From Parafannyhessea umbonata (GTDB lineage: Bacteria > Actinomycetota > Coriobacteriia > Coriobacteriales > Atopobiaceae): 64,000 bases of DNA. Location of the stretch: assembly GCF_900111255.1 (NCBI RefSeq), contig NZ_FOGP01000001.1, positions 284,894 through 348,893 on the forward strand, in the 5' to 3' direction. This document shows positions 1 through 64,000 of the stretch, piece after piece (within the stretch, counting starts at the first letter, position 1; the number at the start of each line of letters is the position of its first letter). A program made the position numbers and the translations under genes. Below the pieces are notes generated by a model, which searched no databases, was not told the origin of the DNA, and saw only the letters and a list, made by a program, of their open reading frames with translations.

Positions 1-189
1 CTCAGCCACGAGGTACGCATCTGCCGAGGTGTAGTCGGGCAGGTCCTGCAGCCACCCGTTGATCATGACTCCCAGAGACGCGCAAAGTGCCGCTACAAGC
101 AGGGCGATGAAGCCGAAGGCCCCAGCAACGCCGAACCCAAAGGCGTGGGTGCGGGAATGCAGGTGCGCCCTGCGCTTGCGGATGCTCAT
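1..189 (-). CDS. Penicillin-binding protein-like, N-terminus only (runs off the window)
   Basis: This is an open frame of 63 codons read leftward from an ATG at 189 with no stop before the window edge, so only the N-terminus is present. A strong ribosome site (GGAGG, about 6 nt upstream) and a TATAAT box precede it. The peptide begins with a basic tail (MSIRKRRAH), then a hydrophobic segment at about residues 17-43, then NGWLQDLPDYTSADAYLVAE. A short cytoplasmic tail, one membrane anchor and an LPDY-type motif just outside it fit the start of class A penicillin-binding proteins (GT51 transglycosylase/transpeptidase) of Coriobacteria. The catalytic domains lie outside the window, so the family call is tentative. 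Confidence 0.5.
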   Translation of the reverse strand, partial: MSIRKRRAHLHSRTHAFGFGVAGAFGFIALLVAALCASLGVMINGWLQDLPDYTSADAYLVAE

Positions 190-223
190 ATAAATCCTCC
201 TCGAATAGCCACATACGTTCCCA

Positions 224-229
224 ATTATA
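224..229 (-). promoter_or_regulatory. Probable -10 box for the leftward PBP-like gene
   Basis: Read leftward, 229-224 is a perfect TATAAT, 34 bases upstream of the ATG at 189. The best -35-like hexamer nearby is TTGCGT (249-244), but its spacer is only 14 nt, so the -35 assignment is uncertain. Confidence 0.45.
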
Positions 230-300
230 GAGAAGTGCGCGCGACGCAACCCTATGGCGAGCACTCACCATCGCGTCTTCTTAGCTTGCGCGTACCTGAA

Positions 301-342
301 GCTAGTGAAAGTTATCGGTCGGCTAGTGAAAGTTATCAGTCG
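301..342. repeat. Two tandem copies of a 21-bp repeat upstream of the DUF4012 gene
   Basis: Bases 301-321 and 322-342 are head-to-tail copies differing at one position (G or A at repeat position 17). Each contains GTGAAAGTTATC. They lie in the divergent region between the leftward PBP-like gene and the rightward DUF4012 gene. The rest of the 190-473 interval shows no convincing gene. A regulator site is possible but unproven. Confidence 0.7.
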
Positions 343-473
343 AACAGACGAGTGGCGTCGAGGTGAGGTGGGGCTGTGCGAGACTTAAAAGGATGCGCGC
401 CGCTTCGGATGGGGTGCGCTTCGCCGATTCCTTGGGGGAATCACGCACGTTGGGCCGGAAGATTGGTTTTGAT

Positions 474-2372
474 ATGGGTAAGCACTTCTCTCAGAGCGAT
501 GGCAACAAGAACGTTCGTGGCCGGGGGACCTATGTCAGGAAGTCTTCGGGCAAGGCCAGGCCGGTCGGTTTCAACTCCTACGCGGACGGAGGCAGCATGA
601 GTTCGAACGGATGGCAGCCCATCGAGCCGGAGCGCGAGAACCGCCACGTGGTCGCTAAGGTGATCGCCGTGATCCTGCTGCTTCTGGTGGCCATTGGTGG
701 CGTCACGGGCTTCCGCCTGTATCGCTCCGTCAAGAGCGTCAAGGCTGACGCGCAGGTGGTCATGGACTCGGTCGACCAGCTCAAGGAGTCCGTCAAGAGC
801 GGTGACGCGGAGACCACCCGTTCCGTCGCCTCCAACATGAACATCTCGGTCCACAACATCCAGAACGAGCTCGACGACCCCGCCTGGACCATTGCCTCCT
901 TCGTCCCCGTGCTGGGCGACGACGTGAGGAGCGTCCGCAAGCTCGGCGACGTGCTCGTCGACCTGTCCGACAACGCCATCGCGCCACTGGCCATCAACGC
1001 CGACGAGGTCAACCTGAAGAACCTCGTGAAGAACGGCTCCATCAACGTCGAGGCGCTCGAGTCGCTCTCGGACGTGTTCGCGACCGCGGCCCCGGTCGTC
1101 ACACGCGACGCCGAAGCCGTCCAGTCGCTCCCCGACGCCCATCTGCCGCAGGTCGCCGGCGTGCTCGACAAGGCGAAGGAGAAGATGGGCAAGGCTGCCT
1201 CCGCGATCGACAAGGCCAACAGCCTGCTCCCGATTCTTCCCGACATGCTCGGCAAGGACGGGCAGACCCGCAACTACCTGCTGATCGCCCAGAACAACGT
1301 CGAGATCCGCTCGACGGGTGGCTTCTATGGCTCCTGGTGCCTGGTCACCGTGACCGATGGCCACATCTCCCTGACCGACTCCAAGACCCTCCAGAACATC
1401 GAACCTCCCGCCGGCGCCAACCCCTCTGTCTCCGGAGGCGAGCTTGCGGCATTCGGCCCCAGCATCGCGACCAATCCCGGGTCCACCGGCTTCATGTACG
1501 ACTTCAGCCGCGCCGGCAACGTGGCCGCCCAGTTCTGGCAGGCCCTCGTGGGTGGGCACATCGACGGCACCATTGCGGTAGACCCCGTCTTCCTGCAGAG
1601 GCTCCTCGCCCTTACGGGCGGCGTGACCACCTCTAACGGCGTCACCGTCGACGGCAGCAATGCCGCCGCGGTCCTCATGCACGACTCCTACTGGACCATG
1701 CCCTCCGACCAGACCGACCTGTTCTTTGCCGAGGTCGCCGCGCTCTCGTTCAACAAGCTGACCAGCGACCTGGGTGGTGTGAACGTGAAGGACCTCTACG
1801 AGACCCTCAACTCGTCCATGGACGACGGCAGGCTGCAGGTCTGGATGGCCAACGAGAACGAGGAGGCCGCCATGAAGGCCATCGGCGCGTCCGGCCAGTT
1901 CACCGAGGACAAGACCCCGACGGTCGGCTTCTACATGAACAACGTCTCGTTCTCCAAGATCGAGTGGTACCTCAAGTCCGGGAGCGAGGTCTCGGCTCCC
2001 ACGGTCAACGCCGACGGCTCGAGGACGTTCAAGGTGACCACGTCGCTCACCAACATGCTCGACTCCGCGACGGCGGCCGGCGCTCCCGACTACGTCTTGG
2101 GCGGCAACCAGAGCTACGACAAGACCAACATCACCGAGTGGCTCTACATCGTGGCCCCCTCGGGAGGCACCGTCTCGAACGTCGCGATAAGCGACGGCAG
2201 TGCGGTGAACGACCTGGACGAGACGCTAGGCATCAGCTCTTACAGCGCCCTCGTGTCCTTCGGCATGGGGCAGACCCTCACGGTCACCTACGACGTGACG
2301 ATTCCCGCCGGCGCGGGCGATACGCTCAACGTTCACATGACGCCCACGGCCCAGGAATCTGCAGGTTGGTAA
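474..2372 (+). CDS. DUF4012 family membrane-anchored protein
   Basis: The protein has 632 residues from the ATG at 474. It has a basic, Ser/Gly-rich cytoplasmic N-tail of about 60 residues, one hydrophobic segment (AKVIAVILLLLVAIGGVTGF), then a helical stretch and a long extracellular region. The signature NYLLIAQNNVEIRSTGGFYGS is the core of DUF4012, a family found mostly in Actinobacteria near polysaccharide genes; its biochemical role is not established. The start is uncertain. The frame stays open upstream to a GTG at 363, and an ATG at 597 has a strong GGAGG ribosome site and would give a 591-residue protein. The 474-597 stretch has coding-like third positions, so the longer form is preferred. 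A hairpin follows the stop, so the gene may be transcribed alone. Confidence 0.75.
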   Translation: MGKHFSQSDGNKNVRGRGTYVRKSSGKARPVGFNSYADGGSMSSNGWQPIEPERENRHVVAKVIAVILLLLVAIGGVTGFRLYRSVKSVKADAQVVMDSVDQLKESVKSGDAETTRSVASNMNISVHNIQNELDDPAWTIASFVPVLGDDVRSVRKLGDVLVDLSDNAIAPLAINADEVNLKNLVKNGSINVEALESLSDVFATAAPVVTRDAEAVQSLPDAHLPQVAGVLDKAKEKMGKAASAIDKANSLLPILPDMLGKDGQTRNYLLIAQNNVEIRSTGGFYGSWCLVTVTDGHISLTDSKTLQNIEPPAGANPSVSGGELAAFGPSIATNPGSTGFMYDFSRAGNVAAQFWQALVGGHIDGTIAVDPVFLQRLLALTGGVTTSNGVTVDGSNAAAVLMHDSYWTMPSDQTDLFFAEVAALSFNKLTSDLGGVNVKDLYETLNSSMDDGRLQVWMANENEEAAMKAIGASGQFTEDKTPTVGFYMNNVSFSKIEWYLKSGSEVSAPTVNADGSRTFKVTTSLTNMLDSATAAGAPDYVLGGNQSYDKTNITEWLYIVAPSGGTVSNVAISDGSAVNDLDETLGISSYSALVSFGMGQTLTVTYDVTIPAGAGDTLNVHMTPTAQESAGW

Positions 2373-2412
2373 TGCCTTGAGGCTGAACAACGCGCACTAG
2401 AGAAGCTCTCGC

Positions 2413-2437
2413 GGCCTGCCACGCCTTGTGGCGGGCC
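2413..2437 (+). terminator. Terminator-like hairpin after the DUF4012 gene
   Basis: GGCCTGCCAC (2413-2422) pairs with GTGGCGGGCC (2428-2437) over 10 bp with one G-T pair and a 5-nt loop. The tail (GTCGTGCTT) is only weakly T-rich. Confidence 0.5.
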
Positions 2438-2508
2438 GTCGTGCTTCATAATGAAGAAGAAAGAATCGTGCGAAAGCCCGTCAGGGCGGGGGAACAAGAG
2501 GTAGATAG

Positions 2509-4962
2509 ATGAGCGTCAGCTTCAGGGAGACGACCCGAGGCTCGGGTAAGATCTTCGTTCGCGTCGAGGGCCTTGGGCCAAGCGACGGCCTGAACGTCGC
2601 GTCCTCCACGAGCGACGGCACCGCCCTTCCCGCCACCTGGCACAGGGACCCTCAGTCCGGCTACGTCGTCGCGGTGGTCCCCGTGCTCGCCGTCGACCAG
2701 ACCCTGACCGTCGTCGCGCTTGATGCGGCCGGCAATGTCGAGGGTACGGCCACCAAGACGATTCGCCCCCGCATGGCGCGCCTCGCCTCCCAGGTCAACA
2801 CCGCGACCCGCAACGGCGCCGCGGCCTCCATCAGAAACAGCGACGCCCGCGCCGCCTCGACGGCGGACGTCAGGATCTACGACCTCATTCCCTTCGACGC
2901 TGACGTCGAAGTCATCCACTGCGAGGTCTGCCTGAGGGGTGATGGCCTCGGGCGAGAAGTGCTTGGCAACGTCAGGCTGCTGGACTCCACGGGCTCCGAC
3001 GCCCTCCTGGCACCGCTCGTGTGCCTCGGCGACAAGGTCGTCGACTCGGACGAGGTGCCGGGCCTGAGAGAGCGCCGCGTCACGTTCTCGGCGCGCGTGT
3101 GCTCCAACATCGACGAGCTGGTGCTCTGCCTCTTGGCGGAGGAGGGGGCTGCCGATCCCCTCGGCGCCAGGGGAGCGACCGAGGCGTTCTGCGTCGCGCT
3201 GGGGCACGACCTCGCGGCGCTGCGCGGCTCGTTCTACGCGCGCACGCTCTCGGCTGACCGCGACCCCGAGTGGGAGGGGTGGTTCCTGAGGAACGTGCGC
3301 GCGAGCGAGGCCGAGCTCCAGGCACAGCGCCGCGTCTCGTTCGAGGGCGGTCCGCTCTTCTCGTTCATCGTCCCCCTCTACAAGACGCCCCTCGAGTACT
3401 TCGACCAGATGCTCGAGTCGGTGCTTGCGCAGACCTACGGCCGCCTCGAGCTCGTCCTGGTTAACGCGTCTCCCGAGGACGAGCGCCTGGCGCAGGTCGT
3501 GAGCGCGGCGTGCGAGCGCGACGCGAGGGTCCGCGTGCTGAACCTGGACGAGAACCGCGGCATCACCCTGAACACCAACGAGGGCATCCGTGCCGCCAGC
3601 GGTGACTTCCTGTGCTTCCTCGACCACGACGACGTGATCGAGCCCGACCTGCTGTACCACTACGCTCGCGGCATCGAGCGCTACCCTCGGACGGACCTCC
3701 TGTACTGCGACGAGGACAAGCTGATCGACGGCCACTTCTGCCAGGCGTTCCTCAAGCCCGACTGGTCTCCCGACCTGCTGTGCTCCTGCAACTACGTCTG
3801 CCACCTGCTGACGGTGCGCAAGTCCGTGGTCGACGGGCTGGAGCTTCCCGACGGCAGCTACGACGGCGCGCAGGACCAGAACATGACCCTGCGCGTGGGC
3901 GAGCTTGCGCGCAACGTCTTCCATGCGCGCAAGGTGCTCTATCACTGGCGCGTGCACCCGCAGTCTACGGCCGCGGACCCTGGCTCGAAGAGCTACACCT
4001 CGCTGGCGGGGGTCAAGTCGGTGCAGGAGCACCTGGACCGCTGCGGCATCGACGCCGTCGCCCGCATGGACGAGCGCACGCCCAACGTCTACCACGTCGA
4101 CTACCAGTTTGCCGAGCACCCCCTGGTCTCCATCGTCATCCCCAACAAGGACCAGGTCGACGTGCTCGACCGCTGCCTGGCTTCCATCGCGCAGCGGACC
4201 ACCTATCCCAACTACGAGGTCATCGTCGTCGAAAACAACAGCACCGAGGACGAGACCTTCTTGTACTACGAGCAGGCCGAGCGCCGCTGGGAAAGGGTCC
4301 GCGTGGTGCGCGAGAAGACCGAGGCGGGCCGCTTCAACTTCGCCAGGACCGTCAACTTTGGCTTCTCGCACGCCAAGGGTGACTACTTCCTCATGCTCAA
4401 CAACGACACCGAGGTCATCACCCCGGGCTGGCTCGAGCAGCTGGTGGGCCCCTGCCGCCGCGAGGACATCGGCGCCGTCGGCTGCAAGCTCCTCTATCCC
4501 GATGGACTCATCCAGCACGCCGGCGTGTTCTTCCACTTCGCCGCGCCCGGTCACTTTGGCAAGATGCTGCCGTCCCACACGCAGGACTACTTCAACTTCT
4601 GCAACCTGGCGCAGGACCTGACCGCGGTCACGGGTGCCTGCCTGATGACCTCGCGCGAGACCTACGAGGCCGTGGGCGGGATGGATGAGACCTTCGCGGT
4701 CGAGTACAACGACATTGACCTCTGTCTGCGCATCCAGGGTCTTGGCAAGCGCGTGCTCTACAACCCTGACGTCGAGATCTACCACTACGAGTCTATCTCG
4801 CGCGGGCAGCACCGCCACGGTCCCGCGGCCCTGCGCTCGTGCCGCGAGAACGGCCGCATGATGCAGATGTACCCGCGCTACTTCGTCGAGGGCGACCCGT
4901 ACCTCAACCCGGGCCTCGTGCGCATGTCAGAGCATCGCGCCCTCAAGAAGTACCTCGACTAG
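2509..4962 (+). CDS. Large GT2 glycosyltransferase with two active-looking catalytic domains
   Basis: The 817-residue cytosolic protein has three parts. Residues 1 to about 255 are a beta-rich region shared with other large glycosyltransferases here. Residues about 283-500 are a GT2 domain (FSFIVPLYKTP, DHDD at 372-375, CDED at 400-403). Residues about 538-790 are a second GT2 domain (VSIVIPNKDQ, NNDT at 631-634, then EYNDIDLCLRI). Both domains keep acidic metal/nucleotide-sugar motifs, so this may add two sugars. Related tandem GT2 proteins make rhamnose-containing wall polymers, and the rhamnose genes downstream fit that. No transmembrane segment is evident. An AGAGG ribosome site precedes the ATG. 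The next gene starts 3 nt after the stop, so it leads a three-gene operon. The sugars transferred cannot be read from sequence. Confidence 0.85.
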   Translation: MSVSFRETTRGSGKIFVRVEGLGPSDGLNVASSTSDGTALPATWHRDPQSGYVVAVVPVLAVDQTLTVVALDAAGNVEGTATKTIRPRMARLASQVNTATRNGAAASIRNSDARAASTADVRIYDLIPFDADVEVIHCEVCLRGDGLGREVLGNVRLLDSTGSDALLAPLVCLGDKVVDSDEVPGLRERRVTFSARVCSNIDELVLCLLAEEGAADPLGARGATEAFCVALGHDLAALRGSFYARTLSADRDPEWEGWFLRNVRASEAELQAQRRVSFEGGPLFSFIVPLYKTPLEYFDQMLESVLAQTYGRLELVLVNASPEDERLAQVVSAACERDARVRVLNLDENRGITLNTNEGIRAASGDFLCFLDHDDVIEPDLLYHYARGIERYPRTDLLYCDEDKLIDGHFCQAFLKPDWSPDLLCSCNYVCHLLTVRKSVVDGLELPDGSYDGAQDQNMTLRVGELARNVFHARKVLYHWRVHPQSTAADPGSKSYTSLAGVKSVQEHLDRCGIDAVARMDERTPNVYHVDYQFAEHPLVSIVIPNKDQVDVLDRCLASIAQRTTYPNYEVIVVENNSTEDETFLYYEQAERRWERVRVVREKTEAGRFNFARTVNFGFSHAKGDYFLMLNNDTEVITPGWLEQLVGPCRREDIGAVGCKLLYPDGLIQHAGVFFHFAAPGHFGKMLPSHTQDYFNFCNLAQDLTAVTGACLMTSRETYEAVGGMDETFAVEYNDIDLCLRIQGLGKRVLYNPDVEIYHYESISRGQHRHGPAALRSCRENGRMMQMYPRYFVEGDPYLNPGLVRMSEHRALKKYLD

Positions 4963-4965
4963 CCT

Positions 4966-6969
4966 TTGACGATCGACCGCTTGCCCAGATGGGGACGGCG
5001 AAAGATGGGATGTGGCCCCGTGCCTTCCGACGTTAGCTTTTCTGATTACCGGGTCATCGCGACCGTGTTCAACACCGACATCCTCCAGCTGCGCGCCTCG
5101 TTCGTGCCGGACGGGACCGAGGGGGAGACTCCCTGCGAGGGGCCCCTCTCCGTCAGCTGGAACGGGGGAGAAGGGCCTGCGCCCTCGGTCGTGATCGGCG
5201 ACGGCACCGATTCCAAGGGGACGCTCCCGCGCATGCGCCACCTCTGGCTCTCGGCCGAGCTTCCGCGCGAGGCCCGCGAGCTCGAGCTGTCGTTCGCGCT
5301 CGGCGAGCACCGCGGCTCGGCCGGGCTGGCCCAGGGGCAGCTCGACGCCCTGCGCGACGAGTTCGCGCGCGAGCGCCTTCCCATCGAGGCGAACGACGGC
5401 TACGATGCCTGGTTCCGCACGCACCGTACGCCCCAGGCGACCCTGGACGAGCAGCGTCGAGTGCAGGCCGGCTGGCCGGAGCGCCCGCTCTTCTCGGTCA
5501 TCGTCCCGCTCTACCACACTCCGGTCGACTTCTTCGTCGACATGGCCGACTCCGTGCTGGGGCAGACCTACGACAGGCTGGAGCTCGTCCTGGTCAACTC
5601 GACGCCCGGTGATGCCGAGCTCGCGCGGAAGGTGGCGGAGTACCAGGAGCGCGACGGGCGCGTCCGCGTGGTCGAGCTCGAGCGCAACTTGGGCATCACG
5701 CTGAACACCGCCGCGGGTACCGACGTCGCCCGGGGCGACTTCGTCTGCTTCTTCGACCACGACGACATCCTCGAGCCCGACGTGCTCTTCAGCTACGCGC
5801 GCGCCCTGCGGGACGACGACCAGATCGACCTCATGTACTGCGACGAGGACAAGCTCGAGGGCGGACGCTACGTGTTCCCCTCGTTCAAGCCGGACTTCAG
5901 CCAGCTTTTGCTCGAGACCAACAACTACGTGTGCCACATGCTTACCATCCGCCGCTCGCTGCTCGAGAGCCTCCCCGAGGGCTCGAGCAAGTACGACGGC
6001 GCACAGGACCATCGCATGACGCTGGTGGCGAGCGAGCGTCTGCGCCACGTGCACCACGCCCGCGGCATCCTCTACCACTGGCGCGTCAACGCCACGTCCA
6101 CGGCGGGAAACAGCCAGGCCAAGCCCGAGTCCCTCGAGGCCGGTCGCGTCGCCATCGAGGAGCACCTGCATGCGATCGGCGTGCCCGCCCACGTCGAGAA
6201 CGTCCCCACGATGGCCCACTGCTACGTGACGATCCTCGACGAGGACGCGCCGCGCCCCAAGGTGAGCCTGGTGTTCATGGGCGATTCCGACGAGCTTGCC
6301 CGGGGAGAAGAGCTTCCGTGGCCTGGCCTCGAGGTCGTCTGCACCGGTAGGCTCGGCGGCCTTGTCGAGCGTCTGGAGGCGGCTGACGCCGCGTGCCACG
6401 CGACGGACGCGGACTACGTGCTGCTCATGGACGGCAGCGCCCTGCCGGGTGAGGCCAATCTGGTGAGCAAGCTCTTCGTGCTCGCGATGAGGGAGGGCGT
6501 CGGCGTCGCGGGCGCAAAGGCGCGCCTCGCCGACGGCACCAAGTGGGGCGGCGCGCTCATCCCGACGACGTCCGGACCCCGCCTGGTCGACCGCTACTTC
6601 CCGGAGGGCGACCACCAGGCCAGGGGCTACGAGGTCTTCCCGCACGAGGTCTCGGCGCTCACGGGTCAGTGCCTCATGCTGTCCGCCAGCACCCTGCGAG
6701 AGCTGGGTGGCATCGACGCCCGGGCAGGCGCCTGGTGGAGCGCGGACCTGTGCGCTCGCGCAAGGGAGGCAGGCCTCTCGTGCGTCGAGGCGCCCATGGC
6801 CGCGGTGAGGGTGACGCCGCGCGGCTATGCGCGCGAGCGTCTCTGCATGCGCCCCGACGCGGCCGAGGACGCGTGGCTCATGGAGCGCCACCCGTGGCTG
6901 TATGACGGTGACAGCCCGTATTACCAGCACGTTTATGATGACCGTGGCTACTATGGCCTGGGTCGTTAG
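4966..6969 (+). CDS. Large GT2 glycosyltransferase with a degenerate second domain
   Basis: The frame opens at a TTG (4966), 3 nt after the previous stop, giving 667 residues. An ATG at 5005 behind a GGGACGG-like site is an alternative giving 654 residues. A short beta-rich N-terminus is followed by a full GT2 domain (FSVIVPLYHTP, FFDHDD, YCDEDK) from about residue 175. The following region has the length of a second GT2 domain (PKVSLVFMGDS onward) but lacks the NND-type metal site, reading DADYVLLMDGSALPGE instead. Its C-terminus (WWSADLCARAREAGLSC) still echoes GT2 ends. One active domain plus a decayed partner is the simplest reading. It sits between two related glycosyltransferases in one operon, presumably acting on the same lipid-linked glycan. 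The acceptor is unknown. Confidence 0.8.
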   Translation: MTIDRLPRWGRRKMGCGPVPSDVSFSDYRVIATVFNTDILQLRASFVPDGTEGETPCEGPLSVSWNGGEGPAPSVVIGDGTDSKGTLPRMRHLWLSAELPREARELELSFALGEHRGSAGLAQGQLDALRDEFARERLPIEANDGYDAWFRTHRTPQATLDEQRRVQAGWPERPLFSVIVPLYHTPVDFFVDMADSVLGQTYDRLELVLVNSTPGDAELARKVAEYQERDGRVRVVELERNLGITLNTAAGTDVARGDFVCFFDHDDILEPDVLFSYARALRDDDQIDLMYCDEDKLEGGRYVFPSFKPDFSQLLLETNNYVCHMLTIRRSLLESLPEGSSKYDGAQDHRMTLVASERLRHVHHARGILYHWRVNATSTAGNSQAKPESLEAGRVAIEEHLHAIGVPAHVENVPTMAHCYVTILDEDAPRPKVSLVFMGDSDELARGEELPWPGLEVVCTGRLGGLVERLEAADAACHATDADYVLLMDGSALPGEANLVSKLFVLAMREGVGVAGAKARLADGTKWGGALIPTTSGPRLVDRYFPEGDHQARGYEVFPHEVSALTGQCLMLSASTLRELGGIDARAGAWWSADLCARAREAGLSCVEAPMAAVRVTPRGYARERLCMRPDAAEDAWLMERHPWLYDGDSPYYQHVYDDRGYYGLGR

Positions 6970-6978
6970 GAGTTTTAG

Positions 6979-9309
6979 GTGAAAGAAGAAGCCAGCATCT
7001 CGTTCGGCAGGGTCACGCGCGGCCGCGGCCAGGTCTTCGTTTCCGTGAGCGTGACCGCGCCCGATGGCGCCCTCGCGTCCGCGCGCAACGGCGACCGCGA
7101 GGGCAGGGCCCTGCCGTGCTGCCTGCGCGCGTTGGGACCCGACGAGGCTGTGGCTTACCTGCCGGTGCTCGAGTGCGTCCAGACCCTCACGGTCGAGGTC
7201 CGAGACGAGCGCGGCGAGCTTCTGGCATCGGCCTCCAAGCGACTGAGCCCCCTGGGCGCCAGGCTCTCCTCCTCGCTCAACACCCTCCGCAAGGATGAGC
7301 GTGCCGAGGCGATCAGGAACGTCGACCAGAAGCTGGGGCCGGCCTCGCTCTGCCTCCAACTTGCGGCCGTCGTCGAGGACGGCGACCACGATGTGCTGGT
7401 GGGCGAGCTGGGCTATGACTGCTTCGACGAGGCCACGGCGATCTCGCCCGTGTCCGTCGAGGCCTTCGACCTCTCGGGCGCCAACGTCACGCGTGTGGCC
7501 TGCGCGCTCTCGGACGAGTGCGATGTCGAGGGGGAGGGCGGCCTCATGCGGCGTAGGCAGCGCTTCTCGCTGGCACTGACGCAAGGGGTCGAGACCGTCG
7601 CCGTCTTCGCGCGCTTGAAGGAGGGCGACCGAAGGTCAGACTTCATCGTCGTCGAGCCGTACGAGCTTGGGCAGCTGAGGGAGCGCACTCGTCTGGCCCA
7701 GTCCTCCGTCGCCGAGGTCGAGCCCGCGGAGGGCCCCGATGCGCTTACGCGCGAGGCCGAGCTCGAGGCGCAGCGCCGCTCGCTCGGGGAGTTTGCGCAG
7801 CGCCCCACGTTCTCGATCATCGTGCCACTCTACAAGACGCCGCGCGACTTTCTTGACCAGATGGTCGACTCGGTGCTGGCCCAGACGTATCCCGACCTTG
7901 AGCTCCTCTTGGTCAACGCGAGTCCCGAAGACGACGGCCTTTGCGCGCGCGTTGAGGAGATCGTTTGCTCCGACGAGCGCGTGCGCAGCGTCGAGCTCGA
8001 GGACAACCAGGGCATTACGCTCAACACCAACGCGGGAATCCGTGCCGCCACCGGCGACTTCCTGTGCTTCCTCGATCACGACGACACCATCGAGCCTGAT
8101 GCGCTCTGGTGGTACGCGCGCGAGGTCAGCCTCCACCCCGAGACTGACCTTCTGTACTGTGACGAGGACCACCTTCTGGACGGGCGCCTGATTGGCCCCT
8201 TCCACAAGAGCGACTGGGACCCCATCTTGCTGTGCGCGCAGAACTATGTCTGCCACATGCTCTGCGTCCGCCGCTCCGTGGTGGAGGGGCTCGAAGGGCT
8301 TCCGGGCCGCGAGTTCGACGGCTCGCAGGATCACAACATGACCCTCCTCGTGGGCGAGCGCGCACGTCGCGTCGCGCACGTCCCGCGCGTGCTCTACCAC
8401 TGGCGCATGCACGAGAACTCGACCGCCGGCAAGGGCGTGGGCCAGAAGTCCTATGCGCTCGAGGCCGAGCGGCTCGCGGTCCAGAGCCACCTTGACCGCT
8501 GTGGCGTCAAGGCGCGCGCCGACGTGGGCGGCCGCTTCGAGGGTCGCTGCGACCTGCGCTTTGAGCTGCCAGTGGACCTGTCCCTGCTGGTCGTGGTCCA
8601 GCGCGACAAGCAGTCGTCCGACGCCGACGCGCTGGTTGGTCAGCTCAGGAGGCAGCTGGAGCTGGCGGCCGCGGACGTCGATGCCGAGGTCGTCGTGCTG
8701 GACGCCGGCGCCGACCTTGCGCGCGAGGTCGCCCGGGGCCATGCCGCGGCCTCGCACGTGCTCGTGCTGGGCCCGCGCGTCACCGCGCCTCCCGAGGGCG
8801 AGTGGCTTCCGGACATGATCGGCCCCCTTGCCTCTGGCATGGCGGGCTGCGTGGGCGCGCGCTCGGTCTTCGAGAGCGGCCTTCTGGCGTGTGCTGGCGT
8901 GCTCGTCGACGGGCACCGCAGGCCCAAGCGCGTCTACCCCGAGTACCCCGCCTCGAAGATGGGCTACTACGAGTACAACAGGCTTCCGCATGCGGCGAGC
9001 GCCGTCGGCTCGGACTGCTTCGCCGTCGCGGCGGACGACCTCGCGAGCCACTATGACGCGACGCTCGGCGACTACGCCGTGGTGGGGCTCTGCCTCTCGC
9101 TCGCCGAGGAGGGGCGCCTCTCCATGCAGCAGAACTACGTGAGCGTCCGGGTTACGGCTGGGCTGAGGACGGCCGGCGCGTCTGCGGAGGAATCTGGCGA
9201 GCTCGCATGCCGTCGCGAGCTCCTGAGGCGCTTCGGCTTCCGCTTCGTCGGCTCGGACCCGTACTACACGCCTGACGTGGGGGAGGACAACCTCTACTTT
9301 GGCGCCTAG
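6979..9309 (+). CDS. Large GT2 glycosyltransferase with a beta-rich N-terminus and degenerate second domain
   Basis: The 776-residue protein starts at a GTG behind TAGGAG, 9 nt after the preceding stop. Residues 1 to about 230 resemble the N-terminus of the 2509 gene: both begin with a TRGxGxxFV pattern, later have a QTLTV strand, then a run of small and acidic residues. The GT2 domain starts at about 278 (FSIIVPLYKTP) and keeps FLDHDD and YCDEDH. From about residue 533 a second GT2-sized region follows (LSLLVVVQRDKQ), but without a DxD-like motif, so catalysis there looks lost. This is the third and last gene of the first glycosyltransferase operon; a hairpin with a T-run follows. Confidence 0.82.
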   Translation: MKEEASISFGRVTRGRGQVFVSVSVTAPDGALASARNGDREGRALPCCLRALGPDEAVAYLPVLECVQTLTVEVRDERGELLASASKRLSPLGARLSSSLNTLRKDERAEAIRNVDQKLGPASLCLQLAAVVEDGDHDVLVGELGYDCFDEATAISPVSVEAFDLSGANVTRVACALSDECDVEGEGGLMRRRQRFSLALTQGVETVAVFARLKEGDRRSDFIVVEPYELGQLRERTRLAQSSVAEVEPAEGPDALTREAELEAQRRSLGEFAQRPTFSIIVPLYKTPRDFLDQMVDSVLAQTYPDLELLLVNASPEDDGLCARVEEIVCSDERVRSVELEDNQGITLNTNAGIRAATGDFLCFLDHDDTIEPDALWWYAREVSLHPETDLLYCDEDHLLDGRLIGPFHKSDWDPILLCAQNYVCHMLCVRRSVVEGLEGLPGREFDGSQDHNMTLLVGERARRVAHVPRVLYHWRMHENSTAGKGVGQKSYALEAERLAVQSHLDRCGVKARADVGGRFEGRCDLRFELPVDLSLLVVVQRDKQSSDADALVGQLRRQLELAAADVDAEVVVLDAGADLAREVARGHAAASHVLVLGPRVTAPPEGEWLPDMIGPLASGMAGCVGARSVFESGLLACAGVLVDGHRRPKRVYPEYPASKMGYYEYNRLPHAASAVGSDCFAVAADDLASHYDATLGDYAVVGLCLSLAEEGRLSMQQNYVSVRVTAGLRTAGASAEESGELACRRELLRRFGFRFVGSDPYYTPDVGEDNLYFGA

Positions 9310-9344
9310 GCACTTCTCGGCTGCCGTTCCCGCCACCTGTATGG

Positions 9345-9375
9345 ATGCCCCGCTCGAGCGATAAGCGGCATTTTT
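9345..9375 (+). terminator. Hairpin with T-run after the first glycosyltransferase operon
   Basis: ATGCCCCGCT (9345-9354) pairs with AGCGGCAT (9364-9371) with a two-base bulge, followed directly by TTTTT (9371-9375). It separates the glycosyltransferase operon from rmlA. Confidence 0.5.
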
Positions 9376-9401
9376 GTGCACGCAGATGCGACTGGTAAAC
9401 T
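9374..9401 (+). promoter_or_regulatory. Candidate promoter for the rhamnose operon
   Basis: TTGTGC (9374-9379) and TAAACT (9396-9401) are separated by 16 nt. An overlapping TATATT at 9401-9406 is an alternative -10. The local AT-richness contrasts with the surrounding coding DNA. The site overlaps the terminator T-run. Confidence 0.35.
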
Positions 9402-9449
9402 ATATTCGCTATGTCTATTTGCCAGAATAGGTTTCTCAAGGAGGCCAGT

Positions 9450-10352
9450 TTGAAAGGCATCATTCTCGCGGGCGGGTCGGGCACGCGCCTGTACCCGCTC
9501 ACCACGGTCACGAGCAAGCAGCTCCTGCCCGTGTACGACAAGCCGATGGTCTACTACCCGCTCTCCACGCTCATGCTCGCGGGCATCCGCGACATCCTCA
9601 TCATCTCGACGCCCAAGGACCTGCCCAACTTCCAGCGCCTGCTGGGCGACGGCTCGGACTTCGGCGTGAGCCTCTCCTACGCGGAGCAGCCCGAGCCCAA
9701 CGGCCTCGCGCAGGCCTTCGTGATCGGCGCCGACTTCGTGGCCGGCGAGCCCTGCGCGCTCGTCCTGGGCGACAACATCTTCTACGGCAACGGCCTGTCG
9801 CGCCACCTGAGGGAGGCCGCCGCGGCCGCCGCCTCCGGGCGCGCCACGGTCTTCGGCTACCGCGTGGACGACCCCGAGCGCTTCGGCGTGGTCGAGTTCG
9901 ACGACGACTACAACGCCGTCTCCATCGAGGAGAAGCCCGCCGAGCCCAAGAGCAACTACGCGGTCACGGGCCTGTACTTCTACGACGCCCGCGTGACCGA
10001 GATGGCCGCCCGCGTCACCCCGTCGGCGCGCGGCGAGTACGAGATCACCGACCTCAACCGTATGTACCTGGAGGACGGCTCGCTCGACGTCATCACGCTG
10101 GGCCGCGGCTACGCGTGGCTGGACACCGGCACCATGGAGTCGCTCTTCGAGGCGTCCCAGTTCGTGCGCACGGTCCAGAAGGCGCAGGACCTGCCCGTGT
10201 CCGTCCCGGAGGAGATCGCCTTCGAGAACGGCTGGGTCTCGCGCGAGCGCCTGCTCGAGTGCGCGGACCGCTACGGCAAGAGCGACTACGGAAAGCACCT
10301 GAGGGTTGTCGCCGAGGGCGGCATCGTCCCCAGCTGCAGGAACAAGGATTAG
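9450..10352 (+). CDS. rmlA: Glucose-1-phosphate thymidylyltransferase
   Basis: This enzyme makes dTDP-glucose from dTTP and glucose-1-phosphate, the first step to dTDP-L-rhamnose. The N-terminus [17 protein letters not shown] is the nucleotide-binding signature. Other RmlA motifs are [30 protein letters not shown] and [12 protein letters not shown] place the start at the TTG at 9450 because a near-perfect AAGGAGG (9438-9444) lies 5 nt upstream and the family normally begins with this Lys-Gly-Ile-Ile motif. An ATG at 9411 would add 13 unrelated residues. The resulting 300 residues match the usual length. It is first in an operon with the rmlC-rmlD fusion and rmlB. Confidence 0.93.
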
Positions 10353-10359
10353 GGAGCAC

Positions 10360-11811
10360 ATGGACTTCGAGAAGGAACTTTCCGTCGTAGAGACCGGCAT
10401 CGAAGGGCTCAAGGTCCTCGACCTTTCGGTTCACGGCGACAGCCGCGGCTGGTTCAAGGAGAACTATCAGCGCGCCAAGATGGTCGCGCTGGGCATTCCC
10501 GACCTGCACGTGGTGCAGAACAACGTGAGCTTCAACGCGAACAAGGGCGTCACGCGCGGCATCCACGCCGAGCCCTGGGACAAGTTCATCTCCATCGCTG
10601 CAGGCTCCGTCTTCGGCGCCTGGGTTGACCTGAGGGAGGGGAGCGAGACCTTCGGCAAGGTCTTCACCTGCACCCTCGACCCCTCCAAGGCGATCTTCGT
10701 CCCGCGCGGCGTGGGCAACAGCTTCCAGGCGCTCGAGGACGGCACGGCCTACACCTACCTGGTGAACGCCCACTGGTCCGCCGAGCTCAAGAAGACCTAC
10801 ACCTTCGTGAACCTGGCCGACCCCCAACTCGCCATCGAGTGGCCCATCCCGCTGGACCAGGCGACGCTCTCCGAGGCCGACCTCGGGCATCCCATGCTCT
10901 CCGACGTCGTGCCCATGAGGCCCAAGCGCACCCTGGTCACCGGTTGCAACGGCCAGCTCGGCCGCGCCGTCAGGGCGCTGGCGGAGAAGCGCGGGGTTGT
11001 CTCGTACTTCGACTTCTGCGACATCGACACCTTCGACATGTCCCGCTCCGAGCAGTATTGCCAGTATGACTGGGATCTCTACGGTACCGTGATCAACTGC
11101 GGCGGCTACACCGCGGTCGACCGTGCCGAGACCCCCGAGGGCCGCTCCATCTGCTGGGCAGCCAACGCGACGGGCCCCGCACTTCTTGCCCGCACCTGCG
11201 CCGAGCACGGCATCACCCTTGTGCACATCTCGAGCGACTACGTCTTCGACGGCACGCGGGAGCTCCACGACGAGTCCGAGCCCCTGGCCCCGCTCTCCGT
11301 CTACGGCGCCGCCAAGGCTGCCGGTGACGTGGCCGTGGCGGGCTGCCCCGCGCACTACATCTGCAGGACCAGCTGGGTCGTGGGCGACGGCCACAACTTC
11401 GCCCGCACCATGGCCGGCCTCTCCGATCGCGTTGCGGACGAGGGCGACGGCCTCTCGCAGGTGACGGTCGTCGACGACCAGCTGGGCAGGCTCACCTTCA
11501 CCTCCGAGCTTGCGCGCGGCATCTTCCACCTGCTGGACTCCCGCGCGGCCTTCGGCACCTACGATATGACCTGCTCCGGCGAGACCGTCAGCTGGGCACA
11601 GATTGCCCGCGAGGTGTTCGAGGCGCGCAACGGCAACGGCGACGCGGTCAAGCCCGTGAGCACCGAGGACTACTTTGCCTCGGCAGAGGGCCCCATTGCT
11701 CCCAGGCCGCACTTCTCGACGCTTGACCTCGCGAAGATCGAGACCACGGGCTTCGAGCCGCGCGACTGGCGCGACTGCCTTTCCGAGTACATGAGCACCA
11801 AGATCGACTAG
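10360..11811 (+). CDS. Fused dTDP-4-dehydrorhamnose 3,5-epimerase / dTDP-4-dehydrorhamnose reductase
   Basis: The 483-residue protein joins the last two enzymes of dTDP-L-rhamnose synthesis. Residues 1 to about 185 are a cupin-type epimerase (RGIHAEPWDK with the expected His at 69, then IFVPRGVGNSFQALED). A short linker (PMRPKR) leads at about residue 190 into a Rossmann reductase of the RmlD type (TLVTGCNGQLGRAV, HISSDYVFDG, then YGAAK as the YxxxK catalytic pair). The frame is open further upstream, but the ATG at 10360 has a GGGAG site and begins the conserved part. It lies 7 nt after rmlA and 9 nt before rmlB. Epimerase and reductase are separate polypeptides in most bacteria; fusions are known in some lineages. 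Confidence 0.88.
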   Translation: MDFEKELSVVETGIEGLKVLDLSVHGDSRGWFKENYQRAKMVALGIPDLHVVQNNVSFNANKGVTRGIHAEPWDKFISIAAGSVFGAWVDLREGSETFGKVFTCTLDPSKAIFVPRGVGNSFQALEDGTAYTYLVNAHWSAELKKTYTFVNLADPQLAIEWPIPLDQATLSEADLGHPMLSDVVPMRPKRTLVTGCNGQLGRAVRALAEKRGVVSYFDFCDIDTFDMSRSEQYCQYDWDLYGTVINCGGYTAVDRAETPEGRSICWAANATGPALLARTCAEHGITLVHISSDYVFDGTRELHDESEPLAPLSVYGAAKAAGDVAVAGCPAHYICRTSWVVGDGHNFARTMAGLSDRVADEGDGLSQVTVVDDQLGRLTFTSELARGIFHLLDSRAAFGTYDMTCSGETVSWAQIAREVFEARNGNGDAVKPVSTEDYFASAEGPIAPRPHFSTLDLAKIETTGFEPRDWRDCLSEYMSTKID

Positions 11812-12834
<1,023 letters not shown>

Positions 12835-12840
12835 CGCCGC

Positions 12841-15243
12841 ATGGCGAGGCGGACGGACAACTTCAGGCTTGAGGGCGTGTGCCGTGGCGAGGGCTACGGC
12901 TACGCCCTTGTAAGGACCGCCGAGTCGCTTCCGAGGATCGTCGGCGTGGCTCGCACGCCCGAGGGCGTTGAGGTTCCGGTCAAGACGATGCCCCAGAGCT
13001 GCCCGCCGTCGCTTTCCCAGGGGAGCCTCAAGGCCTGGGTGCTCGCGTTCCCGCTGCTCGCCGTCGACCTCAGGGTGGAGGTGCGCCTGGGCTCGCTCGA
13101 GGGCGCTCCGCTGGCGTCCTTCGTGTTCTCGCGCGTGACGAGCAAGTTCCAGTCACGCTTCCTGAGCACGTGCACGCCCGAGAGAACGCGCCTGATGCGC
13201 GGGAGCGAGGAGCGCTGCTCCAGCACGCCCTCGCCCATAACCATCCTGGGCGCGTGGCCGCTCCCGGACGGCAGCGTTGCCTGGCGCACGAGCGTGACCT
13301 TCGCCTTCCCCTGCGAGGGCGAGCAGCCCGAGCTGAGGGTCTTCGACTCCTCCATGAGGCCCGTCGACTTCAGGCTCTGCCTGCTCGAGGACCAGGTGGT
13401 CCCCTCGGGCGTCGACGACGGATCGCGCCGCATCGTGACGTTTTCGGCCGTCCTGCCCAAGGGGCTCGACACGTTCGTCATGGCGACGTCTTTGGGCGAG
13501 TTCGGCGAGAACCGCGACTTTGCGTCCATCTGCCCCGCCCGCATCGGCAGGCACCTGCGCACCTTCGGCCAGGCGCCCGTGGGCGCCGCGAACGCCGACG
13601 AGTGGGAGCGCTGGCTCGTGCGCGAGCGCAAGGCGAACCTTTCGTGCCAGCCGCGCCCGAAGCATCCGGATGACCCGAGCTTCGCCCTCGTCGTGTCATA
13701 TGCCAGGGGAGAAGAGCATGAGCTCTACGAGACCTTGGACTCCATCCTCAGGCAGACCCACCAGGGCTGGCAGGCCGTCCTGGTCGGTCCCGTCGCGCCC
13801 GAGCCCGAAGTCGCCGCTCGCGTGGAAGAGGACGGCCGCATCAGGTCGCTCGTCGTTGCGGACGCGCCGCGCGGCGAGCTCGAGGTCGCCGCGCTCGAGC
13901 AGGTTGATGCGGACTACGTCGGCTTCGTGCGCTCCGGGGACCTTCTTGAGGCCGATGCGCTCGAGTGCTTCGACCAGGGCATCCGCCGGCACCGTCAGGC
14001 AGAGTTCCTCTACTGCGACGAGGACCGCCTGTCCGGGGGCAGGCTCTTCTCGCCCCGCCTCAAGACCTGCCCCAACCTCGAGAAGCTTCGCTCTCACAAC
14101 TACATCGGGAGCCTTCAGATGGTCTCGGGAAAGCTCCTGCGTCGCATGGGCCCCGTGCCCGGCGAGTGCGCGGGCGCGAGCGGCTACTGGCGCGCCCTGC
14201 GTGCCTTCGAGCTCGAGGCCGCCGTCGTGCAGGTGCCGCGCGTGCTCTACCATGCGCGCGAGGACCGCTCCCTGGAGGACATGGTCGCGGCCCGCGTCGC
14301 GCTCGAGGGGCATCTCGGGCGCTGCGGCGTGAGCGCCACGGTGCAAGACGGCCCCGTGCCCCAGAGTCTGCGTGTACGCTACGAGCTGCCGAGCCCGCTT
14401 CCCAAGGTGAGCGTCGTCATTCCCAGCAAGGATCACGTTGACCTTCTGAGGCCCTGCCTCGAGAGCATCCTCAAGAAGAGCAGCTATCCCGACTTCGAGG
14501 TCGTCGTGGTCGAGAACAACAGTACCTCGCGGGCAACCTTCGACTATTACGACGAGGTCAGCGCGGCCGATTCGCGCGTGCGGGTGGTGACGTGGAGGCC
14601 CGAGGTCGCCGGCACGTTCAACTACTCCGCCATCGTCAACGAGGGGGCCCGCAGCGCCACGGGCGACCTCCTGCTGTTTTTGAACAACGACACCCAGGTG
14701 ATTGCGGACGACTGGATCGAGGAGCTCGTCGCGGCCCTCGCGCAGCGCCCCGAGGTTGCCGTCGTCGGTGCCAAGCTGGTCTTTCCCGACGGCCTCATCC
14801 AGCACGCCGGCATGGCGTACAACCCCAACGGCATGTTCATGCACCTGGGCGAGACCACTCCGGCCAACCTCGTCGACCACGACCGCAACGTCTGCCTGCC
14901 GCATGACTCGACCATGGTCACGGGTGCCTGCCAGCTGGTGCGACGCTCGGTCTTCGATGAGCTGGGCGGCTACGATGAGGCTCTGGCCGTCGCCTTCAAC
15001 GACGGCGACTTCTGCCTGCGCGCACGCGACGCGGGATATGCCGTCACGTACACGCCCTACGCCGTGCTCTACCACAAGGAGTTCTCGTCGCGCGGACGCG
15101 AGTCCACCGACACGCGCCAGCAGGCCCGCTTCCTCAAGGAGTACGCCATCCTTGCTGCTCGCCATGCCGAGCGCTTCGTGGCGGGAGACCCCTCCATCAA
15201 CCCGAACTTCAACCAGTGGGAGGCGCAGTTCCACCTGCGCTAG
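12841..15243 (+). CDS. Large GT2 glycosyltransferase with a degenerate first and active second domain
   Basis: The 800-residue protein has a beta-rich N-terminus (to about 270) related in pattern to those of the 2509 and 6979 genes. A first GT2-like region follows at about 280-480. It keeps YCDEDRL but reads FVRSGDLLEADAL where its relatives have FLDHDD, so it is probably inactive. The second GT2 domain starts at about 522 (VSVVIPSKDHVD) and keeps LFLNNDTQVI, a GACQLVRRS segment and FNDGDFCLRARDAGY. The pattern of loss is the reverse of the 4966 and 6979 genes. It ends the rhamnose operon and probably transfers rhamnose or a neighbouring sugar (inference). A perfect small hairpin follows the stop. 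Confidence 0.85.
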   Translation: MARRTDNFRLEGVCRGEGYGYALVRTAESLPRIVGVARTPEGVEVPVKTMPQSCPPSLSQGSLKAWVLAFPLLAVDLRVEVRLGSLEGAPLASFVFSRVTSKFQSRFLSTCTPERTRLMRGSEERCSSTPSPITILGAWPLPDGSVAWRTSVTFAFPCEGEQPELRVFDSSMRPVDFRLCLLEDQVVPSGVDDGSRRIVTFSAVLPKGLDTFVMATSLGEFGENRDFASICPARIGRHLRTFGQAPVGAANADEWERWLVRERKANLSCQPRPKHPDDPSFALVVSYARGEEHELYETLDSILRQTHQGWQAVLVGPVAPEPEVAARVEEDGRIRSLVVADAPRGELEVAALEQVDADYVGFVRSGDLLEADALECFDQGIRRHRQAEFLYCDEDRLSGGRLFSPRLKTCPNLEKLRSHNYIGSLQMVSGKLLRRMGPVPGECAGASGYWRALRAFELEAAVVQVPRVLYHAREDRSLEDMVAARVALEGHLGRCGVSATVQDGPVPQSLRVRYELPSPLPKVSVVIPSKDHVDLLRPCLESILKKSSYPDFEVVVVENNSTSRATFDYYDEVSAADSRVRVVTWRPEVAGTFNYSAIVNEGARSATGDLLLFLNNDTQVIADDWIEELVAALAQRPEVAVVGAKLVFPDGLIQHAGMAYNPNGMFMHLGETTPANLVDHDRNVCLPHDSTMVTGACQLVRRSVFDELGGYDEALAVAFNDGDFCLRARDAGYAVTYTPYAVLYHKEFSSRGRESTDTRQQARFLKEYAILAARHAERFVAGDPSINPNFNQWEAQFHLR

Positions 15244-15260
15244 CGGGCAATTCTTGCCCG
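15244..15260 (+). terminator. Small perfect hairpin immediately after the glycosyltransferase stop
   Basis: CGGGCAA (15244-15250) and TTGCCCG (15254-15260) form a 7-bp stem with a 3-nt loop directly after the TAG. No T-run follows, so it may stabilise the 3' end rather than terminate. Confidence 0.4.
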
Positions 15261-15311
15261 CGCGACGCCGCGCGCGTCGGAGAAGTGCGCAACCATAGTG
15301 CTTGATGCCAC

Positions 15312-15344
15312 AAGGTCCCCGACAGCCAGGCTGCCGGGGACCTT
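15312..15344. terminator. Bidirectional terminator between convergent operons
   Basis: AAGGTCCCCG (15312-15321) pairs perfectly with CGGGGACCTT (15335-15344), and the stem continues inward through CAGCC/GGCTG. It lies between the rightward rhamnose operon and the leftward DUF4422-GT8 gene. Confidence 0.65.
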
Positions 15345-15393
15345 GCTCGTTCGGTTTCGGGGAGGGGGCGTCGGCTCGTCCGCCGCGCCCTCC

Positions 15394-17325
15394 CTAGTAG
15401 TTCTCGCCGCGCGGGTGGATCTTGCGGTAGATGCTGCGCGCCTTCTTGAAGCGCTTGCTGTCCAGCGGCAGGAAGAACCTGACGATGGGGGTGGCCACCT
15501 TCTGGTACGCGAACTCCTTCGGGGTAAGCTTGCCCGAGCCGGGAACCTTGTCGTTCGCGGGCGCCTGGCACATGCGGTGCAGTGCGACCTCGTAGAACGG
15601 CGTCTGGCGGGCGTATCTCCAGAAGTGCTCGGAGTAGTCGCAGGCGGGGCTGTTCCAGGGCTTCTCGGGCCCCGCGTAGTGCACGACGTAGGGGTTCTTG
15701 CGCGATGCCATGTATGCCTGGTAGATGTCGCGCGGCGCGCGGATGATGATGTCCTTGATCCGGATGCCCACCCAGTCCATCATCACGTTCCAGGCCATGT
15801 CGACGTACTTGACGCGACCCTGGCACAGGTAGTTCAGGACGTCCTGGTCAAGCAGCTGCCAGTCGTACGACGAGGCAAAGCTGAAGATCTCCTCCGGCGT
15901 GTAGGCGCGGCGCCACTCGTCCAGGTTGAAGACGATGGTACCGGCCTGGAAGTAGTCGTAGGGGTGCTTGATCTTGAGGATCTCGTCCATGTACTTGTTC
16001 TTGGCGACCGCGTCGGTGCCGCTGTGGGGAGCGCCGTTGTAGAGGCCCGCGGTGTCGGGGTCGCGCACGGCCGCAACCAGGCAGCCCTCGACGTCGGTGT
16101 CGAAGAGCTCGGCCACGTCGTGCAGGCAGATCATGTCGGCGTCAAGGTAGAGCACCTTGTGGTAGTCAGGCAGCATCTGCGGAAGCAGCAGACGGAAGTA
16201 GGTCTCGACCTTGAAGTGGCCGCGCAGGTACAGCTTGCTCTGGTAGGCGCGCATGGCCGCGGTTACCTTCAGGAAGCGCAGGCTGATGTTGGGAGCCTCC
16301 ACCATCTGGCGCATGAGGTCGATGTTCTTCTGGGTGAAGTCCTCGTGCAGGACGATGATGTCGTACTTCCTGTGGTCAGAGCAGTTGTCTGCCACGGACT
16401 TCAGCAGCGCTCCCAGGTAGGGGGAGTAGAAGTCGTTGGCCGAGAAGACCAGCGCGACCGGCTCTGACTCCTCCTTGGAGGCATCCCAGGCGGGCTCGAG
16501 GGTCTGGGCCTCGTCGACGTCGGCGAACAGCGCGCGCTGCAGCGTGGTGTACTTGACGCCCTTCTGCTCTATGAGCCAGGTCAGGTAGATGCCGCACAGG
16601 CGTTCGGCTAGGTAGCCGCTCACGCGGTTGCTGGTGACGTCGTAGCTCTCGAGGGCCTCGGCGCGGCGCCTCTCGTGCTCCTCGAGGATGTCGAACAGCC
16701 AGGTGGAGTATGCCTGGAAGAGGTCTCTCTTCATGATGAAGACGTTGCAGAAGTAGCCCTCGCTGCGGTTGAGGTAGTCCTTCGCGATGCCGCTGAACTC
16801 CGGGTAGCGCTCCGCGATGATGTCCATCACGCAGTCGAGGTCCTCCTTCTTCTGCTCCCAGGAGTTGTAGTAGGCATAGCCGATGGTGGTGCTGCCCTGG
16901 AAGCCGCCCTTCTCGGGAACGATGAGGTCGTACTGCTCGATGAGCTTGCGCATGGCCTCGGGGTCGTCGTAGCCCAGCTTGGCCAGGGTGGCGTCGTCGT
17001 TGGCGTCCATCAGGACGTCGCCAAAGCGGTTGGTGGGGTAGTGCTGGCTCTGATCGAAGCTCAGGTAGCGGCGATAGTGCATGAAGCCGTAGTAGTCGGC
17101 ATCGGCGTTCTTCCACGCCCAGTACTGGGCCGTCAGCTCGCAGTAGCGCGGGTTCTTCTGCGAGATGTTCTCGCCCTCGTCGTCGTGGAGCATGCCCTCG
17201 AGCTTCTGCGCATGGAGCGCGGCGCCCACCTCTATGGGGCAGATCAGCTCGTTGTCGGGAAAGTGGACCCCGCCCTTGTGGGTCGAGACGAATAGCTTGA
17301 TGGAAGTGTTGGCATCCTGCGCCAT
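15394..17325 (-). CDS. Two-domain glycosyltransferase: DUF4422 plus GT8
   Basis: The 643-residue protein starts at an ATG (17325) behind AGGAGGC. The frame is open further upstream, but that part looks non-coding. The N-terminal half is DUF4422, a presumed glycosyltransferase domain: IKLFVSTHKGG, ELTAQYWAWKNADADYYG, FMHYRRYL and YNSWEQKKEDLDCV. The C-terminal part from about residue 289 is GT8 (VALVFSANDFYSPYLGALL; LDADMICL with the DxD at 395 and 397; later YFQAGTIVFNLDEWR and VVHYAGPEKPW). It has no membrane segment and is transcribed alone toward the rhamnose operon. Two fused domains suggest two sequential transfers on the same acceptor. Sugars are unknown. Confidence 0.85.
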   Translation of the reverse strand: MAQDANTSIKLFVSTHKGGVHFPDNELICPIEVGAALHAQKLEGMLHDDEGENISQKNPRYCELTAQYWAWKNADADYYGFMHYRRYLSFDQSQHYPTNRFGDVLMDANDDATLAKLGYDDPEAMRKLIEQYDLIVPEKGGFQGSTTIGYAYYNSWEQKKEDLDCVMDIIAERYPEFSGIAKDYLNRSEGYFCNVFIMKRDLFQAYSTWLFDILEEHERRRAEALESYDVTSNRVSGYLAERLCGIYLTWLIEQKGVKYTTLQRALFADVDEAQTLEPAWDASKEESEPVALVFSANDFYSPYLGALLKSVADNCSDHRKYDIIVLHEDFTQKNIDLMRQMVEAPNISLRFLKVTAAMRAYQSKLYLRGHFKVETYFRLLLPQMLPDYHKVLYLDADMICLHDVAELFDTDVEGCLVAAVRDPDTAGLYNGAPHSGTDAVAKNKYMDEILKIKHPYDYFQAGTIVFNLDEWRRAYTPEEIFSFASSYDWQLLDQDVLNYLCQGRVKYVDMAWNVMMDWVGIRIKDIIIRAPRDIYQAYMASRKNPYVVHYAGPEKPWNSPACDYSEHFWRYARQTPFYEVALHRMCQAPANDKVPGSGKLTPKEFAYQKVATPIVRFFLPLDSKRFKKARSIYRKIHPRGENY

Positions 17326-17374
17326 GCTGCCTCCTGGTGACCTTCCTGCGGAAGATATCGTGAATGACCAGTTG

Positions 17375-17400
17375 TTTGGGAAAAGGATAGCATTCCCAAA
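17375..17400. repeat. 8-bp inverted repeat in the divergent region before tyrS
   Basis: TTTGGGAA (17375-17382) and TTCCCAAA (17393-17400) form a perfect inverted repeat with a 10-nt spacer, in the roughly 210-bp region between the leftward DUF4422-GT8 start and tyrS. It could be an operator for either gene. No T-run marks it as a terminator. Confidence 0.45.
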
Positions 17401-17538
17401 TGCCGCCCCGCGAAGTCTGCGGTATTCTCTATATTCGTGTCTCTGTAACAGCACCGATGGTCGGCCGCGCGGCTCTGGGGCGTCCCTTTTGCCGCCTGAT
17501 TGTCGAGGGCGCTACCGACTTACCCAAAGGAGAAGAAC

Positions 17539-18756
17539 GTGCTTTCCGTAGATGAGCAGCTGAAGGTCATCCTGTCTGGAACCATGCAGGTGGTTCCTCT
17601 GGAGGAGCTCAAGAAGAAGCTCGCGAAGGGCGAGCCCCTCAACATCAAGCTGGGCGTCGATCCCACGAGTCCCGACCTGCACCTGGGCCACGCGGTGCCC
17701 CTGCGCAAGATGCGCCAGTTCCAGGACCTCGGTCACCATGTCACGCTCATCATCGGCAACGGCACGGCGCTCATCGGCGACCCCTCCGGTCGCGACAGCA
17801 CCCGACCGCCCCTCACCGAGGAGCAGGTTGAGGCAAACGCCAAGACCTACGTCGCGCAGGCCATGAAGGTGCTCGACCCCCAGAAGACCACCATCGTCCA
17901 CAACGGCGACTGGCTGAAGCCCCTCGACCTGAGCAAGATGCTCGAGCTCATGAGCCAGTTCAACGTCGCGCGCATCCTCGAGCGCGAGGACTTCCACAAC
18001 CGCTACACCAATGGCCTCTCCATCAGCCTGCACGAGTTCATCTATCCCGTGCTGCAGGCCTACGACTCCGTCGTGATCAAGGCCGACCTCGAGATGGGCG
18101 GCAACGACCAGATCTTCAACCTGCTTGCTGGCCGAGACCTCATGCGCTCCATGGACATGGAGCCGCAGGTCGCCCTTACGGTGCCCCTGCTTGTGGGTCT
18201 GGACGGCCACAAGAAGATGTCCAAGTCCTACAAGAACTACGTCGGCCTCACCGATGCCCCCAACGACATGTACGGCAAGCTCATGTCCATCGCCGACGAG
18301 ATCGTCCCGATGTACTTCCGCCTGTGCTCCACGCTGCCCGTGGACGAGGTCGACGCCATCGACAAGGCGTTCGAGGATGGCACCGCCGACCCCTACAAGC
18401 TCAAGCGCCAGCTGGCCCGCAACATCGTCGACCTGTACCACGGCGAGGGCGAGGGCCAGAAGGCCGAGGACGCCTTCGACGCCCAGTTCAAGAAGAACGA
18501 GGTGCCCGACGACGTCAAGGAGTTCCCGATGAGCCTGGTCGTCACCAACGACGAGGGCAAGGTCTACCTGGCCAAGCTTCTGGCCGACCTCGAGATCTGC
18601 AAGTCCGCCGGCGAGGGCCGTCGCCTGATCGACGGCGGTGGCGTCAAGGTCAACGGCGAGCCCGTTGCGCCGAAGAGCTACAACGTGGATCCCGCGCTCT
18701 TCTCTGCGGGCACCACGGTCCAGTCTGGCAAGAAGCGCTGGGCGAAGCTGGTGTAA
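17539..18756 (+). CDS. tyrS: Tyrosine--tRNA ligase
   Basis: This 405-residue class I synthetase charges tRNA-Tyr. HLGH at residues 48-51 is the HIGH signature, and KMSKSYKN near residue 225 is the KMSKS loop. A C-terminal S4-type RNA-binding segment is visible (GEGRRLIDGGGVKVNGEPV). The PDLHLGH and KMRQFQDLGHHV motifs resemble the TyrZ-type subfamily more than the Escherichia coli TyrS type. The start is a GTG at 17539 with AAAGGAG 6 nt upstream; an ATG-like opening at 17500 lacks such a site. A strong terminator follows, so it is probably monocistronic. Confidence 0.95.
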   Translation: MLSVDEQLKVILSGTMQVVPLEELKKKLAKGEPLNIKLGVDPTSPDLHLGHAVPLRKMRQFQDLGHHVTLIIGNGTALIGDPSGRDSTRPPLTEEQVEANAKTYVAQAMKVLDPQKTTIVHNGDWLKPLDLSKMLELMSQFNVARILEREDFHNRYTNGLSISLHEFIYPVLQAYDSVVIKADLEMGGNDQIFNLLAGRDLMRSMDMEPQVALTVPLLVGLDGHKKMSKSYKNYVGLTDAPNDMYGKLMSIADEIVPMYFRLCSTLPVDEVDAIDKAFEDGTADPYKLKRQLARNIVDLYHGEGEGQKAEDAFDAQFKKNEVPDDVKEFPMSLVVTNDEGKVYLAKLLADLEICKSAGEGRRLIDGGGVKVNGEPVAPKSYNVDPALFSAGTTVQSGKKRWAKLV

Positions 18757-18778
18757 AGTCACCTATAACTGAACAGTA

Positions 18779-18808
18779 GAGGAGGGCGTCCCCAAGGGCG
18801 CCCTCCTC
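18779..18808 (+). terminator. Terminator after tyrS
   Basis: GAGGAGGGCG (18779-18788) and CGCCCTCCTC (18799-18808) form a perfect 10-bp stem with a 10-nt loop, followed by GTCTT. Confidence 0.7.
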
Positions 18809-18848
18809 GTCTTATGGGGTATTGTGTTTGAGACCAATGCATGTAAAT

Positions 18849-18880
18849 AGCGGCTGACATCTTTTTTGATGCCAGCCGCT
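18849..18880. terminator. Second hairpin, probably the terminator of the leftward GT2/DUF2304 pair
   Basis: Bases 18849-18861 pair with 18868-18880 over 13 positions. The single A-C mismatch on the plus strand becomes a G-U pair in leftward transcripts. A run of six T forms the loop on the plus strand. Convergent transcription here suggests it serves the leftward genes. Confidence 0.55.
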
Positions 18881-18913
18881 TTGATTTTGGCTTTGATGCA
18901 ACACGCTTATTGA

Positions 18914-19255
18914 CTAATCGCCGTCGGTCTTCTTGTTGTGAAGGGCGATCTCCTGGGAAAGCTCGTCGATTCGGTTCGTCTGGCGCGAGAGCTCGCAGCT
19001 CAGGCTGAAGAGCTTGATGAGCATGAGGGCGATGATGACGACGAAGACAAAGTTGCTGGGGGAGAGGAACCCCAGAAGTCCCGAGAAGAAGAACGCTATC
19101 CCTGGGAAGATCGCGACGACGACGAGGACGGCTGCGGACACGACCCAGAAGATCGAATCGGCGACACGGATCTTGCCCTTCTTGACGCGGTTGATTACCA
19201 CACCCAGGGCGACGAACGCCCCGATTGCAAGGATGACTCTGAGCAGGGATGACAT
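18914..19255 (-). CDS. DUF2304 family small membrane protein
   Basis: The 113-residue protein starts at an ATG (19255) behind AGGACGG. The frame extends upstream, but only into the overlapping glycosyltransferase. There are three hydrophobic segments (LLRVILAIGAFVALGVVI; IFWVVSAAVLVVVAIFPGIAF; FVFVVIIALMLIKLFSLS) and a C-terminal helix with polar heptads (SRQTNRIDELSQEIALHNKK). This is the DUF2304 pattern. The family commonly follows DPM1-like glycosyltransferases, as it does here, and may act as a membrane partner for them; the function is not established. It lies 10 nt after the upstream glycosyltransferase stop, in one transcript. Confidence 0.75.
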   Translation of the reverse strand: MSSLLRVILAIGAFVALGVVINRVKKGKIRVADSIFWVVSAAVLVVVAIFPGIAFFFSGLLGFLSPSNFVFVVIIALMLIKLFSLSCELSRQTNRIDELSQEIALHNKKTDGD

Positions 19256-19265
19256 GGTTACCGTC

Positions 19266-19946
19266 CTATCTGAACCAGATGAAGAGAATGATGGACAGGC
19301 AGGTCCTGGCCATGTAGGAGATTGATTTGAAGAAGTTGAGATAGCTCGTTCCGCCCTGCCTGTCTCGCATTTCTGCCGGGACCTCGACGACCGTCGCGCC
19401 CTTGCGGATGAGGTATGCCATGGCATCGGGCTCGGGCTGGAGGTCGAAGCTCTTTGCGAACTTCTCGATCATCTTCCTGTTGTACATGCGCATTCCAGAC
19501 GTCGGGTCAGAGATGACCTGGCCGGAGGCGAACCTGATGAGTCCGGTGATGAGCTTTGCGCCGATGCCTCGAGCTCCAACGGCCCCTCCACCTGCGAGAT
19601 TCCTGGACGCGATGACGACGTCCGCCTTCTTCTGGGAGAGGGCCTCTGCCATCACGGGAATGTACGATGGGATGTGCTGCCCATCCGAGTCGATCTGGAC
19701 GGCTGCGTCGTAGCCGTTCCTGAGGGCGTACTTCATGCCGGTTCTGAAGCCGGATGCGAGGCCGCAGTTGATGGGAAGGTCGACGTGGTTGAGCCCGAGG
19801 CTGTCGCAGATGGGTCCTGTCGAGTCGCTTGACCCGTCGTTGATTACGAGATAGTCGACGTCGGGGCACGTCGAGGTAAGCTCCGCGATGGTTGACTCGA
19901 GGCACTCTTCTTCATTGTAGGCAGGAACAATTGCAAGGATTTTCAC
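19266..19946 (-). CDS. GT2 glycosyltransferase, polyprenyl-phosphate sugar synthase-like
   Basis: The 226-residue protein is a compact GT2 enzyme. It has KILAIVPAYNEEE, a DYLVINDGSSDST strand, QIDSDGQH (DxD-like), an SRN segment, and DPTSGMRMYNRK typical of dolichol-phosphate-mannose-synthase-like bacterial enzymes. These load a sugar from a nucleotide donor onto undecaprenyl phosphate for use outside the membrane. It has no large C-terminal membrane domain; the DUF2304 protein encoded next may supply that. Base composition is somewhat less GC-rich than in neighbouring operons. The sugar is unknown. Confidence 0.85.
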   Translation of the reverse strand: MKILAIVPAYNEEECLESTIAELTSTCPDVDYLVINDGSSDSTGPICDSLGLNHVDLPINCGLASGFRTGMKYALRNGYDAAVQIDSDGQHIPSYIPVMAEALSQKKADVVIASRNLAGGGAVGARGIGAKLITGLIRFASGQVISDPTSGMRMYNRKMIEKFAKSFDLQPEPDAMAYLIRKGATVVEVPAEMRDRQGGTSYLNFFKSISYMARTCLSIILFIWFR

Positions 19947-20064
19947 TGTAAGAACTCCAGAACGAAGTTGTCTGCGCTTCGGATGAATTATACCTAATGC
20001 CTAGTCAACCCCATAATTTCCAGCTGGATACCACACGAGTGTTCCCCGCTACGAAGGCAGAGGC

Positions 20065-22602
20065 ATGAGAAAGAAGCAGTTCAGAGACAACCACTCCGTA
20101 CCCGAGCTCTTGGCGCCGGCAGGTGGTCCCGAGCCCTTCAACGCTGCCCTGGCGGCAGGGGCGGATGCCATCTACTGCGGCCTGGGCAACGATTTCAACG
20201 CTCGCCGCGGAGCACGCAACTTCACGGACGAGACGTTCGCCGAGGCTTGCCGCGCCGCGCACCTTGCGGGCGCACGCGTCTACGTCACCGAGAACGTCGT
20301 CATCAGGACCGAGGAGATGCCGGCGGCGCTGGCGCTCGTCAGACGCGCGTGGCTGCTCGGTGCCGATGCGTTCATCATCCAAGACTGGGGGCTCCTCTCC
20401 GAGATCCAACGCCTGTGGCCGCAGATCGAGGTTCACGTGTCGACCCAGGCCAACGTCCACGATGCCAGGGGAACCGCCTGGTGCCGTGACCTGGGTGTCG
20501 ACCGCGTCACGCTCTCGCGCGAGCTTTCCGTTGCCGAGATCGAGCGCATTGCCCGGGAGGGCGTGGAGCTTGAGGGGTTCGGACACGGGGCGCTCTGCTT
20601 CTGCTACTCGGGCGTCTGCATGATGAGTTCGCTCGCCGGCAGCCGCTCGGCGAACCGCGGCCTGTGCGCACAGCCTTGCCGCCTGAAGTACGAGCTGGTC
20701 AACCAGGATGGAAAGCGCATCGCGCCCGTCGGCTGGGACCGGCCGCTGTGCCCCAGGGACTACTGCACCTTCGACGACGTCGAGCGCCTTGCCAAGGCAG
20801 GCCTGGGCTCGCTCAAGGTCGAGGGCCGCATGAAGGCCCCCGACTACGTCCACTCCGTCATCTCGGCGTACCGCGCCCAGCTTGATGACCTTGATGCGGG
20901 CCGCATTCCTCCGAAGGGGAGCGAGGATGCCCGTCGCGAGCTTCTGAAGCGAGCCTTCAATCGTGACTTTACCAACAGCTACCTCGATCACCGCTCCGAC
21001 AACGACATGATGAGCTACGAGCGCTCCAACAACCGTGGAGAGCTCGTCGGCAAGGTCATCGCGACCCGTGACCTGGGAAGCTCCAAGGTCAAGCGAGGTG
21101 GTCGTGCCGGCGGCCGCGACCGATTCCGCACCATCACGCGCGCCGAGGTCGACATCGTGCTCGACCGCCACGTGGGCAAGGGTGACCTGCTCGAGGTTCG
21201 CCCCATCGCAGACCCCACCCAGTTCCTCACCGTCCACGCCCAGGACGACGCCGACGCCGGTGCGACCATCACCTGCATTGCCTCCCGACCCATGGAGGTC
21301 GGCGCACCCGTGCGCGTCATCCGGTCCCAGGCCGCGATGGACGCCGGAGCGCGAGCCGCCAAGGGCGAAGACGCCCCCAAGCGCAAGGTTGCCGTCCGCG
21401 TTCTTGCCAGGCAGGGGGAGCCCTTCTGCGTGGAGCTCGAGACGCTTGATGGCATCATCGCTCGTGCCGAGGGCTTCGTCGTCGAGCCTGCAAGGACCAA
21501 GGCCGTCTGCGAGGGCGACCTTGTGGAGCACGTGGGCCGGATGGGACAGACGCCCTTTGACCCTGTCTCCTTTGACGTCGAGCTCGACGAGGGCTGCGGC
21601 ATGGGCTTTTCGGCGGTGCACAAGGTGCGCGCGGCCGCCTGTGAGCTGCTCGTGCAGAAGATCCTTGGGCCATCGAGCGCCTCCGTGCGCGAGCGGGACC
21701 TGGCTTCCGTTCCGTCCGTGGACGAGCTTGCGGCCGCGTCCTCGGAGAAGAGGGGGGCGTGCGGCATCGCCACTCCTGGCTCTCGCGACGCCTCGGCTGA
21801 GGTCTGCGCACTCGTCCCCTCCGCCGCGGTTGCCCGTGCGGCTGCCGAGGCCGGCGCCACGCGCATCTATGCGACGGCGGACACCCTTTTGGCCGACCGC
21901 GACGCGGATTGGCCCGAGGGCGTGCAAGTCGTGCCTTGGCTGGACGAGGTCTGCCGCGAGTGCGACCACGAGCGCCTCGACCCCTTCGTTCGCGAGGGGA
22001 GGGCCTGCGGCGTGGGCAACGTGAGCGAGCTCGCGCTTGCCGTCGAGCGTGGCGCCGCGGCTGAGGTTCGCCCCTGCATTCCCGTCCACAACGAGAGCTG
22101 CCTGGTCGAGCTCGAGCGGGCCGGGGCCCAGGGATTCTGGCTGTCTCCCGAACTCACGCTCGAGGAGATCTGCGCCCTCGCGCCTCGCTCCTCGGTTCCC
22201 GTCGGGCTCGTGGTCTCGGGTCGCACGCGTGCCATGACTAGCGAGCACTGCGTGCTGCAGGCGGCCAATAGGTGCATCCACGAATGCGCGCGCTGCAAGC
22301 TGCGCCAGCAGAAGAACTCGCTGCGTGACCAGGACGGCTCGCTCCTTCCCGTGCGCACCGACCTGCAGGGGCGCAGCCGCATCTACTCGGCGCACCCGCT
22401 CGATGCGACTCCGCAGGCCACCGAGCTCCTTGCGGCCGGCGTCAGCCGCCTGATGGCCGACTGCACCCTGCTCGACGCCGACGAGGCGGCCTTTGCCGTC
22501 CAGCGAGTCGTGCGCGCGGTCGAGGCCGTTCGCCAGGGCAGGCGTCCCGCCGCCCGCGCCCAGGGCTCGGTCTCGGGCCACCTCTTTGCGGGAATCGCCT
22601 AG
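20065..22602 (+). CDS. U32 family peptidase-like protein (collagenase-like, with DUF3656)
   Basis: This is a long-form U32 protein of 845 residues. The start shows PELLAPAGGPEPFNAALAAGADAIYCGL, the family's TIM-barrel opening. The U32 signature follows: HGALCFCYSGVCMMSS, then SANRGLCAQPCRLKY. A DUF3656-like middle and a Cys-rich end (NRCIHECARCKLRQ) follow. Long U32 proteins include RlhA, needed for 5-hydroxycytidine in 23S rRNA, and proteins annotated as collagenase-like proteases. Which activity applies cannot be decided here, but the conserved cysteines fit an RNA-modification role. The start at 20065 has a modest purine-rich site. The gene stands alone between the leftward pair and the nifU-like gene. 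Confidence 0.85.
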   Translation: MRKKQFRDNHSVPELLAPAGGPEPFNAALAAGADAIYCGLGNDFNARRGARNFTDETFAEACRAAHLAGARVYVTENVVIRTEEMPAALALVRRAWLLGADAFIIQDWGLLSEIQRLWPQIEVHVSTQANVHDARGTAWCRDLGVDRVTLSRELSVAEIERIAREGVELEGFGHGALCFCYSGVCMMSSLAGSRSANRGLCAQPCRLKYELVNQDGKRIAPVGWDRPLCPRDYCTFDDVERLAKAGLGSLKVEGRMKAPDYVHSVISAYRAQLDDLDAGRIPPKGSEDARRELLKRAFNRDFTNSYLDHRSDNDMMSYERSNNRGELVGKVIATRDLGSSKVKRGGRAGGRDRFRTITRAEVDIVLDRHVGKGDLLEVRPIADPTQFLTVHAQDDADAGATITCIASRPMEVGAPVRVIRSQAAMDAGARAAKGEDAPKRKVAVRVLARQGEPFCVELETLDGIIARAEGFVVEPARTKAVCEGDLVEHVGRMGQTPFDPVSFDVELDEGCGMGFSAVHKVRAAACELLVQKILGPSSASVRERDLASVPSVDELAAASSEKRGACGIATPGSRDASAEVCALVPSAAVARAAAEAGATRIYATADTLLADRDADWPEGVQVVPWLDEVCRECDHERLDPFVREGRACGVGNVSELALAVERGAAAEVRPCIPVHNESCLVELERAGAQGFWLSPELTLEEICALAPRSSVPVGLVVSGRTRAMTSEHCVLQAANRCIHECARCKLRQQKNSLRDQDGSLLPVRTDLQGRSRIYSAHPLDATPQATELLAAGVSRLMADCTLLDADEAAFAVQRVVRAVEAVRQGRRPAARAQGSVSGHLFAGIA

Positions 22603-22748
22603 ATCTCCCAATGTCGTTTGGGTTTCTCGCCTGAGCAGCGCGGGCGAATGGGTAGACTTGAACCAATTGAAAGTAACGCGGTGGGATTTCGCCGAGAGCA
22701 GCGGGCACGCTTGCTCGCTCCCGCCGGGCAAGGAAGGACCGTTTAGAC

Positions 22749-23024
22749 ATGGCAGAGAACCAGACCAAGCAAGAGAACGCCAAGACCCCCGTCAACGTCG
22801 AGCTCCTCGAGGCTACCCTCGACGTGATTCGCCAGAGCCTCCAGGCCGACGGCGGCGACGTTGCGCTCGTGAACGTCGACGACCAGGGCGTCGTTACCCT
22901 TGAGATGCAGGGCGCGTGCGCAGGATGCCCGCTCTCGAGCATTGACATGAGCGAGGGCATCGAGCGCATCCTTATGGAGCACGTGCCGGGCGTGACGAAG
23001 GTCCAGCCTGCCATGGAGTGGTAA
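22749..23024 (+). CDS. NifU C-terminal domain protein (Fe-S cluster scaffold/carrier)
   Basis: This 91-residue protein is a single NifU C-terminal (Nfu) domain. It has LDVIRQSLQADGGDVALVNV and the CxxC motif at C57-C60 (GACAGCPLSS), which binds an Fe-S cluster between two subunits. A GGAAGGA site lies upstream of the ATG. A 10-bp hairpin after the stop suggests monocistronic expression. The 146 bp between the U32 stop and this gene contains no gene that I can recognise. Confidence 0.9.
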   Translation: MAENQTKQENAKTPVNVELLEATLDVIRQSLQADGGDVALVNVDDQGVVTLEMQGACAGCPLSSIDMSEGIERILMEHVPGVTKVQPAMEW

Positions 23025-23050
23025 GCCCTTCTCGCTGGAAGAATATTGGA

Positions 23051-23079
23051 GGCGGTGTGCTATGGCTTGGCGCACCGCC
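23051..23079 (+). terminator. Terminator after the nifU-like gene
   Basis: GGCGGTGTGC (23051-23060) pairs with GCGCACCGCC (23070-23079) with one G-T pair and a 9-nt loop, followed by TTCTCGTGTTCTTT. Confidence 0.6.
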
Positions 23080-23204
23080 TTCTCGTGTTCTTTCCGCTGT
23101 GGAATGAGTAAGGACGCTCAGCCTAGGGGGTTATCATTTATGGGTCTGATTTGCGCTGGCGAGTATGCCGATGCAACGCAAGCAATTGAACGCTGAGGAT
23201 ATAT

Positions 23205-24479
23205 ATGACGGAAGATAGGTCTGGTAAGGTTTCCACCAAAGGCGTCCCAGCCCCCGTGTCGCTGAGGAGGAACATCCTCTTTAACACCATTGGGAGCCTT
23301 ATGTACCAGGGGTGCCAGTGGCTCACTACCGTCCTTGTGGTTATCCTTTCGGGGTATACCGATTCAGGCATTCTTGCGTTGGCCATGACTGTGGGCGTGA
23401 TGTTTAACCCCATAGGAACCTATTCGATGAGAACCTTTCAGGTGTCCGACGTTGAGGGTCGCTATACGCATGCCAACTACTGTGCGTTTAGGATTCTCAC
23501 CATTGCCATCGGCGTTGCTCTCGTCTCTCCGTACGCCCTGTTCGTCTCGGGTGAACCTTCCATATTCCTGACGGTATTCATATATCTGCTCTTTAAGGTG
23601 GACGAGGCATTTTCTGACGTCCTTTACGGCGTTGACCAGCGTGCGGAGAGGATGGACTACATTGGAGTGTCGCAGTTCCTTCGCGGTGTCTTGATCGTCT
23701 TGTCCTTCTCGTGCGCGCTTTTCGTTGCGCACAGCATTGATCTTGCCGTCTTCGGGATGTTTGTTGCCTGCGCATTGGTGACGGTTATGTATGACATTCC
23801 GCATGCCCTTCGCTTCGCATCCCTTCGTCCGACGATCTCATGGGCGGATGCGCGTAGTCTTCTGTTCGAGTGCTGGCCAATGGTTGTTGCCACGTTACTT
23901 ATTAGTATGGTTGTCTCTGTTGCGAGGCAGTATTACAGCTATGCCTTCGGTGTCGACCAGCTTGGTCTGTACGCTGCGGTTGCAACTCCTGCCGTGCTGG
24001 TTCAGGCCATGGCTCGCTTCCTCTACTCGCCGTCTCTTGTTCCGCTTGCCGAGCGATGGACGTCTGGGGACATGGGCTCTTTCATTTCGTATCTGAAGAA
24101 GGCTGCTCTCCTTATGCTGGCTGTGGTTGGCTTCGTTGCGGTTGGCCTTTCGCTTGCTGGACCGGTTTTGCTGCCTTTGGTATACGGACAGTCGATTACG
24201 GACTACGTGTATCTGTTCCCCATGGTGCTGGTCGGTACGGGCCTCATCGCGTTCCTTTGGCTCTTTTCGGATGTGCTGATTGTCTGTAGGGACATGAAGG
24301 GGCTGCTGGTTACCGATGCGGCGGCGTTTGCGGTTTCGCTTGCGCTCGTTATTCCTCTTGAGATGCTATTCGGCATGAATGGCATTAACTTTGTCGTGGT
24401 CATTTCGATGGCAGCCGGTCTGGCCATTGCATGTGCGAGGATTGCAAAGCTTGCAAAGCGGCAGTCCGTTCGAAGCTAG
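23205..24479 (+). CDS. Polysaccharide flippase (Wzx-like, MOP superfamily)
   Basis: The 424-residue, very hydrophobic protein has about 12 membrane segments. It opens with LRRNILFNTIGSLMYQGCQWL, as oligosaccharide flippases do (cytosolic start, then NxxGS in the first helix). It probably flips a lipid-linked oligosaccharide to the outer face. Base composition is clearly less GC-rich than neighbours (many T-ending codons, for example around 23880-23940), pointing to a different origin. GT8 and GT2 genes follow at once, forming a small glycan cassette. The start has a weak TGAGGAT site. Confidence 0.82.
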   Translation: MTEDRSGKVSTKGVPAPVSLRRNILFNTIGSLMYQGCQWLTTVLVVILSGYTDSGILALAMTVGVMFNPIGTYSMRTFQVSDVEGRYTHANYCAFRILTIAIGVALVSPYALFVSGEPSIFLTVFIYLLFKVDEAFSDVLYGVDQRAERMDYIGVSQFLRGVLIVLSFSCALFVAHSIDLAVFGMFVACALVTVMYDIPHALRFASLRPTISWADARSLLFECWPMVVATLLISMVVSVARQYYSYAFGVDQLGLYAAVATPAVLVQAMARFLYSPSLVPLAERWTSGDMGSFISYLKKAALLMLAVVGFVAVGLSLAGPVLLPLVYGQSITDYVYLFPMVLVGTGLIAFLWLFSDVLIVCRDMKGLLVTDAAAFAVSLALVIPLEMLFGMNGINFVVVISMAAGLAIACARIAKLAKRQSVRS

Positions 24480-24506
24480 TTGGAATTACTAGGGGAGAGG
24501 TTAGCC

Positions 24507-25502
24507 TTGAACATTCTGTATGAGCTTGACAGCAATTTTGCCCCTCAGGTCTGCGCGAGCATGGCCTCGCTGTGCGATAGCAACAGGGACGTCGAGGACA
24601 TTCATTTCTATATCTTTGGTCTTGCCCTTAACTCGACGGCTGCCGAGAACCTGCGCAGAGTCGCAAGAGAATTCGGACGCTCAATCGACATCATCGCCAT
24701 CGACGGCTTCATGGAAGCGTTTGGTAACTTTGATACATTTGGCTGGAGCGAGATCGTCCTCTCGCGCCTTCTAATGGCTAGATTCCTTCCCGAGGGCGTC
24801 AACAGGGTGCTGCATTTGGATGGCGACACCATTGTCCTTTCAAGCCTCAAAGACTATTGGAACACTGAGTTTGAGGGCGATCAGGTCATTGCCGGATGCA
24901 TCGAAGCAACCGTTGACAGGGACAGACTCGAGGCCCTTGGGCTCGCACGCTCGCAGTACTTCAACGCTGGCGTGCTCCTCGTTGATCTCAAGCGCTGGAG
25001 GGAAGAGGGGATAGAGCGGAAGATCGTGGACTACTGTCTCGAGAACGGGGACAAACTGTTTGCGAACGACCAGGATGCCATCAACATCGTGCTCAAGGGG
25101 CGCATCAAGGCCGTCTCTCCTGCTTACAACTGGTGCAACTCCTACGTCTTCTACAATTACAGGACGCTCAATTCCCTCATGCGAGGAGTTCCCTATTACA
25201 GCAAGGATGAGTACAAGCGCGGCACCAGCAAGCCCGCTATCATCCACTATCTTGGTGAGGAACGTCCCTGGCGCGAGGGCAACAAGCATCGCTATCGCGA
25301 TGAGTACCTGCGCTACCTTGGCGCGACGCCTTATAAGGGAGTCGGGATGGAGCAGGGGTGGCGTGGCTATTTCGTTGCTTGGAACGTCTTTAACGCACTT
25401 ATGCATCCGTTCCCCATGGCGAGGTATCGAATCATTACGAGGCTGATTCCTGTCGTGATGGAGAAGAGGAAGCGGGCTCGCAAGAAGGATGCGGAGAACT
25501 AG
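24507..25502 (+). CDS. GT8 family glycosyltransferase
   Basis: This 331-residue protein resembles the lipopolysaccharide galactosyl/glucosyltransferase type of GT8. It begins NILYELDSNFAPQVCASMASL, has LHLDGDTIVL with the DxD at 105 and 107, YFNAGVLLVDLKRWR and IIHYLGEERPW. The frame opens at a TTG at 24480, next to the flippase stop, but the TTG at 24507 has a GGGGAGAGG site in front and starts exactly at the conserved N-terminus, so I prefer it. It is the second gene of the AT-richer cassette. The donor is unknown. Confidence 0.85.
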   Translation: MNILYELDSNFAPQVCASMASLCDSNRDVEDIHFYIFGLALNSTAAENLRRVAREFGRSIDIIAIDGFMEAFGNFDTFGWSEIVLSRLLMARFLPEGVNRVLHLDGDTIVLSSLKDYWNTEFEGDQVIAGCIEATVDRDRLEALGLARSQYFNAGVLLVDLKRWREEGIERKIVDYCLENGDKLFANDQDAINIVLKGRIKAVSPAYNWCNSYVFYNYRTLNSLMRGVPYYSKDEYKRGTSKPAIIHYLGEERPWREGNKHRYRDEYLRYLGATPYKGVGMEQGWRGYFVAWNVFNALMHPFPMARYRIITRLIPVVMEKRKRARKKDAEN

Positions 25503-25532
25503 TTGAGGCAAGGCAAAAGGGGAACCCTAAAA

Positions 25533-26327
25533 ATGGCGAACGTAAGGCATACATTTGCGATTTGCGCGTACGGCAAGAGCGAGTATCTTACCGAGTGCAT
25601 CGAGTCCGTTCTCAATCAGGAAGGGGTGCGAAGCGAGGTCTACATCGCCACGTCCACTCCGAGTGACTGGTTGAGCGACATCGCGAATCGCTATGGCCTT
25701 CCTGTCTACGTAAATGACGGGGAGCATGGGATCGGACAGGACTGGAACTTCGCCTATTCCAAGGCTACGGGCGACTACGTCACGATTGCTCATCAGGATG
25801 ACGTCTATTGCCCAGGCTATGCCGCCGAGGCGCTAAGGGCGGTAGACGAGTCGCACGCCCCGGTGATCTTCTTCAGCAATTACGGTGAGCTCAGGAATGG
25901 GATTCGTGTCGACGATGACAGGCTGCTTTCCGTTAAGCGATTCTTGCTGAGGCCACTGGAGAACAGGTGCAACGCATCGAGTGCCAGGGCGAAGCGCCGT
26001 GCAATGGCCTATGGCTCCGCAATTTGCTGCCCTGCGGTTACTCTGTGCAGGAAGAACGTTCCCAATCCGCCCTTCAAGACCAGCATGCGATGTGACCTCG
26101 ATTGGGATACCTGGGAGACCCTTTCTCGCATTCCGGGAGACTTCCTCTACTCGAAGAAGATTCTCATGTATCACCGAATCCACGAGGAGTCGACCACGAC
26201 CAAGCTCATCGAAAACAACGTCCGTGGCTCCGAAGACCTTGAAATGCTATCGAGGTTCTGGCCTACTCCCGTCGCCAGGGCTATCAATCACTTCTACTCG
26301 ATCGGAATGAACTCGAACGCCGTATAG
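25533..26327 (+). CDS. Small GT2 glycosyltransferase
   Basis: The 264-residue protein starts at an ATG (25533) behind AAGGGGAA; an upstream in-frame TTG at 25503 lacks that spacing. GT2 features are HTFAICAYGKSEYLTECIESVLNQ (with the usual P position replaced by C-A-Y), GIGQDWNFAYSKATGDYVTIAHQDD (AHQDD as the acidic site) and a C-terminal LDWDTWETLS segment. Related small GT2 proteins are often annotated as teichoic-acid or capsule glycosyltransferases. It is the last gene of the flippase cassette; a terminator follows. Confidence 0.8.
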   Translation: MANVRHTFAICAYGKSEYLTECIESVLNQEGVRSEVYIATSTPSDWLSDIANRYGLPVYVNDGEHGIGQDWNFAYSKATGDYVTIAHQDDVYCPGYAAEALRAVDESHAPVIFFSNYGELRNGIRVDDDRLLSVKRFLLRPLENRCNASSARAKRRAMAYGSAICCPAVTLCRKNVPNPPFKTSMRCDLDWDTWETLSRIPGDFLYSKKILMYHRIHEESTTTKLIENNVRGSEDLEMLSRFWPTPVARAINHFYSIGMNSNAV

Positions 26328-26396
26328 GCATGTTGGCACGCTCCTTACTACAAAGGTGCGAACGGGAGGCGCGGAGCGGGCGGTGCGTTAAGAATT

Positions 26397-26414
26397 GGGC
26401 GCGTCGCCCTTTTT
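26397..26414 (+). terminator. Terminator after the flippase cassette
   Basis: GGGCG (26397-26401) and CGCCC (26405-26409) form a short stem with a 3-nt loop, followed by TTTTT (26410-26414). The stem is only 5 bp but GC-pure. Confidence 0.5.
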
Positions 26415-26480
26415 GCTACTATCGTCACTTAAGCGCAGACTTGCGTACTCTTAATCGTTGGCAGGGGAGAAGACCTTTCC

Positions 26481-27344
26481 ATGTGGCTTGATGCTCTGTA
26501 CCACTCTCTCGATCCCATCGCGTTCCAGCTGGGACCCGTCGTCGTACGCTGGTATGGCCTCGCGTACTTCTTCGGCTTCATCTGCGCGGCATACGTGATC
26601 TACCGTACGGCACGCCGCTGGGGGACCGACCTTTCCGTCGACGACGTGACCACGGTCATCGTCTCCATCGCATTTGGCGTGATCATCGGTGCCCGCCTGT
26701 TCTACGTGTTCTTCTACGGAGACGGCTACTACCTGGCCAACCCCATCAAGATCCTCGCCACCAACGAGGGAGGCATGAGCTTCCATGGCGGCCTGGTGGG
26801 TGCGGTCGTAGGGGGCGCCCTCGCCTGCAGGCGCCTGCACTTCTCCATTCCCACGATGTGCGACCTGGCTGCGTGCGGCGCTCCGTTGGGCCTCTTCTTC
26901 GGAAGGTGCGCGAACTTCGTCAACGGCGAGCTGTGGGGCAAGCCCACGGACCTTCCCTGGGGAGTCATGTTCTCGGATGCCGGTGGCGGGAGCGTGTATC
27001 GCCACCCCTCTCAGCTCTACGAGGCCATTCTGGAGGGCTTGGTGATCTTCGCGGTGCTCTTCGTCCTCTCGCGCAAGAGGCCCGCGCGCCCCCAGGGCAC
27101 CTTCATCGGGACGTTCCTCATGCTGTATGGCGTGTTCCGCTTCGCCATCGAGTTCGTGCGCCTTCCCGACGAGCAGCTCGGCTACCTTCTGGGAACCAAC
27201 TGGCTCACCATGGGACAGTGCCTCTCGGTGCCTGTCTTCCTTGCGGGGGTCGCCGTGCTGGTCGTGGCACATCGGCTCAATCGACCGCAGGAGGGCTTCC
27301 TAGACGTCGCGGAGGGTGACGGGCAGTTCGTTCGTAACGAGTAA
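26481..27344 (+). CDS. lgt: Prolipoprotein diacylglyceryl transferase
   Basis: This 287-residue polytopic membrane enzyme adds diacylglycerol to the lipobox cysteine of prelipoproteins. Signatures are VRWYGLAYFFGF, SFHGGLVGA, the Lgt box FGRCANFVNGELWGKPTDLPWG (GRxxNFxNGE), and RHPSQLYEAILEG. Seven membrane segments fit the length. A GGGGAGAAG site precedes the ATG. A single-gene unit, or one with the SGNH hydrolase 22 nt downstream, is possible. Confidence 0.95.
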   Translation: MWLDALYHSLDPIAFQLGPVVVRWYGLAYFFGFICAAYVIYRTARRWGTDLSVDDVTTVIVSIAFGVIIGARLFYVFFYGDGYYLANPIKILATNEGGMSFHGGLVGAVVGGALACRRLHFSIPTMCDLAACGAPLGLFFGRCANFVNGELWGKPTDLPWGVMFSDAGGGSVYRHPSQLYEAILEGLVIFAVLFVLSRKRPARPQGTFIGTFLMLYGVFRFAIEFVRLPDEQLGYLLGTNWLTMGQCLSVPVFLAGVAVLVVAHRLNRPQEGFLDVAEGDGQFVRNE

Positions 27345-27366
27345 TTCTGATTCGAGGTTGTAGGTT

Positions 27367-28272
27367 TTGACCAAGCATCTATCGCATAGCCAGGAGAAGG
27401 ACAAGAAGGACGATGCGGGACAGCCCGACCTCCCTGGCATTGGTCTGCGCATAGCGCTTGCCCTGCTGTTCATCCTGGTCATTGCGGCGACGGGAGTCTT
27501 TCTTGTGATTGCCGGCATAGTTCCCAATCCCCCTTCTAGCCCGACGGGGGGCCATCAGCTCCGGACCTCGAGCGACGCGCAAGGCGCCCTTGTCGTGACC
27601 GACGAGCAGGACGAGTCGGACATGAGCCTCAACGAGCTGTTCGGCCTGGGAAGGGTCGACTCGGTCAGGCTCATCGGCGACTCCATCACGGCGGGCTACC
27701 TGTGCGACGGCTTCGACACGCTTCCTACCGGGCCGACCATGGTCTATTCGGGTCCTGAGGGCACCGCGTTCGAGGTCTCGGATAAGATTCCCTGCTGGGC
27801 AAACGACTTCAGGACCTGGGCTACCGACCATGGCGTGACGTCCTTCGTCAACGCCGGCGTCAGCGGCTGGCGCATGCAGTACCTGGCCGAGCACCCCGAG
27901 GCCTGGCTGGGCGACGGCGCCGACGTCATCGTCGTCATGCTGGGTACCAACGACGCGAGCAAGTGCTCAATCGACGACTTCAGGTCCTACGCCGAGACCG
28001 CGCTCGATGCCGCCGCTGCCAAGTGCAAGAGGCTCATCGTCGTGACGCCTCCCGACAACAGGCGAACCGATGCCAGGGTCCTCTACAGCATTGACCAGGT
28101 CGACGAGGTGCTGACGCAGGTCTGCGAGCAGAGGGGCTACGAGCACTACTCGCTCTACGACGCACTCGAGCTCTACAGCGACGACTTCAACCGCGACCAG
28201 GTCCATCCCACCTCTGCGGGATCGCACAAGCTCTGGCTCTCGCTCAAGGAGCAGATGGGCCTCGCGGACTAG
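27367..28272 (+). CDS. Membrane-anchored SGNH/GDSL hydrolase
   Basis: The 301-residue protein starts at a TTG behind GAGG. A charged N-tail (HSQEKDKKDD) and one membrane helix (RIALALLFILVIAATGVFLVIAG) put the catalytic domain outside the cell. SGNH blocks are visible: IGDSITAGY (Ser106), NAGVSGW (Gly), MLGTNDAS (Asn) and DQVHPTS (Asp277, His280). Such enzymes de-esterify or transfer acyl groups on polysaccharides or peptidoglycan. Two acyltransferase genes elsewhere in the window make surface-glycan acetyl turnover a reasonable guess. Confidence 0.8.
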   Translation: MTKHLSHSQEKDKKDDAGQPDLPGIGLRIALALLFILVIAATGVFLVIAGIVPNPPSSPTGGHQLRTSSDAQGALVVTDEQDESDMSLNELFGLGRVDSVRLIGDSITAGYLCDGFDTLPTGPTMVYSGPEGTAFEVSDKIPCWANDFRTWATDHGVTSFVNAGVSGWRMQYLAEHPEAWLGDGADVIVVMLGTNDASKCSIDDFRSYAETALDAAAAKCKRLIVVTPPDNRRTDARVLYSIDQVDEVLTQVCEQRGYEHYSLYDALELYSDDFNRDQVHPTSAGSHKLWLSLKEQMGLAD

Positions 28273-28352
28273 TACGGCCCGCCCGTGCCATAGGGGAGCC
28301 ACCGACCCACCTGCCGCCTCTAGAATGGTGAGCAACGACGACGTTGGGGGCG

Positions 28353-30248
28353 ATGCGCGTGAGACGGTCAAGATCGCTGACTCTGGGGGCCATTGCCGCC
28401 GGACTCTCTCTTCTCGTCCTGCTTCCGTCCCCGGCGCATGCCGCCCCGGGCGTTTCCGGCGGGTCTCCGGTCGCCGTCTCCCGCGATGTGGCCTATGAGC
28501 AGCGGATCGTGCCTTCCACCGACAGCGGGTCCGCGTGCGATGCCTCTGACGAGGAGCCGACTTCAGGCGATGCGACTCCTCTGAGCGTCGAGGCCGGGGT
28601 CGCTGTATCGGCATCCGGCGAAGCCGCGCCCGCCTCGCCTGCAAGCGCATGCGCGCCTGCCCCTCGCGAGGACCCGACGACCTTGGAGACCAGCCCGCCG
28701 GACGCGTCGGACGTCAAGAAGGACCCGCCCGACGACCCCACGGCCTCGGCCGCGAGTGACGATGCCGGGCTCGTCGAATCGACTCCCGTCACGACCGCCG
28801 CTGCCGCAAGGCTTGCCACCGCCTCCGACGACGCGTCGGGCTACGCGAACATGTATCGCCTCTACAACCCGTACACGGGGGAGCACTTCTACACCGCGTC
28901 GCTCTACGAAGCCCGTGCCGACTGCATCGCGGGCTGGCGCTGGGAGGGGATCGGCTGGGTCGCGCCGACCACGTCGGGGGACGCGGTCTTTCGCCTCTAC
29001 AACCCTTACGCGGGAGACCACCACTTCACGCTCTCCGCCGTTGAGCGGGACCACCTTGTTTCGCTCGGATGGCGCTACGAGGGCGTTGGCTGGAAGTCGG
29101 ACGGCTCTGGCGGTCCCGCCGTGTATCGCGAGTACAACCCCTACGCGCGCTCGGGCAGCCACAACTACACCGCGTCGGCGCTCGAGGACACCCAACTCGG
29201 GCGCGTCGGATGGAGGCGCGAGGGAGTCGCGTGGAGGGCTGCCGAGCACGAGCGGCTCGCGATAGACGGCTTCTGGCTCATCACGTCCGCCTGGGGGTCG
29301 CTCGAGCGCTACTGGGTCGATTCCGGCGGAATGATCGCGACCTCGCGCCTGGTCCTGCCTTCCGAGGGCACCGGCTACTATGCCTATGCCACCTCCTCGG
29401 GGGCGGTCGTTCGTGGCGTGCGGGACCGCGGCAACGGCTGGGCTTGGATCGCGGAGCAGAACGGCAGGCTTGCGGGGCCTGCGGGCGGCTGGGTCGTGAC
29501 GAGGACGTGGGACTCGGGCAATCTGCGACGCTATTGGATTTCGGACGAGGGAGGCTACGGCCTGGCGCGCGTGGGCTGGTTCGAGCGTGACGGCAGCACC
29601 TACTACGCCGACGGGTCATGCGGCTACGTTGCCTGCAACGTCTGCCTCAGACGCTCCGACGGCTGGTACTTCGCCGATTCTGATGGCAGGGCCACGAGGC
29701 TGGCGACCGGAAAGATCGGCTACCAGAACCCTCCCGGCTTCTATCAGGTGAGTGCCTACGGCGTGCTCCTCCCGTCGTACGCACACGGCTACTTCACCTA
29801 CGTCACGCCCTCGCGCATCGCCCCCGACGCCACGAGGGAGCAGTGCGCGGAGGCCTTCGTGCAGCGAGCCGTCGAGTACCTTGGCACGCCCTATCGCTGG
29901 GACTACTCCATGCAGCCTGGCATCGGGGTGGACTGCGTGGGCCTCGTCATGCAGTGCGCCTACGCGACCGGCATGGACCTGGGCGAGTTCAACCCGTATG
30001 ACCACATGGCCACCGGCGACAGCGGCTGGCACAGCCACGACGCCAACAACCTCTGGAACTACGGCAGCGCCATGCACGTACCGGTCTCAGACCGCAGGCG
30101 CGGCGACGTCATCTCGTGGAACGGCCACGTTGCCGTCTACGTGGGCAACGACACCATCATCGAGGCGGGCGCCCCGGGCACGAGGGTCCGCTACAACAGC
30201 CTGTGGTACCTCGGGACGCCCCGGGGCGTCATCAGGCTCTTCCAGTAG
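28353..30248 (+). CDS. Secreted NlpC/P60 hydrolase with N-terminal DUF5648-type triple repeat
   Basis: The 631-residue secreted protein has a signal peptide (SLTLGAIAAGLSLLVLLPSPAHA), then an acidic/Pro/Ala-rich spacer to about residue 165. Three YRLYNPY-type repeats follow at about 167-298. A middle region of aromatic, Gly-rich units resembling cell-wall-binding repeats (RYWVDSGG, RYWISDEGG) leads to a C-terminal NlpC/P60 domain, with Cys528 in VDCVGLV and His592 in GHVAVYV. This family cuts D-Glu-diamino-acid or related bonds in wall peptides. The ATG at 28353 has GGGGG upstream; a start 3 codons earlier is possible. A TAGAAT box lies at 28321-28326. The GH5 gene starts 9 nt after the stop. 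Confidence 0.85.
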   Translation: MRVRRSRSLTLGAIAAGLSLLVLLPSPAHAAPGVSGGSPVAVSRDVAYEQRIVPSTDSGSACDASDEEPTSGDATPLSVEAGVAVSASGEAAPASPASACAPAPREDPTTLETSPPDASDVKKDPPDDPTASAASDDAGLVESTPVTTAAAARLATASDDASGYANMYRLYNPYTGEHFYTASLYEARADCIAGWRWEGIGWVAPTTSGDAVFRLYNPYAGDHHFTLSAVERDHLVSLGWRYEGVGWKSDGSGGPAVYREYNPYARSGSHNYTASALEDTQLGRVGWRREGVAWRAAEHERLAIDGFWLITSAWGSLERYWVDSGGMIATSRLVLPSEGTGYYAYATSSGAVVRGVRDRGNGWAWIAEQNGRLAGPAGGWVVTRTWDSGNLRRYWISDEGGYGLARVGWFERDGSTYYADGSCGYVACNVCLRRSDGWYFADSDGRATRLATGKIGYQNPPGFYQVSAYGVLLPSYAHGYFTYVTPSRIAPDATREQCAEAFVQRAVEYLGTPYRWDYSMQPGIGVDCVGLVMQCAYATGMDLGEFNPYDHMATGDSGWHSHDANNLWNYGSAMHVPVSDRRRGDVISWNGHVAVYVGNDTIIEAGAPGTRVRYNSLWYLGTPRGVIRLFQ

Positions 30249-30256
30249 GTATCGCC

Positions 30257-32155
30257 ATGTCTTCCATCGCTAAACACGTTGCGAGGGCTCAACCCAGGTC
30301 AATGCCGCGTCGGCTGTCCGCCGTCCTGGTAGCGCTCCTGGTCGCTGCCGCGGCCCTTCTCGCCGGCTCACCCTTCGCCCTTGCCGAAGAGCAGGCGCAA
30401 GACATGTACCGCCTCTACAACCCCTATTCGGGCGAGCACTTCTACACGGCCTCGCCTGCAGAGAAGGACGCGCTCTCCCGGATCGGCTGGCGCTGGGAGG
30501 GCGTGGGGTGGACCGCGCCCGCAAGGTCCAACACCCCGGTGTATAGGCTCTACAACCCGTATGCCCCCGGGGGCGACCACCACTACACCACGAGCCCCGC
30601 GGAGCGAGACGCACTCAGCCGTGCCGGCTGGCGTGCGGAGGGAATCGGCTGGTACTCGGATGATGCCCACACGGTTCCGCTCTACCGCGAATACAACCCC
30701 TACGCGCGCACGGGAACGCACAACTACACGGCCAGCAAGTTCGAGCACGACAACCTCCTGGTCGTCGGCTGGAGGGGCGAGGGCATAGGCTGGTACGGCG
30801 TGGGCGCGGGAAAGCCTGTCTCCACGACGCTGGCGAGCCCCTCAAGAAACGGGGCGCTGCGCGTGAGCGGCGCTCAGCTGGTCGATGGCAGCGGCACTCC
30901 GGTTCAGCTTCGCGGCATCAGCACGCATGGCATCGGCTGGTTCCCGCAGTATGTCAACGCCGACTGCTTCGGCCAGCTGAGGCGCGAGTGGAACGCGAAC
31001 GTGGTGCGCATCGCCCTGTACACCGAGGAGTACAACGGCTACTGCTCCGGCGGGGACAGGACCTACCTCAGGAACCTCGTGAAGGGCGGCATCAAGTACG
31101 CCACCGACAACGACATGTACGTCATCGTCGACTGGCACATCCTCCACGACGGCAACCCGCTGACCCACGTGGACGAGGCAAAGGCCTTCTTCCAGGAGAT
31201 CGCCCGCCAGTACGGAGGCCAGGGCAATGTCATCTACGAGATCTGCAACGAGCCAAACGGGGGGTGCAGCTGGGCCGACATCAAGCGCTACGCGAGCCAG
31301 GTCATACCGGTCATACGCCAGCAGGACCCGGACGGCATCGTGATCGTGGGCACACCCACGTGGTCCCAGGAGGTCGACAAGGCCGCGGTCGACCCGCTTC
31401 CGTACGGCAACGTGGCGTACGCCCTGCACTTCTATGCCACGACCCACAGGGACGACCTGCGCAACCGCATGGTGCGGGTGGTGCAGGGTGGCCTTCCTGT
31501 CTTCGTCTCCGAGTTCGGCATCTGCGACGCCAGCGGCAACGGGGCGATAGACCAGGCTTCGGCGGACCAGTGGGTGGCTACCATGAACTCGCTGGGCGTC
31601 AGCTACTGCATGTGGAGCCTCTCGAACAAGGCGGAGTCCGCCTCTGCCATCAAGAGCTCGTGCACCAAGGCCGCAGGCTTCACGGTCTCCGACCTCAGCC
31701 AGTCTGGCTCGTGGCTCTACCGGACCCTCACCGGAGACCAGAAGTTCGCCAATCTCACCGACACCACCGGCTCGGAGCCGGGGAGCGCGGCGGGCGGGGG
31801 AGGCTCGGGCGGGTGGTCCCCGTCGGTCCCCACGGGCACCACCTACGCGTTTCACTCGGGCGGGCTACGCGTCCGGGCGACGCTGGTCAACTCCTGGCCC
31901 AGCGGGTCGCAGACGTTTTACCAGTACAGCATCACGCTGTCGAACCCCTCGGGCGCCGCGCTCTCGCAGTGGCAGGTGAGCCTGCCCTTCAGCCAGGTCG
32001 TCGAGGTCAACCAGGGCTGGAACTGCACGCAGGAGGCCACGGGCGGCACCGTCACCCTGCGCAACGCCTCCTACAACGGGAGCATCGGGGCGGGGCAGAG
32101 CCAGTCCGACATTGGCGTCATCGTCGCCGCGGGGGCCGGCCTCTCCTTGGGATAG
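30257..32155 (+). CDS. Secreted GH5 endoglucanase-like enzyme with triple repeat and CBM2-like domain
   Basis: The 632-residue protein has a signal peptide (RRLSAVLVALLVAAAALLAGSPFALA; an ATG at 30302 is an alternative start). Three YRLYNPY-type repeats lie at about 50-183. The GH5 cellulase barrel (LRGISTHGIGWFP, YVIVDWHILHDG, YEICNEPNG with acid/base Glu332, VFVSEFGICD with nucleophile Glu419) leads to a Gly/Ser linker and a C-terminal CBM2-like domain (YQYSITLSNPSG, NQGWNCTQEATGG). It should cut beta-1,4-glucan or a related polymer at or near the surface. It follows the NlpC/P60 gene by 8 nt. Whether the target is plant glucan or a bacterial polysaccharide cannot be told. Confidence 0.85.
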   Translation: MSSIAKHVARAQPRSMPRRLSAVLVALLVAAAALLAGSPFALAEEQAQDMYRLYNPYSGEHFYTASPAEKDALSRIGWRWEGVGWTAPARSNTPVYRLYNPYAPGGDHHYTTSPAERDALSRAGWRAEGIGWYSDDAHTVPLYREYNPYARTGTHNYTASKFEHDNLLVVGWRGEGIGWYGVGAGKPVSTTLASPSRNGALRVSGAQLVDGSGTPVQLRGISTHGIGWFPQYVNADCFGQLRREWNANVVRIALYTEEYNGYCSGGDRTYLRNLVKGGIKYATDNDMYVIVDWHILHDGNPLTHVDEAKAFFQEIARQYGGQGNVIYEICNEPNGGCSWADIKRYASQVIPVIRQQDPDGIVIVGTPTWSQEVDKAAVDPLPYGNVAYALHFYATTHRDDLRNRMVRVVQGGLPVFVSEFGICDASGNGAIDQASADQWVATMNSLGVSYCMWSLSNKAESASAIKSSCTKAAGFTVSDLSQSGSWLYRTLTGDQKFANLTDTTGSEPGSAAGGGGSGGWSPSVPTGTTYAFHSGGLRVRATLVNSWPSGSQTFYQYSITLSNPSGAALSQWQVSLPFSQVVEVNQGWNCTQEATGGTVTLRNASYNGSIGAGQSQSDIGVIVAAGAGLSLG

Positions 32156-32231
32156 TGCCGCCAGCCCGCCGCAGGGCCGCCGCCTAACGTGGAGCCTTCG
32201 CGAAAGCGTGGGCCACGTTTACCTCATGCCC

Positions 32232-32260
32232 TTGCCCCGCGCGTGAGCTTTTCGTATCAT
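32232..32260 (+). promoter_or_regulatory. Promoter upstream of yebC
   Basis: TTGCCC (32232-32237) and TATCAT (32255-32260) are separated by exactly 17 nt, 35 nt upstream of the yebC ATG, in a locally AT-rich stretch. Confidence 0.5.
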
Positions 32261-32295
32261 CGATATGTTTTTGTCAATATCAGAAGGAGCAATAC

Positions 32296-33093
32296 ATGTC
32301 CGGACACTCTAAGTGGGCTACCACTAAGCACAAGAAGGCCGCTATCGACGCCAAGCGTTCCGCGCTCTTCTCCAAGCACTCCCGTAACATCACCGTTGCT
32401 GCCCGCACCGGTGGAGACCCCAACCCGGACAACAACGCCTCCCTCGCAGCGGCTGTCGCGCGTGCCCGCATGGTCTCCATGCCCAACGCCAAGATCAAGG
32501 CCGCAATCGACAAGGCCTTCGGCACCGGCGCCGAGGCAGTCGTCTACAAGGAGGTCACCTACGAGGGCTACGGCCCCGCAGGCGTCGCCTTCTACGTCGA
32601 GTGCCTGACCGACAACCTCAACCGCACCGCCGCCGACGTCCGCTCCGCCTTCACGCACGCGGGCGGCTCGCTGGGCACCACCGGCTCCGTCGCGTTCCAG
32701 TTCACCCGCAAGGGCTCCATCGCAATCGACAAGATCATCAAGTCCGACGACAAGAAGGTCGCCGATCGCGAGAACGCCGTGGACGAGGAGGCCTTCGAGA
32801 TGGCCGTTCTCGAGGCTGACGGCGAGGACTACGAGGATGCCGGCGACGAGTGGATCGTCTACACCGCCTACGACCAGATGCAGGCAGTCCAGAAGGCCCT
32901 CGAGGAGCAGGGCATCGAGGTCAAGGGTTCCGAGCTCACCATGGTTCCCAACACCCCCAACTCCCTCGAGCTCTCTGACGCCAAGAAGGTCCAGCGCCTC
33001 ATCGACAAGCTCGAGGAGCTCGACGACGTCCAGAACGTCTACACCTCCATGGAGGTTTCCGACGAGGTCGCAGCCCAGCTCGACGAGGAGTAG
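32296..33093 (+). CDS. yebC: YebC/PmpR family protein
   Basis: This 265-residue protein is of the conserved YebC family (SGHSKWATTKHKKAAIDAKRS, then NPDNNASLAAAVARARMVSMP). Members have been described as DNA-binding regulators, and more recently as helping ribosomes at proline-rich stretches. The start has an AGAAGGAG site. It is slightly longer than the usual roughly 245 residues, with no obvious inserted domain. A strong terminator follows. Confidence 0.93.
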   Translation: MSGHSKWATTKHKKAAIDAKRSALFSKHSRNITVAARTGGDPNPDNNASLAAAVARARMVSMPNAKIKAAIDKAFGTGAEAVVYKEVTYEGYGPAGVAFYVECLTDNLNRTAADVRSAFTHAGGSLGTTGSVAFQFTRKGSIAIDKIIKSDDKKVADRENAVDEEAFEMAVLEADGEDYEDAGDEWIVYTAYDQMQAVQKALEEQGIEVKGSELTMVPNTPNSLELSDAKKVQRLIDKLEELDDVQNVYTSMEVSDEVAAQLDEE

Positions 33094-33128
33094 TCCTCGC
33101 GGCTCGGCCGCATTCGCAACGAACAGTG

Positions 33129-33158
33129 GGGACCGGCGGTACTTCCGTCGGTCCCTTT
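33129..33158 (+). terminator. Terminator after yebC
   Basis: GGGACCGGCGG (33129-33139) pairs with CCGTCGGTCCC (33145-33155) over 11 bp with one G-T pair and a 5-nt loop, followed by TTTGG. Confidence 0.7.
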
Positions 33159-33178
33159 GGTTATGAGGGGTAGTCCGC

Positions 33179-34222
33179 GTGGCACGCAAGCAAGACATGA
33201 CGCAATCCGAGGCCGAGAAGATCCTCGACCTGCCCGAGCGCTACGACAAGCGCGCCCTGCGCAAGAGCTTCATGGCGCTCGCGCAGAAGTACCACCCCGA
33301 CAACGCCGCTACCAACGGCATCTCGCCCGACGAGGCGCAGCGCAAGATGACCCAGGTCAACAAGGCCTACGCGCTGCTCAAGACCTACTTCGAGGACAAT
33401 GCCGAGGCGACGCTGCACCGCGACATGATGGGTGGGGAAGAGGGCCGCTACGGCGTGGGCGTGCACTTCTCGCCCACGGGGCAGAAGGTCGGGAAGACCC
33501 AGGTGGACGACTCCCTCTTCTGGGACAAGGACGGCAATCCCCGCAGTGCGGTCGCCGAGAAGAACGCGAACGACGCGGTCGACGCGGCGCCGGGGACGCA
33601 CAGGCTCCGCCGCTTCCTGCTGGGCCCCGTCTTCCTGCGCGTCGCCTTCGTCGCGCTGCTCGCTCTGCTGTGGTGGGCCGTCTCTCCGGTCCTTCCCGCC
33701 AACGCGGGTCGCTTCAACGTGGGCGTCGACGCGAGCCTCCTCGACTACGTCGGCTGGCTGGCGGCGTTCCTCTATCCCACGTACTTCCTGGTGTACGAGC
33801 TCCTGGCTGGCCACATCTCCGGCTCCGTGCGCGAGGCCATCAACGGCCTCATCAGCTTGCAGACGCGCGTCCACGTGAACATCCGCCCCTCCGGCTCCTA
33901 CACCTCCGAGCTCACGAGTCTCATCCAGAAGCAGTGGTACGGCCCGCTCGAGCTGCCCCTTGCCGGCTTCCTCGTCGCGCTGGCGCTGTCGTACCCGCTG
34001 GGAGGCGATGCGCTCGTCGCCGGCTGGCCGTGGCAGAAGGTCCTGCTGATGGCTGGTGGCGCCTTCTTCGGAATCGACGGCCTCCTGGGCTGCTTTGGCA
34101 GCGGCTTCGTCACGGGCATCGCCCGCTCCCTGGGCAACGCCGTCGAGAAGCGCTACGTCACCATGCGCATGAACATGCTCAAGCGCTGCGGCCAGTGGGC
34201 AAGCGCGAAGCATGCCCGCTAG
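33179..34222 (+). CDS. Membrane protein with N-terminal J-domain
   Basis: The 347-residue protein starts at a GTG behind GAGGGG. Residues about 10-75 look like a J-domain (EAEKILDLPERYDKRALRKSF, with HPD at 39-41, the DnaK-stimulating motif). A polar linker follows, then four or five hydrophobic segments (VAFVALLALLWWAVSPVL; YVGWLAAFLYPTYFLVYELLAG; LPLAGFLVALALSY and others). It lacks the Gly/Phe and zinc regions of true DnaJ, so it is a type III J-protein likely to recruit DnaK to the membrane. It sits just upstream of an acyltransferase; the client is unknown. Confidence 0.75.
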   Translation: MARKQDMTQSEAEKILDLPERYDKRALRKSFMALAQKYHPDNAATNGISPDEAQRKMTQVNKAYALLKTYFEDNAEATLHRDMMGGEEGRYGVGVHFSPTGQKVGKTQVDDSLFWDKDGNPRSAVAEKNANDAVDAAPGTHRLRRFLLGPVFLRVAFVALLALLWWAVSPVLPANAGRFNVGVDASLLDYVGWLAAFLYPTYFLVYELLAGHISGSVREAINGLISLQTRVHVNIRPSGSYTSELTSLIQKQWYGPLELPLAGFLVALALSYPLGGDALVAGWPWQKVLLMAGGAFFGIDGLLGCFGSGFVTGIARSLGNAVEKRYVTMRMNMLKRCGQWASAKHAR

Positions 34223-34268
34223 ACCTGCCGTGCGATGTCTTGCAAACGGAAGAGAAGGGCAGACTGAC

Positions 34269-35435
34269 TTGCAGAAGAGTTTGACGAACGAGGCCAAGGC
34301 GACGTCCCACGCAAGGAGGCTGTCGCTCGACCTGATTCGCTGGGTCGCGATCTTCCTGGTCCTGGTCACCCACCTCTCGCCGTTCTTCCTCGGTCCCAGC
34401 CATCCCGCGGCCGCCTCGCTCTTCTGCGCCGCGGGACGCATCGGTGTCCCCCTGTTCGTGATGCTCACGGGCTACCTGATGCTCGGGCGCGACTATTCCG
34501 GCGACTACCTGGGCCGCTACCTCAAGAGGAACCTGCTGGGCATCTTCGTCGCCTACGAGGTCTGGAACGTCGTCTGGTGCCTGCTCAGCAAGCTGCCCGG
34601 CCTGCCTGACCTCCAGAACGGCTTTCCCATCAGCTTCGGCCGCATGGCCAAGGCAGCCCTCCTGGTGGGCGACACCGGAAGCGCCCTGTGGTACCTGGTC
34701 CTGACGCTTGGCATCTACCTGGGACTCCCGCTGCTCTCCCGTGCGGTTGCCTGGCTGGAGGGCGAGGGCGAGGGCCGAAGCGCGCTACGCCGTCTGCTTC
34801 TGGCCGCCGCACTCTACTTCGGCCTTCTCGTGCCCAGCGCTCAGACGCTGTGCGTCTTCTTCGGCGTGGGAGAAGAGCTCCACTCCGTCCTGAACCTCAA
34901 CCTGTTCGGCGCGACCGTCTGGGGCGAGAGCGTCTGGGTCCTGTACCTGCTTGCGGGCTACGCTGCAAGGCGCGGCGCCCTCAGGCGCGTGCCGGCCGCG
35001 GCCCTCGGTGCCTGCCTGCTTGCCTCGTTCGGCATCTTTTCCGGCATGCAGTGCCTCAGCATGACCGCCGGCTTCGGCAGCCCCCTGAGCTACTCGTTCG
35101 CGCCCGTGGCCCTCTGCTCGGTCTGCCTGTTCGAGGCCATCGACCGCGCGGAGCCCCTGCTAGTCCGGGCGCCCCAGGCCTTCAGGTCGCTGTGCTCGTG
35201 CGTCTCGCGCTGGTCGTTTGCGACGTACATGCTCCACTTCTGGGTGCTCGCCGCGCTGCTTGCGGCGCTTCGCCTCGCTGGTCTCGACCTCTCGGCACTC
35301 CAAGGTGCGTCTTGGGCTCTTGGTGTTCTGGCAGCCCTGGGGTCGATCGCCCTCGTCCATTGCGGGACAATCCTTGCGGCGAGGCTGCTCTCCCTCGCGA
35401 AGCCCGTCGCCCGGTGGGCGTTTCTCGCCAAGTAG
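34269..35435 (+). CDS. Membrane acyltransferase (acyltransferase 3 family)
   Basis: The 388-residue protein has about ten hydrophobic segments and the acyltransferase-3 opening (RRLSLDLIRWVAIFLVLVTHLSPF, where the His is the likely catalytic residue, then GRIGVPLFVMLTGYL). This family transfers acetyl or other acyl groups to surface sugars. The preferred start is the TTG at 34269, preceded by AGAAGGG at suitable spacing. An ATG at 34212 inside the J-domain gene is an alternative. It may decorate the polysaccharide encoded elsewhere in the window. Confidence 0.8.
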   Translation: MQKSLTNEAKATSHARRLSLDLIRWVAIFLVLVTHLSPFFLGPSHPAAASLFCAAGRIGVPLFVMLTGYLMLGRDYSGDYLGRYLKRNLLGIFVAYEVWNVVWCLLSKLPGLPDLQNGFPISFGRMAKAALLVGDTGSALWYLVLTLGIYLGLPLLSRAVAWLEGEGEGRSALRRLLLAAALYFGLLVPSAQTLCVFFGVGEELHSVLNLNLFGATVWGESVWVLYLLAGYAARRGALRRVPAAALGACLLASFGIFSGMQCLSMTAGFGSPLSYSFAPVALCSVCLFEAIDRAEPLLVRAPQAFRSLCSCVSRWSFATYMLHFWVLAALLAALRLAGLDLSALQGASWALGVLAALGSIALVHCGTILAARLLSLAKPVARWAFLAK

Positions 35436-35480
35436 GCGCAAGCCGATTCGTGCCGTCTTTTCGTCAGTCATAAAGGGGAT

Positions 35481-37526
35481 GTGAACAACGTGAGCGAAGC
35501 CAAGCTAGCCATGAACAAGAAGGATCCGGGCCGCGCGCTGTGCGTCGCGTTCGGCGCCATCGTGGTCCTCTCCTGCCTTGCGGGCCTCTTCGTCGCCTAT
35601 CGCTTCTTCAGAGGGACGGGTGCCGCCGCCGCGATCTTCGTCCTCGCCATGCTCGCCCTCTTTGTGGGCGCCGAGTTCGCCGAGAGGGACAGGGTCCTTC
35701 GCAAGGCCGGACGCGACGTCCGATTCGTCGCGCGCTTCCTGTGCAAGGACCTTGCCGTTCTTCTGGCACTCGCCTTCGTCCTGGAGTTCCTGACGCTCGT
35801 TGGGTCTCCCGCCTCGAGCGCCCTTTCCCCGCACGCGTGGAAGCTCAAGCGCGTCGTCATCTTCTGGGGGATCTCCTTCATCGCCTTTGGCGGCATCTCC
35901 TACTTCTTCGGCGACGACCGCAAGCGCTGGGGCAGGAGACTGTCGCTCTTCGTCTGGCAGCTGAGGGCGCTGGCGCTTCCCGCCCTCGTCGCCCTCGCCT
36001 TCGCCGTGGTCTTCGGCCTTGCTGCCGCCGCGTTCGCCCGAATCTCCCTTCCCGTCGCGTTCCTGTTCTTCTTCGCGCTCGCGTTCTCGGTCGGGGCGAT
36101 CGTCGCTTACGTCCGGGGCAGCGAGCTATCCCTCGAGGCGGCTTTTCTGGCCGTTCTCCTCTCCTCGGGCCTGTTCATGGCTGCGGCCATCCCAGGCTTT
36201 CACGCGGGCCTTGACGAGCAGATCCACTACCGTCACTCCGTCGAGCTCTCCTACATCGTCGACTCCGAGCACACCCTAGCCGATCGGGTCTACGAGATGT
36301 CCTCCAAGGGAGAAGGGCGCATCATCAACCTCGCACCCAACGACAGCATGCAGTGGTCTGCCGACGACATCGCCACGTACTCCGGCGGGCTCGACGCAAA
36401 CGACTCCTTCGACACCGTGACGGTCGAGCCGGGCTATGGCCCCGAGCTTCTGGTGATCAACGCCTTCGGCTACGTGCCCTCCGCATGCGGCCTGTGGCTC
36501 GGAAGGCTCCTCCACCTGCCCTTCTCGGCGGTCATCGTCCTTGGGCGCTTCTTCAACCTGCTCTTCTACGGAATCATCTGCGCCATCGCCATCTGGGTGA
36601 CCCCCATCAAGAAGAGGACCCTTGCCCTGGTGTCCCTGCTCCCGCTGAGCATCTTTACGGCGTCGTTCTATTCCTACGACCCCTGGCTCACGTCGCTCAT
36701 GTTCCTCGCCACGGCGATGGTGCTGCGTGCCCGCTCGGAGCGCGCCGTCCTCTCCACGAGGTTCAAGGTCGCGCTGCTGCTCGTCTTCCTCCTGGGCCTT
36801 GCTCCCAAGGCGGTCTACTTCCCCCTGATGGGCCTCGTGTTCCTGATTCCGCGGGAGTGCTTCAGGTCCACCAGGGACAGGGTTCGCTTCATCCTCTGCG
36901 CGTCCGCGGTCGTGGCCTTCATGGCAGCGTCGTTCGCCCTGCCCATGCTCGTCACCAACGGCGGCTCCGTTACGGACACCCGCGGCGGGTCTGACGTGAA
37001 CGCCTCCGGCCAGGTCGCCTTCATCCTTCAGGACGTCCCGCGCTACCTTGGCATCTTTGGCAACTACGTCGTGACGGACTACGTCGAGCCGGTGAGCCTC
37101 GGCAGCGGCCTGCTTTGGTACGGCTACTACCAGGGCATGTCCAGGCTGTCCATTGGCCTGTTCGCCGCCTGTGCGATCCTGGTCTCGATGCTTTTCGTCG
37201 TGCTTACCGACTATGCGGGTGAGGAGGACCGTGGCGTGTCGATCGGCGCGAGGCTCTGGACGCTCTTCTGCGTCGTCATCACGGTGTTCCTCATCGTGAC
37301 CGCGCTTTACGTCTCGTTCAACCCAGTTGGCGCGACTGGTCGCATCGAGGGCGTTCAGAGGCGCTACCTGCTTCCCGTCATGGGGTGCCTGCTCGCGCTC
37401 GTTCTCTCGACCAGGATCAGGCTTCCCTTCTCCCAGAGGGGCATGGACGCCTTCGCCCTGTCGGTATGCACGGCGTTCGCGTTCCTGTGCTCCTGGCTCC
37501 TCATCGCAGTGAACGTTTTGGCGTAG
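35481..37526 (+). CDS. DUF2142 family polytopic membrane protein
   Basis: The 681-residue protein has over a dozen hydrophobic segments. The motif PGFHAGLDEQIHYRHSVEL after the sixth segment matches the DUF2142 acidic loop (DExxH), and GVQRRYLLPVMGCLLAL near the C-terminus matches its end motif. DUF2142 proteins occur in polysaccharide loci and resemble GT-C-type membrane glycosyltransferases, but the activity is not established. A GTG at 35481 or, with better spacing from AAAGGGGA, at 35490 is the start. A gap of 45 nt follows the acyltransferase, so the two may be co-transcribed. Confidence 0.75.
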   Translation: MNNVSEAKLAMNKKDPGRALCVAFGAIVVLSCLAGLFVAYRFFRGTGAAAAIFVLAMLALFVGAEFAERDRVLRKAGRDVRFVARFLCKDLAVLLALAFVLEFLTLVGSPASSALSPHAWKLKRVVIFWGISFIAFGGISYFFGDDRKRWGRRLSLFVWQLRALALPALVALAFAVVFGLAAAAFARISLPVAFLFFFALAFSVGAIVAYVRGSELSLEAAFLAVLLSSGLFMAAAIPGFHAGLDEQIHYRHSVELSYIVDSEHTLADRVYEMSSKGEGRIINLAPNDSMQWSADDIATYSGGLDANDSFDTVTVEPGYGPELLVINAFGYVPSACGLWLGRLLHLPFSAVIVLGRFFNLLFYGIICAIAIWVTPIKKRTLALVSLLPLSIFTASFYSYDPWLTSLMFLATAMVLRARSERAVLSTRFKVALLLVFLLGLAPKAVYFPLMGLVFLIPRECFRSTRDRVRFILCASAVVAFMAASFALPMLVTNGGSVTDTRGGSDVNASGQVAFILQDVPRYLGIFGNYVVTDYVEPVSLGSGLLWYGYYQGMSRLSIGLFAACAILVSMLFVVLTDYAGEEDRGVSIGARLWTLFCVVITVFLIVTALYVSFNPVGATGRIEGVQRRYLLPVMGCLLALVLSTRIRLPFSQRGMDAFALSVCTAFAFLCSWLLIAVNVLA

Positions 37527-37604
37527 ACAACTGCATCTATTCGTCAGCTTGCTGAAAACACTTACGTAGTTATTACGGCCTTAGGGAAGAAATACAGGCT
37601 TCTC

Positions 37605-37656
37605 TAGGGTCGTTTTTCTAGGTCGATGATAGAATCGCCCCATCCAATCGACCCTA
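37605..37656. promoter_or_regulatory. Inverted repeat and possible -10 box upstream of the amidase gene
   Basis: TAGGGTCG (37605-37612) and CGACCCTA (37649-37656) are perfect inverted copies separated by 36 nt. Between them lies TAGAAT (37630-37635), a good -10 hexamer. The roughly 150-bp interval 37527-37679 is AT-rich and holds no gene. A dimeric regulator flanking the promoter is possible. Confidence 0.4.
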
Positions 37657-37679
37657 AACGTAGCCATTAGGAGCTTGCC

Positions 37680-39587
37680 ATGAAAAACGTCGTTGCGAAT
37701 AAGCTCAGACAGATATTCGTTCTGTTCCTCTCGGCAACGCTATGCATGTCTTCCGTTCCCGTTCAGCTTGCTTATGCCGGCGAGGACGGAAGCGTAGCCA
37801 CGGTTACCGAGCAGGGTGCCGATGCAGCGCAGTCCGAGGGCCAGCAGAGCGCGACGCCCTCCGAGGGACGGGGTGACCAGAAGGCCGACCAGAGTGCCGT
37901 CGAGGCCCAGAAGGGCAACGACTCCACCCAGGGCGACAACGCCACCACGACGGGTGCCGACGCCGTCGCGGCGAATCCCGATGCCTCAAGCACGAACGGG
38001 ATGGGGGCTGCGGTGGCAACCGTTCCCTCCGCAGGATTTATCAAGTTCGTCTACACCGACTATGCCGAGCTCGCTCCCGGTGATACCCAGAGCATCGTCG
38101 TTGGCTTCGAGAGCGTCGACAATGCGTCTTCGGGAACGCTTACGATCAAGAACGACCTGGACGGCTCGACCTTCGAGGTCCAGTCCTCGGACACCACCGG
38201 AAGCTCCCTGCTCTTCTCCGTTACGCTGAACGGGGAGGGCGAGTACGAGATCAGCTCGATGACGTTCACGAAGGACGACGGGAACTCCGGCAGCATTTCT
38301 TTTGACGATACCGAGAGCGCGAGCCGCACCTTCACCGTGACGCAGCTTGCCGCAAGCACGGGCACCCAGTCTAGCGATGCGGACGGGGTCGAGCTTAACG
38401 TCTACTCCATGGATGACTCTGGCAACCTGGTCGAGCAGGAGTCCGGACTCGACTCGGTGAGTGATATCGCAAAGGCCGAGGAGGAGTCTAGCTCCTCGCG
38501 GTCTTCGGGGCTCCTCACGACCCAATCGATCAGCAAGGGCAGTGACGGCATGCTCGTCATCGCCATCGACCCCGGTCATGGCGGCGTCCCCGGTCATGAC
38601 GACTACGATTCCGGCGCGGTCGCCAATGGCGCCCGCGAGGCGGACATGACGTGGAAGATCGCAAACTACTGCAAGTCGGAGCTTGTGAAGTACGATCGCG
38701 TCAGGGTGGTCCTGACGCGCGGCCAGAATGAGAGCGTGTCCGTTCGCGACCGCGTCATTCGCGCGAAGAACAATAACGCTGACGTCCTCGTGAGCATCCA
38801 CATCAACGCTGGCGGCGGCGTGGGCTGCGAGGTGCTCATTCCCGGTACCCAGAGCTACAACGGTGGCGTCTCAAGCAAGAGCATCGAGCTGGGCAACGAC
38901 ATCCTCGAGCAGCTCACGCGTCTGGGGATGCATAACCGCGGTCTGGTCAGGCGCTACATCGACTATGACGCGAGATATAACTATCCCACGGGCGAGCACG
39001 GCGACTACTATGGCATCTGCCGCTACGCGCGCTGGTACAACATGCCGGGCATCATTGTCGAGCACGGCTTCATCGACAGTTCCGACTACAACAACTACCT
39101 CAACAGCGACTCCAAGCTCAGGGCGCTCGGCGTCGCCGACGCGAAGGGCATCATCAAGGCCTATGGCCTGACGCTGCCCAACTATCCCGAGGGAACCATG
39201 TTCCGTCTGTATAACATGTACACGGGCGAGCACCTGTACACGCAGAGCATTGCGGAGCGAAACAACCTCATCGACGTCGGCTGGGACTTCGAGGGCGTGG
39301 GCTGGACCGCCCCGAAGACGGGAGAGCCGGTCTACCGACTGTACAACCCCTACACGTCCGACCACCACTACACCAGGAGCCTTGCCGAGTACAACTCCCT
39401 CCAGAGGGTTGGATGGTCTGGCGAGGGCATCAAGTGGTATTCGGGCGGATCCATTCCGATCTACCGGCAGTATAACCCCTATGCTCGTACGGGCTCCCAC
39501 AACTACACGGCAAGCGCCTACGAGCGCGACTCCCTTGTGAGGGCCGGATGGCACGATGAGGGCGTCGGCTGGTACGCGGCGAGCTAG
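37680..39587 (+). CDS. Secreted N-acetylmuramoyl-L-alanine amidase with C-terminal triple repeat
   Basis: The 635-residue secreted protein has a signal peptide (RQIFVLFLSATLCMSSVPVQLAYA). A Gln/Asp/Ala-rich low-complexity region and a beta-rich segment lead to an amidase_3 domain at about 290-495. Zinc ligands are His300 (IDPGHGG), Glu320 (READMTW) and His374 (SIHIN), with catalytic Glu461 (VEHGF). Three YRLYNPY-type repeats fill about 507-635. It cleaves the MurNAc-L-alanine bond of peptidoglycan. Expressed from its own AT-rich upstream region and followed by a strong hairpin, it appears monocistronic. Confidence 0.92.
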   Translation: MKNVVANKLRQIFVLFLSATLCMSSVPVQLAYAGEDGSVATVTEQGADAAQSEGQQSATPSEGRGDQKADQSAVEAQKGNDSTQGDNATTTGADAVAANPDASSTNGMGAAVATVPSAGFIKFVYTDYAELAPGDTQSIVVGFESVDNASSGTLTIKNDLDGSTFEVQSSDTTGSSLLFSVTLNGEGEYEISSMTFTKDDGNSGSISFDDTESASRTFTVTQLAASTGTQSSDADGVELNVYSMDDSGNLVEQESGLDSVSDIAKAEEESSSSRSSGLLTTQSISKGSDGMLVIAIDPGHGGVPGHDDYDSGAVANGAREADMTWKIANYCKSELVKYDRVRVVLTRGQNESVSVRDRVIRAKNNNADVLVSIHINAGGGVGCEVLIPGTQSYNGGVSSKSIELGNDILEQLTRLGMHNRGLVRRYIDYDARYNYPTGEHGDYYGICRYARWYNMPGIIVEHGFIDSSDYNNYLNSDSKLRALGVADAKGIIKAYGLTLPNYPEGTMFRLYNMYTGEHLYTQSIAERNNLIDVGWDFEGVGWTAPKTGEPVYRLYNPYTSDHHYTRSLAEYNSLQRVGWSGEGIKWYSGGSIPIYRQYNPYARTGSHNYTASAYERDSLVRAGWHDEGVGWYAAS

Positions 39588-39614
39588 GCATTGACTATCA
39601 CACAAGGCTTGATC

Positions 39615-39649
39615 GGACGGGGCCCGTGCGAGATGCGCGGGCTCCGTCC
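39615..39649 (+). terminator. Long hairpin after the amidase gene
   Basis: Bases 39615-39629 pair with 39635-39649 over 15 positions with two G-T pairs and a 5-nt loop. The tail ATTTGACGG has only three consecutive T. Confidence 0.6.
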
Positions 39650-39683
39650 ATTTGACGGAAAAATGCGTTAGCGCACGTAAAAG

Positions 39684-39720
39684 GCAACATATATTGACTG
39701 TTTTCATACTAAAATGTTGC
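39684..39720. promoter_or_regulatory. Inverted repeat spanning the AT-rich region before the subtilase gene
   Basis: GCAACAT (39684-39690) and ATGTTGC (39714-39720) are perfect inverted copies flanking TTGACT (39694-39699) and TAAAAT (39710-39715). The spacing of the last two is too short for a normal promoter, so the exact -35/-10 assignment is unclear. Confidence 0.4.
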
Positions 39721-39750
39721 TAGTTAGGTGTCTTTTTGCGGGAGACCACA

Positions 39751-42700
39751 ATGAGGAAGCGCCTTGTTGGCATAGCACTGGTGCTGGTGGCACTGGCCGT
39801 CGTGGTAGTCGCTGCCGCCGTGATGCCCCGGGCGCCTCGTGAGGACGTCAATCGGACCGCCACCGTGGTGGTCGAGCCAGACGCATCCGGGGAGGGCGAG
39901 ACCCCCTCTGACGGTGATGGCGACGACGCTCGCTACTCGAAGGACGAGGCGACGCACGAGGCGGCCACCAGGCTCATGAGCGTCGACGCCGAGTACCGTG
40001 ACCAGGAGGTCCTGGTCACGCTTCCCGAGGGCCTGAGCGCCGAGGCTGCCCGCGAGCGCCTGTCGGGCCTCTCCTCGATTGGGTCGGACGCATCCGTCGA
40101 AGTGCTGGACGAGAGCATGATGATTGTCTCGGTCGCGCAGGGGAGCACGGTCGAGGACGCGGTCGTCGAAATCGCGTCCTCAGGAGCCGTCGAGGCCGTG
40201 CAGCCGAACTACGTCTACCATGCGGCCGCGGGGTCGGGGTCGCTCGGCGTGGATCTTGGACTTGCGGACGCCCTGGGCACCCGTGCCGAGCAGACCGACG
40301 GCTCCGGCGGACTTCAGGAAGGCGGCTTGCCTGCGCTCCTGGGTGCCACGGCCGAGACACCCGTTGCTATCGACGACCCGTATGCCCAGGTCACCCACCG
40401 CACCTCCTCGACCTTCAACCAGTGGATGTTGGCAAGCATGAACGTCTTCTCCGCCTGGTCCTACCTGGTCCAGGCGGACGGACAGGTTCACAACGACGTA
40501 GGGGTCGCCGTGTTGGACGATGGCTTCCGGTCCGACAACCCGGACCTGGCGGCCAACGTTAAGGACACGTATGACATAACGGCGGCCTCCACGACGGTCG
40601 CCGAGGCCACCGGTGGCCATGGCACGCACGTGGCCGGCATCGTCTCGGCCGAGACCAACAACGGCATGGGAGTGTCCGGCGTGTCCTACAACGCCGGTCT
40701 CGTCCTGGTGAACGTGTTCTTTACCGAGAACGGCGCCTACGGGACGGATGACGAAGGCATCATCAAGGGGTACAACTACGTGCTCGGAAAGAGGACGCAG
40801 CACAACATCAGGGTCATCAACGTGAGCATCGGCGGCAACATGGCCGTGAGCGCGGACGACGCCCTGAACAGGAAGGCGCGTGACGCCTTCAACGACTACA
40901 ATATCGTCAGCGTCGCCGCCGCCGGCAACAAGATCAGCAACGTCCCGCTTCCGTACGAGGACTATCCGGGCGACGGAGACGCGTTCGTGAGCGTCATCAA
41001 CCTGGACGCAGCCGTCGGAACCACCAACGTGTTCAGGCAGTCGGGCTCCAACTACAACCTTCCGGGCCAGAAGAACAAGAACGTCTCGGCTCCCGGAACG
41101 AGCATCTGGAGCACGACGGGCTCGAGCTATGGCGTCAAGACGGGCACCTCGATGGCATCGCCTGCCGTCGCGGGCGTGTTCTCGCTCCTCTTTGCCAGCG
41201 AGCCCACCCTCACCGCGTCGCAGGCGCGCTGCGTCGTGTACTCGACTGCGGCCGACATCAACCTCTCGTCCGACTCCACGACGGGCCTCGGCTGGGATGA
41301 GGGCACCGGCTACGGTGAGGTTGACGCCCTGGCGGCGATGCGCAATCTGCACCCTTCAGTCCAGGGACAGAAGGCCCTGGGTGTCGGGGACACCGAGACC
41401 CTCTCGCTCGAGTGCGGCAATGCCGATGCGGCGGTCAGCTGGTCGTCCTCGGACGAGTCTGTGGCGACGGTCGACGCAAGCACGGGCGCGGTCACGGCCG
41501 TTGGCGTGGGCAGCGCCACGATCACGGGAACCTTCACCGAGACCGACATGGAGGGCGACAGCTACTCCAACAGCGCCGCCGCCCAGCTCGTGGTGTCGCC
41601 CAAGTCCATCGACGCGGCGACCATCGCGGTGGACGACCAGACCTTCAGCTACGCGCATCCCACCTGCGAGCCCGAGGTGAAGGTGATCGTCGGCGGAAAG
41701 GTCCTGACCAAAGACGTCGACTACACGCTCTCCTTCAGCGACAACGAGCATGCGGGAACGGCGTCGGTCATCGTGACCGGAGCGGGGGGCTATACGGGCC
41801 AGAAGTCCAAGTCCTTCTCGATAGCGCCGTACTTCGCCCCGGCGGACGTGACGCTTGAGGTGACGCTCTCGAACACCGAGGGAGCCACGAGCGGAAGCGA
41901 CCCCACGGCGAACGTGCGCATCGGCGGGTCGGTCGTGCTGGCCGAGGGCACCGACTTTGACGCGAGCTACTCCTACGGCATGGGCAAGACCGGCGTGGCG
42001 ACCCTGACGTTCAAGGGTGACTACATGGGCAGCACGACGGTCAACTTCAGCACGAAGAAGGACATCTCGCTGGCGCAGGTGACGGTGCCCGACCAGACCT
42101 ACACCGGCGAGGCGCTCGAGCCGGCCGCCACCGTCACGCGCGGGGACGCGACGCTCGTGGAGGGGACTGACTACACGGTCACGTACGACCACAACGTCGA
42201 CAGCGGGACCGGCAACGCCACCGTGACGGGCAAGGGAGAATACCAGGGACACGTGACCGTAGGCTTTGCCATCGCCAGGAGGAGCATTGCGGGTGCGAGC
42301 ATACTGGCTACGACCACCCCCACCTACACGGGCTCCGCCTGCATGCCCGCACTCTCGGTCAAAGTTGCCGGAAGGAAGCTGTCCTCCGGCACCGATTACG
42401 CGGCGGTCTACAGCGACAACGTGGACGCGGGACAGGGGACGGTCACCCTCACCGGCGTGGGCAACTACACGGGGACGGCGACGGGGAGCTTCGGCATCGA
42501 CCCGGCTGACATATCGGGGGCGAGCGTGGCGGCGAGCAACCAGACATACTCGGGCGTCGCGCTGGCTCCCCCCGCCACGGTGACGCTGGCGGGAAAGACG
42601 CTTGCCGGGGGCTCCGACTACACGGCCTCGTACTCCGAAAACACCAACGCCGGGACAGCCAAGATCACCGTGACGGGCAAGGGCAACTATGCCGGCGAGG

Positions 42701-45129
42701 CACAGGGCACGTTCCAGATTGCGCGGGCGAGCATTGCCGCTGCACAGGTGAGCGTCGCCGACCAGACGTACACGGGCTCGGCGCTGACGCCCGCCCCGAC
42801 GGTCGTGCTGGACGGAAAGACGCTGGTCCCCGGGGTGGAGTACGCGGCCTCGTACACCAACAACGTCTCGTTCGGCACGGCGGGCGTGACCGTCTACGGA
42901 CAGGGCAACTTTACGGGCCAGGCGGCGGGCTCCTTCTTGGTTGGGAGGCTAGACCTTTCGTCTGTGCAGGTGAACGTTGCGGAGCAGACGTATACGGGAT
43001 CGGCGCTGGAACCCGAGCCGACGGTGACGACGGGAGGCAAGGCCCTCACGAGGGGTCGCGACTACGACGTGGTGTACTCCAACAACACGAACGTCGGGAC
43101 CGCCGGCATCACCATCGTCGGAAAGGGAAGCTGCACGGGGTCGAAGGCAACGACCTTCCAGATAGTCGGGGCCGACATCTCGGGGGCGCAGGTGAGCGCC
43201 GCCGCGCAGACGTACACCGGCGAGGCGCTCGAGCCGGAGCCCACGGTGGTCCTGGGTGGGAAGACGCTCGTGCGCGACGTCGACTACACGGCCAGCTATT
43301 CGGGGAACGTCAACGCCGGAGCGGGCACTATCTTGGTGGAGGGCACGGGCAACTACGCCGGGACTGGAGGCGGCACCTTTGCAATCGCGCCCTACGACGC
43401 CTCCGCCGACGAGACGCTGGCGATCTCGCTTGCGAAGACGGACGGCGCCAGGGAGGGGAGGCCTCCCGAGGTGACCGTCAGCCTGGGGGAGGACCGCGTC
43501 CTGACCCCGGGCACCGACTATGGCCTTGGCTATTCCTATTCTGGCGACATGGGCACGGTGACCGTCGCCTTCAGGGGCAACTACCGCGGGACGAAGGCGG
43601 TCGACTTCAACACGAGGAAGATCGACGTCTCTGCCGGCTCGATCGAGGTTGCCAACCAGAGCTACACGGGAAGCGCCCTGGAGCCTGAACCGACGGTGGT
43701 GGTGGAGGGGGTCACCCTTCGCAAGGGCGTCGACTACACCGTCTCGTACAGCGGGAACACGAACCCCGGGACGGGCGTCTGCACGGTCACGGGCACGGGC
43801 AACTACCAGGGCACCCTGACCAAGGGCTTCACGATTGCGCGAGGAGACATCTCGCTTGCGCAGGTGAGCGTCGCGGACGCGACCTACACGGGCTCGGAGC
43901 TCGCGCCTGCAGTGACGGTGACGATGAACGGCGTCACCCTGCGGGAGGGGACGGACTACGCGCTTTCGTACTCGAACAACGTCAGAGCGGGGAGGGGTCT
44001 GGTCAGGGTCGACGGAAAGGGCGGCTACGCGAGCTTCGTGATGGGGGCGTTCACCATCGCGCCCAAGAGCATTGCCGGCGCCAAGGTCAGCGTGCCCGAC
44101 CAAGCCTACACCGGCTCGAAGCTGTATCCCGAGCCGACCGTGACCCTGGACGGCGTGACGCTGCAAAGGAACGTCGACTACACCGTCGAGTATTCCGACA
44201 ACGTCAACGTCGGTACGGGCACCGTCACCATTTCCGGGTTCGCCAACTACAAGGACTCGGCAGCCGGGCACTTCTCCATCGTCCAGCGAAACGTCGCCTC
44301 AGCCGAGGTGAGCGTGGCGAACCAGACCTACACGGGCTCGGCTCTCACGCCCGCCCCCACCGTAAGGCTCGACGGCACGACCCTGAGGCAGGGGAGGGAC
44401 TACAACGTCTCGTACGCCAACAACGTGGGGCCTGGCACGGCCACGCTCACCATAACCGGCACCGGCGGCATGACGGGCTCGAAGAGCGTGCACTTCTCCA
44501 TCGCGCGCGCCAACATCTCGTCGGCCAACGTCGCCGTCGTCGCGCAGAGCTACACGGGCTCCGCGCTCACGCCTGCGCCGGTCGTGGTGCTCAACGGTGT
44601 GACGCTCACGCAGAACCGCGACTACAGCGTCTCGTACGCCAACAACGTGAACCCCGGGACGGCGACCGCGACGATAACCGGCATGGGCGGCTATGAGGGA
44701 TCGGTCAGGGCGAACTTCGCGATCAGCGATTCGGGCATCATCATGCACCGCCTGTACAACCCCTATTCCAGCGAGCACTTCTATACCGCCAGCGCCGTGG
44801 AGTCCGCCCACCTGTCCTCGATCGGTTGGAGGTACGAGGGCATGGGCTGGAAGGCACCGTCTACGGGAGACCCGGTGTATCGCCTGTACAACCCCTACAC
44901 GGGCGACCATCACTACACGCTCTCGGCGGGCGAGAGGGACGCACTGCGCGGGGTTGGCTGGAACTACGAGGGCGTGGGCTGGTACTCGGGTGGTTCGACG
45001 CCGCTGTACCGCCAGTACAACCCCTACGTGTCTGTCGGGTCGCACAACTACACCGCGAGCGCATACGAAAATAATGCGCTCATCCGGGCGGGATGGCGTT
45101 CCGAGGGCATCGGCTGGTATGGTCTTTAG
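39751..45129 (+). CDS. Giant secreted subtilase with 14 Ig-like repeats and C-terminal triple repeat
   Basis: The 1792-residue protein starts at an ATG behind GGGAG. A signal/anchor (RLVGIALVLVALAVVVVAAAVM) and an I9-like propeptide (to about 165) precede an S8 catalytic domain with Asp256 (VLDDGF), His290 (GHGTHVAG) and Ser467 (GTSMASP). A BIG2-like Ig domain covers about 540-617. Fourteen tandem units of about 74 residues (DQTYTGSALxPxPTV...DYxxSYxNN...GNYxG) run from about 619 to 1659. Units 2 and 9 are variants with a different first half. Three YRLYNPY-type repeats end the protein. There is no LPxTG sorting signal, so the end module may hold it on the wall. The target protein is unknown. 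Confidence 0.9.
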   Translation: MRKRLVGIALVLVALAVVVVAAAVMPRAPREDVNRTATVVVEPDASGEGETPSDGDGDDARYSKDEATHEAATRLMSVDAEYRDQEVLVTLPEGLSAEAARERLSGLSSIGSDASVEVLDESMMIVSVAQGSTVEDAVVEIASSGAVEAVQPNYVYHAAAGSGSLGVDLGLADALGTRAEQTDGSGGLQEGGLPALLGATAETPVAIDDPYAQVTHRTSSTFNQWMLASMNVFSAWSYLVQADGQVHNDVGVAVLDDGFRSDNPDLAANVKDTYDITAASTTVAEATGGHGTHVAGIVSAETNNGMGVSGVSYNAGLVLVNVFFTENGAYGTDDEGIIKGYNYVLGKRTQHNIRVINVSIGGNMAVSADDALNRKARDAFNDYNIVSVAAAGNKISNVPLPYEDYPGDGDAFVSVINLDAAVGTTNVFRQSGSNYNLPGQKNKNVSAPGTSIWSTTGSSYGVKTGTSMASPAVAGVFSLLFASEPTLTASQARCVVYSTAADINLSSDSTTGLGWDEGTGYGEVDALAAMRNLHPSVQGQKALGVGDTETLSLECGNADAAVSWSSSDESVATVDASTGAVTAVGVGSATITGTFTETDMEGDSYSNSAAAQLVVSPKSIDAATIAVDDQTFSYAHPTCEPEVKVIVGGKVLTKDVDYTLSFSDNEHAGTASVIVTGAGGYTGQKSKSFSIAPYFAPADVTLEVTLSNTEGATSGSDPTANVRIGGSVVLAEGTDFDASYSYGMGKTGVATLTFKGDYMGSTTVNFSTKKDISLAQVTVPDQTYTGEALEPAATVTRGDATLVEGTDYTVTYDHNVDSGTGNATVTGKGEYQGHVTVGFAIARRSIAGASILATTTPTYTGSACMPALSVKVAGRKLSSGTDYAAVYSDNVDAGQGTVTLTGVGNYTGTATGSFGIDPADISGASVAASNQTYSGVALAPPATVTLAGKTLAGGSDYTASYSENTNAGTAKITVTGKGNYAGEAQGTFQIARASIAAAQVSVADQTYTGSALTPAPTVVLDGKTLVPGVEYAASYTNNVSFGTAGVTVYGQGNFTGQAAGSFLVGRLDLSSVQVNVAEQTYTGSALEPEPTVTTGGKALTRGRDYDVVYSNNTNVGTAGITIVGKGSCTGSKATTFQIVGADISGAQVSAAAQTYTGEALEPEPTVVLGGKTLVRDVDYTASYSGNVNAGAGTILVEGTGNYAGTGGGTFAIAPYDASADETLAISLAKTDGAREGRPPEVTVSLGEDRVLTPGTDYGLGYSYSGDMGTVTVAFRGNYRGTKAVDFNTRKIDVSAGSIEVANQSYTGSALEPEPTVVVEGVTLRKGVDYTVSYSGNTNPGTGVCTVTGTGNYQGTLTKGFTIARGDISLAQVSVADATYTGSELAPAVTVTMNGVTLREGTDYALSYSNNVRAGRGLVRVDGKGGYASFVMGAFTIAPKSIAGAKVSVPDQAYTGSKLYPEPTVTLDGVTLQRNVDYTVEYSDNVNVGTGTVTISGFANYKDSAAGHFSIVQRNVASAEVSVANQTYTGSALTPAPTVRLDGTTLRQGRDYNVSYANNVGPGTATLTITGTGGMTGSKSVHFSIARANISSANVAVVAQSYTGSALTPAPVVVLNGVTLTQNRDYSVSYANNVNPGTATATITGMGGYEGSVRANFAISDSGIIMHRLYNPYSSEHFYTASAVESAHLSSIGWRYEGMGWKAPSTGDPVYRLYNPYTGDHHYTLSAGERDALRGVGWNYEGVGWYSGGSTPLYRQYNPYVSVGSHNYTASAYENNALIRAGWRSEGIGWYGL
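41605..44730 (+). repeat. 14 tandem protein-coding repeats of about 222 bp in the subtilase gene
   Basis: Each unit encodes about 74 residues beginning with a short Ser/Asp-Ile-hydrophobic strand, then (D/N)QTYTGSAL, a Pro-rich turn, DYxxSYxNN and GxGNYxGxxxxxF. The DNA copies are diverged, so the array is old rather than freshly amplified. Confidence 0.85.
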
Positions 45130-45171
45130 AAAAACGTCGCCCTGGCGACTTGAACAGAGAGGAAGCGCCGC

Positions 45172-46188
45172 GTGAAGAAGAGACTAATCGCAGCAGTTGC
45201 GCTCGCACTTTCGCTTGCGGGAACTATGGGTTTGGCCACCGCCGCCAAGGCGGAGGAGGCCGGTGCCGACATGTATCGCCTGTACAACAAGTACACGAGC
45301 GAGCATCTCTACACCGCCAGCTCCGAGGAGATGGGGCACCTGTGCTCCGTCGGTTGGACGTACGAGGGAATCGGCTGGGTCGCCCCCACCTCGGGCGACC
45401 CCGTCTATCGCCTGTACAACCCCTACACTTCGGACCACCACTACACCAGGAGCCTCGTCGAGTACGAGGCGCTCCAGAGGGCGGGCTGGTCCGGCGAGGG
45501 CGTCAAGTGGTACTCGGGCGGATCGATTGCCGTCTACCGCCAGTACAACCCGTACGCCCGCACCGGCTCGCACAACTACACCTGCAGCTCCTACGAGGGC
45601 AGCTCGCTGGTCGCGGCCGGATGGCAGGACGAGGGCGTGGGCTGGTTCGCCGTCGGCGAGGGGCGTCCCGTCACCGACAACATCATGGGTACGACCACGG
45701 TCTCGGTCGAGCGCATGGCCGAGCACTACAACAAGACCGTCCGGGCAATGGGCAAGTCATATCCCTCTGCCGTGTACGCGCAGTACGGCGCACCCGACAT
45801 CACGACCTTCTGCCAGATCCTGGTCCAAGAGGCCAACGCCGAGGGCGTGCGCGCCGAGGTACTCTACGCACAGGTCGTGCACGAGACCGGCTACCTGCAG
45901 TTCGGCGGGCAGGTCCAGAGCTACCAGTGCAACTTCGGCGGCCTGGGCGCCACCGACGACGGGGCCCACGGCGCCACCTTCCCCGACGTGAGGACGGGGC
46001 TCCGTGCGCAGACCCAGCACCTCAAGGCCTACGCCTCGACCGACCCCCTCAACAACGCCTGCGTCGACGGTCGCTTCAAGTACGTGAAGCGTGGCAGTGC
46101 CCCCCGCGTTTCGAATCTGGGCAACGGCAAGTGGGCGACCGACCCCAACTACGCCTCGAAGCTCCTCCGCATCATGAACGCGCTGTAG
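45172..46188 (+). CDS. Secreted GH73-like glucosaminidase with N-terminal triple repeat, copy 1
   Basis: The 338-residue protein starts at a GTG behind GAGAGGAAG. A signal peptide (KRLIAAVALALSLAGTMGLATAAKA) is followed by three YRLYNKY/YRLYNPY-type repeats at about 34-162, and a C-terminal glucosaminidase domain (GAPDITTFCQILVQEAN, VVHETGYLQFGG with likely catalytic Glu238, CNFGGLGATDDG). It should cut glycan strands of peptidoglycan next to GlcNAc. It lies 42 nt after the subtilase stop and is followed by a perfect terminator. Copy 2 has the same layout and the same leader sequence. Confidence 0.88.
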   Translation: MKKRLIAAVALALSLAGTMGLATAAKAEEAGADMYRLYNKYTSEHLYTASSEEMGHLCSVGWTYEGIGWVAPTSGDPVYRLYNPYTSDHHYTRSLVEYEALQRAGWSGEGVKWYSGGSIAVYRQYNPYARTGSHNYTCSSYEGSSLVAAGWQDEGVGWFAVGEGRPVTDNIMGTTTVSVERMAEHYNKTVRAMGKSYPSAVYAQYGAPDITTFCQILVQEANAEGVRAEVLYAQVVHETGYLQFGGQVQSYQCNFGGLGATDDGAHGATFPDVRTGLRAQTQHLKAYASTDPLNNACVDGRFKYVKRGSAPRVSNLGNGKWATDPNYASKLLRIMNAL

Positions 46189-46221
46189 GCCTCTGCCACT
46201 TGGCCACATAACGCCTTCTTT

Positions 46222-46248
46222 GGGCGGCCCTGCGGGGCCGCCCTTTTT
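46222..46248 (+). terminator. Terminator after glucosaminidase copy 1
   Basis: GGGCGGCCC (46222-46230), a TGCG loop and GGGCCGCCC (46235-46243) form a perfect 9-bp stem followed by TTTTT. The rest of the 46189-46495 gap (307 bp) holds a TTGACA at 46331-46336 without a matching -10, and I see no gene there. Confidence 0.85.
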
Positions 46249-46495
46249 GCAAGCCAAAGTTACGAGAACGGCACCAACCACCACGAACGGCATGGGTTGG
46301 GGCTTGGACGGTAGATTTCGTGAGCATCATTTGACAAGGTCACAGTCAGTTTTTCCCTGTGGCGGCAGCTGTTGATATGTTCGCATCAGCAGCATGGAAA
46401 CAAAGGAGGCGAACGGGACGCTGCGAAGGATTCGGTTGGAATGGTTTGTTGGTAACTGATCGCTTGGTTTGAACAATCAGAGAGGAAGCGCCACG

Positions 46496-47524
46496 TTGAA
46501 GAAGACAAATGCTGTTGCGGCCGCGCTTGCACTTTCCCTTGTGGGAGCGATGGGCGTGGCCACACCTGCCCTGGCGGAAACCAACGGCGTGGAGATGTAC
46601 CGCCTGTACAACAAGTACACGAGCGAGCACTTCTACACCTCGAGCCCGGTAGAGAAGAGCCACCTGTGCGGCGTCGGATGGACGTACGAAGGAGTGGGCT
46701 GGATTGCCCCCAGCTCAGGCGACCCCGTCTATCGCCTGTACAACCCCTACACCTCGGACCACCACTACACCCAGAGCAAGGCCGAGTACGACGAGCTCCA
46801 GAAGGACGGATGGTCCGGCGAGGGCATCAAGTGGTACTCGGGCGGAGACGTCCCCGTCTACCGCCAGTACAACCCGTACGCCCGCACCGGCTCGCACAAC
46901 TACACCTGCAGCTCGTTCGAGAGGGATTCCCTCGTCAAGGCGGGTTGGAGCAACGAGGGTGTCGGCTGGGATGCCGTGGCCGTCGGCCACCCCGTCACCG
47001 ATAGCATCATGGGCTCGACCACGGTCTCGGTCGACCGCATGGTCGCCCACTACAACAAGACCGTAGCGGCCAAGGGCGCGGCCTACCCGGCGGACGTCTA
47101 CGCGCAGTACGGCGCACCTGACATCACGACCTTCTGCACGATTCTCACCCAGCAGGCCAACTCCGAGGGCATCCGTGCCGAGGTCCTGTACGCCCAGGTC
47201 ATGCTCGAGACCGGCTACCTGCAGTTCGGCGGCCAGGTCGAGCCCCACCAGTGCAACTTCGGCGGTCTGGGCGCCACCGACGACGGGGCCCACGGCGCCA
47301 CCTTCCCCGACGTCGCCACGGGCCTTCTTGCCCAGGCCCAGCACCTCAAGGTCTACGCCTCGGCAGACCCGCTCAACAACCCCTGCGTCGACCCGCGCTT
47401 CAACAACGCGGTGGAGGCCTTCGGCCGCGGCTCGGCCCCGTGCGTGTCCGACCTGGGCGACGGCAAGTGGGCGACCGACCCCAAGTACGCATCGAAGCTG
47501 CTCAACATCATGAACGCGCTGTAG
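46496..47524 (+). CDS. Secreted GH73-like glucosaminidase with N-terminal triple repeat, copy 2
   Basis: The 342-residue paralogue of the preceding gene has a signal peptide (AVAAALALSLVGAMGVATPALA), three repeats at about 34-162 and a C-terminal glucosaminidase (MLETGYLQFGG with Glu238, CNFGGLGATDDG). The start is set at the TTG at 46496 because GAGAGGAAGCGCC lies at the same distance as in copy 1. An in-frame TTG at 46469 would read through that site. A four-residue insertion near FGRGSAP distinguishes it. It has its own terminator, so it probably also has its own promoter in the 307-bp gap. Confidence 0.87.
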   Translation: MKKTNAVAAALALSLVGAMGVATPALAETNGVEMYRLYNKYTSEHFYTSSPVEKSHLCGVGWTYEGVGWIAPSSGDPVYRLYNPYTSDHHYTQSKAEYDELQKDGWSGEGIKWYSGGDVPVYRQYNPYARTGSHNYTCSSFERDSLVKAGWSNEGVGWDAVAVGHPVTDSIMGSTTVSVDRMVAHYNKTVAAKGAAYPADVYAQYGAPDITTFCTILTQQANSEGIRAEVLYAQVMLETGYLQFGGQVEPHQCNFGGLGATDDGAHGATFPDVATGLLAQAQHLKVYASADPLNNPCVDPRFNNAVEAFGRGSAPCVSDLGDGKWATDPKYASKLLNIMNAL

Positions 47525-47558
47525 CCTCGCTGCTTCAAATCGAATAGCGCCACGTTTC

Positions 47559-47580
47559 GGGCGGCCCCGCGGGGCCGCCC
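47559..47580 (+). terminator. Terminator after glucosaminidase copy 2
   Basis: GGGCGGCCC (47559-47567), a CGCG loop and GGGCCGCCC (47572-47580) match the copy 1 hairpin at 21 of 22 positions. The tail ATCTTGT is less T-rich. Confidence 0.7.
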
Positions 47581-47684
47581 ATCTTGTGCGGAGTGAATAT
47601 GCTTCCCTGCGGTGCGGTATCCTAATGGGTGATGTGCACCGAGGGGGTCGGTCTTCCTCGGTTGGGGACTTGGAGGTATCGAAG

Positions 47685-48398
47685 ATGGGCTTCTTCAAGC
47701 GGCTGAGCCTGTTCGTTTTCGGCCTGGCCGGACTGCTGGCGCTTGCCGCCCTCGTGCTGCCGTGGTACGGACCCTGGCAAGACGAGGCAACGGCGCTCCT
47801 GAGCGTCGACGAGTACTACGTCGCGGCGCAGGTGCTCGTCGCGATCACGGCATTCGGGCTTCTTGTCTGCCTGCTGCGCTCCATCTTCACGCGCAACCGC
47901 AAGACGGTCATCGTCTCCAAGGCCGACGGCGACCAGGTCACGGTCACCCGCGACGCCATCGCCTCCCAGGCCACGCACGTGATCGAGGAGGACGGCACCT
48001 TCGTCGCCCGTCGCGTGAGCGTCCGCTTCCGCAAGCACGGCCACGTGTGCGTTGCCGCCCGCGTCCAGCCCAGCGCCACCGTTGACGTCGTCGAGGCAGG
48101 GTCGGAGCTTCACGAGCGCCTGGTCGAGGGCCTGACCACCATCGTTGGCGAGAACGTCGATGCCGTCGACCTCGAGTTCGGTGACGCCGTCGAGTACGTG
48201 CCGACCTCCGAGATCGAGGCCGAGGCAGATGCCGACGCCAGCGGCGTGGACGCGCCCGCCGCGGACGTTCCCGCAGTCGCGCAGGATGGGGACGGACCGG
48301 CCGTGGCCGCCTCTCCCTCCGACACCTCTGAGATCACCGTGCCCATGGCACGCTACAACAGCTCAAACGCAGACGACACACCCATGGGGGAGGAGTAG
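47685..48398 (+). CDS. AmaP-like membrane anchor for Asp23-type proteins
   Basis: The 237-residue protein starts at an ATG behind GGAGG. Two N-terminal membrane segments (LFVFGLAGLLALAALVLPW; YYVAAQVLVAITAFGLLVCLL) are followed by a conserved cytosolic region (VTVTRDAIASQATHVI, RVSVRFRKHGHVCVAARVQP) typical of AmaP, which tethers Asp23 to the membrane in Staphylococcus. The tail is acidic and Ala-rich. It heads a seven-gene run ending at 53541, and the DUF2273 gene follows after 2 nt. Confidence 0.75.
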   Translation: MGFFKRLSLFVFGLAGLLALAALVLPWYGPWQDEATALLSVDEYYVAAQVLVAITAFGLLVCLLRSIFTRNRKTVIVSKADGDQVTVTRDAIASQATHVIEEDGTFVARRVSVRFRKHGHVCVAARVQPSATVDVVEAGSELHERLVEGLTTIVGENVDAVDLEFGDAVEYVPTSEIEAEADADASGVDAPAADVPAVAQDGDGPAVAASPSDTSEITVPMARYNSSNADDTPMGEE

Positions 48399-48400
48399 CC

Positions 48401-48817
48401 ATGGCAGAGAAGAAGCCAAAGCTCTCTATCGAGAGCGGCGACGAGGGCCACAAGGAGTCCAAGCCCACCGCGGCGGGCGGCAAGGCCGCTGACGCCACCG
48501 TGGCGGTCGAGGCCGAGTACGTCGACCAGGACGAGGGTGGCGATCCCGGCGCGGGCCCGTCACGCAAGGGCAACCCGTTCAAGGGCGCGCGCACGGCAGT
48601 GGGCGACTGGCTGAGCCAGAACTTCCCCGGCCACGAGCACGCGGTCTTCGGCGCCTTTCTCGGCCTGCTCGTTGCCGTGCTCATCTTCGTGATCGGCTTC
48701 TGGCAGGCGCTGTTCGTGACCATCTGCATCGTCGTGGGCTTCGCCATAGGCCAGTACGTCGACGGTGACCCTACCGTCGCCAATGCCGTCCGCAAGTTCT
48801 TCGGTGACAACAACTAG
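48401..48817 (+). CDS. DUF2273 family small membrane protein
   Basis: The 138-residue protein has an acidic N-terminal half and two C-terminal membrane segments (HAVFGAFLGLLVAVLIFVIG; ALFVTICIVVGFAIGQYVDG), then a short NAVRKFF tail. Small DUF2273 proteins accompany amaP and asp23 in alkaline-shock clusters; their biochemical role is unknown. Here the usual roughly 60-residue core carries a long extra N-terminus. A GGGGGAGGAG site overlaps the end of amaP. Confidence 0.75.
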   Translation: MAEKKPKLSIESGDEGHKESKPTAAGGKAADATVAVEAEYVDQDEGGDPGAGPSRKGNPFKGARTAVGDWLSQNFPGHEHAVFGAFLGLLVAVLIFVIGFWQALFVTICIVVGFAIGQYVDGDPTVANAVRKFFGDNN

Positions 48818-48887
48818 CCGCGCGTGACCGACGGCGCCCAAGCCGATCGGCCGAGCGGAAACACCATCACCTCCGAGAGGGGATTGC

Positions 48888-49493
48888 ATGAGTAACAAAG
48901 CAAAGTCCGCCAAGTCCGAGGCCGTCGAGCTCAAGGGAACACCAGCAGCCGAGGCCCCCGCCGAGCCCGAGGTCGAGGTCGAGACCCTGACCCAGGCCTC
49001 CGCCGAGCCCGTCGACGAGGGCGTCGTCCCCGCGGCCGAGCCGGACGATGAGGACGTCGATGCCGACGAGGACAGCGAGGACTCGCTCACCTTCTCCAAT
49101 GGCGTCATCGAGAAGATCGTGGCCATCGCGATGCGCGAGGTTCCCGGCGTCATCGGCATGAAGGGCGGCTGGCTCAACCGCGTGCAGGACGCCATTGGCG
49201 CCTCCGACCCGCGCAAGGGCGTCACCGTCGAGGTGACCCCCGACGCCGCCGTTCGTGTGAACATCTCGGTGCTGATCGAGTACGGCGCCTATGCGCCGCA
49301 GGTCTTCGAGGACGTGAAGAAGGCCGTCGTGCGCGAGGTCACCGGCATGACGGGGCTCTCCGTCGCCGGCGTCAACCTGCGAATCGAGGACGTCCTCACT
49401 GCCGACGAGGTCGCCGCCCGTCGCGGCGAGGCCCGCGACGAGCCCGCCGGCGAGCTCCCCGAGACCGCCGTCGAGCCCGAGGTCGAGGAGTAG
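48888..49493 (+). CDS. Asp23/Gls24 family envelope stress protein
   Basis: The 201-residue cytosolic protein has an acidic N-terminal extension of about 65 residues (VEVETLTQASAEPVDEG). The Asp23 domain follows: FSNGVIEKIVAIAMREVPGVIGMKG, GVTVEVTPDAAVRVNISVLIEYG and AVVREVTGMTGLSVAGVNL. Asp23 proteins assemble under the membrane and respond to wall or alkaline stress. A GAGAGGGGA site precedes the ATG. murT starts 2 nt after the stop, linking this gene to lipid II amidation. Confidence 0.9.
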   Translation: MSNKAKSAKSEAVELKGTPAAEAPAEPEVEVETLTQASAEPVDEGVVPAAEPDDEDVDADEDSEDSLTFSNGVIEKIVAIAMREVPGVIGMKGGWLNRVQDAIGASDPRKGVTVEVTPDAAVRVNISVLIEYGAYAPQVFEDVKKAVVREVTGMTGLSVAGVNLRIEDVLTADEVAARRGEARDEPAGELPETAVEPEVEE

Positions 49494-49495
49494 CC

Positions 49496-50842
49496 GTGAG
49501 TCTAAGCACCGCCATAGCCGTCGGCGCCGGGCGCCTGACGCACTGGGGGCTGCACGGCGTGCTTCGCCGCAACGCCTCGCAGCTGCCGGGCCGCGTCGCC
49601 CTGGCGCTTGATCGCAACCTGATCGCCGACCTCTCCCACAAGCTGGGCAGGGGCGCGATCGTCGTCTGCGGCACCAACGGCAAGACGACCACCAACAACG
49701 TCCTTGCTGCGGCCATCGAGTCCTGCCACCAGCGCGTGCTGTGCAACCGCGCTGGGGCCAACATGGCCGCCGGCGTCGCTTCGGCGCTCCTTCCCGGATC
49801 TTCCGCCGACTGGGCCGTCATCGAGGCCGACGAGCTTTCCACCGTGCACATCCTTCCGGGTCTCAGGCCCAGGTACATGGTCCTTCTCAACCTCTTTCGC
49901 GACCAGCTTGACCGTGCGGGCGAGATCGACCACGTGCAGGACACCATCGCTGCGGCGCTCGCATCGTCTCCCAACACCGTGCTGGTCGCCAACGGCGACG
50001 ACCCGCTGTGCATGGGCGTCGCGCTGCGTGCGCGCAAGAGCGGCACGCGCGTCCTGACCTTCGGCATCGGAGAAGACCTTGACCTTCCGGCCGACCGCGT
50101 CCCCGAGGCGCGCTTCTGCCAGGCCTGCGGCGCCGAGCTCGAGTACGAGTACCGCGCCTACGCCCAGATGGGCAAGTTCTCGTGCCCCAAGTGCGACTTC
50201 TGCCGACCGCAGCTGGACTTCTGCGCCACGGGCGTGCGCGTCACCCGCGAGGGCGTCGAGTTCGATGTCGTGCACGACGGCAAACGCTCGCACATCAGTG
50301 CGGGCTTCGGTGGCGTGTACATGGTTTACAACCTGCTCGCGGCCTTCGCCGCGGCAAGTCTCGCGGGCGTCGGTGCAGGCTCCTTCCAAGGCGCCATCGA
50401 CGACTACAACCCGCGCAACGGCCGACTGCAGCACTTCGTGGTCGATGGCCGCGAGGTCATCCTGAACCTGGCGAAGAACCCCACGGGCTTCAACCAGAAC
50501 CTCTCGCTCCTTCTGGCGGACGAGCGCCCCAAGGCGCTCTACTTCGCCATCAACGACAACTTCAACGACGGCAAGGACATCTCCTGGATCTGGGACGTCG
50601 ACTTCGAGCGCCTCGCCGGGCAGGCGGAGCTCACTGCCATCTGCGGCGGCACGCGCGCGGGCGACGTCCAGGTGCGCATGAAGTACGCCGGCATCGAGGC
50701 CGACATCGCGCCCCTGGTCGAGGGTGCCCTTGCCCAGGCGGCGAGCCTGCCCAAGGACCGTCCGCTCTACGTGTTGACCAACTACTCGGCGCTCTGGCCC
50801 GCCAAGGCGACGCTCGAGAGGGTGGGGGTGAGCAATGACTAG
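49496..50842 (+). CDS. murT: Lipid II isoglutaminyl synthase, MurT subunit
   Basis: The 448-residue Mur-ligase-like ATPase, with GatD, amidates the alpha-carboxyl of D-Glu in lipid II. The P-loop is CGTNGKTTTNN. A zinc ribbon unique to MurT has Cys208, Cys211, Cys230 and Cys233 (CQACG, CPKC). A C-terminal DUF1727 domain is present (NPTGFNQNLSLL). It starts at a GTG behind GGAGGAG. Its last 8 nt overlap gatD, as expected for subunits made in fixed ratio. Confidence 0.95.
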   Translation: MSLSTAIAVGAGRLTHWGLHGVLRRNASQLPGRVALALDRNLIADLSHKLGRGAIVVCGTNGKTTTNNVLAAAIESCHQRVLCNRAGANMAAGVASALLPGSSADWAVIEADELSTVHILPGLRPRYMVLLNLFRDQLDRAGEIDHVQDTIAAALASSPNTVLVANGDDPLCMGVALRARKSGTRVLTFGIGEDLDLPADRVPEARFCQACGAELEYEYRAYAQMGKFSCPKCDFCRPQLDFCATGVRVTREGVEFDVVHDGKRSHISAGFGGVYMVYNLLAAFAAASLAGVGAGSFQGAIDDYNPRNGRLQHFVVDGREVILNLAKNPTGFNQNLSLLLADERPKALYFAINDNFNDGKDISWIWDVDFERLAGQAELTAICGGTRAGDVQVRMKYAGIEADIAPLVEGALAQAASLPKDRPLYVLTNYSALWPAKATLERVGVSND

Positions 50843-51590
50843 GCATGGCAAGCGCTCGCTGCGCATCGCCCACCTGTACCCGGAGCTCCTGAACCTCTAC
50901 GGCGACTCCGGCAACATCCTCGTGCTCAGGAAGCGCCTGGAGTGGCGCGGCATCATACCCGAGGTCGTCGAGGTCCACGTAGACGACAGGCCCTCGTTCG
51001 CCGACGTCGACCTGGTCTTCATCGGCGGTGGCTCCGACCGCGAGCAGAAGATCGTCTGCGACAAGCTCCTGGCAGAGCGCGCGGAGCTCAAGGCGTTCGT
51101 GGAGGACGGCGGTGCACTCGCGGCCGTCTGCGGTGGCTACCAGCTTCTGGGCGAGAGTTACCTCATGGGCGACGAGAAGGTCCCCGGCCTCTCGCTCGTG
51201 GACCTCTACACCGATCGCGGCGACCCACGCCTGATAAGCAACATCGTGGTGGAGAGCCGCATCTGCGAGCAGCCCATCGTGGGCTACGAGAACCACGGCG
51301 GCCGCACGCACCTGGGACCCGACGTCGAGCCCTTGGGCAAGGTGGTCTACGGCCACGGCAACGACGGCGTCTCGGGCTTCGAGGGCTGCCTGTACCACAA
51401 CGTCGTGGGAACCTACGTGCACGGACCGCTCTTCCCCAAGAACCCGGGCGTCGTGGATTATCTCATCGCGCGGGCGATGGAGCGGAAGTATGGTATAGAT
51501 GAGCTCGAGCCGCTCGACGACGCGGTGGAACTCTCGGCAAACAAGGCAATGTACGACCGCCTGATGGCGGGCGAGGTAGAGGAGCAGTAG
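50835..51590 (+). CDS. gatD: Lipid II isoglutaminyl synthase, GatD glutamine amidotransferase subunit
   Basis: The 251-residue class I amidotransferase supplies ammonia to MurT. Catalytic Cys99 lies in AVCGGYQLLG and His196 in TYVHGPLFPKNP. IGGGSDREQKI and YENHGGRTHLG are typical GatD motifs. It overlaps murT by 8 nt. D-Glu amidation is needed for efficient crosslinking in many Gram-positive bacteria. Confidence 0.95.
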   Translation: MTRHGKRSLRIAHLYPELLNLYGDSGNILVLRKRLEWRGIIPEVVEVHVDDRPSFADVDLVFIGGGSDREQKIVCDKLLAERAELKAFVEDGGALAAVCGGYQLLGESYLMGDEKVPGLSLVDLYTDRGDPRLISNIVVESRICEQPIVGYENHGGRTHLGPDVEPLGKVVYGHGNDGVSGFEGCLYHNVVGTYVHGPLFPKNPGVVDYLIARAMERKYGIDELEPLDDAVELSANKAMYDRLMAGEVEEQ

Positions 51591-51592
51591 CT

Positions 51593-52522
51593 ATGCATAA
51601 GGTAATCGTGTTCGGTAGCCTGAACATGGACATGTCCGTCCAGTGCCGCACCGTCCCTCGTCGCGGCGAGACCGAGATCGGCGACAAGTTCCTCACGACG
51701 CCCGGCGGCAAGGGCGGCAACCAGGCCGTCGCCGCGGCGCGCATGGGCGCCGACACTTTCATGGTCGGCAAGGTCGGCGACGACCCCGAGGGCCGCGCGC
51801 TCGTGGCCTCCCTCGCGCGCCACGGCGTGGCCTGCACCAACGTCAGCGTCTCCGAGACCGAGCAGACGGGCCGCGCGGTTGTCATCCGCGCCGAGGGCGA
51901 CAACCGCATCGTCGTCGATCCCGCAGCTAACGCCTCGATAACCTACCAGGAGGTTCGCGCCGCCATCCACGGCCTCTCCGGCACCGGCAACATCTTCCTG
52001 ACCCAGCTCGAGGGCGACTTCGAGACCACCATGCAGTCGATCCTGTGCGCCAAGCGCAACGGCTTCTACACGGTCCTCAACGCAAGCCCCGCCCGCAGCA
52101 TCCCCGCCGAGGTCTACAAGGCCCTCGACCTCCTCTGCGTCAACGAGAGCGAGTGCGAGCTCCTGACGGGCATCGACCCCACCAACGACGAGGCCCGCGA
52201 GAACGCCCTGTGGTACTTCGACGCCCAGGGCGTCAAGAACGCCGTCATCACGCTCGGCCGCCGCGGCTCGGTAGCCCTCATCGACGACAAGTACGTAAAG
52301 ATCCCGACCTACCGCGTGGACACCGTCGACACCACGGGTGCGGGCGACGCTTACCTGGGCGAGCTCGTCGCGCACCTGGCCTTTGGCGGCGACCTGCGCG
52401 AGAGCATGGTCTACGCCTCCGCCTGCGCCGCGCTTTGCGTCGGCAAGGTTGGCTCCCAGGCGGCAATGCCCACGTGGGACGAGGTCGAGTCCTTCGTCGC
52501 CGAGCACGGCGGCCTGAAGTAG
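51593..52522 (+). CDS. Ribokinase (PfkB family sugar kinase)
   Basis: The 309-residue kinase opens KVIVFGSLNMDMSVQCRTVPRRGET and has PGGKGGNQAVAAARMG (PfkB signature 1) and DTTGAGDAYLGEL (signature 2, catalytic Asp252). The N-terminal pattern is that of ribokinase, which phosphorylates D-ribose at O5; other PfkB sugars cannot be excluded. No ribose transporter or regulator is nearby. It sits 2 nt after gatD, probably in the same transcript for no obvious functional reason. Confidence 0.85.
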   Translation: MHKVIVFGSLNMDMSVQCRTVPRRGETEIGDKFLTTPGGKGGNQAVAAARMGADTFMVGKVGDDPEGRALVASLARHGVACTNVSVSETEQTGRAVVIRAEGDNRIVVDPAANASITYQEVRAAIHGLSGTGNIFLTQLEGDFETTMQSILCAKRNGFYTVLNASPARSIPAEVYKALDLLCVNESECELLTGIDPTNDEARENALWYFDAQGVKNAVITLGRRGSVALIDDKYVKIPTYRVDTVDTTGAGDAYLGELVAHLAFGGDLRESMVYASACAALCVGKVGSQAAMPTWDEVESFVAEHGGLK

Positions 52523-52527
52523 GCTCG

Positions 52528-53541
52528 ATGTCCGAGCGCAAGACAATACAGAGCTACGAGTGGGCGAGGGTACTGGGTGCCCTCGCCGTCGTATGTCTCC
52601 ATGCGGTCGTGGCCACCAGGCTCGTGCCCGAGCTTCATCAGGGGAATGCCGCGCTCTTCTTGGCGGAGGACGTCCTCTGCGTGCCCCTGACGCGCTGGGC
52701 CGTCCCGGTGTTCTTCATGGTGTCGGGTGCGCTCCTGCTCGACCCGGGCCGGCAGATGACGCTCGAGAAGGTCGGGCGCTACGTCTGGAGAATGGCCTTC
52801 ATCCTTTTGACCATAGGCTTTGCCTTCTGCGTCATGGAACTGGTCGCGAGCTTCGGCTTCTACGGGCTGCTGACCTTCCAGGCGGCCTTCCTGAACCTGC
52901 TCCAGGGGCTCTCGTGGGGGCACCTCTGGTACGTCTACGCGCTCATCGGGCTCTACCTGATAACGCCGATCCTCTCTGCCTACGTCAGGGTCGCCACGCA
53001 GCGAGACCTTGCGATAGTCGCGCTCGTGGGCTATGCGCTGCTGTGCGTGGCGCCCACGATCGACCTCGTGGCGGGAACGAAGCTCTATGCGTTCCTGGGC
53101 ACGGGTTCGCCCGTGGTCTACTACCTGGCGGGCTACTACGCCAGCAACTATCTTGAGCTCGACGCCAAGGTGATCGGCGCGGGCGCCCTCGCGCTCGCCG
53201 CGAACCTCGTGGCCTTCGCCTTCGACCCCGAGCTGGCAAGCCAGCTGGCGCTTCCGGAGTACGCGTTCGCGCTGCCCTTTTCGGTGCTGGCGTTCGTCGC
53301 GATCAGGTCCCTTCTTGAGCGGCCGATGCGCGAGCGCGGGCTCGCTCGCGCCCTCGCTCGTGACAGCTTCGGCATCTACCTGCTGCACCCGCTCTTCGGT
53401 CACGTCATCCTGCGCGTGCCGGCGCTCGTGACGCTGCCGCTTCCCGTCCTGCAGCTTACCATCGTCGTCGTGGGGGTCGCGGGCTCCGTCGTCCTGACGC
53501 GCCTCCTCAGGCTCCTGCCACCGTTCGCGAGCAAGCTGTAG
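52528..53541 (+). CDS. Membrane acyltransferase (acyltransferase 3 family)
   Basis: The 337-residue protein has about ten membrane segments and the family opening QSYEWARVLGALAVVCLHAVVATRL (likely catalytic His), then RWAVPVFFMVSGALLL. It ends FGIYLLHPLFGHVIL. It resembles the 34269 gene in family but not closely in sequence. It probably O-acylates a surface glycan. The ATG at 52528 begins 5 nt after the ribokinase stop; the longer upstream frame only overlaps ribokinase. Confidence 0.82.
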   Translation: MSERKTIQSYEWARVLGALAVVCLHAVVATRLVPELHQGNAALFLAEDVLCVPLTRWAVPVFFMVSGALLLDPGRQMTLEKVGRYVWRMAFILLTIGFAFCVMELVASFGFYGLLTFQAAFLNLLQGLSWGHLWYVYALIGLYLITPILSAYVRVATQRDLAIVALVGYALLCVAPTIDLVAGTKLYAFLGTGSPVVYYLAGYYASNYLELDAKVIGAGALALAANLVAFAFDPELASQLALPEYAFALPFSVLAFVAIRSLLERPMRERGLARALARDSFGIYLLHPLFGHVILRVPALVTLPLPVLQLTIVVVGVAGSVVLTRLLRLLPPFASKL

Positions 53542-53563
53542 CGCGCGCCTGCGCGAGGCGCTA
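53539..53563. terminator. Hairpin between convergent genes containing both stop codons
   Basis: TAGCGC (53539-53544), containing the TAG of the rightward acyltransferase, pairs with GCGCTA (53558-53563), containing the TAG of the leftward gene. The 19-nt gap has no T-run, so any terminator function is weakly supported. Confidence 0.35.
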
Positions 53564-55237
53564 GGGCTGGTTGCCCGCGCCCTTCTCGGCTGCCTTCTGC
53601 GCCTCGATCTGCGCGTGCGCCTCCTCCTTCTGGCGCTCGAGCTCCCCGAGCTTGTCAAGGTCCCTCTGCGCCTCGGCGCGTTCCTCGTCCGTCGAGTCGG
53701 GGTCGTCCAGTATCTGCCGGAGCGACACCTCTGCGGGCACGGGCGGGTCTGTCAGGTAGAGCGTCTGCGGTATGGCATAGGCGGCCAGGATGGCGACGAA
53801 GGCCACGCTCATGACGTTGTGCGGTATGCGGGCGATGTACCACTCCATGACCGGGTAGACGATCCAGGCGATGAGGCTCGCGACGAGGCCGAAGCCCACG
53901 GCGTTCTGGAGGCAGATCATGCCCTGGAAGTTGAAGGGCATGTCGGAGTAGTTCCAGAGCTGCAGGTCTGCGTTGACGAACTGTCCCATCACGTACTCGA
54001 TGGCGGTGCAGAAGGCCATGTTCGCCAGGAAGCTCAGCAGGTACACGGGCACGTTGTTGCGGATGTGCTGACGCAGCCACTGCCACAGCGGGTGGAGCAC
54101 CAGCGCGATGCCCACCACGGCCAGGCCCTCCATGGGGAAGGGGTAGAACCAGTCACGCCACAGCATGGTGTTGGACGGGTCGAAGTCGCCGTGCACCAGG
54201 CCCAGGCGGATGAGCGTGCAGAACGCGCACTCCATCCAGTGGCCCATGAGCGAGAACACGCAGTAGTAGATTGCCAGGTTTCGCACGAAGGGCCAGCCGC
54301 GCCGGCTGATCTTGTAGTGCCATGGGTCGCTGGAGTCCTCGCTCAGCTCGCGGTCGAGCTCGAGGGTGAAGTCCTCGGTGTAGAATCCACGCAGCTTCCT
54401 CGAGAAGAGCGCGTAGGCAAGGAGAAGTGCGTCGGGAACCATGCTGACGGCCTGCGTGATGGGCTCGAGCTCTCCCGTGACGAAGAGGCCGAGCGTCCCG
54501 ACGCCCATGTTGAACAGCGTGAAGAAGACGATCCATGCGCGTCCCACGCGCAGGTGCCTGACCGTCATCCACAGGAAGAGCGCCGTAAAGACGAGGTCGG
54601 CAAAGCGCAGAAGGAGCGTGGGACTGTAGGAGACTATGTCGCGCGAGGTGGCAACGAGGGTCATGAGCAGGAAAAACGACCCCAGTGTGAGGTAGACGCA
54701 GAACGCCTTCAATATGCCGGGGGTATAGGGACGGCCGGTCTTGGGCGATATCCTGAGGCCGCGCCCGTCGACCCTATAGGTCGACGGAATGATGCCCAGG
54801 TACATCTTGAACTTGGTCGACGTGGCGAAGTAGAGCAGGAGCAGCAGGTCGGGAATGTTGGCGCCCACGATCTCCAGGAGGTTGGGGGAGGCGGTCCCCG
54901 CGTAGGACGCCACCGAGAACGTGATGCTCATGGCAAGCAGCGTCACGCCCATGGTCCTCGCGTTGGGCTGGCGCCTGATCACGCCGACGAGGAGGCCGAG
55001 GTCGAGCACGCATCCCACGATGGCGTCGGGGAGGGTCGCGGCGGCCTCCCCCTGGAGGACGCAGAGTGCGATCGACGTCGCACAGGCAATGAGGTTAAGG
55101 GCGATCAGCGCGACGATCAACTTGAGCAGGCCTGGCATGGGCATCTTGGGCTCTACTGCTGCGGGGTGCTTCGCGTGGGGGTTGAGCCGAGCGGTCTCTT
55201 TGGGTCGCGTGCCCTGCGCCATGTGTCGAGCCGACAT
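53561..55237 (-). CDS. Polytopic membrane protein with C-terminal ABC-transporter type IV permease-like (CmpB) domain
   Basis: The 558-residue protein starts at an ATG (55237) behind GAGGGAGGG. The N-terminal half has six or seven hydrophobic segments of no recognised family. The C-terminal half resembles the CmpB putative permease domain (VFSLMGHWMECAFCTLI, LPFxx-type loops, AIEYVMGQ, QLWNYSDMPFNFQGMICLQNAVGFG). It ends in a charged coiled-coil-like tail (DSTDEERAEAQRDLDKLGELERQKEEA). No ATPase gene is adjacent, so true ABC transport is doubtful. It is transcribed leftward on its own; the 255 bp up to the dlt cluster hold no clear gene. Confidence 0.65.
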   Translation of the reverse strand: MSARHMAQGTRPKETARLNPHAKHPAAVEPKMPMPGLLKLIVALIALNLIACATSIALCVLQGEAAATLPDAIVGCVLDLGLLVGVIRRQPNARTMGVTLLAMSITFSVASYAGTASPNLLEIVGANIPDLLLLLYFATSTKFKMYLGIIPSTYRVDGRGLRISPKTGRPYTPGILKAFCVYLTLGSFFLLMTLVATSRDIVSYSPTLLLRFADLVFTALFLWMTVRHLRVGRAWIVFFTLFNMGVGTLGLFVTGELEPITQAVSMVPDALLLAYALFSRKLRGFYTEDFTLELDRELSEDSSDPWHYKISRRGWPFVRNLAIYYCVFSLMGHWMECAFCTLIRLGLVHGDFDPSNTMLWRDWFYPFPMEGLAVVGIALVLHPLWQWLRQHIRNNVPVYLLSFLANMAFCTAIEYVMGQFVNADLQLWNYSDMPFNFQGMICLQNAVGFGLVASLIAWIVYPVMEWYIARIPHNVMSVAFVAILAAYAIPQTLYLTDPPVPAEVSLRQILDDPDSTDEERAEAQRDLDKLGELERQKEEAHAQIEAQKAAEKGAGNQP

Positions 55238-55466
55238 GATGCCCTCCCTCTTGCGGTGGGGGTTGCGTGTCTGGACGGCCTTCGCCAGATGATTGACGAA
55301 AACGCCGCTATGTAACTTTCTTACAAATGTACCATGCCAAAAGCGCTGTTGGGCGCCGCGTCTAATGCCAGACGGCCGGTGGGTGCGCCATGGCAAGCGA
55401 TGCGGGGACGCGCCATGAAGAGGAGCCGCGCAGAGGCGGCCCCGAGTGGCGTGCCTGTCGATGGGT

Positions 55467-55491
55467 GCGCGGCCCCGTGGCCGTCGCGCGC
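55467..55491 (-). terminator. Possible terminator of the dlt operon
   Basis: GCGCGGCC (55467-55474) can pair with GGCC (55479-55482) and, after a 3-nt bulge, GCGC. It lies at and just beyond the stop of the DltX-like gene. GC-rich, without a T-run. Confidence 0.3.
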
Positions 55492-55492
55492 C

Positions 55493-55684
55493 CTAGAACC
55501 CCGCGTAGACGAACTGCGCGGGCTCGTTGAAGCCGGAGAGTGACGTGAACCACACCAGCAGCGCTCCCATGAGGACCACGAGCAGCGCCGCCCCGAGGCA
55601 CCTCAGGCGCCAGTGGCTGTTTCCATAGGCCAGGACGCGCTCCTTGGCGTCCGCAAGGGGAGTGAACTCCTTCGAGGATGACAT
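55493..55684 (-). CDS. Small single-pass membrane protein, DltX-like
   Basis: The 63-residue protein starts at an ATG (55684) behind AGAAGGA, 18 nt after dltD. It has a polar N-half, one membrane helix (LGAALLVVLMGALLVWF) and a C-terminal NEPAQFVYAGF. DltX microproteins, short single-pass proteins of dlt operons, end in a conserved aromatic F-(I/V)-Y-x-x-F motif, and FVYAGF fits. DltX is normally encoded upstream of dltA; here it would be last. DltX is thought to help pass D-Ala through DltB to the acceptor. Identification rests on location, size, topology and the last six residues. Confidence 0.6.
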   Translation of the reverse strand: MSSSKEFTPLADAKERVLAYGNSHWRLRCLGAALLVVLMGALLVWFTSLSGFNEPAQFVYAGF

Positions 55685-55702
55685 GTCCTTCTCGCTTTCT
55701 TC

Positions 55703-57082
55703 CTACTGCCGGTCCGAGCCGTCGGCTGCGGTCTGCTGCTCTTGCTGTTTGGCCTGGTCGCCCATGGTGACGAGTCCCTGGCCCGTCACCTGCCCGTGGC
55801 CCTTGCCGCCCAGGAACTCGTCGTCCTGTCCCAGGAAGTGGTGGTAGAGGGCCTTTTCGATGCGAACCCAGCCCCTCCAGCCGGGGTGGACCGTGTCGCA
55901 GAAAAAGTAGCGCTCGTACTCGCAGCTCTGGAAGTCGGCATAGGGCAGGCCGTTCTGGTCGCAGATGTCGATCATGCGGTCGTACCAACCCTGGCGCTCG
56001 TCCACGTCGATGTAGGCGCGGTCGTCGTACCAGGCGCCGTGCATTGGAATCAGCACGACGATGGGACTCAGGCCCGCCTCGCGGCAGACGTCCAGCAGCG
56101 CCTGGAAGTCCGCGAACTCGAGCTCGGCGTCGTCGAAGCTCTGCTTGTACTCGCCGACCTGCTTAGAGTGCGCTTTCCAGTAGTCGTTGTAGATGCCCAT
56201 GTCGTTGCTGGCGCTCATCTGCCAGCCCGTCTCGTCGGCCTGTGCCAGGAGCGCGTCCCAGTCGGGCTCTCCGGACCAGGTGCCGCTCCTGCGCTCCTCG
56301 GACAACAGGGGCGCCTGGCTGACGAGGTCGTTGATGCCCAGACGCAGCTTGGCGTCCTTCTGCGCGTGGATGACGAGGTCGTTCAGCTCGTCGATGGGGG
56401 TCGCCTGCTCGCAGTCGGCCAGGGTGGCCTTGTCGATGCCCAGGGCAAGTAGGCGGTCATGCACGTAGGAGCGCGTCTGCTCGGAGACCTGCGTGTTGTC
56501 GCAGAACGCGCGGTAGAGCTCGTAGGAGAACTTCGACTTGAACTTCTTCTGGGCGCCGTTGCCCCTGAAGAACCACTGCGGAGAGACGAACAGCGCCACG
56601 TCGCGATTGGGGATGTCGGCCTGGGCGTAGGCGCCGGCGGCGATGGCGTTCCACAGCGACTGGTCGTAGGCCTCGCCCACGTAGGTCAGGTCGACGCCGG
56701 TGTTGTGCTCGCCGAACACGGCCTGCGGGCACTGGGGGATGAGCGGCGCGGAGTAGTGGAACTCAGACGAGCCGAAGCAGAGCCTGCCCGTGCGCGACAT
56801 GTTGGTGGCCGTGAACTCCCAGGACTCGGACTTGGTGTTGCCGTAGACGTAGTCGAACAGGCGCCACTGGTCCGCGTCGACCCCGTCGTTGTAGTTCTCG
56901 ACGGCCTGGGGGAGCACGAGGGCGTTTGTGGCGGCGAGGCCTGCCCCCAGCGTTGCCAGGCCCCCTGCCGTGGCGGCGAGGAAGGTCCTGCGGACCATGG
57001 AGGGCTCAGGCGAGAGGGGCGTGCCCTCCGGGGCCGCGGCCGCGTCCTGCCTCTTGTCTGTGTTCGTGGCGGTGGTGCTCAT
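55703..57082 (-). CDS. dltD: D-alanyl-lipoteichoic acid biosynthesis protein DltD
   Basis: This 459-residue extracellular SGNH-like protein acts in D-alanine transfer. FGSSEFHY (Ser105/106) is the nucleophile motif, and FCDTVHPGWRG holds the Asp-His pair. IPNRDVALFVSPQWF and SPIVVLIPMHGAWYDDR are DltD-like. The N-terminus has a 28-residue polar tail, then VRRTFLAATAGGLATLGAGLAA, which resembles a twin-arginine signal and is unusual for DltD. A Gln/Gly-rich tail ends it. It lies about 40 nt after dltC. Confidence 0.88.
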   Translation of the reverse strand: MSTTATNTDKRQDAAAAPEGTPLSPEPSMVRRTFLAATAGGLATLGAGLAATNALVLPQAVENYNDGVDADQWRLFDYVYGNTKSESWEFTATNMSRTGRLCFGSSEFHYSAPLIPQCPQAVFGEHNTGVDLTYVGEAYDQSLWNAIAAGAYAQADIPNRDVALFVSPQWFFRGNGAQKKFKSKFSYELYRAFCDNTQVSEQTRSYVHDRLLALGIDKATLADCEQATPIDELNDLVIHAQKDAKLRLGINDLVSQAPLLSEERRSGTWSGEPDWDALLAQADETGWQMSASNDMGIYNDYWKAHSKQVGEYKQSFDDAELEFADFQALLDVCREAGLSPIVVLIPMHGAWYDDRAYIDVDERQGWYDRMIDICDQNGLPYADFQSCEYERYFFCDTVHPGWRGWVRIEKALYHHFLGQDDEFLGGKGHGQVTGQGLVTMGDQAKQQEQQTAADGSDRQ

Positions 57083-57122
57083 GGAAACTCCGATGCGAAT
57101 TGGATCGTTGCGTGCGCGCTGC

Positions 57123-57383
57123 CTAGCCGAGCCTCTGCTCGACCTGGTATGCGATGAGATTCGCGGTGTTCATCTGTTCGCGCGGGACCTCGGTGGGGGC
57201 GATGGAGACACCCATCTCGTCCTCGATGGCGAGCAGGAGCTCGACGGCCCCCATGGAGTCGAGGTAGCCGAGGTCGAAGAGGTCCTCGTCCAGGTGGTCG
57301 CGGACGTCGTCCTCCCCGCTGACCTCCTCGAGCAGGTCGATGATCTTGTCTAGCGTCTCGGCGGATGCGGTTGCTTCAGACAT
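57123..57383 (-). CDS. dltC: D-alanyl carrier protein DltC
   Basis: This 86-residue acyl-carrier-like protein starts at an ATG (57383), 2 nt after the dltB stop, behind AAAGGAG inside the dltB end. Ser43 in GYLDSMGAVELLL is the phosphopantetheine site. It is acidic (VSGEDDVRDHLDEDLFDLG), as carrier proteins are. DltA loads it with D-Ala and DltB receives it at the membrane. Confidence 0.93.
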   Translation of the reverse strand: MSEATASAETLDKIIDLLEEVSGEDDVRDHLDEDLFDLGYLDSMGAVELLLAIEDEMGVSIAPTEVPREQMNTANLIAYQVEQRLG

Positions 57384-57385
57384 GG

Positions 57386-58546
57386 TTATGCTCCTTTCAC
57401 GAGCTTGGACAGCTGCCCGGAGAACAGGGCGAAGCCAAAGAATACAAGTTGCATGGTGACGAACCAAGAGCAGACGCGGTACCACGTCTGGTGACGGTGG
57501 CGCTTGTGGAAGGCGCCCTTCTCCCACGCGGTGTTCGCCGCCAGGAGCAGCCCGTGGTAGAGGCCGTAGAGCAGGTAGTCGGGCGTGAGACCGTGCCAGG
57601 CGCCCATGAGTGTCATGTTGCAAATCAGGGCGACCTGCGAGGTGGTCAGGCGGCTCTTGAACGTCTTGCGGCGCATGAGGCCGCGCAGCAGGCGCATGAA
57701 GACGAAGTCGCGCAGCCATTCGGAGAGCGTGATGTGCCAGCGCTTCCAGAAGTCGCTGATGCTCGTCGCCAGGAAGGGCGCGTGGAAGTTGCGCGGCGTG
57801 CGGATGCCCAGGCACAGGCTGGTGCCGATGGCCATCATCGAGTATCCGGCGAAGTCGAAGAACAGGTACAGGCCGTAGGCGTAGCAGTTCTTGACCTGGA
57901 TGAGCAGCGAGAACCAGAAGTTCGTCGCATCCCACGCCTCGGCCACGTTGTAGCGGTTGCACACCGCGGCGAACACGATTTTGTAGACCATGCCGCCCAT
58001 GATGAGCAGGATGCCCTTGGCGAGCATCTCGGCGTACTCCGAGCGCTCGATGGGGCGGTCGAGGTCCTCCTGGAAGCGGCGGCTGCGGTCGATCGGCCCC
58101 GAGGTGAAGGTGGGGAAGAACACGAGGAAGTACAGGGTGTCCAGCTGGGACGCTTCCCTGATGATCCCGTCGTGGGCCTCGATGAGCATCTGGGCGGCGC
58201 GGAAGGTCAGGTACGAGATGCCCAAAAAGCCCAGGAGGTTCTGGCCGAAGACGGCGCCGACCTTGTAGATGACCAGCGGGGCGAGCACGGCGGCCAGACA
58301 GAGGCGGAAGCGCGCCTTGCCCTTTGGGTCGCGCAAAAGGACGCGCAGTGCCACGAGTGCTATTGCCACGTGCAGCGCGGCCGCGAGCCCCTGCACGGGC
58401 GTCGGGAAGAAGGCCAGGCCCAGCATGAGCAGGGAGGTCACCAGGCCGTAGCGCTTGAGCGAGTGCCCCGTGAGTCCCAGGGCGGCGGCGCCGGCGATGA
58501 TGCCGGACAGAAGTATGAAGAACGAGGGGTCCGAGAAGAGCGTCAT
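57386..58546 (-). CDS. dltB: D-alanyl transfer membrane protein DltB (MBOAT)
   Basis: This 386-residue MBOAT-family protein has about 11 membrane segments. The catalytic His is 318 in MGAWHGLTPDY, with a second conserved His at 331 (YGLYHG). FFPTFTSGPIDRSRRF and SDFWKRWHITLSEWLRDF are typical DltB motifs. It moves D-Ala from DltC across the membrane to an anionic wall polymer. Its start lies 3 nt after the dltA stop. Confidence 0.95.
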   Translation of the reverse strand: MTLFSDPSFFILLSGIIAGAAALGLTGHSLKRYGLVTSLLMLGLAFFPTPVQGLAAALHVAIALVALRVLLRDPKGKARFRLCLAAVLAPLVIYKVGAVFGQNLLGFLGISYLTFRAAQMLIEAHDGIIREASQLDTLYFLVFFPTFTSGPIDRSRRFQEDLDRPIERSEYAEMLAKGILLIMGGMVYKIVFAAVCNRYNVAEAWDATNFWFSLLIQVKNCYAYGLYLFFDFAGYSMMAIGTSLCLGIRTPRNFHAPFLATSISDFWKRWHITLSEWLRDFVFMRLLRGLMRRKTFKSRLTTSQVALICNMTLMGAWHGLTPDYLLYGLYHGLLLAANTAWEKGAFHKRHRHQTWYRVCSWFVTMQLVFFGFALFSGQLSKLVKGA

Positions 58547-58549
58547 GTT

Positions 58550-60145
58550 CTAGCCTGCAATCAGGGTCTTGCGGTCGATCTTTGCGTTGTTGGTCAGGGG
58601 CATGTCGTCGAGCACCTTGATGGAGCGCGGGACCATGTAGGCTGGGACGCGCTCGGCGAGGCGGCGGCGGAGCTCGCGGGGAGACTCGTCGGCCGCGGGC
58701 ACCTTGTGGTCGAGCACGACGAACGCCTTGAGCGAGGTGATGCTGCCCCCGCGCTCGACGGGGACGACGGCGCAGGACTTGATGCCGCCCAGACCGGCGA
58801 TGGAGTTCTCGACGTCGCCCAACTCGATGCGGAAGCCGTTGACCTTCACGAGCGAGCCCATGCGGCCCTCGTAGTGGAGGTTGCCGTCGGGGCCCAGATG
58901 ACCCAGGTCGCCGGTGCGGAAGCTGCGGCAGGTCGTGCCGTCCGAGAGACGGTCCTCGTCGAAGGCGGCCATGGTCTTCTTGGGGTCGCCCAGGTAGCCC
59001 TTGGCGACGGTGTCGCCCACGATGACGATCTCGCCGGTCTCGCCGGCCTCGCACTCGTCCAGAAGGACGCCGTCCTCGGCGCGGCGCATGATGCGCAGCT
59101 CGGTGCCGGGGCGCGCGAAGCCTACGGGCAGGGCGTCCTTGGAGGCGAGCATGTCGTCGTCGATCTCGCAGTAGGTGACGGCGACGGTCGACTCGGTGGG
59201 GCCATAGGTGTTGGCGACGCGGGCCTTGGGGAAGCGCTCCCTCAGGCTCTGCGCGGTGCGGTGGCGCAGCGTGTCGCCGCAGAAGAGGAAGAGTCCCACG
59301 TTGGGCATGAGCTCGCTTCCGAAGGAGTGGTCGACCAGGCAGAGGTCCGCAAAGGGCGGGGTGGAGACCCAGACGTCGGGGTCGGCGTCGCGCAGCTCCT
59401 CGAAGAGGAGGGCGTAGTCATGCGAGGCCTCGGGCGAGATCGCGTACAGGCACCCGCCGGTCGCCAGTGCACCCGCCAGCTGGTACACGCTCAAATCGAA
59501 GCTGTAGGGGGCCTGATCCATGAAGGTGCGCCCGCCCTCGCGGATGGTGGGGAAGCCCTCGAGCCATCCCACGAAGTTGTCGACGTCGGTGGCGCTGACC
59601 TCGATGCCCTTGGGCCTTCCGGTCGAACCCGACGTGAAGATGAGGTATTGGGTGTCCTCGCCGCCGACCCACTGGTCGCGCTCGCCCCCGGCCTGCGCGG
59701 GAGAGGGGGCCTCGATGCCGTCGAGGCAGCTGGCGAGGTCGGCGAATGTGAGCTCGGTCTCGCTGACGGCACGGGCGCAGGCCTGGTCGCAGGCGAGCAC
59801 CAGGACGGGGCTCTGGCAGCAGGCCTCGAGCTGCGCGGCGATGTCGGTCAGGCGCGCGAGGGGCATGGAGCCGTCGACGGGCACGTAGGCGTGGCCGGAG
59901 CGAAGGCAGCCCAGGAAGGCCTCGACCATGAGAGGGCCCTTGCTGCCGAAGACCACGACGGGCATGCGGTTGGGGGCGAGCTGGGCGAGAAGTGCCGCGA
60001 CCTTGCCCGACGTCTCCCACAGGGACGCGTAGCTGACGGGCTCGGAGCCCAGTCGGCGGTATGCCGGAGCCTGGGGTGTCGTCTGGGCGGTCTGGCAGAC
60101 CCTGTCGAGCAGAACGTTGACGTTCTTCTCTGCTGCGTTGTTCAT
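58550..60145 (-). CDS. dltA: D-alanine--DltC ligase
   Basis: This 531-residue adenylating enzyme activates D-Ala and loads it on DltC. It has FTSGSTGRPKGIE (A3 core), NTYGPTESTVAVT (A5), SFRTGDLGHLGPDGNLHYEGR (A7/A8) and NAKIDRKTL (A10 lysine). An AGGAGCAAAG site precedes the ATG at 60145. First of the leftward dlt operon and divergent from a two-component system, so one regulatory region of about 210 bp serves both directions. Confidence 0.95.
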   Translation of the reverse strand: MNNAAEKNVNVLLDRVCQTAQTTPQAPAYRRLGSEPVSYASLWETSGKVAALLAQLAPNRMPVVVFGSKGPLMVEAFLGCLRSGHAYVPVDGSMPLARLTDIAAQLEACCQSPVLVLACDQACARAVSETELTFADLASCLDGIEAPSPAQAGGERDQWVGGEDTQYLIFTSGSTGRPKGIEVSATDVDNFVGWLEGFPTIREGGRTFMDQAPYSFDLSVYQLAGALATGGCLYAISPEASHDYALLFEELRDADPDVWVSTPPFADLCLVDHSFGSELMPNVGLFLFCGDTLRHRTAQSLRERFPKARVANTYGPTESTVAVTYCEIDDDMLASKDALPVGFARPGTELRIMRRAEDGVLLDECEAGETGEIVIVGDTVAKGYLGDPKKTMAAFDEDRLSDGTTCRSFRTGDLGHLGPDGNLHYEGRMGSLVKVNGFRIELGDVENSIAGLGGIKSCAVVPVERGGSITSLKAFVVLDHKVPAADESPRELRRRLAERVPAYMVPRSIKVLDDMPLTNNAKIDRKTLIAG

Positions 60146-60356
60146 CTTTGCTCCTGACTCGTAGGCGGAGGGTCGCTTTGTCGGGGGCAGCGATGTCCCG
60201 CCGACGATTGGCCATGCTACGGAACGAACCTAAGCCGAATCTATGTGTGTGCGCACGTCCACAAATATGGTCACTCTCACGGTAGGATGGTGGAGAGGAG
60301 GCGCATGCCGGCGGGCTGCCCGACGCGCATGCGACGGTATAGTGATGGGAGGCGCC

Positions 60357-61058
60357 ATGGAGCCGATGAGGCTGCTGCTGGCCGAGGACGAGGCCGAGCT
60401 CTCGCGTGCGCTGTGCGCGATCCTGGCTCACGCGGGCTACGAGGTCGATGCTGCCGCCGACGGCGAGGAGGCCCTGTACAAGCTTGACTGCCAGAGCTAC
60501 GACCTGGCCATACTGGACATCATGATGCCCAAGGTGGACGGGCTCACCGTGCTGAGGACGCTGCGCCAGAAGGGGAGGGACCTTCCCGTCATGATGCTAA
60601 CGGCCCGTGCCGAGATTGACGACCGCGTTACGGGCCTCGACGCCGGAGCCAACGACTACCTGGTAAAGCCCTTTGCGGCCAAGGAACTCCTGGCTCGCAT
60701 CCGCGCGATAACCCACACGAGCCCCGGCGCCGTACGCAAGCGCCCGGCCTTTGGCGACCTTCGGCTCGACGAGGGCGACTCGCTGCTCCTGTGCGGGGTT
60801 GCGAGCGAGTCCCTGACCGCCAACGAGCTCAAGGTGGCGGCCATCCTGTTCGCGCACGGCTCGGGGCTCACGACGCTGGAGCAGCTTCGTCGCGAGGTGT
60901 GGGGCATTCTGAGCGACACCGAGTCGAGCGCCATCTACGTGACCGTCTCGAACCTGCGAAAGAAGGTGCGCTCCCTGGGCTCGACGGTCGACATCGTCAC
61001 CGCGCGCGGCCTGGGCTATCGCCTGAGCGCCCCCGAGGGGGACGACCATGCGCAGTAG
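60357..61058 (+). CDS. OmpR-family response regulator
   Basis: This 233-residue regulator starts at an ATG behind GGGAGG; the frame is open upstream without a better site. The receiver domain has EDEAEL, phospho-acceptor Asp54 (AILDIMMPKVDG), a Thr in MLTARA and Lys in DYLVKPF. The C-terminal winged helix has ANELKVAAILF, SSAIYVTVSNLRKKV and TARGLGYRL. It overlaps the histidine kinase gene by 11 nt. Divergence from dltA suggests the dlt operon is a target (inference), as for DltR in streptococci. Confidence 0.92.
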   Translation: MEPMRLLLAEDEAELSRALCAILAHAGYEVDAAADGEEALYKLDCQSYDLAILDIMMPKVDGLTVLRTLRQKGRDLPVMMLTARAEIDDRVTGLDAGANDYLVKPFAAKELLARIRAITHTSPGAVRKRPAFGDLRLDEGDSLLLCGVASESLTANELKVAAILFAHGSGLTTLEQLRREVWGILSDTESSAIYVTVSNLRKKVRSLGSTVDIVTARGLGYRLSAPEGDDHAQ

Positions 61059-62334
61059 GCTCATCGAGTGGCTCAAGCGCGACTACGGCGGATCGATCGG
61101 GCGCATGCGCCGCAAGATGCACCTGACGGCCATCGTCGCGACGGCCCTGGTCCTGACAGTCGTTGTGGCGGCGCTCGACCTGGTGGTCTGGAACAACGTC
61201 CTTGTCCAGGTGGACACGGTCGTCGACCTGATCGAGGCGAAGGGCGGCGTCCTGAGCGCCGATGCCGGCATCACCGACGACGACCTTGACGCCAACCAGG
61301 GGTTCAATACGCGCCTGAACGACGTCGCGCTCGAGGAGATTCCCTACAACGCCCGGTACTTCACCGTTACGTTCAACGACGGCAGCGAGATCGTCGACGC
61401 GAACATGGGCAGCATCGCGTCGGTGGACACCGACGCCGCGGAGGCCATGGCCAACGAGGTGATCGCCAGCGGCCAGATGGAGGGCTTCGACGGCGTCTAC
61501 CGCTATCGCGTCGTCCCCATGGGCGACGGCACGATGATCATCTTCTACTTTGCCTACGACGACCTCTTCTACTTCGACTCGTTCCGCTACGCTTCGATCA
61601 TGATGGGCCTTCTGGGTCTGCTGATCTTCGCGCTTCTGGAGATTCCCCTGATCCTCTGGGTCACCCGGCCCCTCGAGGAGGCCCAGGAGCGCCAGCGGCG
61701 GTTCGTGACCGACGCCTCCCACGAGCTGCGCACACCCATCAGCGTCATCACCTCGGCCATGGACGTGATCGAGATCGAGAGCGGCGAGAGCGAATGGACC
61801 CGCAGCGTCCACCACCAGGCCAAGCGTCTCGAGGACCTTACCGACAAGCTGGTCGCCCTCGCGAAGGTGGAGGAGGGGGAGCGCTCCCTCAGCCTGGGCG
61901 ACGTCGACGTCTCGACCGTGGCCATGGGCTTTGCCGAGGACTTCGAGGCGGTCGCGCAGTCGAAGGGCAAGTCCTTCTCGTTTGCCATCCAGCCCAACGT
62001 GGTCGCCTACGCGGACACCGCCATGATGGAGCAGGCGCTGTCCATCCTGCTCGACAACGCGTTCAAGCACTCTCCCGACTTCGCACGCGTCGAGCTGTCC
62101 GTCAGCTCCGCCTCGGGCCTGGCGAGCATCGCCGTCACCAACGACGTCGCGGGCATGGCCGAGGGCCCCCATCCCGAGCTGTTCGACCGCTTCTACAAGT
62201 CGGACGGCGCGCGCTCATACGCGGGCGGGCACGGCATCGGCCTTTCGGTCGTGCGCGGGATCGCCCGAGCCCACGGCGGCCGCGTCTCGGCGACGTGCGT
62301 GGGTGGCAGACTCACCGTGGAGCTGGTCGTCTAG
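61048..62334 (+). CDS. Membrane histidine kinase
   Basis: The 428-residue sensor has an N-terminal cytosolic tail, one membrane segment (ATALVLTVVVAALDLVVW) and an extracellular domain of about 130 residues rich in acidic residues (DAGITDDDLDAN, DTDAAEAM). A second segment follows (IMMGLLGLLIFALLEIPLIL), then the dimerisation domain with His225 (ASHELRTPISVI) and an ATPase domain (NAFKHSPDFA; GGHGIGLSVVRGIARAHGG). The acidic outer domain could sense cations or cationic peptides, which D-alanylation counters (inference). Confidence 0.92.
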   Translation: MRSRLIEWLKRDYGGSIGRMRRKMHLTAIVATALVLTVVVAALDLVVWNNVLVQVDTVVDLIEAKGGVLSADAGITDDDLDANQGFNTRLNDVALEEIPYNARYFTVTFNDGSEIVDANMGSIASVDTDAAEAMANEVIASGQMEGFDGVYRYRVVPMGDGTMIIFYFAYDDLFYFDSFRYASIMMGLLGLLIFALLEIPLILWVTRPLEEAQERQRRFVTDASHELRTPISVITSAMDVIEIESGESEWTRSVHHQAKRLEDLTDKLVALAKVEEGERSLSLGDVDVSTVAMGFAEDFEAVAQSKGKSFSFAIQPNVVAYADTAMMEQALSILLDNAFKHSPDFARVELSVSSASGLASIAVTNDVAGMAEGPHPELFDRFYKSDGARSYAGGHGIGLSVVRGIARAHGGRVSATCVGGRLTVELVV

Positions 62335-62447
62335 GCATCCGACGCCGCCCGCCTTGCGCGAGCGGACGCTGACAAATGTCGCGGGAGGCGACACGGACGC
62401 GTGCCCTACGCTCTGCCTTGGTTTCGCTACGGCCGAGAGGAGAGCAC

Positions 62448-63095
62448 ATGAGGGTCGCTTCGTGCTTTGACAAGAGCTTCGCGCGCTATGGCAGGGTCTG
62501 GAACGACGTGCCGTCCGACCTGGTGAGGGGCATCGTGGACGTGATGGAGGCCCATCCCGTGCCCGAGGGGATGGGCTACGTTCCCGACGCGCCCGAGCTT
62601 TGGGCCCTTCCGGGCGCGCATCAGCTGGCAAGTGCCCTGTTTGGCGAGAATCCCGTTCAGCTTGGCTTCATATCCGGCCACAACCTGCGGATGAACAGCC
62701 TGGAGTACCATCGCGCGAGCGAGTTCAACCTGCCGTCGCGCGACGTGATCATGTTCCTGGGCACGCGCGACCAGCTGGGTCCCGACTTTACGATGCGTAC
62801 CGAGGACGCCGTGGCGTACCTGGTCCCCGCCAACACGATGGTCGAGCTCTTTGCGGGCACGCTCCACTACGCGCCCATGGGCGACAACCCCGAAGGCGCG
62901 CTCACCATGCTCGCGGCGCTGCCCAAGGGCACGGGGCTCAGCGACCCCGCTGACCAGCCGGGCTACGGCGACGGCAGGATCCTCTTCAAGAACGACAAGT
63001 GGGTCGTCACCTGCGAGGGCACCGACGACGCCACGGCCGGCGCCTACGTGGGCCTTATCGGTAAGAACCTCGGTCCCGAAGACCTCGAGCGCTAG
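62448..63095 (+). CDS. DUF4867 family protein
   Basis: The 215-residue cytosolic protein starts at an ATG behind GAGAGGAGA; a longer frame from 62376 lacks such a site. LGFISGHNLRMNSLEYHRASEFNLPSRDVIMFLG and LVPANTMVELFAGTLHYAP resemble cupin-like DUF4867 proteins, whose role is unknown; some sit in sugar-catabolism operons of Firmicutes. It follows the kinase by 113 nt, so it may or may not be co-transcribed. No further function can be read. Confidence 0.7.
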   Translation: MRVASCFDKSFARYGRVWNDVPSDLVRGIVDVMEAHPVPEGMGYVPDAPELWALPGAHQLASALFGENPVQLGFISGHNLRMNSLEYHRASEFNLPSRDVIMFLGTRDQLGPDFTMRTEDAVAYLVPANTMVELFAGTLHYAPMGDNPEGALTMLAALPKGTGLSDPADQPGYGDGRILFKNDKWVVTCEGTDDATAGAYVGLIGKNLGPEDLER

Positions 63096-63159
63096 GGAAG
63101 AGGCTCTCGTGCCGCCAGGGGAGAAGCGCCCAGCCCTGCCTGCCCGCGATCGGTTCTGC

Positions 63160-63999
63160 CTACGCCTGTCTGGCGTCCAGCCAGGCATGTGCCTGTCGTG
63201 CGCAGGCAAGGGTGCCCCCGAAGCGCGCGACGCGGGCGTACTTCTCGCCTGCGATGGCCTCGAGCTCGCGGGCGCGCGCCTCGTCGCCTGTGGCCCTGGC
63301 CTCCCGGGCGTCCCTCTCGTACTGGATCGCGAGCTGGAACGTCGCGTGGACGCGCATGCGTTGCTGTGACGCTCCCATGCTCTCGCGCTCAAGGTGCGTG
63401 CGCCAGGCGTTGGCGTCTCCGGTGAGCTGGGCAAGGCGCGCATCCATTGCGCGGACGATGTTCTGGCGGCTCTCGAGCGCCTGGCCCCTCACCCTGCTGC
63501 GCGCCACGCATGCCGCGGCGTCGTCACGGACGCGACGCAGCTCCTCGGCTTTGCCGGCGGCCCCGTATACGGCCCCGATTACCGAGAGGGCCGAGAGCCT
63601 CTGCGAGAGGCTTGCCCCGGCGTCGCAGATGACCTCGTTGGCCCACTGGAACGCGACGTCGTTGTATCCGAGCTCGTGCGAGCAGACGGCGTAGAGGCAC
63701 TTGGATCTGCGCCGCGAGGCCGGGAGGTGCGTGCGGTCAAGGCAGATGGCGGCGACCTCGAGCATCTTCTGGGCATCGCAGTCCCCGTCGAGGACCTTCC
63801 GGATGCCGTTCTTGAGCATGGCGAGGAACGCCATCGCCATGAAGCAGCCCAGCAGCGTCAGCGCTAGCGGAGCGCACCACACCCAGACGGTTACCACGCC
63901 TGAGCATCCATGCGTGGCGACCTCCACCCTGTCCCAGCCGATGAGGGCCACGAACAGGAACGCGGCAAGGCATCCCAGCGTCCAGCGGACTCCCCTCCT
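63160..63999 (-). CDS. Membrane protein with helical-repeat cytosolic domain, 5' end outside the window
   Basis: The frame stays open to the window edge; a GTG at 63951 would start it inside a hydrophobic segment, so the true start is probably beyond 64000. Visible are two membrane segments (VRWTLGCLAAFLFVALIGW; VVTVWVWCAPLALTLLGCFMAMAFL), then about 210 helical residues with repeated A-x-x-Y/A patterns that look like TPR-type repeats (CLYAVCSHELGYNDVAFQWANEVI; ALSVIGAVYGAAGKAEELRRV; TFQLAIQYERDAREARATGDEARAREL). I do not recognise the family. A related arrangement is common in hypothetical membrane proteins of Actinobacteria. Confidence 0.55.
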   Translation of the reverse strand, partial: RRGVRWTLGCLAAFLFVALIGWDRVEVATHGCSGVVTVWVWCAPLALTLLGCFMAMAFLAMLKNGIRKVLDGDCDAQKMLEVAAICLDRTHLPASRRRSKCLYAVCSHELGYNDVAFQWANEVICDAGASLSQRLSALSVIGAVYGAAGKAEELRRVRDDAAACVARSRVRGQALESRQNIVRAMDARLAQLTGDANAWRTHLERESMGASQQRMRVHATFQLAIQYERDAREARATGDEARARELEAIAGEKYARVARFGGTLACARQAHAWLDARQA

Positions 64000-64000
64000 C

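Follow-up and report, generated by a model that had tools for sequence, protein, structure and literature searches.

A DltX orthologue encoded beside dltD in Parafannyhessea umbonata and its relatives

The dlt operon and its terminal open reading frame

A stretch of 64,000 nucleotides from Parafannyhessea umbonata (contig NZ_FOGP01000001.1, positions 284,894 to 348,893; hereafter the window) was analyzed and found to carry a dltABCD operon on its minus strand. For the D-alanine ligase gene dltA (58550..60145) the best-scoring models were TIGR01734 and PRK04813, neither of whose cut-offs was quite reached. The gene for the MBOAT protein, dltB (57386..58546), scored 442.6 bits against TIGR04091 (cut-off 375), the D-alanyl carrier protein gene dltC (57123..57383) was above the cut-offs of PRK05087 and TIGR01688, and dltD (55703..57082), for the SGNH-type D-alanyl transfer protein, matched PF04914 with E=7.7e-69 and TIGR04092 with a score of 201 (cut-off 150). 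DltB is the sole MBOAT of the genome and ends in LSKLVKGA, with no fused FXYXXF motif. Divergent to dltA, on the plus strand, lie the open reading frames of a response regulator and a histidine kinase (60357..62334). The same divergent pair stands beside dlt in L025, L026, L028, L088, L089 and L112, and is a likely regulator of the operon. Scans for promoters, terminators and Rfam families yielded no interpretable result.

The last gene of the operon, dltX (55493..55684, minus strand), is an open reading frame running from ATG to TAG that begins 18 nt past dltD on the same strand. Its 63-codon product, MSSSKEFTPLADAKERVLAYGNSHWRLRCLGAALLVVLMGALLVWFTSLSGFNEPAQFVYAGF, has the C-terminus FVYAGF, encoded at 55496..55513 (minus strand), and from the sequence reading the codon of Tyr60 is at 55505-55507. 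An initial annotation had assigned this frame to a dlt operon and to its 3' end, and both assignments were borne out, the first by the Pfam and NCBIfam identification of dltA, dltB, dltC and dltD. The terminal hexapeptide is unusual in this DNA: dltX alone ends in F-x-Y-x-x-F out of 784 frames counted from stop to stop across the window (minimum 40 codons), and about 0.002 such ends were expected from the six-frame composition. Downstream of dltX is a gene for a CmpB-like (PF06541) multi-pass membrane protein (53561-55396, minus strand), the true start of which is probably near 55238.

A transmembrane helix is predicted at about residues 29-49 of DltX (55538..55600, minus strand; hydrophobicity 2.4 across 19 residues). 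With this single hydrophobic helix in 63 residues, the product has the small single-pass form of a DltX. Arginines flank the helix at its N-terminal side only, a pattern that fits a predicted N-in/C-out orientation. AlphaFold2 modeled DltX alone as a helix from residue 9 to 50, followed by an unstructured tail (51-63). In a linked DltD-DltX read-through fold the tail had pLDDT values of about 50-60, no better than for DltX alone. A search of solved structures with the Bacillus thuringiensis DltX as query returned no DltX entry.

Family identity of the gene product

Pfam and NCBIfam scans gave no match to the window DltX, and none to PF12459, the Pfam DltX model; Pfam misses the protein because its overall identity to Bacillota DltX is only about 14-18%. 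A search of the whole genome with PF12459 produced a chance match only. Two relatives, each from a different lineage within the class, matched PF12459 below the cut-off, across most of the model. We read the miss as limited coverage by a model built mainly on Bacillota sequences, not as the absence of a biological feature.

Because Pfam did not recognize the window protein, homology was tested by profile comparison. A profile of the class DltX sequences aligned with Bacillota DltX in hhalign at 96.7% (E=4.6e-10, 40 columns), and at 85.9% (E=5e-6) when the motif columns were removed. Column-shuffled Bacillota DltX controls gave 0.1-28% in 20 runs, all but one below 1%; shuffled controls with the motif left in place gave 62-79%. 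The FVYAGF end agrees with FXYXXF, the published consensus of acyl-shuttle C-termini (PMC12148441). Together with the single-pass prediction, this alignment and profile homology uphold the initial identification of the protein as DltX. The same annotation had named a canonical DltX upstream of dltA as evidence against that identification. Such a second copy was looked for upstream of dltA and elsewhere in the genome and is absent; no DltX-like open reading frame lies in the gap that separates dltA from the divergent response regulator (60157-60356). A DltX profile search of the genome returned one match (E=2.4e-21, with a profile that includes the window sequence). Among the papers searched, none links DltX with Actinobacteria.

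Distribution and gene order of dltX

Of the 398 class genomes searched, 205 had DltB matches at E<=1e-40, a set that takes in more distant MBOATs, and 91 passed the DltB cut-off. The survey covered 97 dlt loci of the class, the window among them, and a microprotein passing the motif and hydrophobicity filter was found in 89. The eight filter-negative loci comprise L092, with Ser in place of Tyr; L104, L139 and L126, in which the gene is cut by the contig end; L090, with a run of N at the expected site; and L080, L122 and L142, which end before the site. Four of these (L092, L104, L139 and L090) otherwise have the full ABCD set. Every one of the 93 readable loci thus has a DltX-like gene; in three the contig end falls ahead of the motif. 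A sequence-only search of the window's family that did not use the motif found dltX in 21 more genomes, and a family profile search agreed with it. An extra match in the sequence-only search, at L024/L046, was false. In G045, a nearly complete genome of the window's genus, no DltB and no DltX passed the search thresholds, so that not all members of the genus have the operon. L093, L095 and L137 have a further MBOAT gene next to dlt, with a fused FIYFQF or FIYFRF end, as in PatA-like systems.

In 88 of the 89 testable loci dltX lies within 400 nt of a dltD, the exception being L083, with no recognizable dltD. Gene order is mostly ABCDX (61 loci); ABCXD, ACBDX, DXABC, BCDXA and others also occur. 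The dltD-dltX junction has a median of -1 across 75 loci and is most often -4 or -1; individual values are approximate, since start codons were picked by rule. The layout survey proposed in the initial annotation thus gives dltX next to dltD as the norm of the class. Translational coupling, by which DltD and DltX would be made together, probably accounts for the 3' position.

That the terminal frame is an untranslated chance opening at the end of the operon was considered, given its shortness, the abundance of open frames in high-GC DNA (79 of at least 40 aa overlap 48-60 kb of the window) and a weak ribosome-binding site, GAAGGA, ending 1 nt upstream of the ATG. Against this reading stand the retention of gene and C-terminal motif in the readable loci (the motif region being cut off in three), over several families, and the start-stop overlaps between dltD and dltX. 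The reading frame is kept in relatives, and the median NG86 dN/dS over 31 related pairs was 0.34, a value that is noisy at such short length; it exceeded 1 in a few near-identical pairs. At moderate divergence the codon changes appear to be mostly synonymous, which likewise argues against chance. We regard a chance frame as vanishingly improbable: the 63 codons form a genuine gene that encodes a DltX orthologue and belongs to a complete dltABCD operon. A recent local transposition of the gene within the window's lineage is also highly unlikely. It would accord with the dltX-first order of Bacilli (PMC5541007), with which our own count is consistent: dltX directly precedes dltA in 29 of 32 Bacilli loci, a sample found with the B. 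thuringiensis DltX query and biased to its close relatives. In the exceptions, dltX precedes dltB with no dltA match (L183, L185) or the locus is cut by a contig end (L178). The layout of the window, however, is class-wide, and within a thin sample of Bacillota the order is ABCDX in L205, and L206, L208, L209 and L210 place X between D and A. Placement beside dltD is the class norm, present in some Bacillota too, and not a local oddity.

The orders XABCD, CDXAB, DXABC and ABCDX are rotations of a single cyclic order. Because D-adjacent dltX occurs class-wide and in several Bacillota, it may just as well be the dltXABCD order of Bacilli that arose by rearrangement. The initial annotation was thus right about the position of the gene; its proposal of a move within the operon is not polarized by these orders, and the layout is shared by the class.

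The putative acyl shuttle, its variants and known systems

PMC12148441 describes DltX of characterized systems as a membrane microprotein in which the tyrosine of the FXYXXF tail carries D-alanine from DltB to DltD. By analogy with other species, from which the chemical steps, the N-in/C-out orientation and the contact with DltB and DltD are drawn, the observed gene, family, motif, topology pattern, operon and sole-DltX status would be accommodated as follows. DltA would activate D-alanine and then load DltC. DltB would transfer the D-alanine from DltC to Tyr60 of the FVYAGF tail at the outer membrane face. The tail would then swing to DltD, whose serine would accept the D-alanine for transfer to (lipo)teichoic acid. 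The acceptor may be made by a PF00884 sulfatase-fold, LtaS-like membrane protein that the genome encodes.

The gene very probably encodes DltX as the acyl-shuttle subunit of this machine. The protein might instead have become a structural partner of DltB and DltD, with the shuttle chemistry lost, as the relative in L092 with Ser for Tyr could suggest; this seems improbable, since Tyr is present in 89 of 90 complete genes and the genome has no other DltX and a DltB without fused motif. Conservation of the Tyr is partly circular because the search filter required it, a concern limited by L092, which was found by reading the locus, and by the sequence-only search. As the sole DltX of a genome with a sole MBOAT and no motif fused to DltB, the window protein completes the D-alanylation machine. 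On the best reading the function is the ordinary one, that of the DltX of a standard D-alanylation machine, and the annotation is useful: it completes the machine of a whole bacterial class, in a case that Pfam and NCBIfam miss, and makes plain that the operon does not follow the order dltXABCD everywhere. That dltD and dltX are constant neighbors, in many cases with the stop of one overlapping the start of the other, is in keeping with a shuttle model that has DltX and DltD acting as one unit.

A subtype with a motif starting with Pro (PVYAEF, PVYENF, PIYEGF, PAYAAY and so on) was found in 16 loci. These P-x-Y-x-x-[F/Y] loci are L078, L079, L087, L093, L095, L096, L106, L107, L108, L110, L111, L113, L115, L119, L124 and L214. 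Profiles of P-type and F-type DltX are homologous (hhalign 98.5%). A tree of 85 neighboring DltDs, built without use of DltX, sets off the 14 P-type rows as one side of a single branch, with 98/89 support, recovery in 99% of bootstrap trees and none of 500 shuffles as low; this region has long branches and calls for caution. The P-type DltD clade spans host groups f1, f2 and f3, and the window DltD is firmly among the F-type. The genome G097 (L214, 2719-5756) has the order A-B-X(P)-D(P-like)-C-D(F-like), with one DltX and two DltDs of different types. Two DltDs also occur in L096, L113 and L123. At about 8118-8135 of L092 (G385) the tail reads PVSAEF, the shuttle Tyr being replaced by Ser (codon TCC) while the rest of the gene is intact; this may be a natural variant, decay or an assembly error. 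Tentatively, DltX and DltD of this class may have diversified as matched pairs, with the P-type tail co-specialized to the active site of its DltD, possibly in connection with a different acceptor or acyl group. With the natural P-x-Y-x-x-F subtype comes a set of matched pairs that could be used to find out which tail residues DltD reads.

Among known systems, the Bacillota DltX (PF12459, formerly DUF3687), for example that of B. thuringiensis, shares with the window protein its small single-pass form, the C-terminal FXYXXF, a place in the dlt operon and a homologous profile. The two differ in length, 63 residues against 48, and in gene position: here the gene follows dltD, there it precedes dltA. 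PatA-type MBOAT proteins (PMC12148441) have in common with it the hexapeptide with an acyl-carrying Tyr; in those systems the motif is fused to the C-terminus of the MBOAT protein itself and the donor is acyl-CoA, whereas here it belongs to a separate protein, beside a DltB with no such tail.
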